DNA of 64,000 nt, from NCBI RefSeq assembly GCF_029227915.1, contig NC_079877.1:15920851-15984850 (forward strand), read 5' to 3'. Numbering within the stretch: the stretch's first letter is position 1; each line of letters begins with the position of its first letter. Both the position numbers and the translations under genes were made by a program. Below are positions 1 through 64,000 of the stretch, in pieces. This DNA is from Hydractinia symbiolongicarpus. Taxonomy: Eukaryota; Cnidaria; Hydrozoa; Anthoathecata; Hydractiniidae. Below the pieces are notes generated by a model. It had not been told where the DNA came from and searched no databases. It saw only the letters and a list, made by a program, of their open reading frames with translations.

Positions 1-1133
1 AAGTTGAAATTCTTGCCGACTTGTTTTATTGATTGTTGCCGGCTTATTTTAATTCTACTTTTTCTAATTGGGACTTAGCAGAAGAATCAACTGCACAACT
101 TCACGAGGAAATCCCCTGCGGTAGTGTTTACAAACTTTCCTGCCCAAACTAATTAAAGACCATGGCCCCTAACCGCGTTAAAATTAATAATGGCAGAATG
201 ATATGTCTAATTGGTGTATTGATACACTAAGTGCACTTACGTAATGCCTGCTACCTTTTAAAGGTACTATCTATCTTAATTTATCGTTGCTTGTTATTCA
301 GACTTAAAGTCTTAGCTGTTGCTCAACTTCCCAACTTCTTTTCAGCATGTCTAAATTGCGTAGCGGTCGTAGCTATAGTTCTTGAGACAAATCTCAGTCT
401 GAGCCAGCAACTCGGTTGCTTATAAAAGCACGTAATAATAACAAAGAAAAAAGGTATGTTTTGTTCACAAACATAAATGTATTTTTACAAGTAGGAAAAG
501 GGCTCTGAAAATAGGTAATGGACATAAAAAAATTGTGATATAAAAGACACATAATTTCCAAACTTATGACAGATTATACAAACCAGGTCTAAATAAGTAG
601 TATTATTTTTAGGATTAAAAATACTTTTAACACTAAAGGGATCCCACATGATTAAAACATGTATTTTGCAGACTAAGACAGGATTTTACAGATCAGCACT
701 ACAGTTTTTAATGGAAGTTTAATACCGTGAAAGTGCAACTAGAAAAGAATTTAAAAATTTAAGATTATATTTAAGCTTTGAAATTAAAAAGATGAAATAA
801 AGAAACAATTCTAAGTAAAAGCTGAAAGAACTGATCTAAACAACATGCATATTGCAGTTGTTTTTCCCACTTGCAGAAGCAATAGGAGTTGAAGAAATTT
901 CCTTGACAATTTTTATCTTTTTCGCTTGATCAAATCTGCTAGTCTTGCTTGTAAAGTCTTTTTTGCTTTAGAAATCAATTATTTGGCATATTTTTTTGTC
1001 AAATTATTTACTAATCTATAAACAAAACCGTCAAAGAATTATTTAATGCTAACATTCCAAGATAAGACCCTTATAAATATCCTATTTTTCCCTCCCCCCA
1101 TATTTAACCTTTTATTATTCTATAGACCTTTTT
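1..1133. other. Intergenic, nothing clear
   Basis: I found no coding sequence with protein-like composition and no repeat structure here. Confidence 0.4.
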
Positions 1134-1358
1134 GAATGTTTACATGTTCCGCGGTAAGCCCTTCTGGCTCTAACAACTGCGTGGCAGGCAGAAAGATGCG
1201 GAAGCTTGCTAAAGAAAGATCTTTTTCAGGCCATTTCTCTCTACGGAATCATTTTTGAGGCTTTAAACTATTATCGATTGTCGATGGATAACTTCTGATT
1301 CACTTCACCACGCAGATGTTAAAGCCAAAAGGGCTTACCGCGGAAAATGTAAACATTC
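1134..1358. mobile_element. Foldback/MITE with 36-bp terminal inverted repeats
   Basis: The left arm (1134-1169) and right arm (1323-1358) are inverted copies differing at 2 of 36 positions. The shared core is TTCCGCGGTAAGCCCTT. About 150 bp lie between them, with no ORF. No target duplication is obvious; the arms may extend a few bases outward. Confidence 0.7.
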
Positions 1359-3629
1359 ATAAATGCGTATACACGTTTGAAAACAACTAATGCACTTCAA
1401 AACATGGATAATAGCTCACTTGAAAAAAAGAAAAGCTAATGGGATATTTGGGAAATATGCTGCAGAAATTGCCACCACCCGCGAGCTTGAATTCTGGAGA
1501 AAAGGGGAACATAAGGTCGTTACTAAGGACGTTGCCAGGGAGGAAATTTTTACCCTCTTCTATAAATATCGTTTTTTGTGTACTTTTCAGCTATTTTTGG
1601 GAAAAAAATGTTACTGTTGTATTCTGCGATAAACTTTTATAATCCGAAATTGAAAAACGATCGATATCTACATAAATTAATAGTGTAGTACCACCTCAAG
1701 GCGAATGTCACATATATCTGGCCTTAGAGTCATTTGAACCCTAAAATAAAGTCAGTCTGTCAACAAATAAATATATACTTCAAAATTCCAAAAACGTTGT
1801 GTCCAACTATTCAGTCATCAATGCGTGCATGTGCCATATTAAGCACCGATTTTAACACAGCTAGCAATTTAAACAACAATAATGGCTGGTAATAAATTTG
1901 GGAAATTTGCAATAAAAAAAGAAGGTCGGTCAGGTTGGGTTCTAATACCAAACATTTGTGACGTCTACCTAAAAACACGAAAATTGGTTTTCATTGCTCC
2001 TAACACACATCAACCCAAAAAATTTACGATCTGTTGAATCAGATTATTCAAATTTATTGACAGAGGGTTGGCCACGGAGAACCGAACAGAGAAAGTTTGC
2101 AATGTCCGCCTATCGTTGAAGCTAAAGAAAGTAATGCCACTACTTCCCACTACCACTGCTGTAGCCAACAGCTAGATAGCTAAAACCTTCCCTAGTTAGG
2201 AAAACAGAGAAATCATATCAGTATTATGTTTTCTAGAAATATCGATTGATTGAAAGATAGATATACATCTACCTAGCTACTTATCACTAACTACAATACT
2301 TAGGCAGCTATAGCTAGCTATATAGATAGTTATGACCAAACTGAGGTGTATTATTCTAAACAAATAATAAGATTATTCCAGCTGGGTACATAACCTAGCT
2401 AGCTAAACGGTTAGACAAAGCTTCAAATGATAACAGGTGCTGATAAACTTAGCATAATTGCTTATATCACACTTTGAGCCTACTTTAAACCTTTCAAAGG
2501 CATAGAGATCCCAGCCGTGGAGTGTCCAAACCCGACACTTTATTGTCCCGCAAGGCAGGCAAAAAAAGTAGTTTTTGAATCAAATGCTATAATTTCGTTC
2601 CAAATGAACTGTAACATTGTAAGTTCAGCCGCGGCATAAAGTTACAAAACATTGCGACTTTGGGTAAAAACAAAATTGTATAAAATAAAATCTTTAAAGA
2701 ATACATTTGAGTAGACCTATAACTGTGGTTATAGGTCTTTTTAACTACAAACTTGCAAAATATTAAGAAAATTAAAAAAGTAAATAGATATACAAACAGG
2801 GAGGCTGTGCTGTCAGGGATATAAAACATGGGTCTGACTCCGTAAATTAAGAAGTTAAGAAATATCCATGCTGAACTTTGTTTACTATATTATTCAAGGT
2901 CAGGTTGTTTTTTGAAAAATAGCTTATAACACCTAAAATATATTTAACCTAGCTTTACATACTGAAGATTTAGATCACAAAGCTAGACAACTACAAAACA
3001 CTCGGTCATAAAACATATTGTATAAAATTAAAGTTAATTTAAGGCTAGCCATTTAAGAAAGCGAGGATAGATTAAAAATCACTAATAAATGCAAAAACGT
3101 TGACATGCAAAAGCTTCTCAATGTGGTTGCGATAAATCTGTTATTTTCGAGCGCCTGTGCTTATCCGCTATTATATATAGTCGGCTTTCTTCAAGTCTTG
3201 ATAATTTAACGTTTAAAGCTACGTTTTAGAAGATTTGTATGTATATACTTTTTAATATTTTTAACGTTTTAACTTTAGGGAGAAGAAACGTTGTAATTGT
3301 GGAACCCGAAAAAAAGTAAATTAAAATTAAATTAAAACGGGAATGTGTGGAAAATCTGTTTAAAAAGCAAGCTAACATTGTCTGTACAAAGATTGATACT
3401 TTTCTTACTAACTTCAAATACTTCGAACTATGCCACACCTCTATGTTTCCTATTGCAGCTATATCCAAACATTACCAAAAATTCTAAGTAAATTTAGATA
3501 TATACAAAGGGACTAAAAATCTAGACGATACGTTCAATTAATGTTTTTGTAAATCAATACCTTCTAATAGACGGCCATCTGTGTTGCAGCAATATTTAGA
3601 ACGAAATTACTGCAATAGAATTCCAGTTT
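1359..3629. other. Intergenic, 3' of MYND copy 1
   Basis: Only short AT-rich open frames occur. Runs of TAGCTA at 2260-2330 and 2390-2405 are low-complexity. The 3' untranslated region of MYND copy 1 should lie at the right edge. Confidence 0.4.
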
Positions 3630-6600
3630 CTACTGCTTCTTTTCAATTTGAAAGGACAAGTCAAATGTATGATTATTTCGAAGGAAGCAGTTGCATATAT
3701 CTGGCTCATTAAATTGTGTTATGTCGACTTTAAAACCATCTACGTCAAAATAGAAGTCCAAAAATTTATTTTGATAACGTAAGGCAAGGACACTCGAGCT
3801 GATATTGTACGGGTGATTAAGGTGGATATCCGTCCTGAAAAAAGGAATCATTCCGTTATGATGTTTAGCAATCAGAATTTCCATGAACTTTTTCTTTTGT
3901 GCAATGTGAACTTCTGTTCTGTTTTTGTATTCAAGAATAAATGATCCATATATACATCTGGTCCAATTCATGAAATGCAACGAATGGATCGTTTCTTTAC
4001 TCCCACAGCCATCAGCTAATCGAAAGAACGTTTCTTTACTCATGTAATCAGCAAGATTATTCCAGTCTACATGATCAGCTTTAAATGACTTGATTTCTTT
4101 CATGGCTTCCTTATTGTTAAATAAAACCGTTTTGACATAAAACGTGCATTCGACTTTCCTTTCAGCTACTAATCCGATAAAAGTATCAAGTTTGTACTTG
4201 TAATATTTCGTAATGCTCTCAAAAATGTTTCCGTTATATGGAAAGAATTTGTTAAGGCTAAAAGAAGCAAACAATGTATCTGCAGACAGTTGGTATTCTT
4301 CAAATGGAGCTGTTCTGCAGAACATAGTAACGTTACCATGGTTTTGCATATTTACTTGACCAAATATTTGTCCTGTGAACTGATACCAACAGAAGGCAAC
4401 GCGATCTTCTTTTCTTAACAAATTACCAACAGGCATAAACGAATTCTGTGAGACGTACCCTTCTCTCCACATTGTTCTGGCTTCACCGAGTTGCAACTTC
4501 ACCGTCATCCAGTATTCAATCAATGCTCTTACCTCCCTATTTTGAACGGTTGGAATTATATTGCAGCATGTAGCTTTAAACAACTCCAGGGTTTTATCAC
4601 TCCAACCAGTGGAAAACCACACTTCTAAAATTGCATCGTAGCTTGCTTTCATTTTTATCATTTCATAGATAATCAAAGAACGTGCCACACATATTTCGGA
4701 TTGTTCAATTCCAACAAATCTTACCTTATCACCGTCTCCACTGAAATTGCCCATCAAAAGCTCAAGAAGATCAACAAACCCGATATAAACATACTTTTTG
4801 CCAAACTCGAAGCAAGTTTCCCCTACAGCTGAATTTCGCAAAATTTGGTAACGTTGTTTCGGATAACTCTGCAAACTTAAAGAGTTCAGGACATCGCCAG
4901 GGCGAGGACCCATCGCTAACATGTGTAATAAAGCCCGTGAATGTTCACCATATCTTTTTACATACATGTATTTATCCCAAGAAACTTCATCTAATCCAAC
5001 TTCCTGAAAAGCCCATAACTTTTGTTGATTAAAGCAATTTTCTAACAGGCCAAAACCTTCCTTGTCGTACGGATAAGCTTCTTTATATTCCTGATGAAAA
5101 CAAGGAATGTCGAGATCTAACACTTTTCTAAGGTGCGACGGGATACGAGGATAGAAACTTTTCAAGTTAGTTAATAACTGGCTAACTTGTGCTTCACTAG
5201 CTGCCCTGCTATTCAAGAGGTCCTGTTTAATTTTTTCCACACTAACATTGGCTGTTTTCTCATTTTTGTTTTCCCTGCTTTTAGCTTGTCCTTTTTTACT
5301 CTGACAAACATTTTTATGTTGTCTCCAATGTTCGACTTGGCATTCTCTACTGCAGTATAATTTATGTTTACAACGACTACAACAAAATTTTGCTTCTTTT
5401 TCCGAACATGAAAGACAAGTAACAAATTCTGCTGATGGAAATCTAAAGAGAAATTTGACAAGATTTTAATATAATGTATGTATTAAATGTATTAAAAAGT
5501 AATTCAGCTACGAGAAGATAATGCGAATAGCATTTTTTTTTCTTTAAATCTATCGTCGACTAAAACAGCGAGAAATCAGATGTACTATATAAGCACGTGT
5601 CTATTGTCTGCTGTTGCCTATTTTTTTCCCGATCCTTAACCCTATTCGGTCCGGGGGGGGGCGGATTCCGCCCCCCCTGACGGTTTTTTTTTAATAACTC
5701 CTGATTGCTTTCTTATATGGCTATGATACTTACTAAGTTTTAACATTTATCTATTACACACCTGTATGCTAAATTTTTAGGTCCTATACTTTTTAGAGGC
5801 TTTGATATTGGCCATTACTCGAAACTACCCCTAAAATCTCTATGAAATCCTTATAATGGGGAAAATATAATAACTCCTGTTAGGATTATCCTTAGAACTT
5901 GAAACTTGCAACACAACTTTGTTTCATCAAGAAGAATCATTTTGAATAATTTTGACACGTGACTAATCCGATTTCCCGATTTTGTCGGATTTTACCCGAA
6001 AATCGGAAAAAAACGGATTTTCGGGCAATTTTTGGCAATTTTTTATCCGATCCATGTAAAAACCGGAAGATATGTTAAACACATTTTATTTAGCTTTCAG
6101 GAACTTTAAACAGAATGTAAAAATTCGCTCTAGAACAAAAGTAATTATATTTTAAGCAGATAGTGGCATTTTTAACAATTTTCAAGCTTCTGGTGACGTC
6201 ACAGAAAATGTGCTGACGCAAGCAAAAATTTATTGCCGCTATTTTGTTCCTTTTATGACGTACTATAAGTGTGCCAAGTTTGATTCAATTTGAACAATCC
6301 TATGAAAAGTTATTGAGGTCATAGTATGTTCGAAAAACCCCGGACCGAATAGGGTTAAATGAAATTAACAAAACGATATTATTTCTTCCAGGCTGAATAA
6401 AATAAACAAAATACTTTTTAAGAATCTTAATGATTTTTAAACCGGACTTTATCATTTCTACGTTTATCATCATGCTGGCGCTTCAAACTTAAAAAGTTAT
6501 TTAACATATTTTCCGTCAAAACTTCAAAAAATGCCCAAAAATTCGAGAAATAGGAATGATCACGTGATAAAAATTATCAGAATGATTTTTGATGAAATTA

Positions 6601-7579
6601 AGTCGTGTTGTAACTTTCAAGTTGTAAGAATAATCCTGTCGAAAGTTATTATATTTTCCCGATTATAAAGGATTTCATTCAGATTTTTAGGGGTAGTCTC
6701 CAGTAATAGCCAATATCTAAGGATTTGAGGGGTGTGGACTCTAAAAAAATTGACATTCTAGTGGTTAATAAATAAGATATGGGAACTCAGTAAGTATCAT
6801 TATTCAGCAAACCAACAAAAATAAGTTATTAAAACAGAAACCAGCACCCCCTGACCGAATAGGGTTAACACAGAAAAAGTTGTAGTCCGACATATTCCGA
6901 TGTTTGGCCGATACAGATTTTATATCTATGTCTAATACATTCGTTATATTTTCGATCGTTGACACCTTTTGTTGTTCCTTTGCTACTAGTGGAAATGTCA
7001 GAAAGAAATTCATCACCAGCATGGACAGATGAAACTATAAAGAACCTGTGTCCCGTGCTCAACATCTTTATTTAATTTTCAAGTCCATTCGTTTGGCAAC
7101 CGTTTCACTGTGATGGTGTTTTAGATATCTGGAAGATATTCTGTCTGTTTAAACTAATCCACCAGATTAGTGGGCCGAAAAATAATTTTACTACAACGTT
7201 CTACTGCTGGTACCCATCTTGTTTAACAGTGATGTCACAGGGCGCCAAATTCGTAAAAACTAAACAAGGACAATTTCTTTAACCGTTCTTAAGTGTTACT
7301 AAAGAAAAACCGAGATCCCCCCATCCTCTTTTTATGAATAAGTAAAAAAGGAAATATATCAACCATATCTTACCTCGAAGCTTTAAATTGTTTCTCTTTC
7401 ACTTCTGTATCTTCCCTCTTTGTTCCAGTCTCAATTTGAGTGCACGATTTCTTATGTTCTTCTTTCCAGTGTTTTACTTGACAATCTCGACTGCAATAGA
7501 AAGCTTGTTGACATTTCATGCATCGTTTTGTCCCTTCTCTGATACCACAGTTTATGCATACCACATAATTCGTCGCCAT
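3630..7579 (-). CDS. Dual MYND zinc-finger protein, copy 1 (two exons)
   Basis: Two minus-strand exons, 7579..7374 and 5442..3630, encode about 672 residues. The start is the ATG at 7579 ([12 protein letters not shown]). Exon 1 holds a complete MYND finger (CxxC, CxxC, YCxxxCQ, HWxxxH, C) and ends at a GAG|GTAAGA donor in phase 2. Exon 2 begins after TTTAG in the matching phase and opens with a second MYND finger (CLSC, CSRC, YCSRECQ, HW, H, C), which lies upstream of the first in-frame GTG. A ~500-residue region follows, with a core reading [15 protein letters not shown] then [17 protein letters not shown]. That core recalls the DUF4470/DNAAF3-N type of fold found in other MYND proteins; this is from memory and not certain. 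MYND fingers usually bind proline-rich partners. There is no signal peptide or membrane segment, so a cytosolic or nuclear protein is likely. Its paralogue is at 14720..18812. The intron carries two TTAA MITEs. Confidence 0.85.
5640..6354 (+). mobile_element. TTAA-flanked MITE, copy A (piggyBac/Kolobok-like)
   Basis: The element begins CCCTATTCGGTCCGGGG and ends with the inverse, CCCCGGACCGAATAGGG. Both sides are flanked by TTAA (5636-5639, 6355-6358), the target duplication of piggyBac and Kolobok transposons. It carries no ORF, so it is non-autonomous. Just inside the left end a G-run and C-run flank GCGGATTCCGC and could form a stable hairpin. It sits in the intron of the first MYND gene. 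Full-length copy B is at 20310..21063. Confidence 0.85.
6520..6864 (-). mobile_element. Truncated inverted copy of the TTAA MITE
   Basis: The right end reads CTGACCGAATAGGG followed by TTAA at 6865. The inner sequence (latter part of 6520-6864) is the reverse complement of the left half of copy A, with the shared stretch about fattening of iterated A/T then 'ttaggggtag'. The other terminus is missing. It lies about 165 bp from copy A in opposite orientation, in the same intron, so the two could pair in the unspliced transcript. Confidence 0.7.
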
Positions 7580-7878
7580 CTTTGTTATAATCTACAAAAG
7601 GTGAAAGTTATTACTAGTGAAAATCAAAACAACAAGGTAAAAATATCGAAAGAAAATAAATAAACCAAGAACAAAAATTATATCACTTCAGGAATAAATA
7701 AAATGTTTTCTTGTCGGTCATAGCAACTAATTTTAATAAACATTTAATTCCCTGAATACATATAAAATATTTTCTTTACGCTTATAGCATTTATCACCAT
7801 AACCACGAACTGACAATAACGATCAAGGACTCAGCGTGCTGATGTCAGCATCTGAGATTCCCCAAATACCCATCGTGC

Positions 7879-8085
7879 TTAGTCAGGTAAAGTGATAGCT
7901 AAAGTTATAGACAGTAGCGATATTGTGTATAAAACAAGACAGAACAGTAATGATAAAATCAAGCATAGTTTATCTAAACAGCAATCCAACAAAAATATAA
8001 GTATATCTATAAAGAACAAACTGTAGAAAAGGTACAGCCATCTTGTAATGTTTCGTAGTCTTTTCTTGCACTCAGCTGTACGCAT
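7879..8085 (-). CDS. Possible small membrane peptide ORF, unrecognised
   Basis: An ATG-started 68-codon ORF encodes a basic N-terminus (MRTAECKKRLRN) followed by two hydrophobic stretches that could cross a membrane. It lies about 300 bp upstream of MYND copy 1 on the same strand. There is no clear counterpart upstream of copy 2. Chance is a real possibility in AT-rich DNA. Confidence 0.15.
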   Translation of the reverse strand: MRTAECKKRLRNITRWLYLFYSLFFIDILIFLLDCCLDKLCLILSLLFCLVLYTISLLSITLAITLPD

Positions 8086-8599
8086 GTTTTGCGTGTTGCT
8101 TTAAAAAGTTTTCTGTTAACATAGAAGTCATGCTCTATTAAAGAAACCTTACTTATAAGTGCCTAAAAAGCCTTGACCTTGATAGTCCAGTAAATTATGA
8201 TATAAACATTTTCCGAAAAAAACCCAGCTGAATCATATTTCCATTAGCTTTATAAATCTATATTACATTTAACGTACAAATTTCTTTAATAACCTTTCAG
8301 CGTAAAGATGCAGTAGGAAACATAAATAATTAATGTTTAAGTTCTATTTAACTATTCATCAATTCTAAGAATTACATCAGCATGTGATTTAACAATTAAT
8401 GTTGAATAAGCGAGTTTAAATAGCATAGGTGAGTTTACACTATATAAAATCTGAACAATTATTGAATTTCCGCGCCCGAAGGCGTAGGAAATTCTTTAAA
8501 ACCGTCGTTTTTTCTTTCGGAGCATTTTTTGAGAAAAAATCGACCCTGGGATTTCAGGTTGGTCCGTCACAGATGTAAACTTCGTACCCAAGCTCCTTA

Positions 8600-9392
8600 A
8601 CAACTGGGAAGTCTAGTATTGACGCTTCAGGCCAAAATTGGTATTTGTTTTCGACAAAATTTGGCACAGTTAACAAAAATAGTATGCTGAACATAATGGT
8701 GACATAATAATTTTGATTTTTGTCACCTAAATGTCATTTCAGGACAAAATTGGTCCAAAAATTAAAACTACTTTATTTTTAACAAAATTTGGCACAGTAA
8801 ACAAATAAAGTATGCTGAACATGATGGTGACATCAAAATTTTGATTTCTTGTTACCTAAATGTCATTTTAGGCCAAAATTGGTCCAAAAATTAAAACTAC
8901 TTTATTTTTGACTAATTTTGCCACAATTAACAAAAAAAGTATGCTGAACATGATGGTGACATCAAAATTTTGGTTTTTTGCCACCTGAAATGTCATTTTA
9001 GGCCAAAATTGGTCCAAAAATTAAAACTACTTCATTTTCAACAAAATTTGGCAAAGTTAACAAAAAAAGTATGCTGAACATAATGGTGACATCAAAATTT
9101 TGATTTTTGTCACCTAAATGCCATTTTAGGCCAAAATTGGTCCAAAAATTAAAAAAACCACTTCATTTTCGGCTAAATCTGGCACAGTTAACAAATAAAG
9201 TATGCTGAAAATGATGATGGTACAAAAGTTTGGTTTTTGTCACGTAAATGTCATTTCAGGCCAAAATTTATCCAAAAATTAAAACTGCTTTATTTTCGAC
9301 AAAAATTGACACAGTTAATAAAAAAATTATGCTGAAAATGATGGTCACATCAAAATTTTGATTTTTTGTCAACTAATGCCGTTTAAGACCAT
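8600..9392. repeat. Tandem array, six ~128-bp satellite units
   Basis: The marker TATGCTGAA recurs at 8683, 8811, 8940, 9070, 9201 and 9328, giving spacings of 128, 129, 130, 131 and 127. Each unit contains GGCCAAAATTGGTCC or a variant, then an A/T-rich stretch with TTTGGCACAGTTAAC, then TGATGGTGACATCAAAAT. Units differ by a modest number of substitutions and small indels. The array lies upstream of MYND copy 1 and has no counterpart upstream of copy 2. Confidence 0.9.
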
Positions 9393-10884
9393 AAACGCTT
9401 CAATCGCAAGACTTTCAACCATGAATGATAGGCTGTATTTTTTGTTAGCAATTTCTTTTAAAATGTGAGTTTATTATGACACGTTTCGTTTTGTTTGCGT
9501 TTGTTGTAAGATATAATGTCACTGATGGGCTTTATCTTCAGAGGTTCATGCACCAAACCCCTTCGAATGTTTGGCACAATAACACAACGAATTAGCAGGT
9601 TTTCATCAAATATTTTGGTAGCGCGCGGAAATTCTTAGAGCCCCCAGGGCTTCTTGTTTATTTTGTCACTGTTGCTACTACCAAAACATTCTACTTAAAT
9701 TAACAAAAAAGAAGATATTAATGCGTACTAAACGAACTGTATAAATATCTTCTATGTTTAAAAATTACAAAATGGTTGACATTTTTGTTCTGTCAGGCGT
9801 TTTAAAAACGATTACAAGATGCAGCAAGGAGTTGTTCAAAATTACAAGGGATGGAAACACCGTGCGTGGTCTATATAGCTTGAATATATGAAACAAGTCG
9901 TTTCGAATGAAGATTATTTCGGAATCAATTAGCCATCATATTATACATGTGAGATATATCAGTACTAGGGCAGCGTTAGCACTGATGCGACCGCTATGTG
10001 AATAAAATTGATATGTAGAAAGGAAACGAATCAACTAACTTCAGATGCGCGGTGGAACAATTAAATGTTGACAGCGGCATCACATTGACTTGATCTAAAA
10101 CACAAAATAAAAATGACTGGCAGTGAGGGTCTTCCTTAACCTTGAACCTCGGCTCTTTGTGTTTTTTTATATATATCGCCGCAGCAAGAATCAAAAAGAA
10201 AAAAGAAGGTCGTGGTTTGGTCTTTCTCTGTAAAACAGGAGCTTTCTAAGCTTCTAAATCAGTGTTGCTCTATACACTCAGTCACTGTGCCACAAAGGAT
10301 TGTAATAAGAATGCATTGTTACATCATGTTTACAAATCGTTTCTTCGAGATGCATGATGTTTTTTGGTGGGTGGAACTACAGCCGGACCTACATCTTTTA
10401 ACGCTTAACGGCTCATAGCTAACAATTCAGGATTCAAGAAATATGTAGAATTTTTAAAGAATATGTAATTATTTTAGCATCAATTAATATTGTTCTAAGA
10501 CAAGAATTTACCAAATGTTGGTGAAAAATGGAAGAGCTTTAACAAAATAACTAGAACTGGAAGAACTTATTCCTCAGTCTATATCACCAGAATTTCGCTT
10601 CTTTTACAAAGTATTAAAAAATGGAATTCTCTAACAAAGTTATAAAACAATGGGAGACTTTTTATCTCTTGTAACAAAATATTAACAAAAAATGGAGTTC
10701 CTTCTGTCTGCAAGTCAATGAGGTCTTTTTTTCACGTCGAACGATTTTTATTACTTTCTTTTCCCTTCGGTAATAAAAAAACTCACCTGCTGAAAATTAA
10801 GCACGTTAGAATGCATTTTCACCCCGTCGGAAATTTCTGCACTAAAAAAAATAAACCTCCCTGAATGCCGTTCCCGTGAACGCA
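9393..10884. other. No gene seen; edge of the MYND duplication
   Basis: I see no convincing coding sequence here. Around 9800-9910 the sequence (tggaaacaccgtg and its surroundings) matches 20140-20250 upstream of MYND copy 2, which places the outer limit of the duplicated unit. Confidence 0.5.
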
Positions 10885-11110
10885 TCATACTGGTTCCTGA
10901 TATCTACAATAACGCAGATTTGGCAAGAAGCTGGAATTTAGTTGATTGACATTGTAATCAGGACCAAAATGAACATTAGTATAAGTTGCTAGTCCTGTTA
11001 CTGGAAAAATATCTACTTTGTTTTTGCACGCTTTGTACTGAAGTTCTGACAGCAATGCTCTCAATGTCTGGGCAGCGAACTGTCGATCCAACAGTTTCTG
11101 TCAGCAACAG
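10885..11110 (-). CDS. Candidate isolated exon, unrecognised
   Basis: An open frame reads QKLLDRQFAAQTLRALLSEL, then TGLATYTNVHFGPDYNV, and has protein-like composition for such AT-rich surroundings. A plausible acceptor (GCTGACAG) lies just before QKLLD and a possible GTATGA donor lies at the end. No partner exons were identified. It could be a host exon or a piece of a mobile element. I do not recognise the family. Confidence 0.3.
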
Positions 11111-11235
11111 AATCATCAAAATCAAGATCCAATGTATCAGTTCTCAGTAGAGAATGGATGTGTATGTATATATCACATATACATGTCATCTGAATAAGCA
11201 CATGTGTGTACCACATGTGTTGCTAACATATATCA

Positions 11236-11450
11236 GCACGTAGTGTAGTGGATTTGTCTGCAGCTCCCAGTTCTGGGGACCGTGAATCGAATACTGCTCA
11301 TTGTAAGGCAGTATGTTCGGATTTCACAAAATAGCTCTACTTTTATAATTTCTCATTTATCCAGGTTTCTAAACCCAGTTGCAACTGTCTGAACAATGAA
11401 AGGGAAGGTAACGATATAACACTTGCTCCCTATCCACACCTGACTTTACA
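11236..11450 (+). mobile_element. Possible tRNA-derived SINE fragment
   Basis: The segment GTAGTGTAGTGGATTTG resembles a polymerase III A box. About 35 bp later GACCGTGAATCGAATACTGC resembles a B box (GGTTCGAATCC). The spacing fits a tRNA-like head. There is no intact cloverleaf, so this is not a functional tRNA gene. Confidence 0.4.
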
Positions 11451-11939
11451 GTACATACTACTAGGAATGCTCTAGCAATAACCATTTTCTCTACTTGTGT
11501 CAAATAAAATATTTTCTGTGATATGGCAACAAACCAACAAATGAATGGTCCATTCCGGTATGGACCGAAGAAAAACAGTGCTACCTGACGTACGGTAGAA
11601 CGATTAAAAAGAACCCAACCTCATTCCCAGGACTATTCGTTTCTCAACGGCACTGCGCTTTCTGATAGTTCTACCGGTTAAAGGTGCTGGGGTCGATCTT
11701 GATAAGCACCGTAAACTGTGCCACACATTCTGATGAAGCGCTTTAATACAGGTATACAGTGTGTTGTACATTGAGTGCAGCGCACACAACATTTAGGTTG
11801 TTGCAGGTGAATATACAAAAAATTAGTTTCCTATAACTTTGGCAAAAAACAAACAGTTTACAGCCCGATGCTTCCCCGTCATAGCGAAAACAATCTGTCA
11901 ATATTATTTAATTTTGCGGAAGTTCCGTGAAAATTTAAA

Positions 11940-12960
11940 AATTATGATACCGGGCTAAGCACTTGTACACAAGTTATATAACACCATGTCGCACATCCGT
12001 ATAGGAGTAATACCCTTTTCAAAAAAAACTTGGTTTAAAAAAACAACAGAAAACAGTCCGTTATTAACACTGGGCTTAGCGCTTAGTATATGTAAACCGT
12101 GTCGCACATGCGCATAATAGCCTTTTCGAAAAAATGTTATCGTCACTTCAGTTTAAATAAAAACGCAGGAAACAGTCCATCGTTAACAACAAGATGAGCG
12201 CATAGCAGGGGTACTCCGTGTCTCATTAATAACCTTTTGACTTTTGCTAAAGTTGATTTACGGTGAAGGGGTAGCTAACTACTTAATTGCATTTAGTATA
12301 AATTTTTTTATTTAAGTACAGATATGCAGTATGTCGTTAATCGACAACCTCGTTCCCAGGGCGTTTTGCCTTGTTGATGAAGTTGATAGCAATAACGGCT
12401 CAGGGGCCACAAGACCCTGGGGACGAGGTTGGTTAATCGAGTGAGGCGCACATACAACCCATTGTTACCCTGTCAAAACAAACACAATCAGTGATTTAAT
12501 GGCGACACCAGGGTAAGCGCTTAGTACAGGTAAACTGTGTTGCACATCCTCATAGTCATAATACCCTTTTCCAAAAAACTTTATCGCAACTTTGGCTAAT
12601 AAAAACACAGGAATTATCCCGTTGTTAGCACTGGGCTAAACGCTTAGTACATGTATACTGTGTTACACATCTGTATAGCTGTAATACCCCAAAAACTATA
12701 TTCTAACTTCGGTTTAAATAAAAACACAGGAAACAGCCTGTTGATAAAACAATCACTCAATAATTTTAATTGTTGAAAAGTTTCTGTTAAATCTAAAAAT
12801 GAAAACCTCGTTCCATTTATTAAAAATCTTTTAAACTATAACTAACTTTAGTATAAATGTGTTTAAATAAAAACACCGGAAACAGCCTGTCGATACTCCG
12901 TCCAGCTAAATAATCACTCAGTCATTTTATTCTGCAGAATAAGCTTTATGTCAGTAATAA
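11940..12960. repeat. Degenerate ~120-bp tandem repeat family
   Basis: Segments built on GCGCTTAGTACATGTAAAC, then TGTTGCACATCCGTATAG, then AATACCC, then AAACACAGGAAACAGTCCG recur at about 11956, 12078, 12195, 12513 and 12637. Shorter pieces continue to about 12960. Spacings of 120-124 bp indicate an old tandem array. It is interrupted at 12345..12431 by a foldback element. A related copy is at about 60540..60700. Confidence 0.7.
12345..12431. mobile_element. Tiny foldback element with 9-bp target duplication
   Basis: The 87-bp element starts CAACCTCGTTCCCAGGG and ends CCCTGGGGACGAGGTTG, its near-perfect inverse. It is flanked on both sides by GTTAATCGA (12336-12344 and 12432-12440), a 9-bp target duplication. 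It is non-coding. A relative lies at about 36713..36817. A 9-bp duplication is typical of Mutator-like transposons. Confidence 0.85.
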
Positions 12961-14719
12961 AAAGGTGTCGCTAGCTACCTAACTTTATTAGGCATGTATT
13001 AAGAAGTATTAAGAATTTTGTTGTACTTTTCAGCCAGAGAAATAGTTAAGGAGCTAGCTTGATAGCCACAGCCCCAACATGAAAACGAATTATGTTGGGA
13101 AGGGCAAAAAGCTCTTATATTAAACAGAATAGTAAAACTAAGGCTAGGTAGTTAGCTGGTTTTAGAATGGTCCCTCAAAATTTTCGTTCCTAGCCAAAAA
13201 TCCTAAAATTAGCGCGTTTAAGATCTGTATATGGCTAAAAAACGTAACAATATATTCATCTTAACATGGAAAACAAACAGAAAACAAATATTGCAAAAAT
13301 GTAAAGCTTTCAGTTGACAAAAAGGTCAAACTGGCCTGAAAACCAGATAATGACCACACTACCATTTTCAAAATCAAAAGGCCTTTGTTATCACGTTCCT
13401 TCGTCAGTACCAGGTCGCGAAAACCTTGGATTGTTTTGGTACACTACGCGCGAGCGGTCAAAACAAAATCAAACAACCAAGACAATCAGCTTCAGGTACA
13501 GGAGTTATTTTTCTTTTACACGTTTAGCCTGGAAATTTTTTCTTAATTGTTTGCGGCTCAATAAATCTAAATATAGACAAGTTTCGCAATGTCGCGACAT
13601 TTGAAGATATTTCCCCGTATTTGTTTTTTCTTGAAACAAACCCAGAGAGAAGTGAAAAAATTTCAGCCAGATTATTTGTTTTTATTTTATTCATACTCAA
13701 TGTACAGAAGATTCTCTATAATTTTTGAAAAATGTAAAGATGCGAGTTAGAGATATTAACATGTTCATCGAATAAGAAAGTCGAGGAGGCTCTTAGAAAC
13801 TTCCACGCTCTATCCTTATTTATAGCATAGGGTAATTATCCGCACCGTCACTTTAAAAATTGAGAGCTAACAAAGAGCGCTGAAAGGATGAAATAGCGAT
13901 TGTTAACGGACTATCTTTAGAAAGTATAAAATCGCCGCCCAGTTCTTAGAAATTGATCTCTGCTGGTCCCCCGAAAGTTTAAATTCGAGAAGGAACTATA
14001 TTTTGCTACTAACAATGAATTTTTGTAATAAAAAGGGCGACACAGATCACGAAGGAGTTTGCGTGTAGCAGTTTAAACCCACACATTTGTTCCCACTAAG
14101 CAATAACTATCGGAACAATACAGCTTAATTATCTAGTGTCAGCATGACTAGAATAGTGTATGAGTGTATGAAAGATGGCAAAATCTTTTAAATAATATTT
14201 CCAATAAAAATATTACCAATATGGTTATGCAGTTGTTGAAAAAAAATAACATTCTCTTTCACAACGCCATATTAGCTGCTAATTTCTGCTAGGATAAGAA
14301 CTACGTGGTTCCCACAGGAAACCTTCTATCCCCCATGGTTTTGTGGTAAATCTGGCATTGGGTGATTATAGGTAAGAATAATTGACTGGGGAAGTGATTA
14401 CGATTTATTTTTATAAATTTTAAATAAAAAAACTTGAAATTGTAAGGCGCAGTTAACGACTTTAGAACTATTTTACGGAACAATTTTAAATTTAATTTTA
14501 CAAATACTGACAAAAAACATCATCGTCTTCAAAAGTTACAACTGGTCTTGCAATTTTCATGAAAATGTACTTTTTCCATTAATCAACACTCGTCTACTTT
14601 TTCTATGTATTCCAAAAAGCCAATCTTTGCGGAAGAATGGAATCCAAAATTTCTGTAAATATTTTCTCCCCTTTTGACCATTGGATTCTGCTTTTTTATG
14701 ACACATCAAAAGAGTGTTT
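12961..14719. other. Intergenic, nothing clear
   Basis: This is AT-rich spacer between the old repeat array and the 3' end of MYND copy 2. The open frames here lack protein-like composition or splice support. Confidence 0.4.
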
Positions 14720-17700
14720 TTAGTGTTGCTTTTCGATTTGAAAGCTCAAATTAAAAGTGAAATTATTTCGACTAAAACAGTTGCACAAGTTTGTTCCGAT
14801 CACTTCCAAAATATCCATTTTGTAGTCTTCCACATCGAAATAAAACTTTAAAAAGTTTTCACGATATTTCAACGAAAGTACTCCGTTACTCAAATTTTTT
14901 GGGGCAGGGAAAGAGACACGCTTTCTGAGAAAGGGTATCAGGCCAGCCTTGTGATTATCTTTCAATATACTTAGAAATATTTTCTTTTGTTCAGTGTGAA
15001 CTTCGAATGGATTTTTATAGTCATAGATATCTGTCCCATAAATAAATCTTCTCCAATTCATAAAATGCATTAAATGGATTGTTTTTTCAGCCCCACAGGC
15101 CTCCGCTAATCGGAAGAACGTTTCTTTATTCATGTAATCAGCAAGATTACTCCAGTCAATACGATGCGGTTGTAATAAGCAGATTTCTTCGATAATTTTC
15201 TTGTTATCCAATGAAACTGAGTTAACATGAAACGTACATTCGACTTTTCCTTCTGCTACTAATTTAACCAAAGCATGAAGTTTCAACCTGTAAAAATTCA
15301 TAAGACTCTCAAAAAAATTTCCATTGTAGATAAACGACTTGCTGATTTTAAAAGACGCCAAGAATGAGTCGGCGGATAGTTCGTAATGTCTGAACTTTCC
15401 TGTTCTACAAAAAGCTGTTACATTACCATGAATTTGCGATTTAACTTGGTCAAACATTTGACCTGTTAGCCTATACCGACAGAAAGCAATGCGATCCTCC
15501 TTTTTTAGTAGAATGCCAGCGGGAGTCATTTTGTAATATGAAACATATCCTGCTCCCCACAATTCTTTTGCCTCAACTAGTGATATTTCAGTCATCATCC
15601 AATACTGAATCAACTCTTTTACTTCTTTATTTTGAACTGTAGGAAGTAAATTGCAGCATGCAGCTTTAAACAACTCCAGGGTTTTATCACTCCAACCAGT
15701 AGAAAACCAAACTTCTAAAATTGCGTCGTAGCTTGCTTTCATTTTAATCATTTCATAGATAATCAAAGAACGTGCCACACATATTTCGGATTGTTCAATT
15801 CCAACAAATCTTACTTTATCACCGTCCCCACTGAAATTGCCCATCATAAGCTCAAGAAGATCAACAAATCCGATATAAACATAGTTCTTACCAAAGTTGA
15901 AACTCTTTTCCACTATCGGAGAATTCCGCCATATCTGATAACGCTCTTTGGGGTATGTACCAAAACTAAGGTTTTCCAGAACATCACCAATTTGGGGATT
16001 ACTTGTCAACATTTCTAATAAACGCGGCGAGAACTCACGATATTTCTCCACGTACATTTCTGTGTCCCATATCTTTTCATGCATTGCTATCTCATCAAAG
16101 CCCCATGACTTTTGCTCATTAAAACAATCCTCCAGAAAATCAAAATGTTCTTTCTCTAGTGGAAAAACTTCTTGATATTCACAATGAAAATTAGGGACGT
16201 GAATATCAATTATCTTTTTCATTTGATTCGATAATAAAAGAAATGATTCTTCTATCACAGACCATTGAAATCGTCCTACATTGCTTTTTCCACTAACTGA
16301 AAGCCCTTTTAAACGCTTTTCCAAGCTGAGATCTTCTCCTTCTTCAGTGTTTCGATGTTTAAAACTGTTTTGGGCTTTACCGCTGCAGACCTTTTTATGT
16401 TGATTCCAGTGGTTCGCTTGGCATTTTTTACCACAGTATAATCGACGTTTACAACGACTACAACGGAATCTTGCTTCTATTGCAGAGCATGAAAGACATG
16501 TAATGAAGTCTTTTGACACAAACCTAAATTGAAATTATATTTTAGTAAATAAGAATGATGAGATATCAAAATCTTTTAAACTGTAGTACACTGCAGCTTT
16601 GCCAATAAACAACATGTTTGCTAAAGTTTCCCATGTGGATAACTGTCCCGTAATATAAAAATTAAACATGACTCTAAATTTATATTCCCTTTCTCAAAGA
16701 GAAGCGAGAGGGAATTAAATCTGTCTACAGGCGAAAATGTGTGTGATAATTTATGAGCCCAACATTTTATTATGTCTCTTCGACCGCTGTTGCTACAGTT
16801 CTAAGACTTTTTAAAAAATAGAAATATAGCACCACCTGTTTTTGGAACAATTAAAACCTACATTTAACTTGGTCAATGTACCATGTCACAGTGAAGTGTG
16901 TATTATTTATATTTACGAATAATTTCGATGCAACGCCCCCCTTTTTTGACATAAATATTCTTTCTGAATATCTTGGAATATCTCAAATATCGATCGAATT
17001 GTTCCCAAAACATTTTGTTGTTGGTCATTGTTGCATTTTCGACAAATTTATAACAAAAACATTGATCATTTTTTGCCAGTTATTACTTTGTTAAGTTCTG
17101 CATGACCTAATAAACCCGCCCGATCTGAAATGAATTGGGTGACTCAGTTTTGCAAAATTGGTCCTAAGTGTACCCTGGTTACGCACACAGAAGATGACTT
17201 CAGTTATTTCAAATCGCCTCCAAGTTATTCAGCCTAAAATTTGTCATAATCTTAATAATATTTCGAGCAAAAAAATTCTTCTAGCAAATAACTCGAAGAA
17301 TAATCTCTACAAATAAAAGCGCTTTATTATTGACAAGTATAAACCAAAAAAAATAAAAAAATTTCAGTACACGACAACTGATATCCTTTCTTCAAACATG
17401 GATAAAAGAAATAATAAACTTAGAGCAGTAAATTTTTGTGCTTTATTTTGTTTATTTTTGTTGCAATTTTCATATTATTTCATTTCTTAAAGTTTCAACA
17501 GTAGGCATGTCGCAGTTTTTTCTTTTTTCTTTTCACAATGTTGCTTTATCAGTAATTTATACGTCTTCTGATTGGACAAAATATTTTCTTTTCGCGATTT
17601 TAAATACGTGAATCTTTCTACTCACTCTCGAAGAGGACGAAAATATGTTGGGATAATGCTGAGGATTCTTTCTGTTCGAACTTTTCTGAACAAAAGGGGG

Positions 17701-18812
17701 CGTGTAATTGGCGCTCAACGTCAACGAAAAGAAATACTCTTTGCAAAAGCCATAATCGCACAGACACGTGAAACCAGTTTATTATTATAATAGACTAGTC
17801 AATAAGTTTGTGAAAAATTCCATTTAGGGAAAAAAAAATGGAAAAAATCTTTCATGACAATTTTAATGACCTTAGCAATGACTCTTTAATACTTAGTTTC
17901 TTTTAACAAAAATTGGCTAACCCTACTCTGTCCGGAGGGGAATAGACACACCCACATGGCAAATTCTTAGGTCCCATACCATTCAGAGCCTTAGCTATTG
18001 GCCATTACTCGAAACTATCCGTTAAACTTCAATGTTAAAAACATAATAATTTTCGCATTATCCTTAGATCTTGAAATTCACAACACAAATTTTATCAAGA
18101 AGAACCATTTTCTAGGGTATGCACACAGAATAATCTGATTTATCGATTTTTTGGATTTCATCAGGAAATCAAGAAAATTTTATCGGATTTTATGGTGCTT
18201 TTTATGCGTTTTATGTGAAATTTGACTGTAAGAAACTTTAAACAGAAAGTTCCAATTCGTTCCAGAACTAACGTAATTGAATTCTAAGCACAAAGTGGTA
18301 TTTTAGACACGTTTCTATATTTCAATGACGTCACAGAAAATATTCTGACATGAGCAAAAAAATTTTGCTGCCATTTTCATTGTGCTACAAGTGTGCCAAA
18401 TTTGACATAATTTTATAAAGGCAGACTGACAGAACTTAAACTTCAAATAACATTAAGTGAAAACGTTTCCATTAACATGGTAAAAGCGATATCATACATA
18501 ATTACTTCACGTTATTTCACAGTCAAAACAAGCTTTATTGTAATTGTTATGAAGACGGCAGAAAGATAGTTTGAGTAAGAGAATTACTACCGCTATAAAT
18601 ACAGCTTCTTACTTTAAAGTTTCAATATCCCTCTCTTCTTGCTCCTTTCTCTTTGTTCCAATCTCAACTTGAGCGCATGATTTTTTATGTTCTTCTTTCC
18701 AATGTTTTACTTGACATTCTTGACTGCAATAGAAAGCTTTTTTACATCTCGAACATCGTTTCCTCCCTTCTTTAATACCACAATTCATGCATAATACATT
18801 ATTCGTCGCCAT
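14720..18812 (-). CDS. Dual MYND zinc-finger protein, copy 2 (two exons)
   Basis: This is the tandem paralogue of 3630..7579. Exons 18812..18613 and 16523..14720 encode about 667 residues, starting at the ATG at 18812 (MATNNVLCMNCG). Exon 1 carries MYND finger 1 and ends AA|GTAAGA in phase 2. Exon 2 starts after TTTAG with FVSKDFITCLSC and carries MYND finger 2, then the same ~500-residue body. A start at the GTG near 16519 would discard the first finger, so the spliced model is preferred because its phases agree exactly with copy 1. Outside the core the two proteins look roughly half identical by eye. Across the [15 protein letters not shown] to ELFKAACCN segment they are nearly identical. 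The intron holds a degraded TTAA-type MITE at about 17919..18420. Function is unknown; a cytosolic or nuclear adaptor is a reasonable inference from MYND fingers. Confidence 0.85.
17919..18420 (+). mobile_element. Degraded TTAA-family MITE in intron of MYND copy 2
   Basis: The sequence starts CTAACCCTACTCTGTCCGG, a mutated form of the family terminus. It continues with recognisable inner segments (ggccattactcgaaactatcc; gacgtcacagaaaat; gtgccaaatttga). The right terminus is lost. Its divergence suggests an older insertion than copies A and B. Confidence 0.6.
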
Positions 18813-19508
18813 TTTTGTTTAATCTACAAAACTAATGTTTTCACACATTTTTTATTTATGCTGGTAGTCAAAGTGAAAAACTAAATCAGATTGGCCAAAA
18901 AAACAACATTGCTTATAAGAACGATCTTTTAGTTGATTTAAAACTCGTACGTCTTGCCAGTCAGAATGTTTAGGCACACTTGGATTGCAAATACGTCGTG
19001 TTCCATAACAAATTTTAAAAAGGGATAGGAAAGTAAACTTTTACGACATTCTCTCAAAAGTTTTAGACACAGCATGTACTTTTACTTTATGAAAAAAACT
19101 TTCTCCTTTATTTCCACTTTAAAGTTTACAAAGCTGAAAAAAGCTCGAAAAAGCAAGAATACGCTGGTGATAAAAGCGTTGATTCGGTTGAAATATTTAT
19201 ATTTGTAAATTGCTTAAGAAAAGAAAACATAGCAGTAAACGCACGCAAACAAAGCAAAAAGTCAAACTAAAAAACGCACCTCACCACTGTTGCTTCTTAT
19301 CGTCACCTATGATGATTGACATTCTGTTAATGCATATTTCATCTCCTCAATATATACATGTTGCCTCCGAGTTTTCCGAAGTTATCGGCATAACAACACG
19401 TTTATGTTCTTTGTTAGACTTTAATTTAAAAACTCAGTATGAAATTTCGCCGGGCTATATTCATCTATTTAGCTGTTCCAAGAAGTTTATTAGCATGCGG
19501 TTGGATGT

Positions 19509-20250
19509 TGAATAAGCGAGTTTAAATACCATACCTTGCAATAAAAGATAACTTATAGCGCGTTTTTGAGTCATCCTGTTAATTAAGTCGACTTTAATTT
19601 CTTACTGGTGTTAATTTAAACTACACGGTCACTTTAAACAGTAATTAAATCTATTTTCATAAAAATTACGACACGTTTTATTTTTAACATGTTTCGACTT
19701 TACCAAAGTCATCTTCAGAATATTATACAAAAGTTGATACATACATTAATTAAATCTACAATTCTTGCTTCGAAAGAGTTTTGTTTTTAATTTCTCTTTC
19801 GTTTCCTGGACTTTTGCGACAAGTGACCTTCCCAATCTTACGTTGTTGACAAATTCACAGAATAAAGTAGCTGAAAGTTGTTGTTTTTGTTCTGTGTTAT
19901 AATTTTCGTACTAACCGCCATCACGTTTGTTTTACTGGCGTAAGCTACCAAAGTTAAAAAACCGTGTTAATTTCATTGCTGTAACATTTTGTTTTACGGT
20001 GTTAATTTCATCGAGAAATTAATATATTTCGAAAGACGTCCTTATAATAAGGTAGAACAGACATATAGGGATGTTTACGCTTACATTTATTAAATCTTAT
20101 CGTTATTCTGTCAGACACTTTGACTACGGTTACAATGCAAAAGAGACTGTTCAAATATACAAAGCATGGAAACACCGTGGGAGCTAGAGGGCGTTTTATC
20201 TAGGCTTTGCGTGGAAATGCTCTCGAAAGATTCAATATATGAAAAAGTAA
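19509..20250. repeat. Upstream part of the MYND segmental duplication
   Basis: GTTGAATAAGCGAGTTTAAA here (from about 19508) also occurs at about 8402, upstream of copy 1. A second block with TGGAAACACCGTG (20165-20250) matches 9850-9910. Together they show that the duplicated unit includes more than 1.4 kb upstream of each gene. Confidence 0.6.
19660..19735 (-). ncRNA. Degenerate hammerhead-like motif
   Basis: On the minus strand, CTGAAGA is followed by a hairpin (GACTTT..AAAGTC), then GAAA, then CATGTT..AACGTG, then a GTC. This is the order of a type I hammerhead. An extra U before stem II and a poorly pairing stem I argue against full activity. It may be the 3' tail of a decayed retroelement. 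Confidence 0.35.
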
Positions 20251-20309
20251 AATGGACGAAAGGAGTAATTTGAATAAAAATTGTTCCCCGAAAACTTTCC
20301 TTGTCTTAA

Positions 20310-21063
20310 CCCTATTCGGTCCGGGGGGGGGGGGCGGATTCCGCCCCCCCTGACGGTTTTTTTTTTAATAACTCCTGATTGCTTTGTTATATGGCTATGA
20401 TACTTACTGAGCTTCAACATTTATCTATTAGACACCTGCATGCTAAATTTTTAGGTCCCATACCTTTCACAGGCTTTGATATTGGCCATTACTCGAAACT
20501 ACCCCTAAAAATCTCTATGAAATCCTTATAATGAGGAAAATAAAATAACTCCTGTTAGGATTATCCCTAGAACTTAAAACTTGCAACACAACTTTGTTTC
20601 ATCAAGAAAAATTATTGTGAATAATTTGGACACGTGACGATTCCGATTTCCCGATTTTGACAGATTTTACCCGAAAATCGGAAGAAAACGGATTTTCGGG
20701 CAATTTTTGGCAATTTTTTATCCGATCCATGCAAAAACCGAAAGATATGTTAAATAACATTTATTTAGCTTTCAGAAACATCAAACAGAATGTAAAAATT
20801 CGCTCTAGAACAAAAGTAATTATATTATAAGCAGATAGTGGCATTTTTAACAATTTTCAGACTTCTGATGACGTCACAGAAAATGTGCTGACGCAAGGAA
20901 AAAAAATATTGCCGCCATTTTGCTCCTTTTGTGAGGTACTATTATAAGTGTGCCAAGTTTGATTCAATTTGAACAATCCTATGAAAAGTTATTGAGGGGG
21001 GGCGGAATCCGTCCCCCCCCCCCCCGGTCATAGTATGTTCGAAAACCCCCGGACCGAATAGGG
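20310..21063 (+). mobile_element. TTAA-flanked MITE, copy B
   Basis: The terminal inverted repeats match copy A (CCCTATTCGGTCCGGGG), with TTAA at 20306-20309 and 21064-21067. The interior closely follows copy A at 5640..6354. It differs in having G/C-run hairpins near both ends: GGGGCGGATTCCGCCCC-type on the left and GGCGGAATCCGTCCCC-type on the right. There is no coding capacity. It sits just beyond the 5' limit of the duplicated MYND unit. Confidence 0.85.
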
Positions 21064-21067
21064 TTAA

Positions 21068-23283
21068 GTCAAAGAACTTGGTATAAATGATGTATGTCAC
21101 GTGACAATTAAAAATCATACTTGAAATGATGAATGCGAGTATCTTTTGCTAAGATGGGTATTTTATTGAATTTTCGGCTTCTTTTGCTTCCAAAAAGATT
21201 TTTCATTCTGTTTTAATAATTATTTACAAAAATAAATTTTTCACTATTCAAAATAGCATTTCAGCTATTTTTGCCTAATTCAAATCTTTTAGAGGCGCCA
21301 AAGTAGCGCCAAAGTAACAAAAACATTATCATTTGAAATTATATTACCATTAAATTTTCTGCCTATTTTTATTTATTTTATAATAGTTTTTTGTTCGCCT
21401 TTGCATATCAATAGCTCTTAGTAAGATAAATATTGACGGTTTAGATTTCAAACAATAAAAATATGAGGTGCCAAAATATCAAGGAGAAAAAATTGGAGTT
21501 TTATTGTAAAGAAAAAAAGGCCGCAAAAAGGCGTATCTCAAATATAAAACAACGCCCACGGGCGTAAAGGTGTGGGAAGACGAGGTACTCAAGCTCTGTG
21601 AAGTTTTATAGGTATATAAATATAAAAGGTCACAATTTCAGTGCATGCTATAATTCATATATGAAATTGTTGAAATACAAAAAAGGGGCGTAGCGCACCA
21701 TCTGATGCGAAATTTTTGAGTTATGTTTCCTCATATTCCGGATCCAAAACGATAAAAACTACCAGCAGGAGTTTCACCATCATTTCATTTTTGGTTCTGA
21801 GTTTATTAAAAAAGTATGCCGGGTAGGGATTCCTCCCCTCTCCCTACTAAATATTTATGCTGCGTTAAAAAAGCCTTTTATGTCCACGTAGATCATGTGA
21901 GCATTCATTCTTAGATTCCTTTGTGATAAAAATCTTTAATAATAAATAACTTTTATATTTTTATCTTAATCTTACTAATAGGTAACTCTTTCTCAGCGTG
22001 AAAATTAAATTAAGACCCGTGAGAAAAATACTAGAGGTATTCTTTCACAGAAAAACTATTCGCACTGCTGTGCACCGAGGTTAACTAAATAAATACTCTC
22101 TCTCTCTCTCTCTCTCTTTCACTTTATCAACAAGTTCCTGAGCTTTTGAATAAACCCTCGTGATGTGGAATGTTGACAAAAAGTCAACATATTGTTTTTT
22201 TAATTGCAAATCTTTTCTAAGAAAAACACTTAATACACAAAAGAAATCACAAACAGGAAAAAAGAACTTTTTTAAAAGGTAATTTTATTTAAGAAGTGTA
22301 TTTTCAACTTTTAATGCTAAGTTGTTTACTATTTTCTAGAAGCTACCTTCCACCAGGCCAGGACATTATTTTTCGAAAATAACAAAAATTATGTTCGACG
22401 AAAATTTACTCTTACGAAGTATATATTAGAATACTCATTTAAGAACTGTAGTCTATATTTCTTTTGGGTCTTTTTTTACTTCTACATCAACTAGTGATTG
22501 GAAAATGTAAACAAGAATTTTTTAAAAATACACAAAAAACGATGAGATTTTTCTAGGTGACGAAGAAAATTATGACCTACTTTAATTTTTGTGATGGGGA
22601 TGTCCTGAAAATGTATGTGAATTACTGACCATTAAAACAAATTTTTATTTTCAACAATTTTTACACGAAGTTAGAATACTGGAAAGTGTTGTTATATTAG
22701 TAGCTATATTTCTAAAACTTACAATATTTTTTTTCTCTAAATAGGCTGGACAATACATTGTAACCTCCCTAAAGTGGAAATTACGCAACAAACTTTGGAG
22801 AGGTTTGATCTAATTTTTTTGAAGGTGTTAAACTGGCTGCGGATGTTTTGCAAAAAACATTGTCTCTTCGTAGTGATTCTAAAAGTAAAAAGAGAATACA
22901 TTTAAATTTACACAACCGTTTTGTGTCATGTGCCACCGTTTTGTTATAGGAAGAATAGAAATATTCTTTATTGCAATTCTATGCAAATTACGTCAGAAAC
23001 ACGGCTAATCGGTGTCAATTATACAGAAAGTTACAAACAATATTAAAATAAATAGCATTTTTCAAGAAAGTTCAAAATTTTGATTAATATTAATATTGAG
23101 GTTTATTTAGATTGACTGAAACAGATTAAGTTTAACCAAAATTGAGATTGACTGAGATCGAGATTATTGAGGTTATTTTGTTTTTATTTGTTCACAAAAT
23201 TACAGTTTTTCCAAAGAAAACGAGTTTGTTATATTTACAGCTAATTGCGAAACATACAACATGAAAACGAGCCACATATTTAC
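21068..23283. other. Intergenic, with a CT microsatellite
   Basis: There is no convincing gene. A (CT)n run lies at about 22098-22126. Further 3' exons of the minus-strand receptor gene could lie here, because the last exon I can place ends in phase 0 at a splice donor. Confidence 0.4.
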
Positions 23284-26200
23284 CGGGTATGCTTTTGGAC
23301 CCTCTTCCTCATGCCGCCTTGTCAAACCTCTAAAGAGAACCAGTAACACAAAAATTAACACTAGAAAGAGTTAAGTGAAAAACAAACGATATAAAAAGTG
23401 TAACCATAGATGGTTTGATCTCGGATGAAAATCTTATCACAATCCTCAATGGCACGCAATGGAAGCAATAACCCGCGTCAAATTTAGTCTAAAATATCTA
23501 AAGTACCTAAAGGGATTAGAAAAACTAGTAAAAACACATCAAGGAAATGACGAAATTATTTAATCATATCGCTACTGTTAGGAGCATAATTTCGTGGGAT
23601 TCTTGGGGGACTTTACATTCTTTTACAAGGGGTAAATTCCATGGTTGGTTACTCTTTTTAATCATTTTGTTTCGTCTAAGTGTCGGCTATTGATCTCTCA
23701 ATCTAACTTATGTTTCCGTTATTGTTTAATTTTTCTCACAGTACTCTGCTCTACTGTTACTGTGATGTTTTACGATTTTCAAGGCAGTCCTTCATTACTA
23801 TAATGTAAAGTACATTTATTGGCTCACTTAGTGAATAAGATTTTCAGCGGGGTAGGATGCTCGTTACGCCCCCACCCACCGTGTCCTTTATATATACAGG
23901 GCCTGAGAATGTTATTATATTGTAGATGGAAACACCTTAAAACGATTTGGAAACAGTGCAAAACGAATTATAACTACATACTCGAGTGATGAAGGTTTCT
24001 TGAAACCTAGAAAATCAAAATTATATAATTAGTAGCATCAGTTTATACAAATTACACACTTCCAGGTTAAACGATATTTTTTATAATAACGTTTTTATAA
24101 TAGCTAAGTTGCTACTGCACAAAATTTAGGTAAACATTAAACAAATTATAACAGAATTTGCCAGAATTTACACACATTTGAAAAACATTTTAAAAAAAAT
24201 TTACATTATAGAGCTTGCAAAAATACATTGGTGAAATTTGTATTGTTTTCACTGCAAGGAAAAAAAATAAAAGTTCATAATCACTTACTTCTCTTGTACA
24301 ATTTCTTTTTCAATAATACAAGGCCAATAATGAGTAAAATGATTGCAAAGATTGCCAGAGCGGCAGAAATGAAAATCAAATAGAATGAAGCGTTATCTGC
24401 ACATAAAAATAGTAAAATATCAATTACTATTGTGCAGTTTCTTCCTTATATACAACGAAACTGGCAGAGAAATCGGAGAAACAATGTATTACCTTTCGAC
24501 TGGGGTATACCAACAGTTATTGCTGCTGTTACCCAATCACTTTCTTGGTTTGATTTACACAATGTTCTTACTTTGCATGATTGTATTGATTTGCTGCAAA
24601 TAAGGTAATTCGATGTTTTCGTTGTGGTGTTTAACGGAGCTTTATCGATTTGGTTTACTACCAACTGATATTCTTTGACGCAAGGTTTTGCAAGAGGGTG
24701 AACAGACCATGAAAGATTGTAGCAGTCGATACTTTTTTTTTCAAATTTTAAATCGATTGGTGTATCTAAAAATATTTCTCGTAAAATACAATTGAGATTT
24801 GCCTTCTCTAATTCTCTAAATGTTTAAATGATCAATGGAAGGTTAGCATGGAAAGGTCTTTTTTTTGTTAAAATAGTTAAAATGGCGGATTTCTTACTTT
24901 TTAATCTTTTTTCAAGCATATGGGCAAGAGTTTGGAAACATTCAAATCAATTTTATCAAAAAACACTAAAATTTTAAGAGTTTAATTAACTTTATTATCG
25001 AAAATGTTTAGAGGAAAAAAATAAGGAGTACCACCGAAGAGGTCGTGGTGTTTGAACTTAATAAATGTAACTACAACAAAAATTTTGGTCATAAAAAGGC
25101 ACATACAGTTTGCAATTAATATCGATGACGAACTCAATTTCATATTTTGATAGCCGCGAATTTTTAAATTCAGCTTTTCTCCACATTTCAAATCTGTTAA
25201 TTCCACTTTGCATTTGTACTTCTTAAGTCTTCCTTCTGTTAATTCACACGCACCAGGAAGTCTTTTACTTTCGTGTATATAAAAATTTACTTCAGGTTTT
25301 GGATGACCACAAATCTCAACTTCAGCATTTTTATTGATTAAGTTAATCTCGTTTGGTAACTTTGTTCCACAGAATTCAGGAACTCCTAAAAAATCAAATT
25401 TATTTGGCTTTTTTATTGGTCAGGATTGCTCTTCACTAACATTTAAGTCCATACAGGTGAGAGTGTATGTGACCCAGTCAAAAGTTGCGTGAGCACGATA
25501 GGGGCAAAGAATATAAAAATGTCAACTAAAAATGTAGGTTGAAAATATCCAACCTTGGTATCCTCTTATATCAAAAATTGGTGAGAAGAGAGAACTTTGG
25601 TAAAAATAGTTGGTCAGTGAAAAATAGCGGGTAAAAAATATTAGTGCCCGAAAAAAGCAATTAATTACCATGTATCGACTTTTTGTATTGACAAGGTAAA
25701 TAAAAATCCAGATACTGCAAACATGTAGATCAATCCGAAATTATAGATACGAGAAGAATTTATCCATTATAGTCCAGAAAAAGATAAATTTATATTTTTC
25801 CATTCCCTTCTTTAAAAACAAGCGCGTAGTCGACCACCTCCTCTCGATCAATTTAATATAACGCCATCATCAACGATGATTATGAAAATTAGGTTACTGC
25901 AAGTAGATTACGTAAAAAAATCAGGAATTACAAACCCTAGGCTACAGTTATTCCTTAAAAGGGGTTATGTGACAATTTGAATGAAATTAACAAACTAACA
26001 TCAATCAAATATGAGATAAGAAAAGATAACGAAAGTATTTAATTAGCATTTTCTCTTTTTTCTGTCATTATATATTGGTTGATTACTTGTAAATCTTGTG
26101 TCAGTTACTTATTTTCCTAATTTCGAAGATATATGTCATTTTCTCCTAAATTAGTTATATGAAGATAAGATCATATTACTTTTGTGCTGACATTATAAAA

Positions 26201-27165
26201 GAGTGGAGTCGTAACTGTGCATTGTAAATATCTTGTACCCGTCAGCTTGCATTTACAAATTTTTCGGATATTTTTCTAACAACGTTAAATTTTCATACTG
26301 TTTTATTTATGTGTTACCACTGCCTCATTATAACTTCAAAATAGCTATCCTATTGATTTATTGAGAGAAAAAATCACCAGTTAAAATGAGAAGTCTTTAC
26401 CCATACTCAATAAAAATTTGTGTGTTCTTTTTCACTCAAAGAACTTGATGGGGATAAATGATCAAAACGCATTATACCTGTAACATCAAGGCGGTACGTA
26501 GCGTTTTTTTTTTCTTCTCGAATTGGATTGTACAATATATATGTCACTTGCATAACATATTCACTTGCATCATCATCATATGAAACATTATGTACTGTCA
26601 TAATGCAGCACATTTTATCACCCTCCATGAAAGTTTCTATAGAAATAGAGGTTTTGTTAACAGTGAATAATTCAAGAGATTTCCAATTACCAGGATTATT
26701 TGACTTTATATTTGTTTTGTTTTTGGACAATTCCAAAAGAAAAATTTTTTCTGCATTGCTGATATTCCAATGAACAATATAATCCTTTCCTTTCGAAGCT
26801 TCGTTTTTATTGTTAGCATCACTTACGTCAATTTGTCCATCAACTGAAATATATACGATATCAAAGAATAACATTGGGAAAAAAAATAATGGACATATAC
26901 GTAAATAATCAAAGGGGCTCTCACACGTAGCTAGCTTAAAATAGTATTTTTCGTTATAAAATACTTGCCCATTATCTACCATAATTCTGATGTCACTGTA
27001 CAACAGCTAAAAATGTCATAAAGTTCTTTGAATGCTTTCTTGTGAATTTGCAGGGCATATCAAGTATATAAAACAGTATTTTACAACTTACCAATCGTAA
27101 TTGAGACGAGCAGCAATATAACCAAAGATTTACTGTACGTCACCTCGACCAGATAAAAGAGACAT
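23284..27165 (-). CDS. Alr-like immunoglobulin-superfamily membrane receptor (partial gene model)
   Basis: Minus-strand exons: 27165..27092 (hydrophobic SKSLVILLLVSITI, signal-like), 26843..26478 (V-set-like domain), 25385..25107 (cysteine-rich Ig-like domain, EICGHPKPEVNFYI), 24765..24493 (FN3-like, CYNLSWSVHP..VRTLCKS), 24396..24289 (transmembrane helix FYLIFISAALAIFAIILLII, then KKKLYKR), 24006..23982 (25-nt cytoplasmic exon) and 23329..23284 (RRHEEEGPKAYP). The first four junctions are all phase 1, and the cytoplasmic ones (1, 2, 0) chain correctly. The extracellular part carries several N-glycosylation sites. This order matches Hydractinia allorecognition proteins (Alr1, Alr2 and relatives), which mediate self/non-self recognition at the cell surface. 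The initiator methionine and the 3' end were not found, so an upstream exon and more cytoplasmic exons are expected. It could be another cnidarian IgSF receptor, or a pseudogene if the start is missing. Confidence 0.75.
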
Positions 27166-30100
27166 CTAAGGAAAACAGTAAACAAGTTTGCTAGTATAGA
27201 TCTGTGTTTTGTAAGTTGTGTGTGATTTACATTTGTTTAATTTCTACAACTTTCATGGTAATCAAATTTGCGATGGAAAATCTTTAACGTTTTGTGAGGG
27301 CATTTAATTTCTCGATCATCTTACCGTAAAACATTTTGGGCTGTATCTTTTTCCATACTTAATCGTAATTTATTACAAATAAAATATTTTAAGTCGCGAA
27401 ATTGTTTCACCTGCTTAAATTCGAACGTCGACGTGACACACAAATTATACAGAGTAGTACTATTTGCAATGATAGACATGATTGCAACTATTTGCAATCA
27501 TGTTTATCATTTCCGGTTACTATCTATGCACTCAAACATTTTAATTAAGATTTATAGTCAACAGGAAATGGTATTATCTAAATTCAACAATACTGATGGC
27601 TACAATGATGGGCATTTGATCGAGCGTGGAATTATCAAGTCTGCAGTAAAATGGAATGTCTGATTCTCTGTTTTTTTAGAATACCCACGTTCTATTGGGA
27701 TGATATTCAATTCTCTCAAGACCCCTTACACATGACGCATTTTTTTGAAATAAAGAGAAAATGTTTCAAGAGGAGAGAAAAAAAGTTCGACTTATAAAGG
27801 TGTTTGACTAATGGAAGTAGAATTATGAGGAGTTACTATTGACAGTTCGTTAATTGTTACCTTCGTTTAAACACAGCCATATGTAGCTACATCAATCTAG
27901 AAAAAAGAGAGACAAGATAATTGCAGGTGTATTTCATCTACAAGTCATACCTGACTTTGTAACTTTGTAATTAAATTTGAAATTTTCAATTCCCTTAGGC
28001 TTCAATATAGTTAAAATTTATAGGAATTCATTTAAAGAACTATACACCAGGTTAATACATACCCACCGTGCCATGTTCATGTGGCTTTTTTGAAAAAATA
28101 CCCCAATTATATTAAGTCGCAGGAGGCATGGCAACGGGTACATAAACAGACATTTAATATAATGCCATGGTTTGGTAGCTAATCCCTGAGATTGTAATAA
28201 TACATTTAATATATAGTTTTAAAAGAATAGCAAAAAAGACAAAGTAAACATGACAAGGGCATCATATTTTACCAAAATAAAAAAAATAATTTTAAGCTAG
28301 CACAAGAAAACAAGAAACAAAGAGGGGAACTATATATAGTACTCTATCATTTCATATATTGATAATTTTATAGAAAACAAAGGCTTGGAATGGCTAAAAA
28401 ATAAGAGCAACAATATGCACGAAATAAATTTGTTGGTTTAATCTCTTTTATACAGAAAACATGTGAACATTTCAGACAAACAAAAGGATAAATATATAAA
28501 GTAAATAAATGGAATAATTCTGGAAATATAAGAACAGAAAGGACAATTTCGAGCATGTTAGAAATCTTCGAATTTTATTTTTTTAATGTTTTCAAACTAT
28601 TCAATTGTTTGTCGTACTTCCAAAATATGGAACAGGTGAAAAGACTCCTTTGTAAGATAGGAAAAGATTTCATTCATTTCAAATACACATTTTCTTACCG
28701 ATTTTTTTCTTTTTAAAATAAACTCACTAAAAAAGGCTTCGTTCAATTTTTTGGCATACACATACACAGCTTTTTCCATTTAATATTTTTTTTTCGCTGG
28801 AAACTAGAGATTTGATTGTGAATCATCATATTATGTTTAGTTTAGACTTCGTTGTGCACTTTTTGTTACATGAGAGAAGCTCATAGCTATTAAAAAAACC
28901 TCATCTCACAAACAGCACGAATGGTTCAACCTGAAAACAAGTTAAGTGATTTCCAAGCCGTCTCAACTCATGACAGTTTTCTTCAAGTTTTCCCCATCAT
29001 AGTTGTAGCGAAAGAAGATATTTATGTAAATACATCGTTTCTCTAAGAAAGATATTTTACCAATATTTTTCTGTCATTCGTTGCAAAACATAACACTGAC
29101 TATAAAAAACCACACCCATTTTTTAACCATTCATGTACAGACAAGTTTATTAACACTTCTTGACTCCTACTATTTTCTGTACGACGAATTCAGACCAACG
29201 TGTTTTCTACTAGAATCTTCTTCAGTACAAAATTATTCAGCCGTAAAAACTTATTATAACAAAGAAAACGACCAGACAAATATAGACAGGTGCACACTAT
29301 TCCTGGAAGCTGGAAAGAGGCCTTTTGTTTACTATATGAAATAGATTATTTCGAGCAAAGCCTGGTTCACACTATGGGTTAATGTAGCCAGGAGACCCAG
29401 CGTAATTTTTCTTACCACCGGGAGTAGTTAAGGTGGTTAGTTTGAGAGAAACTCATTTTATCAACTCGAAGAAGAAAGCCTATTTAACTAGGCTAGGGTT
29501 AACGTGGATGTTAAATTTCTAACTTGAAGAAAATAGGTTTGTATGTATAATTTATTTTGAAATATAGTTGACATGGTTAATTCAGGACCGCCGACAACTA
29601 TTATGCGCTGTATAGTTAAAAATAAATAATTTATATTGTTATTAAAGTGGCAGCGGCGGCAGCAGCGTCCGACAACACGAGGGATAAAACGGGATAAAAT
29701 GGGTTATGCCATAGTTATTTATAAAATTTTAGGCTTATAAAGTTCGCATTTCCTAAAAGTAGGAACCAGCAGTAACCAGCAAATACGGCATCGCGTTTGT
29801 TTACATTTAAATTTTGGCGGTCTTAAAGTTTTTTGCTTGAAGGGATTCTAACATAAAAATATAAATAAATCTAAAACAAGAAAAAAAATGAGAGACTTTC
29901 AAAAAACATGCTCTTACTGTATGTAGTTTACTGATGTGTTTGTTATTCTTAAAAACATGCTGCACTCACAGCCACCATTTGCAGAATAAACTCGACCGCG
30001 TTATATTCTCGGTTCCAGATTTGTGAGGGCATCAGACGAGAAAATTAAAATAAAAATTGAACTTTAGCTGTCTTCCTCGCATTCGATAACAATTTTGTAC

Positions 30101-30200
30101 CAGTAAAACATGCATACACAAAAAACAATCTTTTGGCATTTGTCTATCAAATGTCTGAAAAAGCCACGTGTTAATTTAAAAAGTTTTTTTTAAAATATCT
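27166..30200. other. Intergenic, nothing clear
   Basis: I see no supported gene. The missing first exon of the receptor at 23284..27165 may be here. A 20-bp segment GAGACCCAGCGTAATTTTTC at 29392 recurs exactly at 36009. Confidence 0.4.
29392..29450. repeat. Dispersed repeat with GAGACCCAGCGTAATTTTTC
   Basis: The 20-bp core is identical at 29392-29411 and 36009-36028. A third related piece at about 36445 (CGTGATTTTTCTTAACACCGGG) shares the adjoining segment of the first copy. It is probably the end of a mobile element. Confidence 0.5.
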
Positions 30201-30229
30201 TCATTGCAGTTAAGAATCTTTCAAAACTT

Positions 30230-31047
30230 GAACACATCATGGTTCATTGTGCAGCTGTTAATTAAAGATTCGGAAACTAGCACATTGACTCTGCAACGTA
30301 GCATTCGGAAACGTACAACAAAATGTATAGGTTGTCAATCCGTCAATCAAATAGATTTGTTGTCACCGATTAGATCGATTGCTGCTCCGATTTTAAATTC
30401 TACTCTGTCCCGAGTCAAGTCAGAACTTCGTAAAACTTGAAGACATTCAGGGCGAAAATAATTGGCGATAGCTCTCCTCTAAAACCGATCTTGGCGAGTG
30501 GAAATAGTAGTGGTATAAGTTGTTTAGAATTAGTTGATGTAGCAACCATGTAAATAATCGAATTGTAAATAGTGAAATTGAAAATAATAGTGTAAATAAT
30601 GACGTTGCAAGTACTGACACTGTTAGTCATGGTGTAATAGTGAAAAGTAAGGTGGATAAATTTGACTGTGGTGCGGATCATTCATTTTTGAACACGAGTA
30701 CTGAAACGTTCGTCGACTATGAGGTAAACGATCCTTCTTTTGATCCAGTGGAATGGGTAGACGTGAGTGATGATGAGGATACAGAAGATGAATCTCACGA
30801 TATGGATCAGGACGATAGAGTATGCGAGAAGCAGTTAAGGAAGTTGTTACAACATTGCCCTCGTTGTGGTTCTGATGTTTTACCTGATGAAACCTGTACT
30901 TTTGAGATCCAGGGTAGCCAATTTCGAATTCAACTTATATGTGCTAAAAATTGTTGTTGTCGATTTGAATGGACATCTCAACCAAAATCAGGATGTGTAA
31001 TTATAACGCTGATCAATCTCAAGCAACAACGGCTTACGATAATTTAA
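30230..31047 (+). pseudogene. THAP/zinc-ribbon transposase N-terminus, decayed
   Basis: At 30230 a short MVHCAAVN opening resembles the start of a THAP domain (MxxCAAxxC), but it runs into a stop where the next cysteine should be. A long open frame from about 30520 to 31047 then carries an acidic stretch (VEWVDVSDDEDTEDE). It also has a zinc-ribbon-like motif: CPRCG, a spacer, then CAKNCCCRFEWTSQPKSG. This order is common in cnidarian THAP transposase-like proteins. The catalytic half is absent downstream. A related catalytic half is at 59556..60293. It converges with the P2X7-C-like gene at 31487..32288. The mobile family is inferred; the exact superfamily is uncertain. Confidence 0.6.
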
Positions 31048-31486
31048 GAAATAAGGTTGCTTTTCGCAAGGCAACACAAAAAGATGTTGTCAGAAAGGTT
31101 TTGGAAGAAAAAGAGTACTTTTAAAAAAGGATGATCCATGAATCCGTTGGGCGAGCCATGTTGGGAAAGAAATATATTTTTCCACAAAACGCGCATTCAT
31201 GTCTCTTCAACAAGCATCTTAGGCAACTAAAACTGAATTGTTAGAAAGAAGAGAAAAGTACAGACCTTTTAACAACACTGTATCCTTGAAGTTTCAAGTT
31301 TCCTTTAAGGGCCAGATAAAAAATTTGTAGAATCATTGATATTTTTTATTTACCTTTTTTATTATAATACATAGTTCATTATTGTTCTTATGCCATTTAC
31401 AAAATACCTCCGTATTATTACCCGCAAAATAGTTTTTTGTTGTTGCTGCGCAGAAATTAGTACGAATATTAGGAATAATAGTTCTA

Positions 31487-32288
31487 TTACCACGCTTCAT
31501 CAATTTCTGAAGTTATAATATCGTCTTCATTATCTTCCCCTTTGAAGATACTATAACTGCCATCAGACTCAGGAAACTTTTGTCTAATAGCTGTAACCAC
31601 GCATGATGGGATAACTTGTCTGACACCTCTACCAAGTTTTGCATATAAAAACCAAGTGAATTGCCTATAGGCGGCATATCTGAAAGTTCTAAACCAGAAT
31701 AATAAGTACATGGATACATAGATATTAACATTGGCATACATGGCACCAAATCTAGTATGGACAACTTACATATTCGGGGCCCATATCTATTAACCTAGGA
31801 ATATGGGCACCTTCTCGATCGTTAAGGCTAACGAGTACTGCCCACAACACGCTTTTTGTAGATATACCAGTGGAAAATCCTCAAGATCCGTTATGCATTG
31901 CACGTCTAAAATAGAATTTGAAAACATGAGGTAGCTGAATCAGGCTCATTTAACCTATACTCGACTATTCATATATAAAAGGGTAGTATTAACAAAAAAA
32001 AGAACAAGATAACCGAACCAGAGTTTAGAAGCGGTTTTATTTTATCGATCTCTTGACAACACAAACACTCCTTATTGACAACCATTTTTTGCATTTATTG
32101 CATTTGCACCACGACGTTTCGTCTTCCTGTTCCGCTCGACTTAATCTCGCCAACCTTCCCCTCATTTCTTCTTCCACTAATTCGTTTGCATTTTCTATAT
32201 TATAATTAACCCAATACGATTCATTTGAATCATCGTCTTCGTCTGTTCTTTTTGGCTCAAATTGGTAAGGTTTTATTCCAGCTGCCAT
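31487..32288 (-). pseudogene. P2X7 C-terminal-like zinc protein, three exons, frameshifted
   Basis: The start is MAAGIKPYQFEPKRT at 32288. SWCKCNKCKK follows, and then the frame shifts at a run of six T (32085-32090, plus strand). The other frame continues with NKECLCCQEIDKIKP. Exon 2 (31905..31770) has the ITDLEDFP-type block and, after a second shift at five T (31853-31857), VLWAVLVSLNDREGAHIPRL. It ends at a GTAAGT donor. Exon 3 (from about 31688) reads FRYAAYRQFTWFLYAKLGRG then VIPSCVVTAIRQKFPESDG and stops at 31487. This is the zinc-binding cytoplasmic ballast domain seen at the P2X7 receptor C-terminus, without the channel. In cnidarians such free-standing versions are numerous. Both shifts lie in homopolymers, so they may be sequence errors. 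Confidence 0.7.
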
Positions 32289-34962
32289 CACGATAATGCA
32301 TATATGAAGTAATTATGACTATACAGAAAAATGTTCTATCGTGTTTTTTTTTCAAATGTATTTTTGTATTATCGGCAAAGTTGGAGAGGACATCACATTA
32401 CGTAACATGCTGGACCACATCATATTACGTAACATGCTAACAGAGCTGGACCTAGACATAAACATGCAAGCGGCCATTGCTAAACGAGAGTCTCATGGCG
32501 AAAGGTTACAAACTGTTTTTATGGTGTTGTGAGTATGTTTTGACAACTAAGATGTGGATTTTATTTAATGTTATAATATTTTTAAAAGTTTTAAGAAATA
32601 TTGTTGTGGCTTGTTAGGATCCCTTAACAGTTTTTTTTAAATGAGGGGACTACATCGTACTAGACTTCTAAAATTTTCAGACGCCGTAGTTTCAATCGCC
32701 GTAAGCTCTCTATTTTAAAACCACACGCGAGAATTACAAAAACAAATTAATATTCCGAATAACGAACTAATATCTGAATTGTAAACCAAATATAACGAAA
32801 AACACTATACGGAGGAGAGTCTAAAAGAGGACATTTCTTTCTTCTTGTAGACACAGCAAAGTTCAAATAAATTGAGTAAATTAATAAATGGGGTAAGGGT
32901 TGTGTTACTCACTTGGTGTGCAAAATTCTATTTGTTTATCGTTTTTTATAAGAAATCAAGCAAAAGGCCTAACAGTGTAGGTTTCTTAATTATTTCATGA
33001 TTTTAGTACTGAAAGTTTCTCATGCGCCTTGAGTCTGCAATTGTCATCTGCAATTTACGACAAATCTACTTATTTTGAAACATGTAGTGTGTGCAAATAG
33101 TTCTAATTTCGTTACTTTATGATACTCAAAACATATTTTATTTTTGTTCAAGTCAAAGTTTTTTTCTTAAAACGTGTTACATTTTATTTTAAAGAAAGAA
33201 CTTTAATCCTGAAATATATTTTCGTTTTATTTATTTTTGTTTCCATTATTGTGTTTATGCAAAATAAATAATAAGTTAAGTTTATTAACTATCGCGAATT
33301 CCGCGAATTTTATTCATATTCGCGAAAGTTAATCTTCGCAGAAAGCATTTTATTGGACCTTGTGAAAACAACTTACAAGTAGCTAGTTAACAAGAGCATA
33401 AAGTATCAGAAAAAGGTCCTGGAAACTAGGTGCCCTTTTATTTATCATATTAGGTAGTTTTAAGGTCATGAAGTACACAGTGGTCTACACTATTAAAATG
33501 TCAGCTCATGCCACCGTTCATTGTTTTTGTTCAAAGTTTTAACAATCTGGTACTAGCTACGTTTTAGAGAGCATAAAAAACATCTCCAAAAAATATACTT
33601 AGTTTTCCTAAGTGTGTACCAATATTTCAGATATGTAATTTTCCTCACGGCGTCAACACTGTAGCAAAAATAAAGGGTCATATTTGAGTTTAAATAGACC
33701 TATCATGGTTGGATCTATTTCACTCCAATTAGATTGGCAAGAAATAAAATAAATGAGTTTGTTATATTTGTGATACAGATCACATAAAAGTATATTTTTC
33801 CGGGAAATGTTCAAAGCATTCTTTACCACAAAATGCACGTTACCCACAACAACAAGAAACTCACAAGGATCCCCTTTTAAAATTGTAGACACGGGAGTTG
33901 CCTACTTCCATGTTAGACAGTGAATAAGCATTCAATATTTTAAAAGACATCGTCTTAACTTTAAAATATCTACATTTTGGCGCCCTGTTATAGCGTAACT
34001 TCATAAAGTAACTAGAGACATGATGTGTACCCTGTGCATATAGCTACTAACTTTTTTTTACAAAAACTTTATTTACCACGAATATTTTTATTTATTTAAT
34101 TTGTTTTCACTGTCTTGGCATGTTTTGTTAACTGATGCCGCCATTTTTTAATTTCTAACTTTTGCTATCAGTTCACAAGAGTATAACAATTGTTTAGCGA
34201 GAAATCCATACTGCTGATATCAGCACAATGAGAACTTCCACCTTATATATTATATTTAATAAAGGGTGAATCATGTTCTTTTATGTAAGATATAATTTAT
34301 ATATTTATTTTCACGCATGCGCATTAGCCTATGTAAAATTAATATTTAATAACCCCACAGAACAATGCTTGAGAGAACCCAATTAAGAAAACATACAATA
34401 CAAGTTATCAAAGCATTTATATCACGAACGTGTAGACAAATACTGACATTATTTATTCATACCTTTATACTGTTGCTCATTCATTAGATGAATCTGTCGA
34501 CTCTTCCTCGTCGTTTTATTTTTTATTTTTTATTTACCTAAACAACATCTATTTAAGTAAATGTTTTTAAAACAAGCTGACTTTTTTGTCAAAAAAATAC
34601 GAACAATTTATACCAAGATAAGACGTTCAAGAAATTAAACCATATCATAGATCATAAATCTATGAGATCGAGACCATAAGGGAATCACAATATGAAAATA
34701 AAACTACTTTGTGGTTTTTAATTACTCTCTGTCTAGCAATAAGCACGTCACAACGAAACAACGCATAGTTTTGTTGTCACGAGAACGGTTTGCAAGTTTT
34801 TCCCCCTATATATCAAAGCAACAAAAGTTCCACTTATCAACGCTGTGTAAATAAAATCATAAGTTTAAAAAAAATTTGTTTTATTCCTAGTAGCTACATG
34901 AAAACACTTCTGGGAAAAACTATCGTAAAGCCGGATCTTCACAAGACGAAAATGTAAATGCC

Positions 34963-35162
34963 GGCAATTCCTTTCCGACGACCTTTTTCCGATGCTAAAC
35001 AGTTAGCTCCCGGTAACTTGAACATTGGATAACTTGAACTTATATTATCTCGAACCATTTTCTTTGGTCTCTTGATCATTCGGTAATACTTTGTTATAAA
35101 AAACACTCCCGTTACTCCAACCTCGGATAACTCGAACATTTGTTATTAACTCGACCAATTTT
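34963..35162. mobile_element. Truncated pogo-like MITE
   Basis: CAGTTAGCTCCCGGTAACTT followed by repeated AACTTGAAC and AACTCGAAC phrases matches the left part of the full element at 50001..50493. The opposite terminus is missing. Confidence 0.55.
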
Positions 35163-36712
35163 TGACCCCTCCCGCTGAAGGTACCGGGGATTAATTGTAC
35201 TATATTGGTAAACTCAACTAAAATAAGGGTGCTCAGTGGGTGTGGAAATAAAATAAAAGTAAAGTTAGGAGAAAGTAAAGAGCCTTGTTTACCACCAATA
35301 AACGTTAAGTGTTTTAAATTTTACAACTCTAGTTCTTAAGGTGTTATTTCTTTGTGATAAACAACCAAAGCAATTAAGACTTTTTTTGATTAATTTAGAT
35401 TCTTGTGTTTTACAATTTCCAAACTCTTACGCCTCGTGTAAATTCAGCTTTAAGTTTATTTAGTAAAGAAAAAAAAAAGATCAACAAAGGTAAACGTTTA
35501 ACGAATGTAATTCAAAAAAATTTTTATCTCCCAAACATGTTTTAATACTTTTAACACTTTTAGATTTGGCAATTTTTCAATATAAGGTTTTTGAAATCCC
35601 ATTTTGGAATTTATAGCAATAACGGTGCTGAATGTTGTTTGAAAAATAATCCGAAAAAATATTAAACTATACTGCATTCCTACCTAGTTTAGCCTAGTTA
35701 ACTAAGCTTTCTTTGAGGATATCAAACTTAGTTGACAAAACAAATGTCAGAGCAAATCCCTAAAATTCATATAAAAATTCATAAAACTCATAGTAAACCC
35801 CGAATTACAATCAACCAATTAAAACAAAGTCGGCGAAGACACATCTTATCCTCTTAAATAATACAACAATTTATTACATTTGTTCTGGTGAGTGAGGCCA
35901 TTCGCGCTTAAAACAAAGGATTTCCTGATATTGACCACGTGAGCAAAGAAAAATAGAATTAACCAATCAAAAATCGCGGTCATTATTCTGACTGCAGAAA
36001 AATCATTTGAGACCCAGCGTAATTTTTCCCATCTTAATTTGATGATAGGTCTCATTACCCAATTTCAAGAGAGACTACCCCAAGACATTTGGTGATGCAA
36101 AATGCCCAGCATTAATAGGAATAACTAAAAACGAAAGTTTTGGCGTAAGTTAATTTGCTTTACCTACACACGCATTTAGGCGTAAAAAGAGCCCTGGGCA
36201 AGAGATTGGTTTTGCGAGAAGAAATTTATAAAAATTGGCGACTAGCCAATGAATATCAATGAAGTATGGGAACTATTTTGACGAATGAAAATATACAAAT
36301 TACGTTTAGTTTAAGTGCTGTCATTCTATTTTCCAAGAAGTAGAACAAATCTAAATTTAGCAAGGTTTTTTCCCTTGACGTCATATTGTTGAAAGATAAA
36401 CGATCTTATTAAATCAAAAGACAAAACTTTTTGATAAAAGACACCAGCGTGATTTTTCTTAACACCGGGACATCGGATGAATAAGGTGGGAATATTATGT
36501 TGCTTCACAAACGAATTCTTAGCAGTCAATTCCCGCGTTCTTTATTGGTTACTATTGTTTTTTGACCACATGGTCAATATTTGGAAACCTTATAATGTAT
36601 TCAAAGACAAATATAAAATATTTCTAAGGAACATGTGGCTGCGCTGGCCTTTGTTTATTAGTCATGGTTTGCCTTGAGAAAGTAATTTGTGCTTATTAGT
36701 TGATTTGAATCC

Positions 36713-36817
36713 CATCCTCGTCCCCAGGGTTTGTTGCCTATGCCAAAGCCGCTAGCGTTTACTTGACGCCGCTCCCCTCGATGTCAAAAAGGCAAAAAAA
36801 CACTGGGGACGAGGTTG
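36713..36817. mobile_element. Second copy of the CAACCTCG foldback element
   Basis: The ends are CATCCTCGTCCCCAGGG and CACTGGGGACGAGGTTG. The flanks ATTTGAATCC and ATTTGAAACC agree at 9 of 10 positions, consistent with a decayed 9-10-bp target duplication. The interior differs from the copy at 12345, so only the termini define the family. Confidence 0.75.
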
Positions 36818-39249
36818 ATTTGAAACCAGGGTTTGCTTTTAAAACAGTCGTTTACGTTTAAGCTTTCTTAGTAGTGAAAGCTAAGTTATCAAGCAAAGAT
36901 TTTTTGTTGAAAGACAAAATGCAATCAACATCGTGGGTGAATAGATTATCTATATAATCGCATTCAGTACTCATGCCTTTTTAATTAATAATGCACAGAG
37001 AAACTAATGATTAATTTACAACCTCAGACATCATAAGTATTTACTTCATGAATCCAAATTTAACGCAATGGCTCATGGTTTAAGAGTTCAATACACAATA
37101 TGGCGAAGAAAACCAAAACATGCGTATGGCTACAACAAAATAAACACGAAGTTAAAGAATTCGAAAAGATTGGTTAATCGAGACTAAAAAATTATTTTGT
37201 TGTTTTTATAAGAAATTGATAAACTTTTATTCCGAGAAATTTGGAGTAAACAAACACTTATTATATCCCAATTCCTGAAATTTGAAAAAACATATTGGAT
37301 TTCAGTATTTCCCTTCCTTTCATTCATTCATTCAACTATGTTTCGCATTTTTTGAACAATTAAAAAGCATTTTATTAAGAACAATTTCATTCTGGATTTT
37401 TTAAAAAAGAAGTCCTAAAAAAGGCTGACAATATTTTACTACTTTCGCACAATTTCTCTTTATTTTCTTTATTTTAACTTTTTTAAAACATAGATTTTTC
37501 ATAAACTTCTTTCCTTTTTAAAATCAGGTTTCCTTTAAAATCACTTTCCTTATAAATAAAAGTTAAGCAAATACACAAAGCAAAGTTTAATGTAGAACTA
37601 TAAAAAAATGTTTTAAAAGTTTTACCTAACCACAACTTGAAGAAACTTCGTCTTCCACCTGTTCGTTAAGTAAACCAGCTATAGAAATTTAATTTTTAAT
37701 GTTTTACAAAGGGTTATAGTTTCCAGGCTACAAAATATTGTGCGTAATATTGTAAAATGCCTGGTATATAATTCCGTAAAATGAGCAGAAAAAAAGGGGT
37801 ACCAACCCTTCTTTGAGTTTCAGTAATGGCGGAACTCTAAGTAATATCGCAACAAGAGAAATAGTTTAAGGATTTATTTTTATATTTTCATGCGCATGCA
37901 TACGAACACACTCTCGTTACACCCAGCCATGCAGCACTATGTATATTTCAGCATAATTTAGTATGCTTTGTGTGAAGCTTCATAATACCAACCACAAGGG
38001 TGCAAATGCAGTTATCAGTTTTTTTTAGTGGTGCACATGCACCTTGCAGCAGTATTTTGAGATTCAGTTGTTTTAACGAGAGAAGTATCCGTTTTTTTAG
38101 TTCAGCAGGTGTGACCACGAATTTTTCAAGGTCGTAATAGTACGTATAATTTCGAAGCACGTATTATGCTATCAGCTTGCGGGTTTCTTGTTTTTAACTG
38201 TTGCTAACCTTTAAAACCAAACGAAATGCATGTTTCTTGCATAATTGTAGTGAAGAAAAGCATGAAATATATATTAATCGCTTGGTGTTACGGATAAGTT
38301 GGTGAAATTTTTATAGTACCTAGCTAGCTGATAAACTTTGTTGGGTTTTTCGAAAGCAACGAGCAGCTAATATATTTTAGTTGTTGTTTATTTTTTCTTG
38401 TTTGTATAAAAAATGTATTGAAATATGTTCTTCAACGTAGGTAATGTGATTTGCCTTATTATTTAACAAACACTTTTTCAAAACACAGTCTCCTTCAGGG
38501 AACTGCACATGGTAAATAACATTTAGAAGCATACACAAACCTTGAAGCATGAAGTTTCTCTCTGTGAAAAAGATTTAGTTCTTGAAAACCGTTTCTTTTT
38601 GCATTTTAAAAAAAATGTTTCATTTTCTTTATGTAATAGCCGATATCTCTCAGTTGCAGGCTTAACAATTTCTGGGACAGCAAACAGAAACAATAAACTT
38701 TCAATTCTGTAAAATTTGGTGCTAAGTCCATAACAACTGTTGCAACGATATTTTTCGCCTCATTTTTGACGTCTTCTGTATTAAAACGTAGCTATCTTCG
38801 TTTTCGGACCAATTAACGATAAAAAACAGCATAACATTTTTCAGGATTTAGATACTTTCTCAAATTTTGTGGAGAATTTAATTCAGTATTTAGAACAAAA
38901 ACTCAAATTTTATTGATTCCAACACGACTTTCCTGTCCTGAAAAACAAAGTTGTTGTTTTTGTAGGACATGTTTTTTGTTTGAAGTGATAAAAGGTAGCA
39001 AAATATAAAAAAAGTTGTTCTCACTAACAATTCTGCTTGGTTTAAAGAAAGAAAGAAGGGGAACAGACGGAAAAAGAGAACAAATGTACTCATAAATCAT
39101 GAGTAATGCATACAAGGTCATGGAACTGGTTCCTATCCAAGCATGCTAGCGAACAAAAGGTATTGAGTTTCGTTTTCTCTGTATTGTTTGACTCCTGGTA
39201 TTGAAACAAACTGCATCACTCAGTGATACTTATGTATATGTCATTTCAG

Positions 39250-39431
39250 AGCGTCCCAAATTGCCAGACGGTGCAAACCAATGGACGGTTGCCTTTCAAA
39301 ATTAAGCCAGGAATGCATTTTCCAGGTGTTTCAACGAAGATATTTAAAAAATGTCCCTTTTGCCCTGCCAATTGTGGAAACTTAAATTTAGGTTTTCAGA
39401 ATTTAGTCCATCAGTGCGCATTTATTAAAGG
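39250..39431 (+). CDS. Candidate single exon, unrecognised
   Basis: An open stretch between a TTTCAG acceptor and a GG|GTAACG donor encodes NGRLPFKIKPGMHFPG, then KKCPFCPANCGNLNLGFQNL. It has protein-like composition with clustered cysteines. The LPFKIKPGM..NLNLGFQN pattern is loosely reminiscent of a galectin half-domain, but I would not assign it. It lies upstream of the CABIT/SAM gene on the same strand, yet no compatible splice into that gene was established. Confidence 0.3.
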
Positions 39432-39959
39432 GTAACGTAAAAAAGAAAAATTTCATTAACAGTTTTTACAAAATATATCAAGCACTTACCGGTGAAAAAA
39501 ATTCTGTAGTAGCAGTTCACTTAGATGGGTATTCCGCCCAAACGTTTGGGAGTTGTGAAATCCAGACTTTATATTATTCCTTGTCCTACTTTCGTTTAAA
39601 AAAAACAACAGTACTAAAAAAAGGGAATGTTGATACGATAATACTATAATGTCAATATAGATTGTTTATAATAGAGCAGAAAGTGCAACTAATTATAATC
39701 TCTTGGCGCAAGTTTTTTAATCATGTGCTTTGCATATTCTAGATGTAACTATAGCAGCTTCTTGTCTATTTCTTACGCTTTAATGGTTTCATATGATGTT
39801 TATTTGATGAAAGAAAACAGCAATGAATTAGAAAGTCGTCACAAGCTTGAAACGTATCATTCTGACCTCAACTTTCAGTTTTTATTCCAAGAAAGGGAAA
39901 GTTCTAAAGGTTACCAAAACAGCCTTTACTATAACACTTTAAAAAAAAGATTTTATAAA

Positions 39960-42134
39960 ATGGCAGAAGCTAGAGAAGAAAATGTGTTACCAAACGATGT
40001 TATTCCGCAAAGTATAAGCGAATATCGATACCCAATCACTATAAAAACATCGATCTTCAAAGATTCTCTTATTCCGAACGACGTACCTAGACTACGAAAA
40101 TATAAATTAACTCTGCAGAATTGTTATAAAACTGAAAAGTTGACTTGCGCGACACATGACGGTGAAGGCGTCTATGTACCTCTAGAGTACCAGAATCAGG
40201 TTTCCTATGCCCCAGTGTACGAAAGAAACGTTTTTCGGACAGTAGGAGATGTCGTGCTAGGAAGGAAAAGATTTGATTTGAAATGGATAGTTGTAACAAA
40301 AAGGTTTACGTACAAAACAAATGCTTTTCAAGTTGGTCAAATCATGCAGCTGGCGGATCGTAATTTCAGAAATTCGTTTCGAAAGAACGAGAAGTTGACT
40401 GTGACTTGTTTCTACTGTCAAGAACGCTATAGCCTTCCATTTTGTTTGGAAGGAAATTTTATGAAATGCGGCTCTCCCCATCTTACCGTCAAGCGATTAT
40501 TGCAAGACATACTAGATGCAGAAGAATATCCATTTTTAATCAAATTGAACAACCGTGAAACGCATGCGCCCAGCCAACTTATGTTTGCTTTTGATAAAAC
40601 AGAATTTGAAACAGTGATATCTTGCAAACAAAATGCCATAGGAAAGTACGAAATTTTTATTTTTCCTGCCAAAAAAGCTGTCAATATTGAGATTTTAGGC
40701 GATGAACCATTTATTGACGTTTTAAACGACACAGAGTTGCAATGTATCAAAAGAAAGCATTTGGATAATTTCGTGCACACAGGAGAAAGCTTTCAAATCA
40801 CCTGCGAGTATGAAAGAATGGAAAATTTTCGAAGAAATCGGAGGGAAAGAACAGAAGTGTCGCCCGTACGTCGTACAAGTCAACCCATAGCAACTGCCCC
40901 ATCTGATGAAAACTCCAATTCAACTGATCCACTATTATCCACTTCACCGTTGTCTAGAGAATCCATGCGCAGGTCTGTCGGTCAAGATACTATTTACAAT
41001 AGAGATGATGGGGTGGACACTGATGAAGAATGTGACACGCTCTTCCGGGAAATACACAGAAGCACCAAACGTAAAAACTTGACAAGTTTAACAAAGAAAA
41101 ATAGCATTTACGGCGACAACCTTTTTCTTAAAAATGTTGAGTATGTCAATACTGTGAGAATAGACGTTAACCGGAAAACGTATGGATGGAATAAGTCTTC
41201 AAGAAGGCAACTGAAGCACGAATATCAGGCTAGTACCGCAGTCCATCAAATAGATGCCGCAATATTGCAAGAATCGAATAGACAAGGAGACAGTAGTAGC
41301 GAAACAGATTCGTCCATGCTTGCCACGTCCATGCTTGTTGATGGCAATGTTACTGCGGATGAAAAAAAATACGAAAGCGTGGATACCAGACTTGAAATGG
41401 GCCAGTGCTTGACAACAACCAAATATGAAGATATGGAACGACCAGTGGTTGCTGGACGAAGTAATTCTGATGATTCCTTTGACTCCTTTGATTCATTTAA
41501 CTCTAATGATGATGAATCAGTTTTTGAATACAGTTACCCTTTTGTACCAGAGATTTTGCAGCAGGTAAAAACCAAACCTAACGTAGATCTGAAAAAAGAG
41601 ACCAGTCGTTCGGTAATTCGAAGATTTTCCGTTGAGAAAGTGTTGAGTATATTAGACCTTAACAAACTGTCCCATCGAAAGGAAAAGTTTGAGGAAAATG
41701 GCATTGATGGCGGCCTACTTGTTGAGTTGGATGAAAGTAACTTACAAGAACTAGATCTCACGTGCTTTGAGGCAAGAAAACTTTACAGTTACATCAATGG
41801 TTGGAGACCGACGAAAAGAAATGATGAGGATTATGAAGATTGTTTAAACGAGATATGCTTCTCAGAAACCAGTTTGGAGCTATCAAGACAAAATAAAAAT
41901 GCTTTAGATATGTCGGTAAAAGACCTGACTATGTTCTTAATTGGCACAAAGATGAAGGAAATTGGTTTGTTTTTCTTCCAGGAGAATGTCGATGGTAAAT
42001 TATTAAAGGAGCTAGTCAAGGATGACGTGTTGCTTTATATGAAAAACGACCATGATCTTTTGCTGCATAAATTTCACTTGATAAAGCTGAGAAAAATTGT
42101 GGAAGAAAACTATGTACCCAAATTTCATGACTAG
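39960..42134 (+). CDS. CABIT-domain protein with tandem SAM domains (GAREM/THEMIS-like adaptor)
   Basis: One uninterrupted frame runs from 39723. I favour the ATG at 39960 (MAEAREENVLPNDV), giving about 724 residues, because the preceding 79 codons look non-conserved. Residues from about 30 to 300 read as a CABIT-like module (VYVPLEYQNQV, then FTYKTNAFQVGQIMQLADR). A hydrophilic Ser/Asp-rich linker follows. SAM domain 1 is at about residues 555-615 (SVEKVLSILDL..ENGIDGGLLVEL..GWRP). SAM domain 2 is at about 650-715 (MSVKDLTMFLIGTKMKEIGL..ENVDGKLLKEL). CABIT proteins such as GAREM and THEMIS are cytosolic signalling adaptors acting with GRB2 downstream of receptors. GAREM carries a single SAM, so the tandem SAM is distinctive. 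No introns interrupt the ORF, and no signal peptide or membrane segment is seen. Family assignment is good; function is by analogy. Confidence 0.75.
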   Translation: MAEAREENVLPNDVIPQSISEYRYPITIKTSIFKDSLIPNDVPRLRKYKLTLQNCYKTEKLTCATHDGEGVYVPLEYQNQVSYAPVYERNVFRTVGDVVLGRKRFDLKWIVVTKRFTYKTNAFQVGQIMQLADRNFRNSFRKNEKLTVTCFYCQERYSLPFCLEGNFMKCGSPHLTVKRLLQDILDAEEYPFLIKLNNRETHAPSQLMFAFDKTEFETVISCKQNAIGKYEIFIFPAKKAVNIEILGDEPFIDVLNDTELQCIKRKHLDNFVHTGESFQITCEYERMENFRRNRRERTEVSPVRRTSQPIATAPSDENSNSTDPLLSTSPLSRESMRRSVGQDTIYNRDDGVDTDEECDTLFREIHRSTKRKNLTSLTKKNSIYGDNLFLKNVEYVNTVRIDVNRKTYGWNKSSRRQLKHEYQASTAVHQIDAAILQESNRQGDSSSETDSSMLATSMLVDGNVTADEKKYESVDTRLEMGQCLTTTKYEDMERPVVAGRSNSDDSFDSFDSFNSNDDESVFEYSYPFVPEILQQVKTKPNVDLKKETSRSVIRRFSVEKVLSILDLNKLSHRKEKFEENGIDGGLLVELDESNLQELDLTCFEARKLYSYINGWRPTKRNDEDYEDCLNEICFSETSLELSRQNKNALDMSVKDLTMFLIGTKMKEIGLFFFQENVDGKLLKELVKDDVLLYMKNDHDLLLHKFHLIKLRKIVEENYVPKFHD

Positions 42135-44040
42135 CACTTTTGCTAGACTGAGAATCACTTGCTACTGACAACCTTGTCGAAAACATATTGATTTTGCTAG
42201 CAGCATTTTTATTACACTCTGACCTTTATTTTTTAAGAGTAAGGCAAGGTATGGAAATGTAGGGGTTGACTTAAGTCTAACAAGAAGATCTCAATACAAA
42301 AAAGGAAATTTAAATCGCTCGTTTGGTGTTTTTGCGAATTTAAGTTGAAAATAAGCGACGCATCTAGAATACAGACTTCTCTAATTGAATGTGTTTTATT
42401 AGCAATATTTTATTATTTCTGGCGTTTTAGTCAGTATATATTCTGTATTCAGTGTCTTTCTTTAACAATGCTTAGTTGTATAAATTTTTAAAATCAATTG
42501 GGGAATGTATATACCTACAGACATATTGTACATAGAGCTGATAGTAAAATTGTAAGACCTTGATAGTTATATTCTGTTCTGTTGTTAATATACTTTTATC
42601 TTTTTTCTCCCAATGGAGCGTCTAATCCTAGAGTTATACATTCAGGGGGGGGGGGGGGGGCACAATGGTTGGGTCTTAGGGGCAAATTTTTGTAAATTAG
42701 TAGCCCTGTAAAATTTCTCGTTATGAAATGACAGTGGTTTTTTTTGCACAAAGTTTATAGTTCAGGTGCACTGAATAACGAGATTATTCAATACCAGTTG
42801 ATGAAAACTACTTAAAAAAAATTGCCAACTTGCCTTCGTTGGGAGGACTGAGTAGAAGCCAGCATTTTATGAGATTTCTGCAGATATGTACTAGCGATGA
42901 CGAATGAGTACCACGAAATAGGCTGTTATCGAATCTCGTTGCATTGTTGTGATGCTTTTGACATGATACTAATATTTATTTCTCTATTTGATCTCAAAAG
43001 GTTATTCCAGCAGGCGTATAATCCAGAATCATCAAAGCATTAGAAGGGCACGTGGATGCACTCGCTCCTGCTCAAACGGGGTCCTAACCTGACAAATTTT
43101 ATGTAACTTTGCTGATTTTTTCTAGACGAACTAACCGTCGAGATTAAAAGGTGTAATTAATCTCTTTACGAGCAGATGGAGTGTTTTATCTTTTTAGATA
43201 ACATTAAGTTCTAGCAACAATGCCTATAGGACGCAGGACTAACACGTCGAAGAAAGTTGTAGCTACCCGAAAAAAATAAATTGGGTGAGTAGATACGTCC
43301 CATCAATAAAGGAAAAAACCTGGTAAGGATTAAAAACTGGTAGTGACCACAACTAAAAGTGCAAACTGATGAAAACATTTTTTTTATATTATGATATGAA
43401 CAAAAGATTTCCTGGAAATTTGAGACATATTAATTCATTTTTAATTTGTATTTTAAAATATTAAATTACGTCGACAATGGAAAATGATATTAATTTTCTT
43501 AATATACACACAGAAACTGCTAACAATTTCCCTAATCATTCAACTAAAAATAATTGATATTTGTCCCGGAACATCCGAAGAAAACAAGAACAATAAATCG
43601 TCAGATTAAACCAAAAAAGAAACTCAACAAGCACACCAGGACTAGTCCAACGCCTTAATTAGTTTCAGTTAATCTCTAATGTACTTAAATTGTTGTTAAA
43701 TTGATAATTGGCGAAAACTTTATATTCTGATTTTCCCACACTCATCAGTTTATTTTTCTATCTTTTGTGTCCGTATTACTTAATACGAGAGAATGTGGAA
43801 AGTTGAATTTTTACATGGATTACATGGATTGCATAAAAAATTGCCAAAAAATGCCTGCAAAAATCGTGAAATCGGAATAACCACATGTCCAAAAGATGCA
43901 GAATGATTCTTCTTGATGAAACAAAGTTGTCTTTCAAGTTTCAAGTTCTAAGGATAATCCTACCAAGAGTTGAATGTGGAAAGAATGTGGGTCCTGTGTT
44001 CGTAATGTGTACATTAAGTGTATTTTATCAGTTCTTATAA
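42135..44040. other. 3' flank of the CABIT/SAM gene, no further gene
   Basis: The sequence is AT-rich with a long G run (about 42644-42660). A MITE fragment lies at 43836. Possible polyadenylation hexamers are common here and none is decisive. Confidence 0.4.
43836..43972 (-). mobile_element. Fragment of the TTAA-family MITE
   Basis: A minus-oriented internal fragment carries the family's signature segments: tttgccaaaaaatgcc, a cgaaatcgga-type stretch, and gatgaaacaaagttgt followed by 'aaggataatcct'. Neither terminus is present. Confidence 0.5.
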
Positions 44041-44087
44041 GCTACTGCACCGTCTACCCGGTGTAGCAGATTATCTTAACTCACTGT

Positions 44088-45122
44088 GAAAGATGACTCC
44101 GGGGTCAAAATAAACTAGAAAATAATCCCCTAGAATAGAAATAACCTAGTAAATAATGACTCCCCTAGTTAATAAACACTCCTTTTTCGAGCATTTTTTT
44201 TGTTAACTTTAGTATTTATTTAGGTGCATACTAAGTGAGTCTTGAAAGGTACAAAAAAAAAAAACTTTTTTCTTAGGCTTAACCCTTTTTGACGTTATTT
44301 TAGTTTCTATTTCTATGAGGAGGTCTGAAGTTTTCATGCTTTTGTATTCTACAACATTTTTTGATCTCTTTTATTTATCAGAAAAGAGCTTTTTTCATGT
44401 CATTGACAGTAAGCAAACTGAAGGATTTTTCTCATATTACTTTTGTACTAAAAATACACACTAAACAACTCTTTCATACAAGACATCACAAATTACCAAG
44501 AGATTTTTTCAAGAGGTTTTTTAGGATTTATAAATAAAACACACCTTATCTTTACTTTACGGGTACAGTGTCTTGATTCTTTCCTATATTTATTAATTTG
44601 TAACTTTGCTAGGAATTTGAAAAAAAATGTTTATCTACTGTAATTCGCATTCTGTAGTCATGCCTTTTTACAGCAAGCTTTGTCACTTTCCGCTGATTAA
44701 CTTTGAAATTGGTAAATTCTTTCCGACTAGATTTTTGAAATCACTCAAAATCTCCTTTTTTTTTATTTTCTGTTCGAAGCACAAATTTACGTCAAAAAAT
44801 GCAAAAAAAGTTTGCTCACAAATTTTTTAGTTAAAGCAAAAATTTCGGGAAAAGACTTGGTCGGGTACAAAAAAGTCTGACAAAATTTTGGTCATATAAC
44901 ATTTAGTAACTGAACCGACTTTCTACCGTTCAATCAAAAAAAAAATATAAGGGAGTCAAAATAAACTGGTGGAGTTATTATTTCCTAGGAAATGTTGACT
45001 CTAGGAGGTAACAAATCACTAGTTTATTAGGACTGGGGAGTTATTATTAACTAGTTTATCTTTACTGGGGGTCATTATAAACTAGTTTATTGTGACTGGG
45101 GAGTCCTTATTTACGGGAGTTA
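44088..45122. mobile_element. Foldback element with iterated CTAGTTTAT subterminal repeats
   Basis: The left side has GACTCCGGGGTCAAAATAAACTAG, shown here by its ends only, followed by repeated CCCCTAG, AACCTAG and CCCCTAGTTAATAA phrases. The right side has the inverse phrases ACTAGTTTATTA and ACTGGGGAGTTATTA iterated several times. The interior (44200-44940) has no supported ORF. Arrays of short subterminal repeats in opposite orientation are typical of foldback or MITE-like elements. Confidence 0.5.
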
Positions 45123-46567
45123 AAAATTCCGGTGACACCGGCTTTCGTGCAAGTCAAAAACCGATAGCTGTTTTGTAGACTATTTAAGTGTGCCAGGGCC
45201 TGCAGTCATAAATGTGGCAAAGTGAAGGCGATAATACAGTCTCATTTCAGTAAAAGCGATGTAAGTGGGATGTCGAAATAATTTCAAATAATGGTTATTC
45301 GTATTACATCTAAACGGGTTTGAGTTTCTGGGCAGGCTCACTTAAGAGACTTTTGGAAAAATGTAAAGCAGCGTTTAGATTATCAGATTTTGTCTGAAGA
45401 GTTTTCTGATTAATTATTCATATCAGATTCTTGCGTTTACATTTGTATCAGATGGTTTCTTACGCGAGAAGGCGTACTGCTGCTGCTGATAGCTGTTTTA
45501 CTAAGAAGGAAAACACCAAAAAAAAAAGATTTTGAATTTATATAAATATATATAAATTCCTTTGCTTTCTAATCCCGGTCTTTGTACAGATTAAAAAAAA
45601 GTTCCGTTTTTGACATTTCAATTTCTTGAAAGATATTTCTTTTCTATCGTGCTTTCAAAATCATACGAGTTTTCGAATCAATAATATTTAATGCAGCAAA
45701 CGTCATTGGTTAATTTTCTTAAGACAAAATCTAAAAGGTTGAAATTTTTTAACTTTTCAGATTGTGTCTGACAACAAACTTTACCACAAAAAGCTTTCAA
45801 CAGTGCCATAAAGATAAACATTATATAGACATAGATAAATGATCTTCGCTGCAAATGCAGCAACAACAATGATAATAGGATTGCCTCGATGGCCCATATT
45901 TTTATTTAGGAGCTAACTTTTTGTTCGCTGAGTAAATGTTTTAAACAAATAGTTTTAGATATGCTTATGAATTACGAAGCAAGGATAAAAAATATACATT
46001 AAAGACTATAAGACAATATACTTGATGTTGTCAATTCCTACGTGTACGAAGAGGCGCAACAAGCCAGATAAATTTAACACGTACCCACCACATGAATTTA
46101 AAAATTTGTGGAAGATTGCAGAAATCGACACACAGTCACTCGAAGTTAGTTTACATTAATATCACAGATACAACGTTTAAGCATGATTACGAAATTAATA
46201 AGAAACTGGGATAAAAAGTTGAGAAAACTTTTGAATCCTTGTACGATATTGTGACAAGTATTACTCTTGAAAACAAAAGTTCAAGAATGACCCGTTAAAA
46301 AATATGTATAAAATAAGTTAAAAAATGTTATTGGCACAGTGCCAAAAAAACAACAACATCGTTCTCCTGCTATATAAGTACTTTCCACTCAGTTTATGAG
46401 TAAAAACAAAACAGACGTCTTTTGTCTGTTATATAAATAACCTCTACTTAGAAGCTTTAATTTTAAGACGTCAAGCAAGGAATGAAAAACAATTAGCCTA
46501 TGACGTGTAATTTTACAGACAACAATACGTTTTTTAATTAATTTTTTTTTGTATAACACAACTAAAT
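45123..46567. other. Intergenic, nothing clear
   Basis: No gene is supported. The 5' end of the hAT element downstream should lie here, but I found no terminal sequence matching the CAGGGGCGGATCC type. Confidence 0.35.
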
Positions 46568-48986
46568 TTGGTGAACTTAAGAAAAAAAAATATTAACAAT
46601 GATGGAATCAATATAACTCTGTTCACTGTTGTTGATGTTTCTTCAGATACTGTTGTTTGTGATAGTGCATTGTCCAATGCACCAGACACAACTACTAGTC
46701 ATCCTCTGTGTTCATCTTTAAACTATCCTCAAACTTATTTTGATGTCTCAGATTACACAGATAAAGTTTTTCAAATAAAGGATGATCCATTAAAAGTTCA
46801 TGAACTTATCCAAAATGTTTATAAACCTGATCATTCTTATAAATTTCCGAAAACAAATAGGTCTTTTCGTTTTGAGTGGTTAACAAAGTTTTCCTGGTTA
46901 TGTTATTCACCCAAGGCTGATGGAGCTTATTGTCTGCCATGTGTTTTGTTTGGACACAAGTTTTCTTCCAAATTAAGTAAAATTAAAAAACTGTTTTCTG
47001 AAACTTTTAAGTACTGGCCTGATGCTTGTGCCAACTTTGTGAAACATGAGTCAAGTACTGGCCTTCATGCTTACACATCTGCTACGTTTACTAGTTTTAT
47101 GGCTAACTATTTTGGTAATTCTCAGCCGATTGATGTGCTTCTTGATGCTAACCATGAGAAGAAAATTACTGAGAACAGAAAGAAATTGATACCAATTGTT
47201 CAGGCCATTATTTACTCTGGTAGACAAGGGCATGCTTTAAGAGGTCACCGTGATGACTCACAATATCATGGTGAATTAGAAGAATTTTTTGGTGGTCGGG
47301 TAGGAAATTTTGTTGAACTTTTGAATTTTAGAGTACAAGGTGGAGATACAGCTCTTGCTGACCATCTTAAAACTTGTCCCAAAAATGCTACATACATTTC
47401 TAAAACTACCCAGAATGAATTAACCAACTGTTGTGGATCTGTAATTTTGGATGAAATAATCCAAGAAGTAAAATCAAACACTTTCTTTTCTATTCTGGCA
47501 GACGAAGCTGCTGATTTATCTAATAAAGAGCAAATGTCCTTAGTTTTACGTTTTGTTGACAGTAATTTGAATATACGTGAGGAGTTTGTTCAATATATTC
47601 ATTGTGATGAGGGGCTGGCAGGTAAAGACTTGAAGTCTGTTCTCTTAAAGTCACTTCATAACCTGACTTTAAATATTAAGAACTGTAAATATTAAGAACT
47701 GTCGGGGTCAAGCATATGATGGTGCAGGTGCTGTTGCTGGGTATAAGAATGGACTTTCTGTCCATATTCTTAATTTAAATAAAAAGGCTATATATGTTCA
47801 TTGCAACAGTCATCGTTTAAATTTAGCAGTTGGAAAATCTTGTACAATCAGCTTAGTTGCCCATGTGATGGCTAAAATAAAACACATTTCCTATTTCTTT
47901 TACTATTCTCAAAAAAGACAGCAATCCCTTATGATTAACATAGATAAATATAGTCCGACTTCTAAAAAAACTAAATTAAAGGATGTTTGCCGTACTCGGT
48001 GGGTTGAACGAATTACTGGTTTAGATCTCTTTCAAGAGTTATATGTGCCTATTTATATTACTTTGGAAGAGATGAAATTAAACTTAAATCGACAGTTCAA
48101 TTATGACACATCAAAACAAGCTGTTGGTTTTTTTCACCAAATAGCTAATTTTGAATTTCTTGTCACTCTGGTGATCACAAGGAACGTATTTGACATAACA
48201 CTTCCAGTTACTCAATTACTACAAAATAGAACAATTGATGTTATGGACAGCATAGAGCTTATTCAAACATTAAAAAATGTTCTCCTTCAAACCAGAAATA
48301 ATGTGGAACATTTTCATGATAGGTGGTATGAGGAGGCTCTTTCTCTTTGTGAAAAAGTAGGAATTGTGGAGGAGAAGAAGAGGACTGTTGGAAGGCAAAC
48401 CACAAGAGATAATCATCCTTCTTTTTCAACTTCTGATTACTATAAAATATCAGTTACTAATCCTCTTTTAGACCATTTAAATAGTGAAATGAAGAATCGT
48501 TTTCAACCGTTTTCTCTAAATGCTTATAATGGCCTATGCATTGTTCCAGCAAAAATGGTTTCTTTGATTTCTGGAGGTAAAACAAACTGGAAGGAGAAAT
48601 TCAAGTCTTTTGTCTCTTTCTATGAAAATGACCTTCCAAATATACTTGGGCTTAATGCTGAATTAGAAATTTGGGAGAAGTATTGGATTGATTTTAAAGG
48701 AAATAGACCCCAAACTATTGCTCAAACGTTGAAGTCTATTAATCTAAATGTCTTTGTTAATTTGCATGTGGCCCTAAGAATTTTAGCCACTATTCCTGTC
48801 ACCACATGTGAATGTGAACGCTCTTTCTCTGCTATGAGAAAACTTAAAAATTATACTCGCACTACTATGGTATCTGAACGCCTCAACGGGCTAGCGCTTA
48901 TGTATATTCACAAAGAAATAGTGCCAGATGTTGATAAAGTTTTAAATAAATTTGCTAAAGATAAAAGAAGACTTGAATTAATATAA
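46568..48986 (+). pseudogene. hAT transposase (TTF zinc finger / DUF4371 type), frameshifted
   Basis: Two frames make one hAT transposase. Part 1 (to 47695) has a TTF-type finger (RFEWLTKFSWLCYSPKADGA, then YCLPCVLFG) and a DUF4371-like block with ILADEAADLSNKEQMSLVLR, an RNase H-fold catalytic segment. Part 2 starts after the shift with RGQAYDGAGAVAGYKNG and continues HCNSHRLNLAVG, CRTRWVERITGLDLF. It ends in the hAT dimerisation motif (TCECERSFSAMRKLKNY..RLNGLALMYIH). The break is a 16-bp direct duplication of AAATATTAAGAACTGT at about 47664-47695, after which the frame meets TAA. The first ATG is well inside and the frame opens with TTG, so the true start is lost or spliced. The protein would cut and rejoin DNA in the nucleus. 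Confidence 0.85.
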
Positions 48987-49130
48987 ATTTTTCCACTATA
49001 CAATCTAGAACAAATTAATGACAAAATAAATAAATAATTAAATCTTACCCACTCCTAATTGAAAAAAATAGTAATCATTTATATAAAATAAATTCCCTTT
49101 CCTCTTGTTTACGTTGTGTCGTTATCTTTC

Positions 49131-49294
49131 TGCAGGTTCAGCTTGCTCCGGCTGATAGTACCTGTTCTAGGAGCCCCCTGTCAGGGGCTTTAATAACTTT
49201 CTATTTTTATATCAATTCCTTTTCTTTAACCCCCCCCCCCCCCCCTTTTCCGAGTTCGGCTTGCTCCAGCTGATAGCACTCGGTTGATTGGAGC
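49131..49294 (+). repeat. ~120-nt tandem monomers next to the hammerhead
   Basis: TTCAGCTTGCTCCGGCTGAT (49135) and TTCGGCTTGCTCCAGCTGAT (49254) open two related monomers. Both continue through a GATAG(T/C)AC segment to GGAGC and then a CTGTC. The CTGTC cytosines are at 49182 and 49302, 120 nt apart. The first copy then diverges into GGGGCTTTAATAAC and a long C run. The second continues as a complete hammerhead. The layout suggests a remnant tandem retrozyme-like unit. Confidence 0.6.
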
Positions 49295-49382
49295 AGACTG
49301 TCCATGTCTGGAATAGCTAATATTACGTTATTAGCTGTTTCCTAGGCATGCTGACGAGCCCTGATATTGGGCGAAACAATCT
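49295..49382 (+). ncRNA. Hammerhead self-cleaving ribozyme (type III order)
   Basis: All core positions of a hammerhead are present. Cleavage site: GUC, with the cut after C49302. Stem I: CATGTCTGG (49303-49311) pairs with CTAGGCATG (49342-49350), nine pairs including two G-U, and extends into AGCTAATA/TATTAGCT (49315-49322 with 49329-49336). Core: CTGACGA (49351-49357). Stem II: GCCC (49358-49361) with GGGC (49369-49372) and loop TGATATT. GAAA: 49373-49376. Stem III: AGACTGT (49295-49301) with ACAATCT (49376-49382), one C-A mismatch. Such ribozymes process multimeric RNAs of retrozymes, Penelope-like elements and satellites; small hammerhead retrozymes are known in cnidarians. Chance agreement of every core base plus three helices is unlikely. 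Activity is inferred. Confidence 0.85.
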
Positions 49383-49555
49383 TAAAATATATGAATTTAA
49401 ACCGTTGTTTTTATTTTTCCTACACTTTTTTGCAACCCTTTACAAGATTGTTTGTTATTTTGCTGTCCATTCGAAACAAAAAACGTCTCTAACAGAGCTA
49501 ATAATTTGGACATTAATTAGGCCGTTTATAGTGCGTAGAGGCTCAAAATAGCGAA

Positions 49556-49702
49556 AGTTTCCGGGGCTGCGCCACAGACCCCCCATGGGGGGCTTACAGC
49601 GCCCCCCATGACCCCCAGCTGTTCTGGGCGCAGCAAATTGCTGCGCTGTTTTTTACTTCGCAAAAAAAGTGACTGACATGTTACAAATGCTGGATCCGCC
49701 CC
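49556..49702 (+). mobile_element. hAT-type element 3' terminus
   Basis: A G/C-rich block (CCCCCCATGGGGGG and GCGCAGCAAATTGCTGCGC hairpins) ends at GCTGGATCCGCCCCTG. This is the inverse of the common hAT terminus CAGGGGCGGATCC. The block resembles 58590..58733. It may be the end of the transposase-bearing element at 46568 or of a separate MITE. No matching 5' end or 8-bp target duplication was found. Confidence 0.5.
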
Positions 49703-50000
49703 TGACTCATTTCACAGATTAAGACCAAAAAAATATACGCGTGGCGATTGAATATGACACGCTGTGTAGGCCATTATATGTTGCAGGGAAATAAATCTGC
49801 GTAGCTTAACATGAGCATTAAATACTCCAGGATTCCCCGTTTAACCCATGGCCCCTCCTAGGAACAATAGGCACGGTATATTCCTTCATAATTGTGAGGC
49901 TCGCCATGTAAAATATGCACATTTATTTATCTATCCGGTTACCGACCGACCCATTAACATTTTTCTCAAGACTGTCGACCAAAAACCTTCTTTGCCCATA

Positions 50001-50493
50001 CAGTTAACTCCCGGTAACTCGAACTTCCAAGGGACCAGAGGAAACAGTTCGACTTAAGCGAAGCTCCCGTTAATTCGAGCTTAGACAAAAATGGTATATT
50101 AGTTCGAGTTAAGGCGACTTTTTCTTCAGACTTCAGAGAAAATTTACAAATGTTACAAACTAGTAAGTTTTCACTGAAAGAAATTTCGTATGTTGGTTTG
50201 ACTTAATAATTCTTGTTCAACGACTCGACTTATTAGATTGATGTAATTGTAAAGACAGGCTCCGTTTTCACTAAACAAGAAATACTCCAGAGCTTAACGG
50301 ATTTTATTAGATTGCGGGCTAAAAAGTTCGAGTTATCCGAAGAAATTAACTTAAGGGGGACCAAAAAATGATTCGAGAAAACGGTTATCCGTGGTTCGAG
50401 TAGTTTTTATTAGGAAGTAGTAGGAAATCTAGAAAGCAGTTCGAGCTAATAAAAGTTCAATTAACCGGTGTTTGAGTTACCGGGAGTGTACTG
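50001..50493. mobile_element. pogo/Tigger-like MITE with TA target duplication
   Basis: The left end is CAGTTAACTCCCGGTAACTC. The right end is the inverse of CAGTACACTCCCGGTAACTC. TA flanks both sides (49999-50000, 50494-50495). The interior contains many GTTCGAG and AATTCGAG phrases and no ORF. CAGT ends with TA duplication are typical of pogo/Tigger elements. Confidence 0.8.
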
Positions 50494-50829
50494 TATATTT
50501 GTTTAAATTGAGTCAAAACCAAAATATTAATTAAAATGGTCCTTCTAGATGCATAGATGTTTTCCATTTAATCACTTACTATCCGTTCGGTCGTGCAACG
50601 ACCGCTTTACTATCAATGACGCGCACAAACATTTATCTTGCAAGGTCGAAAAAAAAGAGCAAAAAAAAGTCGGAAGTCCTGGCTGTTGAGGTTAAACATT
50701 TTGCTAATAATGTGCAAACATATAAAAAATGCCTGCACGTAGAAGCTGGGGAGGAGACACAACAAATGTGACAACTGACACCGGCTAGAACCGTGAGTGA
50801 AGATATGACTGTGCGTTATGTAGAAGCTA

Positions 50830-52130
50830 CACAATGCATGGATGCCTCGTATGAGTTAATCAATGATGCAGACAAAAAAAGTGGACTTCATGAGCCAAGC
50901 AAATTCATTTGAGAGAACGTTTCAATAAGAACACTCGGATGAATAAATCTTTCTTTTTCTGTCGATTCGTGTCGTTTTGGTGCCGGCTGATCTTATAACA
51001 CAATTACATATATTGTAAAAGTATAAGGAAAACGTTTTTAACACAACATATTTGCATGGATGTCGGCTAAAATCAAACTTTTAATGTGAGGGTGTCATAC
51101 GAGAGCACAGAAGAAACGATTTAAAAAGAGAATGGCTATGTAGCTTTTGTTCGAAAGACGCTTCTTCATGTAATTTATAAAGAACTTGCATTGGATGCAT
51201 CAGTTGCTTATCAATCTGATACAGCCGCAAAGATTCGTGCAATATTTCTAAAAAGGAGAAGGTTTGTGCATTTTAATGTAGCTTAGATTGTCAACGAATA
51301 ACCCATAAAGGCAAAGTCCGAATTTCCTGTCCTTTCATTGTTTCATTTGATAGAATTTACAGTGTTATACGCCAATCTACGATTACTCAATCCTGGTTAT
51401 CCCGGCATTACATTCCAAGTTTTCTTTAAGGAGATAGAGAAGGTATTGGAAAAAAACGTGGCCCCAGAAGATAAATGGCACGGTACGTTGGCACATATGT
51501 CACAATGGTTATCAATCACTAACAGATTTGTTCAACAAGGCGCAGCACGGTGCCCATCGTATACCTCAATGGTACTCAAATCACTCACTCGTTTTTTATT
51601 CACACCAAGTACCTCTCATACTCAAATACTACATTAAGGTTTGCAAATTTCAGCGACGGCGTCAATTTCAAAGACGTCATTTGAGTGCTGCGCAGTATGA
51701 ATATTTTTAGCTTTTTGCTGTGGAGGAAGGAGATAATGCAGTTTTTATTGTTGCGACGACAACTTAGAAAATCCATGTTAGTGAGCCTGATGACCCTATG
51801 TTAACAGGGGTTGGAGGTAAAACATCACTCACCACTGTGATAAAAACCCTAGGAATGCTCTAACATGACCTGCAGAAGTCCTCATTGACTCTTAATGTTG
51901 TACCTCAGTGTACAACATTAAGAGTTTCCTTGTTTACTATCATTGATTTAGTATTTCAGTCGTCAGGCCGCCTATTTTGACAAGAAATGACGTTGATAAA
52001 GGCGTATCATGTAAAGAACATATCATGTCAACTTTCAACATTGGAATTCAAAACTGTGCAACTGAACGTGAACATGGATCAGATGTTTAAAACCTGGCCG
52101 AAGAAACTAATAAAGGAGACAAGAAAAGCA
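50830..52130 (+). pseudogene. Decayed multicopy cnidarian transposase-like ORF
   Basis: The coding trace is broken by stops and shifts. An early piece reads ELINDADKKSGLHEPSKF. The best piece, 51338-51600, reads LRLLNPGYPGITFQVFFKEI, then EDKWHGTLAHMSQWLS. After a shift come KVCKFQRRRQFQRRHLSAAQ, GVGGKTSLTT, VPQC, VFQSSG and MSTFNIGIQN. From memory, this order of blocks matches a highly repeated family of uncharacterised ORFs in cnidarian genomes, presumed mobile. I do not know its superfamily name. Confidence 0.5.
51889..51924. repeat. Perfect 15-bp hairpin
   Basis: CTCTTAATGTTGTAC and GTACAACATTAAGAG are exact inverses separated by six bases. It lies inside the decayed ORF at 50830..52130 and was probably created by a local inverted duplication. 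Confidence 0.8.
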
Positions 52131-55003
52131 TCATATATGAACATTTAGGAAATTCCATGTCGCTAATTGAAAACGAGTGATTTACCTTAGAATTAGCTTG
52201 GTCGTTTAAAGACGATTAATATAACCTTTTTTTTGTAAAGTTCGTTATTTTGTTCATACAGCCACAATGTCTACAACTTAAAATTGTATATTAATATTCC
52301 TATAACTTTGATGTAGAATTGATATACTTTTGAAAAATTTAAACACCAAGAAGTTTGTGGATTACTTTCTATATTCTCCGAAACATGTAGTAGCTGAATT
52401 CGCTTGTTGTCGCAACACATGCTTATATAAAACAACATTTTATTATGTTTATCTTTTACTAGTTTTGTTTGGTAGGTAGCTACATTTTTATGTAAATATT
52501 TTGCATCTGAGAATGATATGAACTGGTGCTCCAGGCCAAGTTGTCTTACGAACGTGATAAAATATCTGTCACCACCAGTTTTGAAAGATGACTTCGAAGA
52601 AAGTGAGGTCACAACAGATAAAGATCGCCCTTCTTTGTCCGAAAAAGTGTGTGTAATATTTCGAAGGCCTAGAATAGTGCTTTGTGCGACGACGTTGATG
52701 ATAAGATGATTCTAGCGGAAAAGGTATGAAGCTTTGACTATTCGACAGAGAAGAGAAAGCTTGCAAATGCAATGATTATGCTACCCCAATATTACATATG
52801 GGAAACAATAGAAGTCCCGTATTGCAGTGGTGATCCGGTGCAGAAAGGATTTTTGCTCACTTTGCTGAGCAATTAACGTAGAAGTTGTGTCAGAACTAAC
52901 AAAACAACACAAGACAGTATTACCTATGTGATCAGTGTAAGAAAATGGGAAGAATTCATACGTCAAAAGGCCTATCGCAAAGAATTAGTTCAGTTTTTGT
53001 TGATAAACGGTGATAATTGTGTTATTTACTCGAGTCGCATCGTCGTGCGACATCGTATTATTCAGTTATTGAGACCAACTAACTTACTCGAAAAAAAAAA
53101 AACCACTGATTGACCATTTTTTTTTTAACATGTGACGGGAATCACGCATATATTTTTTTGGCCTAAAGCAAAAAATGTGAGTGTAAAATTACTAAGAAAC
53201 GATTATTTCGCAACATTTTAAAGAGAACTTCGTAAAAAAAGTAAGTGCATCGAACCTTACTTAATATTAAGCCGTGCTTATAAGAATGACATGTAGTACA
53301 TTATACCAGCGCTTTCTTATTTCGAACAACTCTTAAAGCGCTTGAAGTCAAGCTGAAGTGATAAAATAGGTTGTCTCTTTTAGATTTTGTTATATGACTC
53401 AGAAGATCCTGCATCTGCTTTAATGTAACTCTGATCGTACTTAAAATAAGAAATTTTGTTTTATTTTGATTATTTGTCCAGATAAGCTTCTTTGATTCCT
53501 ATTAGTACTGTTTTTATGAGGGAATACTTGCGCATTTAAAGCTCCTATATCAGCTACGAAGGCTGTGCGAAATGTGTGAAGCTTTATTCTTGTGGGAGTG
53601 GTTTTTTCCTTCGGATAAGTATGGACAACCTAGGGTAAAATTGGATGAGTTTCCCAAACATGGGTTCCCGATAACTAGTAACTGACATCATCTCCTGCGC
53701 AGGTAAATTGGGACTATTTAAGACAAAATTAGCCAAAGCTGTGTCAACCCATCCCTTTTATAACAGACATGTTAATGATGTTAAACCCAAATATCTGTTA
53801 CACTGTCCGTCAATGGTATACGATCCTATAGATTTTCTTAAAAGTTTCAAGCTCCACAGATTCAAACAAATTTGAAAAAATAAATTTTTGTACGTGCACT
53901 GAAATCATCTAAAATATCCAAAACAACGTATATTTTTCCCACTGTTTTTCTGCCTAAGTAGATTTTCAAGGGCTTATGGAAGACGCAATAATTAACGCAT
54001 TTTTACCGCTCGATTTGAGTTTAAGAAGGCGCTCTTCTTGTATCTTTGAAGATTGTTGAGATAAGAACATAATAAAAGTGATTTCAGTAAAAAACAAGCG
54101 CATCCAGCTTTCGCCTAGACGTTCTTATAAAAAAATGTAACAAAAGAAAAAAAATCACGAAATAAATTCCATATTTATATTTAGTAAAAACAATTTTCTT
54201 TATTTTATAAAGGCAGGAAAAAAATAGTCAACAAAACAAAAATTCCACTTACGACAGCTTCTTAAAAATTATTGATGTTTTTATCATGAAATTGTTCTTG
54301 TTACTTCCTATAAAAACGCGCGAATAATTAAAACTTGTTTACTGAAATAGACAACACGCAATGTTAATTGCCCGTAACTTTACCCGTGCACCTATTTATA
54401 GCAATAAAACTGGAACAATAAAAGCTAACTAACTACAAACGCTTTTAGGCGCGAATTTTCTTACTTACCAGAACATAAATAAATTCGCTACTTTTTATGA
54501 GGGTAAAATGTGGCCACGCTGATTTTGTGCTCTTTGGTTGATTTTAAGTCAGGGTTTTCTCTGAGAGATTAGTTTATGTTTATTGATCGATTTGAATTCG
54601 TGATTCGCTCTGACACATTCTTTTGCGTCTAAGTTTTCGTGTGAGAGAAAAAAAAGTGATATCTTCGAAGAAAGATTAGAATGGGAAGCTTAAAATAAAT
54701 ATGAGGTTTAAAATAGCATATCGCAAAAGATCAAAGAGTTTAAAGGGAAAGTCCGGTAAATTTTTAAAATTTTTAAAATCACAATCTTACATGTGTGCAT
54801 AACAGCCAATAAAATTTTTTCAGCTACAAGGTTCTAAAAGTCAAGAAAAAAGCAATTTTGTCTAATATTATTTCTACTTTCACTTGATGATATTTTTCCA
54901 CAACGAGTAGTCTGAACACTAATATTCTTCTGACGTCATTCGTAACAACAACAATATTCGGTGTGTTACTTTCCTGCAGTAGTAAACTTATCTTGAAGTA
55001 GTT
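52131..55003. other. Intergenic, no gene supported
   Basis: Several 60-110-codon frames occur (52271-53113), but none has recognisable features or splice support. The rest is AT-rich spacer. Confidence 0.4.
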
Positions 55004-55117
55004 ATGTCATCTTCCTCTTCTGATGTAAGCGATGTTGAATTTAATGAAGATGAAGAATTTGGTTTTTCTCCTTTCATGTTCGAACCGGAACGGAGTCAAA
55101 GTGAAGTAGCTACACAG
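55004..55117 (+). pseudogene. N-terminal exon piece of a P2X7-C-like protein
   Basis: The ATG at 55004 opens MSSSSSDVSDVEFNEDEEFG, then FSPFMFEPERSQSEVA. The (I/S)PxxFEPxR phrase matches the N-terminus of the related gene at 32288 (IKPYQFEPKR). The frame runs into CAGGGGCGGATTC, a hAT-type terminus, at 55118. The next recognisable part of the protein appears at 58734. Confidence 0.5.
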
Positions 55118-56966
55118 GGGCGGATTCACACATTAGCGAATTCGGCACTCGCCTAAGGAGAAATTTAGCCTCCCCGCGTCTTCTAGAATCGTTACAAATA
55201 TGTTCCGTTTTCACTTCGCTTTTTTATATTATGTTGTAGCAGTATCTCCTTCACGGTGCTTTGCCGAGCCTGTAAGATTTTTCCTAGTGCTACGGTACCG
55301 GTTTATTATTTTGTCCTATTTCATATTTCAGCCCTTTTCCAATTGACTCCATAGGCTATCGTAAAATCGGTAAAGTCGGCGAGAAGCACATCTCGCCGAC
55401 TATGGAGTGCTTTTCGCCGACTTTAGGTAAATTTACGGCCGACAGAAAGTCCACCTTGCAAGGACAATTGTTTATTTTAACCGTTGACCGTAGCATATGA
55501 CAATCTCGGCAAGATAGGCTAAGATTTCCCTATTTCAATATGTATTTTCTTTTTAAAACACAATTTTTCACAATGCTACAAATGATAAATCTAAATAGAA
55601 TAGGACAATCATTATTCAAATGAAAATAACACATTTTTTATAGCAATAAAAGACAAATAAGAGACAAATTCGCTTAAAAACGATACAAAGTAAATGTGTA
55701 ACAAACGTAAATAAAAATTAGTATAAATGCTAAACTAAATACAATGTACAAAGTATTACAAAGCCAAATTATGAGCAATACTGCGTAGGTATTCCATGAT
55801 ACGACGATTGGGTGTAGTCATCTACGATATGCAAAATTCTGGCGTTATTGCCAACATATCGTCTTCGTCGAGGTGGAGCAGGATGTCCTCAAAGATGTAG
55901 AAGCATCGAAACACGAACAATAGCCACATCTCCTATTTGTATAATAGGCAATATCATCACTTAAACGGCTGTTAGGACGTGTACAAAAAATCAAAAAAGA
56001 AAATTAAAGATCAGATGTCAATTTTTTTCTTTTTTTTGGGGGGGAGGGGGGACAATTCACCAGGGAGAGGGGGGGGGGGCAATTCTCCGAGGGGCAATTC
56101 TCCGGATACCAATGCGTAGAGTCTCTGTAAGAAGCACGCGAAAAAGAAGAAACATTACTGGAAAACATTTATTCCCTGTGTCGCCTGTGATGCAGGACAA
56201 AAGCAGTTTGGCAGAAAAGCAGGCTTAACTCGATGACTACGCTTTCAGGTACATCTGTTTACTTTTAATTCCATTGATCTTTTACAGTAAGATACACAAT
56301 TGCTTTCTATTGCTGTGCTAGCAAGTGTAGTATAAAACTGTTTATAATTTCACTTTTAATAAATTAGAAAAAGCTTTGTTTCAATTTTAAAAGAGTTTTA
56401 TGTTATGTTGTCTTGGGTTTTTTTATTTTATGCGGGCTTACACGTACAGTTTTCTTGTAAAAGAAATCTTTCGAAAAAAAAATTGCAAGCTTTTTACACT
56501 ATATTAATTTTTATTGCGAAATGTTTGTAATCACTTGAGTCATGGTGTAACTCAGGTGCCCTGGGTCAATCTAATACAAAAAAAAAAGTGAAAAATCTGC
56601 ACTTTTTTTATTATTCACTGGAAATATTACTTCAAATAAAACTTTTTTTACATTTCTTTTTTTTCCTCTGCTGTTGGCGTATATGGTGCCTGTCTGTTGC
56701 AAAATCTACGCGCTGCATCGAATTTTGTTTGTAAAATGATGTATCTTCGTTTAGAAGATACAAAACGTCTAACGCAAAGTACGCCATGTGATATAGTCAG
56801 GATGTCGGCATCCTTTAAAAAAATTTTTAGAAGAAAAATCTTTTACCAACATAGTTAGTAAAGAAATCGCCTTTCGAAAGGTTTTCAAAACAGGTGGTAA
56901 ATGCTTTTGAAAAGTTTTAAAATATTTCGAAATGCTCCTTTCACTTTCTTTCGAAAGATTTCTTTA

Positions 56967-57000
56967 ACAAGAAAATTGTACACACGTACAATTTTCTTGT
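56967..57000. repeat. Perfect 15-bp hairpin
   Basis: ACAAGAAAATTGTAC and its exact inverse are separated by ACAC. There is no ORF support nearby. It could be the remains of a foldback element. Confidence 0.75.
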
Positions 57001-58018
57001 CCGCCTTAAGTAACAATACGTTTTATAACATCACAATAAATCGAATAGCTAGCCAGCTACCTTTTGTAGCTAGTAAAGGTGTTATGTATATAACAATTTG
57101 TTGACTTCGTAACAACTTTGTATATTCACTTTTGTAGATTCAAAGCTTCTGGCAGTAGACACTTTCCAAACGATTTTTTAACATGTCACAAGGCCAAGAA
57201 GGAGAACACTAGTTTTGGGAGGAAGACTTTGACAAGACTTTATGATGTTTTGGTGTAAAATCTCGAGCCTCGTATCGAAATAATTCCTGGAAATGTTGCT
57301 AATTATATACAATTCGAATAAGAAAAAGGCATGGCTTTATTTAATGGGTGAAATGGCAATGTTTTTAACATTTGCACTAAAGAAGTTGTAATGCTGATAG
57401 ACGTGAAAACTGTTTGTGATTCTACCAACATGGCAAACATGACTTAGTATATATAATACTTATCACAACCCTATCCAGATGGACACAAAAACGTGTAATA
57501 ATGTAGTTAACGATATTTGTTCTTAAATGATTTTTTTTGTTAAAAATTTCAACTATTTATAGTAATTATTGCATAACAGCTAAAAGGTATTTTGAAGTTT
57601 GATTCAACACTTTAAGAGTCCGAGCCAGAAATGGTGACCGAAAAAAAAGTGTTTTTCTTGCTATTAGGCTAATAGGGCTAAATGTTTTTTGACTGAATGT
57701 TGTTCTAAATCAGTTTTCATTCTTTCGCTTTTGTAGGTTTCTGTGTTGTAAAGGTGTTTTTACTTATCTACATAATCTTGCCATTTTTAATTTATTGTAT
57801 TTATCTGCTGCTGTTTATGTTGTTGTTGCTATGATATAATAATACAAATAAAGTCTACTTACATATGCATTTTTGTGTTGTTGTTTTTTTCTTTTTTTTC
57901 TTTCAGGCCTTCTTTTTCATGCTATTAAATATTTTGCATAGAATAACATGAAAATTTTTTATTAGCAATGTATACATTATTGAATTACAAGAATTATATA
58001 CCTTATCGGGGGAAAAAA

Positions 58019-58345
58019 AGTCGGGGAAAAGTGACTAAATTTTTTGAAAGTGACTTAATTTTTTTCCCGACCAAAAATTCCCTTGATTATTTTTTACCCG
58101 ACTAGTACTTTTACCCGAGTTTTTATACCCGACTGAGAATTTTTGTACTTATTCTCGTAGTTGTTTTAGTATAAAAAACATACATGGAAAAATAAATAAA
58201 AATTGATTCAAATTTCCTTGTGAGGTTTTCTACAGAAATATTAAAATATAGTCGGGGAAAAATGACTTATTTTTCAAAAGTGACTTAATTTTTCCCCGAC
58301 TAAATTTTAACACGACAAAATTTTTCCCCGTCTTTTTTACGGAAT
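58019..58345. repeat. AGTCGGGGAAAA foldback repeats
   Basis: AGTCGGGGAAAAGTGACT, then AAAGTGACTTAATTTT, then CCCGAC occur in an inverted arrangement at 58019-58075. The pattern repeats at 58250-58305, with extra TACCCGACT phrases between. Each copy can fold into a hairpin. Confidence 0.6.
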
Positions 58346-58733
58346 CTAGTTTCCGAAAATTTATAGTCTCAAAAGCTATTATATTCACCCACAATTTGCT
58401 AAAAAAATTTTTGAATGTGGAAGAAAGAAGAAGTTTTGCTGGCTAGCTAATTTTAGCCCTAATCCTTCTGATAATATTATTTGGCTTTCATAAAGAATTT
58501 TATGATTGTTTTTTTTTTCAAATAACATGTAAGAAATGGACCTGTAGAGGTCCTGTCTGCTGTATTTTAGAGTGCTAAAATAGGTTAATAAGCTAAAGAT
58601 TCTGGGGCGAAGCCCCAGATCCAACTTGGGGGCCTTACAGCAGGGTTCTAGGGGGGCGCTGGGCTGGGCTACGCGCGTGGGCTTCGCTTCGCAATTCCGG
58701 CTGAGGAGAAAAAAATCCTGTATCTGCCCTTGA

Positions 58734-59336
58734 CGTTGGTGCTAAAAACTGCAATGTTGAAGCTGGAAATCGTGTTGGAAATGTTGCGTGGTGCCAGTGC
58801 AGAAAGTGTAAAAGTATGGTCACTGAAACGGAAAGTTTATGTTGTCGTGATAATAATGATATACCAGACGGTCATTTTCAAGGTTTCTGTTGATTAAAAT
58901 ATCTTCTTATCGTGTATTTTACTTCCTTGTTTGCTACAGCAATCACTTTCTGTTCAGTCACGACAAAGTTTTAGAAAGCTAAACGTTGTTTATTTACACA
59001 CAGGGGTATGCCTTTTTAAAGATCTTTTTTCTTTTTTCGCTTAGGTCATACGTGTGTTACAAATTCTGATGAATTCAAAATGGTTTGTTTGCTTGAAGCC
59101 GTGCTACGGACAGCACTAGTTGGTATTCACAACATGAGCGGGATTCGTCATGAACTTTGCGACAGATCATATCGGTTTGCTACTTATAAATAATATAAGA
59201 TGGGTGTATGGAAGACTTGGCATAGGTTATCGAAAGCATATACCATCGTGTTGTGTGAGTAATCCGTAATGAATACCCGCAGCCTGATGGGGTATACGTG
59301 CCATACACAGAATCAGGAATGGATTTGGACAAATAA
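58734..59336 (+). pseudogene. P2X7 C-terminal-like zinc protein, C-terminal part, decayed
   Basis: The first block reads NVEAGNRVGNVAWCQCRKCK, then ESLCCRDNNDIPDG (to about 58890). After an intron-like gap and a TTAG acceptor at 59041-59044, the next block reads HTCVTNSDEFKMVCLLEAVL, then RHELCDRSYRFATYK followed by a stop. A shifted frame continues RWVYGRLG..KHIPSCCVSNP and a third frame EYPQPDGVYVPYTESG. The order of cysteine motifs (WCQC, CC, CVT, PSCC) matches the P2X7 C-terminal domain and the locus at 31487..32288. At least two frame breaks make it a pseudogene. It converges with the transposase remnant at 59556. Confidence 0.7.
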
Positions 59337-59555
59337 AATATATAAGAACATGTATAATTGTAAAGATGATGAATGAAATTTTTACAATATATGTTTTTAA
59401 AATACAACAAATGTCCCCCGGAATTGTAAAATAAGCGTTTCTTGATGTAATGCTAAATATCATTTAAAAACCAGTTGGTTTCTTTTAGGTAAATCTTGAA
59501 CGCATAATCGAGACAACAACTTCCTTCCCAGGGTTTATTTTTAATACAATATTTC

Positions 59556-60293
59556 TGGGTGTTTCAGGCAACTTAAAAAATTAGGAGCTTTGATTTTTTG
59601 AACCAAATCAAACACTTCCTTCATCAAGTCCTCTTGGTATTTCTTTTCTTTCGGATCCATTACTTTTTTTGCCACCCACTTCTTCGTAACTTTGGTGAAA
59701 GAAACTTTGAACTTCAACCTCCCATCGGATGTAGTGGCTTGTTGTCGTTATACACCCGAGTTGTGGTCAAGCACAGCTAGTTGCGTCCTAGCAACCATCC
59801 CAGCGTACGAGAATGCTAAGCGTTTAGGACAGTACTTATTCACCAGGGAATGGTAAACCTTGAGCTGTCCAGTGTGCTTGAAATCAGCTACGTATTTTAA
59901 ATCGTTTAGTAGCTGTTTTTCATTAACAATTTTCTCCAGGGCGATGTAAGCAGGGTTTTCTTCGGTTAACCACTTCTTCTGAGCTTGTTGTAGCAGGGTA
60001 AGTTCTTTATGAGCACACTCATGATATAGCGTATTATTTACACAATAATGTACCCCACGAATATGACAGTAAACTTTGCCACTTTTCTTTCAATAATATC
60101 GGATCTCCTTCGCAAATCGAACAAGCCCACAAGAAGTGGTTTATGATAGACTTTATCCAGTAATTCAAGTCACGACAGCTCTTTTTTTGCAGCTTTCAAA
60201 ATCTTTTTTTTGATATTTTCATCATGTGTCACACATCAGACTGGTGCGATATATGTTCATGATCGGTGCGCATTAACTTTGCAACCGTTATAA
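59556..60293 (-). pseudogene. DDE-type transposase remnant of the THAP family
   Basis: Read on the minus strand: VAKLMRTDHEHISHQSDV, a stop where tryptophan is expected, then HMMKNIKKKILKAAKKELS, a second stop, and LELLDKVYHKPL. After a shift come HYCVNNTLYHECAHKEL, LLQQAQKKWLTEENPAY and HTGQLKVYHSLVNKYCPKRL. Then AFSYAGMVARTQLAVLDHNS is followed by a further stop, and KVTKKWVAKKVMDPKEKKY. The HQxDVWHxxK block and the HTGQL..YHSL..KYxPKR block are typical of a multicopy cnidarian THAP-type transposase. Three nonsense codons and at least one shift show long decay. Confidence 0.65.
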
Positions 60294-60299
60294 ACAGAC

Positions 60300-60720
60300 A
60301 GACAGAATACGGTGAGTATTAAATAGTTAATAGGCTAGCCTGCGGGAAAAGCGGGATTCACTAATTCTCCTACATCGGTATTTCGTACATTTTGTTAAAA
60401 TAAGGTAAAAATATATCGCACTTGTTTTTTGCACCTTGAAAATATCGTGCGTAGTGACCACGACCCGATATTGGCCGGAAGACAGAAGAATGTAGATAGC
60501 CGTGACACCCGAGGTAGAAATGCCAGAATAAACCACTAAGCGTTGAACAGGAAGTGGAGCACTTAATGCAGGTAAACCATGCCACACATCTAGTAAAGCG
60601 CTCAAAGCGATACAACGTTTTGGGTGTAATATACCATTCACAAAATTAACATTCTGGCAACTTTAGCGGAAATAAAAACATAGGTTGCAGCCTGTCATTA
60701 TAACCTGCAATACTAAAAAC
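60300..60720. repeat. Dispersed copy of the 12-kb repeat family
   Basis: CACTTAATGCAGGTAAACC, then CACACATCTAG, and further on AATAAAAACATAGG and CAGCCTGTC match the phrase order of the tandem family at 11940..12960. Confidence 0.5.
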
Positions 60721-60974
60721 ATAATATATAATGATTAAAGCTACAACTTGCTACATTCCTCTCATATATGTAGCCTTGTTGCCCACTGTGACTGCTCACT
60801 TCTGTTATATTAGCCATGTGATGACAACTAGAAAACGTTAGTTTTTTTTGTTTCCTTGGAGATACAATTAGTCAGTCTGGGGGTGCTATGATGCAGTTAC
60901 TGCCAAAATTTGATCAGCTTGGAAGAATTTTAGAGTGTTGTTTCCCTTCCTAAAAACCTAGAAGACTGTCATTA

Positions 60975-61414
60975 AAGATGTGTGGGCACATGTATAATGC
61001 TTGCATTAGAAGTCTTTTGTTATATGCAAGTGAAACTTGGCCGATCAATGTTAAGGATATTAGCCGCGTTACAAGAAATGACAATCCATGTTGAGGTGGA
61101 TTGCATCTGTTAAGTTCTCTGACAGAGTTTCCACAGTGGAGCTACACAGTCGCCTTGGTTTAAAGTCAATTGGTGAGGTTGTGCAGACCCGCCGCCTCCT
61201 ATGGTACGGCCATGTTTAGAGGTTTGACAATAATTGTTGGGCAAAGAAAATTTCGGAATTTGATGTTCCAGAAAAATTCCTGAAAGGACGACCCCGTAAA
61301 CGATGGCTTGAAAACTTTCAACGCGATAGGAAATCCAAAAACCTCACTGATGATGTTTCCCAAAGCCGTCTGACTTGCAGAAATGCAATACAACCCGGCC
61401 GTAGACATGAGTGA
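60975..61414 (+). pseudogene. Non-LTR retrotransposon (LINE) C-terminal fragment
   Basis: The trace reads HMYNACIRSLLLYASETWPI, then a shift, then MLRWIASVKFSDRVSTVEL, LHSRLGLKSIGEVVQTRRL, LWYGHV, a stop, then KGRPRKRWLENFQRD. LLYxSETWP, RRLxWxGHV and GRPRKxW in this order mark the C-terminal end of a LINE reverse-transcriptase ORF. One frameshift and one nonsense codon show that it is dead. The catalytic reverse-transcriptase part is not in the window. Confidence 0.8.
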
Positions 61415-61768
61415 CGTTCTAGCTTTATCAATGGGGAAAACGAACGATAAACCTGGAGTAAGTAAGAGCAAAGGTGACCGCGTTGAGCAAATGTTAAGAA
61501 AACATTAGAGAGTTAGCTAGCTGTATATTTAATGAAACCATGTAAGAGATTATTTAACACTTTATCACAGATAACACAGCTTCTAATTTCCTCATTGCGT
61601 ATCTTTAATATAGTATGCCAAACCAAATCCAATTTGTTGGAACCTTGCCCCTAAGTTTTGGACTTTGGACTGACAAAGGCAAAGATTTGATTATTGCGGT
61701 TCGTGACAACAGTTCTTCCATTTCTATTTACATTTTCATGGATCTCTTCTGCTTGCTGGTAGGCTACA

Positions 61769-61852
61769 AAAGTTCTACTTTAGCGAAGGCCGATGTAAAG
61801 TTCTACTTTAGCGAAGGGCGAGGTAAAGTTCTACTTTGGTGAAGGCCGAGTA
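61769..61852. repeat. 28-bp minisatellite, three units
   Basis: AAAGTTCTACTTTAGCGAAG recurs at 61769, 61797 and 61825 (the last with TTTGGTGAAG), an exact 28-bp period. No gene is associated with it. Confidence 0.9.
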
Positions 61853-62124
61853 ATTAAAGTCGAAAATGCGCGACCTGCACAATGTTTGCATTGTGGGACA
61901 ATTCCCTCCGCCAAGTGGAATGGTCCGAAATATGATCTTTGAAATTTCGCCCTTTTTCTCAATATATTATTTCCATGGTTGTGACCTGACTGACTGATAA
62001 ATTCGTGACGTTACGACAGTCAAAATAGAAGAAGAAGGAGATGTATAAAGAGAAGGCTATCAGTTTTAATAAGATTTCGAATGTAACCATCGGATTTTTA
62101 GTCGCTAACGTAACAGCCATTTAA

Positions 62125-62540
62125 CCCTATTTGGTTCCGATTGGGTGCATAAAGTTCCACCATCCGAATATGGATTTTAATATCTCGAAATACTTAAAAA
62201 AATTAGTTTCAATTTTTTTTGCTATTACTATTTTTACAGTTAGCATTTTTTTTCTTTTTAGACTCAAACTATGGGTTACATTATGAGTTATTAGACATTA
62301 CTTAAAACCACTATTGTAAACCCACTATAATGGAAAATGCGAGAAAATCCAATTCAATAATGTACGTATGATAATACAACGTTTTAGCTATGTTTTTAAC
62401 TTTTTTAGCTATGTTTAGACACGTTTACTCCGACTTTTACGATTTTAATCCGTTTTATTCGGAAAACATCACTTATCCGGCTTAATTGTTTTTACCCGAT
62501 AATTTACTTGTTGATAGCGTTAAGCATACTAAATTTGTAT
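62125..62540 (+). mobile_element. Degraded TTAA-family MITE
   Basis: TTAA at 62121 is followed by CCCTATTTGGTTCCGA, close to the family terminus. Downstream come pieces resembling the family interior (ttttacgattttaatccg; ttattcggaaaac). No right terminus was found. Confidence 0.4.
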
Positions 62541-64000
62541 TAAATTTTATCTCATTGGTAGTGGCCTAATAAATGTTCCTATTTAGTTCAAGTCTATTGT
62601 ACTAACGGACACATAAGATGTTGCTAGATGTCAAGCAAGTCACACGTGACTAATTTTTACATTTTTCAGTATTGCAAAGATTTTATAATGCCAAAAATTT
62701 TTAAGATGTTGCAAGAAACCTTTCTTAAAAACCAGTAAAATCAGTCTTATTTTATTACCTAATTGCATCTGATGTGAAATGTAAACAAACAAAAAATGAA
62801 AGCTATTTTTTCAGTTGCTATTCTCAAGTCACCAAAGAATAAAAACCCCATATGATTAGTTCAATTTAGAATAATTGTTTATGTGAATTGAAATTAAAAA
62901 ATGGTTCTGAGTAAGTCTCTTTTTTATTTGCTATTGAAATCTGCATTGTTGTTGTTGTTTTTTTATTTCACGTTTTCATGTTACCATTTTACTACTGACG
63001 TTCCAAACCGGGAAGTATGGCTCCATGCAAAGCCCTGTTGAAAAAAATCAATCAAAGCCAATCAAAGCACTTGATATTTTTATACTAACTGATTTTTTAT
63101 ATCAGTCAGGTAATATAGGATCGCATATTAAATTCAATATTTGACTTTTGTTAAGTTATCTGTTAATCACAGAAATCTAGATAAAATGTGTTTTTTACAA
63201 AAGATTTTGGTATACTGAGCTTATCCATTTTGTGGACACAGAGGAAACGACCAATCAACGGATATACGCGTTCAACGATTGTTTATTATAAAAATCTTGA
63301 AGTGCTTTTTGTGTCATGCTTAGATTATCCGGGATTGTATTTCCACTAGCTTTCTTTCTCTATTTAATGTGTGCAATAGTGTCTGTACGTTACAGCTATA
63401 TTTGCTCATACATTTTTAAAAAAAAGAAATTCCCTTTTTTAAGTCGTGATACTTGTCGTGTTTTTAATTAATTTGGGTGTGTTTTACAGCAATTTTAAAT
63501 GCGTGGTTAAAACAATCTAAAAATTAATGTAAGCATTAATGATATAATGACTAAGTATAATAGTTATACTAATGTTTTGAATTCGTGACGTACATAACTA
63601 TGTGAGTCAGTGCAATACTTAGTACAAGACTTTAAGATAAGTTTTATTTAAGCTGGATTGACTGGACCAGACATACAACAAAAAACGTCATTATTTTAAA
63701 ACAAATTTGTTGATGTCCTCATCGATATCCAGTGTGGCTTTTTTTTTAAATAAAATAACTTCGTTTACTCCTATTTAATAGTTACCATGGTATCTAAATA
63801 GAAACATGATCGAAAGATAAGCATTTTATGCATTATATAGAGACTGGAAATGCTACCAAAGGGCAGTGTGTTGATGTAGTTGTTGAAAGAGGAAGGGCAG
63901 GAATAAAAACAAACATGGAATGTATCTTCACCTTGTACTGTTTCATAAAAAGAAAACTTTGTCGAGAACGAAAAGTAAAGATACATCAAGAAGTACAGGA
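62541..64000. other. Intergenic, nothing clear
   Basis: The sequence is AT-rich with no supported coding sequence, RNA gene or structured repeat. Confidence 0.4.

What the first reader, a model, noticed from the sequence alone, without database searches (positions are those of the whole stretch)
49295..49382. A complete hammerhead self-cleaving ribozyme
Every invariant core element is present and in order: a GUC cleavage site, CTGACGA, a four-pair stem II and GAAA. Stem I (nine pairs, extended by an eight-pair hairpin) and stem III (six pairs, one mismatch) both close. The apical hairpin of stem I and the loop of stem II could make the tertiary contact that speeds natural hammerheads. Protein annotation would miss it entirely.
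Basis: partly seen in the sequence, partly recalled or inferred. Interest (0 to 1): 0.9.

Follow-up and report, generated by a model that had tools for sequence, protein, structure and literature searches.

The report
Self-cutting RNA in hydroid DNA transposons
The sequence is one slightly damaged copy of a self-cutting RNA (a hammerhead ribozyme) that sits near one end of many copies of a cut-and-paste jumping gene in a hydroid genome, which is curious because such genes need no RNA copy of themselves to move.

Summary
In detail: 49295-49382 (+) has every fixed element of a type III hammerhead in order. Rfam's type III model gives it only 15.5 bits (cut-off 48.5), and this copy folds badly because of one mismatch in stem III. 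The window's own genome (480.9 Mb; contig lengths point to Hydractinia symbiolongicarpus) settles it. 105 places match the 33-nt 3' half within 3 mismatches; the reversed pattern matches none. In a 40-copy alignment the other 39 have G where the window has A (49379); with G, stem III is 7 perfect pairs and the hammerhead is the minimum-energy fold. The motif lies about 200-370 nt inside the right end of CAGGGG-terminated DNA transposons; family A encodes a hAT-type transposase. Sequence families A-E carry it; C, D and E differ strongly from A/B outside it. Family E has a compensatory stem I pair and the permitted alternatives GUA and U7. Upstream, A, C, D and E have a covarying hairpin whose loop can pair with a strand just before the ribozyme (pseudoknot). 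Related right ends without ribozyme exist. So this is a real hammerhead family in a class II transposon; the window copy is probably weakened. Cleavage and role are inferred, not shown.

The parts
49295..49382 (+). Type III hammerhead ribozyme motif, window copy
   Evidence: 105 places in the genome match its 33-nt 3' half within 3 mismatches
49300..49302 (+). GUC; predicted cleavage after 49302
   Evidence: 37 of 40 aligned copies keep NUH, CUGANGA and GAAA
49303..49350 (+). Stem I: 7 pairs, bulged U at 49343, 4 pairs, apical hairpin
   Evidence: compensatory A-U to U-A at pair 2 in family E
49351..49357 (+). CTGACGA core (C at position 7)
49358..49372 (+). Stem II, four pairs, loop UGAUAUU
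49373..49376 (+). GAAA core
49379..49379 (+). Private substitution (A; G in the other 39 aligned copies) that makes the stem III mismatch
49250..49294 (+). Pseudoknot unit U2 directly upstream: P1, P2, loop UGCUCC, GGAGC 49290-49294
49132..49189 (+). Pseudoknot unit U1, upstream copy, with a hairpin around CUGUC
46568..47695 (+). Transposase, first part (DUF4371)
47865..48986 (+). Transposase, second part (Dimer_Tnp_hAT), same strand as the ribozyme
49025..49092 (+). AATAAA poly(A)-type signals at 49025, 49029 and 49087, between transposase stop and ribozyme
49551..49704 (+). Transposon right end: GC-rich subterminal part with palindromes, and terminal repeat (CAGGGGCGGATCC on -, 49692-49704)

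Best explanation
The window holds one copy of a type III hammerhead family that belongs to CAGGGG-terminated DNA transposons (family A with a hAT-type transposase) in Hydractinia. RNA read through the right end in the transposase sense would fold as hammerhead and cut itself after GU(C/A), leaving an upstream piece that ends just after the pseudoknot unit(s) and a downstream piece. Most likely the element uses this to process its own read-through RNA, and the pseudoknot may cap the new 3' end. Shown here: motif, copy number, family-wide fold, one compensatory stem I change, covarying upstream structure, position in the transposon. Inferred: catalysis, transcription, role. The confidence below is for 'a real hammerhead family of these transposons'; for the role I would give about 0.4. 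The window copy itself is probably slow or inactive.
For: 105 places within 3 mismatches of the 33-nt 3' half, reversed pattern 0. The 40 scored of 154 candidates: 11 over 195-201 positions at 98-100%, 29 from 49292 on at 90-94%. 37 of 40 aligned copies keep NUH, CUGANGA and GAAA; 35 of 40 further loci keep CUGANGA and GAAA. Consensus A and B: minimum-energy fold is the hammerhead, stem III probability 0.936; also the fold of representatives C, E, E2 and s187, 6 of 12 with A and B. Families differ where hammerheads may: position 7 C/U, cleavage base C/A, stem I pair 2 A-U to U-A, apical stem I unrelated. The 16-nt 5' strand, not in the search pattern, agrees at 14 (A-E), 15 (A-C) and 13 (A-D) positions, while the DNA downstream to the right end agrees at 207/303 (A-E) and 180/294 (A-C). 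Queried by family E's right end alone, 10 of the 12 places whose match reaches the ribozyme-side end have a listed ribozyme hit next to it. Upstream unit: five pairs change on both sides with pairing kept, CUCC/GGAG possible in 8 of 8 units tabulated.
Against: No cleavage or transcript data. AATAAA signals lie before the ribozyme, so the main transposase mRNA may not include it. RF00008 on other families: 23.9, 23.2 and 21.4 bits in 3 of 9 loci, no match at E up to 5 in the other 6. Stem III shows no covariation between families and alignment A4 shows none at all. Among family B copies the core decays as fast as unpaired or other positions, 6/348 against 16/928. 6 of 12 representatives (C2, D, D2, s199, s203, s204) do not have the hammerhead as best fold; family D, alike in the 5 copies read, has G.G at the first stem II pair. 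One family E-like right end (L221) and two more distant ones (L219, L220) have no ribozyme where expected, so the transposon clade does not need it.
Confidence: 0.85

Rival explanations
1. The sequence is kept because it works as DNA: hairpin-rich subterminal sequence bound by the transposase. The hammerhead is a former ribozyme, no longer used.
For: The A/B segment starts at 49292 and in 23 of 29 family B copies reaches 49698 or beyond, as expected for DNA needed in cis. AATAAA signals lie upstream. No slower decay of the core among family B copies. Palindromes in the right end.
Against: Families keep core and both helix strands while the DNA between ribozyme and terminus agrees at only 44-68% in all pairs compared but A-B (89%) (partly biased, since 33 of the 44 ribozyme nt compared there were the search pattern; the 5' strand was not). 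Related right ends without it exist.
Confidence: 0.15
2. A retrozyme or viroid-like circular RNA was captured by the transposon and rides along.
For: Cnidarian genomes carry many retrozymes with hammerheads (PMC7229834, passages read); type III hammerheads with long helix I occur in HDV-like RNAs (PMC7936874, passages read). Family B has other DNA upstream of 49292.
Against: 31 of 32 regions of 2.3-2.5 kb hold one CTGACGA and the other none, so no tandem pair. 27 of these 32 show the transposon terminus 3' of the ribozyme, and 6 of 8 loci of C, D and E tested do too; both D loci do not. It could be the ancient origin, not the present state.
Confidence: 0.08
3. Chance resemblance in one window.
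For: In 0.48 Gb about 1.5 matches at the middle threshold are expected by chance (2e-4 per 64 kb). Low Rfam score. Poor fold of this copy: 5.5 kcal/mol above the best fold, against a median of 0.3 and a maximum of 3.8 in 16 phage type III motifs.
Against: Repeat copies with a better ribozyme than the window's, and divergent families that keep it.
Confidence: 0.01

Closest known systems
Type III hammerhead ribozymes of plant retrozymes, viroid-like RNAs and phages (Rfam RF00008)
   Same: Same core, same order of strands, open stem III, four-pair stem II; loop II aligns to the RF00008 consensus.
   Different: Stem I is a 48-58 nt hairpin instead of about 6 pairs and a 6-8 nt loop (PMC7936874, passage); host is an animal DNA transposon; Rfam score under cut-off.
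Atypical type III hammerheads with long helix I in HDV-like RNAs and in termite and fly genomes (PMC7936874, passages read)
   Same: Animal genomes, type III, extra apical hairpin on helix I.
   Different: In the HDV-like ones helix I has 5 pairs and an internal loop with GCCR that pairs with YGGC in the loop of a 6-pair stem II; not seen here. The termite copies are reported as isolated motifs.
Type I hammerheads of metazoan retrozymes, Penelope-like elements and Terminons (PMC7229834, passages read)
   Same: Multi-copy hammerheads in mobile DNA of cnidarians.
   Different: Type I, in tandem repeats or retroelements; here type III, single, in a DNA transposon with terminal inverted repeats.
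Discontinuous hammerhead in the 3' UTR of mammalian Clec2 genes (PMC6155905, its section 7 read)
   Same: Type III with long helix I, downstream of a coding region.
   Different: Helix I of 150-1500 nt in a host gene; no transposon, no pseudoknot reported there.
RNA-stabilising elements (ENE) of plant hAT transposons (recalled; one search listed only one unrelated review)
   Same: Structured RNA near the 3' end of hAT transcripts.
   Different: Triple-helix poly(A) pockets (recalled), not ribozymes.

Membership tests
Hammerhead ribozyme | CUGANGA, GAAA and NUH in order around a three-way junction | tested here: met
   Window; 37 of 40 copies, misses L131, L149, L153
Hammerhead ribozyme | Three helices close with A15.1-U16.1 | tested here: met
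   Stem III 6 of 7 pairs in the window, 7 of 7 in 35 of 40 copies; hammerhead is the MFE of consensus A and B but not of the window copy
Hammerhead ribozyme | Self-cleavage after NUH | not testable with these tools
   No experiment or RNA-end data
Type III hammerhead | Stems I and II closed by loops, stem III open | tested here: met
Rfam RF00008 (Hammerhead_3) | Score at or above the gathering cut-off, 48.5 bits | tested here: not met
   15.5 bits; 23.9, 23.2 and 21.4 in 3 of 9 loci of the families, no match in 6. Control: 3 of 12 phage type III loci pass; 8 hits of 33.3-48.5 bits in 7 of those loci
Fast natural hammerheads | Tertiary contact between stem I and loop II | tested here: inconclusive
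   CCTA near the core in 10 of 12 and loop II TGAYATT in 12 of 12 representatives; no Watson-Crick loop pairing conserved
Metazoan or plant retrozyme | Hammerheads in tandem or in LTRs delimiting a circular RNA | tested here: not met
   One core at most per 2.3-2.5 kb region in 32 of 32 regions; transposon terminus follows in 27 of 32
hAT DNA transposon | hAT transposase with C-terminal dimerisation domain | tested here: met
   PF14291 and PF05699 over cut-off; named relatives are cnidarian
hAT DNA transposon | Terminal inverted repeats and 8-bp target duplication (length recalled) | tested here: inconclusive
   TIR CAGGGGCGGATCC at both ends; of 4 elements with a left TIR seen, 3 have 5 bp (aaaac, aaacg, ctcct) and 1 none; a search for 8-bp copies gave nothing convincing

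The most novel reading that the evidence does not exclude
A class II (cut-and-paste) transposon lineage makes its own RNA 3' ends: a type III hammerhead cuts the sense transcript and one or two covarying pseudoknots just upstream of the cut protect the new end, giving a poly(A)-independent, self-processed transposase RNA, kept across transposon families A, C and E (D has a damaged stem II).
Probability: 0.25. Interest if true: 0.88.

Novelty: new variant of a known kind. Interest (0 to 1): 0.72.

Why it matters
In the papers I read in part, eukaryotic hammerheads of mobile DNA sit mostly in retroelements, where self-cleavage serves an RNA intermediate. A cut-and-paste transposon has none, so a ribozyme kept through the divergence of several families needs another reason, and this gives a clean system to find one. 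It is also a type III hammerhead in a cnidarian, a form those papers place mostly in plants, and it shows that the standard type III model can score ribozymes with a long stem I far below its cut-off.

Tried and rejected
Chance: rejected by the genome copies. Type I reading: no match on the + strand; one weak - strand match (strand coordinate 50594) was not pursued. That GUC belongs to a hairpin of the upstream repeat (CAGAC/GUCUG) was a serious rival while only the window was known; the 40-copy data made the hammerhead the better fold. Rfam on the upstream unit: nothing over cut-off. Short patterns of the module in viral contigs and prokaryote genomes: none; no relative of the transposase in viral contigs. 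RF00008 over the own genome: no hit, 68 of 47,427 candidates scored, and it rang in no control genome. The type I family was not searched (met a busy machine and was not repeated). The wider stem-II-tolerant pattern did not complete, so families with other stem II sequences are uncounted. No left TIR within 3 mismatches in 7 of 11 long regions. A-B divergence of ribozyme (4/91) against the rest (21/310) is too weak to show constraint (30 of 40 copies had a right end that could be used). Dropped rows: L161-L167 repeat L122-L128 and were left out of the 40; upstream units of L198, L203 and L204, decayed or partial, were left out of the 8.

Full report
1. Observation. A descriptor scan of both strands finds only this type III match. 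A conditional simulation on a first-order model of the window expects 0.008 matches per window at loose thresholds, 2e-4 at stem I 7/stem II 4/stem III 6, and 3e-5 at stem I 9. In one window that is unlikely; in a genome of this size 1-2 chance matches at the middle threshold are expected, so the single copy did not decide.

2. Evidence against, from the window alone. No Rfam family reaches its cut-off; RF00008 gives 15.5 bits against 48.5, with another stem I. The best fold pairs UGUC with GACG of the core; stem III pairs have probabilities of 0.07 or less, mean 0.035. Their hammerhead fold lies a median of 0.3 and at most 3.8 kcal/mol above the best fold; the window's lies 5.5 above, with equal padding. 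I gave Rfam 12 of these 16: 3 pass the cut-off. I gave 7 of the other 9 to the E-value search: 8 hits of 33.3-48.5 bits. So the cut-off is harsh, but the window scores far below these.

3. The genome. After many busy answers the window's own genome was searched: 480,894,487 bases, 76 contigs. Proteins that NCBI names Hydractinia symbiolongicarpus lie on contigs of 31,041,000 and 39,956,072 bases (P0003, P0059), the lengths of contigs C11 and C2 here; I take that as the species. The 201-nt query has 154 candidates, of which 40 were scored: 11 match over 195-201 positions at 98-100% (family A, window included) and 29 from query position 63, that is 49292, on at 90-94% (family B). In 8 of 11 family A copies the match runs back into the transposase gene to 48161 or before. 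Family B begins at 49292 in 29 of 29 and reaches 49698 or beyond in 23 of 29; three B loci (L133, L143, L151) also match short stretches elsewhere.

4. The window copy is the odd one. In the 40-copy alignment (seven duplicate fetches left out) the other 39 have G at 49379 (CAG; the window reads CAA), so the family stem III is 7 perfect pairs AGACUGU/ACAGUCU, seen in 35 of 40 copies. 37 of 40 keep NUH, CUGANGA and GAAA; the misses are L131, L149 and L153. Family A and B consensus fold as the hammerhead with stem III probability 0.936. The alignment shows no covariation, copies being too alike, and within family B the core decays like unpaired or other positions, 6/348 against 16/928: single copies drift, as expected of a transposon.

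5. More families. The 33-nt 3' half occurs at 105 places with up to 3 mismatches, reversed pattern 0; 100 places were listed. I read 40 further loci; 35 of 40 keep CUGANGA and GAAA, the misses being L200, L201, L204, L214 and L218. They form families C, D and E besides more B and some singles. Of 12 representatives, A, B, C, E, E2 and s187 have the hammerhead as best fold; C2, D, D2, s199, s203 and s204 do not. Family E has CTGATGA, cleavage base A and stem I CUUG/CAAG in place of CAUG/CAUG, one pair changed on both sides. The apical part of stem I is unrelated between A/B, C/D and E, yet CCTA stands near the core in 10 of 12 (not s199, s204) and loop II is TGA(T/C)ATT in 12 of 12 (loop II was in the search pattern). 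A contact between these two is my inference.

6. Constraint. From ribozyme to right terminus A and E agree at 207 of 303 positions and A and C at 180 of 294, while the 44-nt 3' ribozyme block agrees at 41 and 42. That block is biased, because 33 of its 44 nt were the search pattern. The 16-nt 5' strand was not in the pattern and agrees at 14 (A-E), 15 (A-C) and 13 (A-D) of 16. Queried with family E's right end only (128 candidates, 40 scored), 12 places match up to query position 1-5, the ribozyme side; 10 of 12 have a listed ribozyme hit just upstream. The misses are C7:20725256, where L221 shows other sequence, resembling transposase coding by eye, and C10:7289967, not read (5 of the 105 pattern places are unlisted). 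Of the more distant right ends without a listed hit I read two (L219, L220): no ribozyme in the 283 and 264 nt upstream. So it is a trait of some families, lost or never present in others.

7. Upstream unit. Two copies, U1 and U2, precede the ribozyme. All 17 pairs of P1, P2 and a loop-to-strand helix are kept in both, three with changes on both sides, though 55 of 500 shuffles of only two sequences do as well. In 8 units from A, C, D and E, five pairs of P1 and P2 change on both sides with pairing kept (P1.1, P1.3, P1.4, P2.2, P2.3), and CUCC/GGAG is possible in 8 of 8; P1.6 breaks in 4 of 8, P2.6 in 5 of 8, P1.1 in C2, the fifth loop-strand pair in 5 of 8. Decayed or partial units (L198, L203, L204) were not tabulated. 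A and E have two units; in C and D one was seen; B has other DNA there. No Rfam family reaches its cut-off. GGAGC lies next to stem III in A and 7-8 nt before it in C, D and E.

8. The host element. The transposase parts hit PF14291 and PF05699; relatives that carry an organism name are cnidarian. The right terminus follows the ribozyme in 27 of 32 A and B regions tested and, as ATCCGCCCCTG or near, in 6 of 8 C, D and E loci tested; both D loci lack it. A left CAGGGGCGGATCC was seen in 4 of 11 long regions; three of the four show a 5-bp duplication, giving elements of about 1.6, 2.6 and 8.1 kb. AATAAA at 49025, 49029 and 49087 precedes the module, an argument against a role in the main mRNA.

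9. Literature. PMC7229834 (passages) and PMC6155905 (passages and its section 7) place animal hammerheads mostly as type I in retroelements and type III mostly in plants. PMC7936874 (passages) reports long-helix-I type III motifs in HDV-like RNAs, termites and flies. PMC3088659 (outline, section 5 part 1, section 8) reports many variants, including in a sea anemone. PMC8490949 was seen as passages. I saw no report of this module in the listings for hammerhead with hAT and DNA transposon (7 papers), with terminal inverted repeat (2 papers), with Hydractinia (0 papers) and with DNA transposons and cnidarian (1 paper: PMC6431247, not read). Most listed papers were not read, and subscription papers and preprints are not covered, so this does not show that it is unpublished.

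10. Verdict. A real type III hammerhead family in DNA transposons, with a covarying upstream pseudoknot; the window copy is a probably weakened member. Catalysis and role are inferred.

Noticed in passing
window 55115-58746: A second CAGGGG-type element: left terminus at 55115 and right-end-like sequence near 58591-58746; by eye its text resembles the ribozyme-free copies L219 and L220.
   Followed up: partly
window 46568-48986: The transposase reading frame of this copy is interrupted between 47695 and 47865, near a 16-nt tandem repeat; no left terminus was found for this element.
   Followed up: partly
window 49230-49245: Run of C between the two pseudoknot units, variable in length among family A copies.
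   Followed up: no
L188-L192: Family D is alike in the 5 copies read although its first stem II pair is G.G, so it may have spread with a damaged ribozyme.
   Followed up: partly
window 8644-9391: Tandem array of a 130-bp unit, 5.7 copies.
   Followed up: no
window 3630-5240 and 14720-16519, - strand: Two long related reading frames of 536 and 599 aa that share a long identical stretch, apparently duplicated genes.
   Followed up: no
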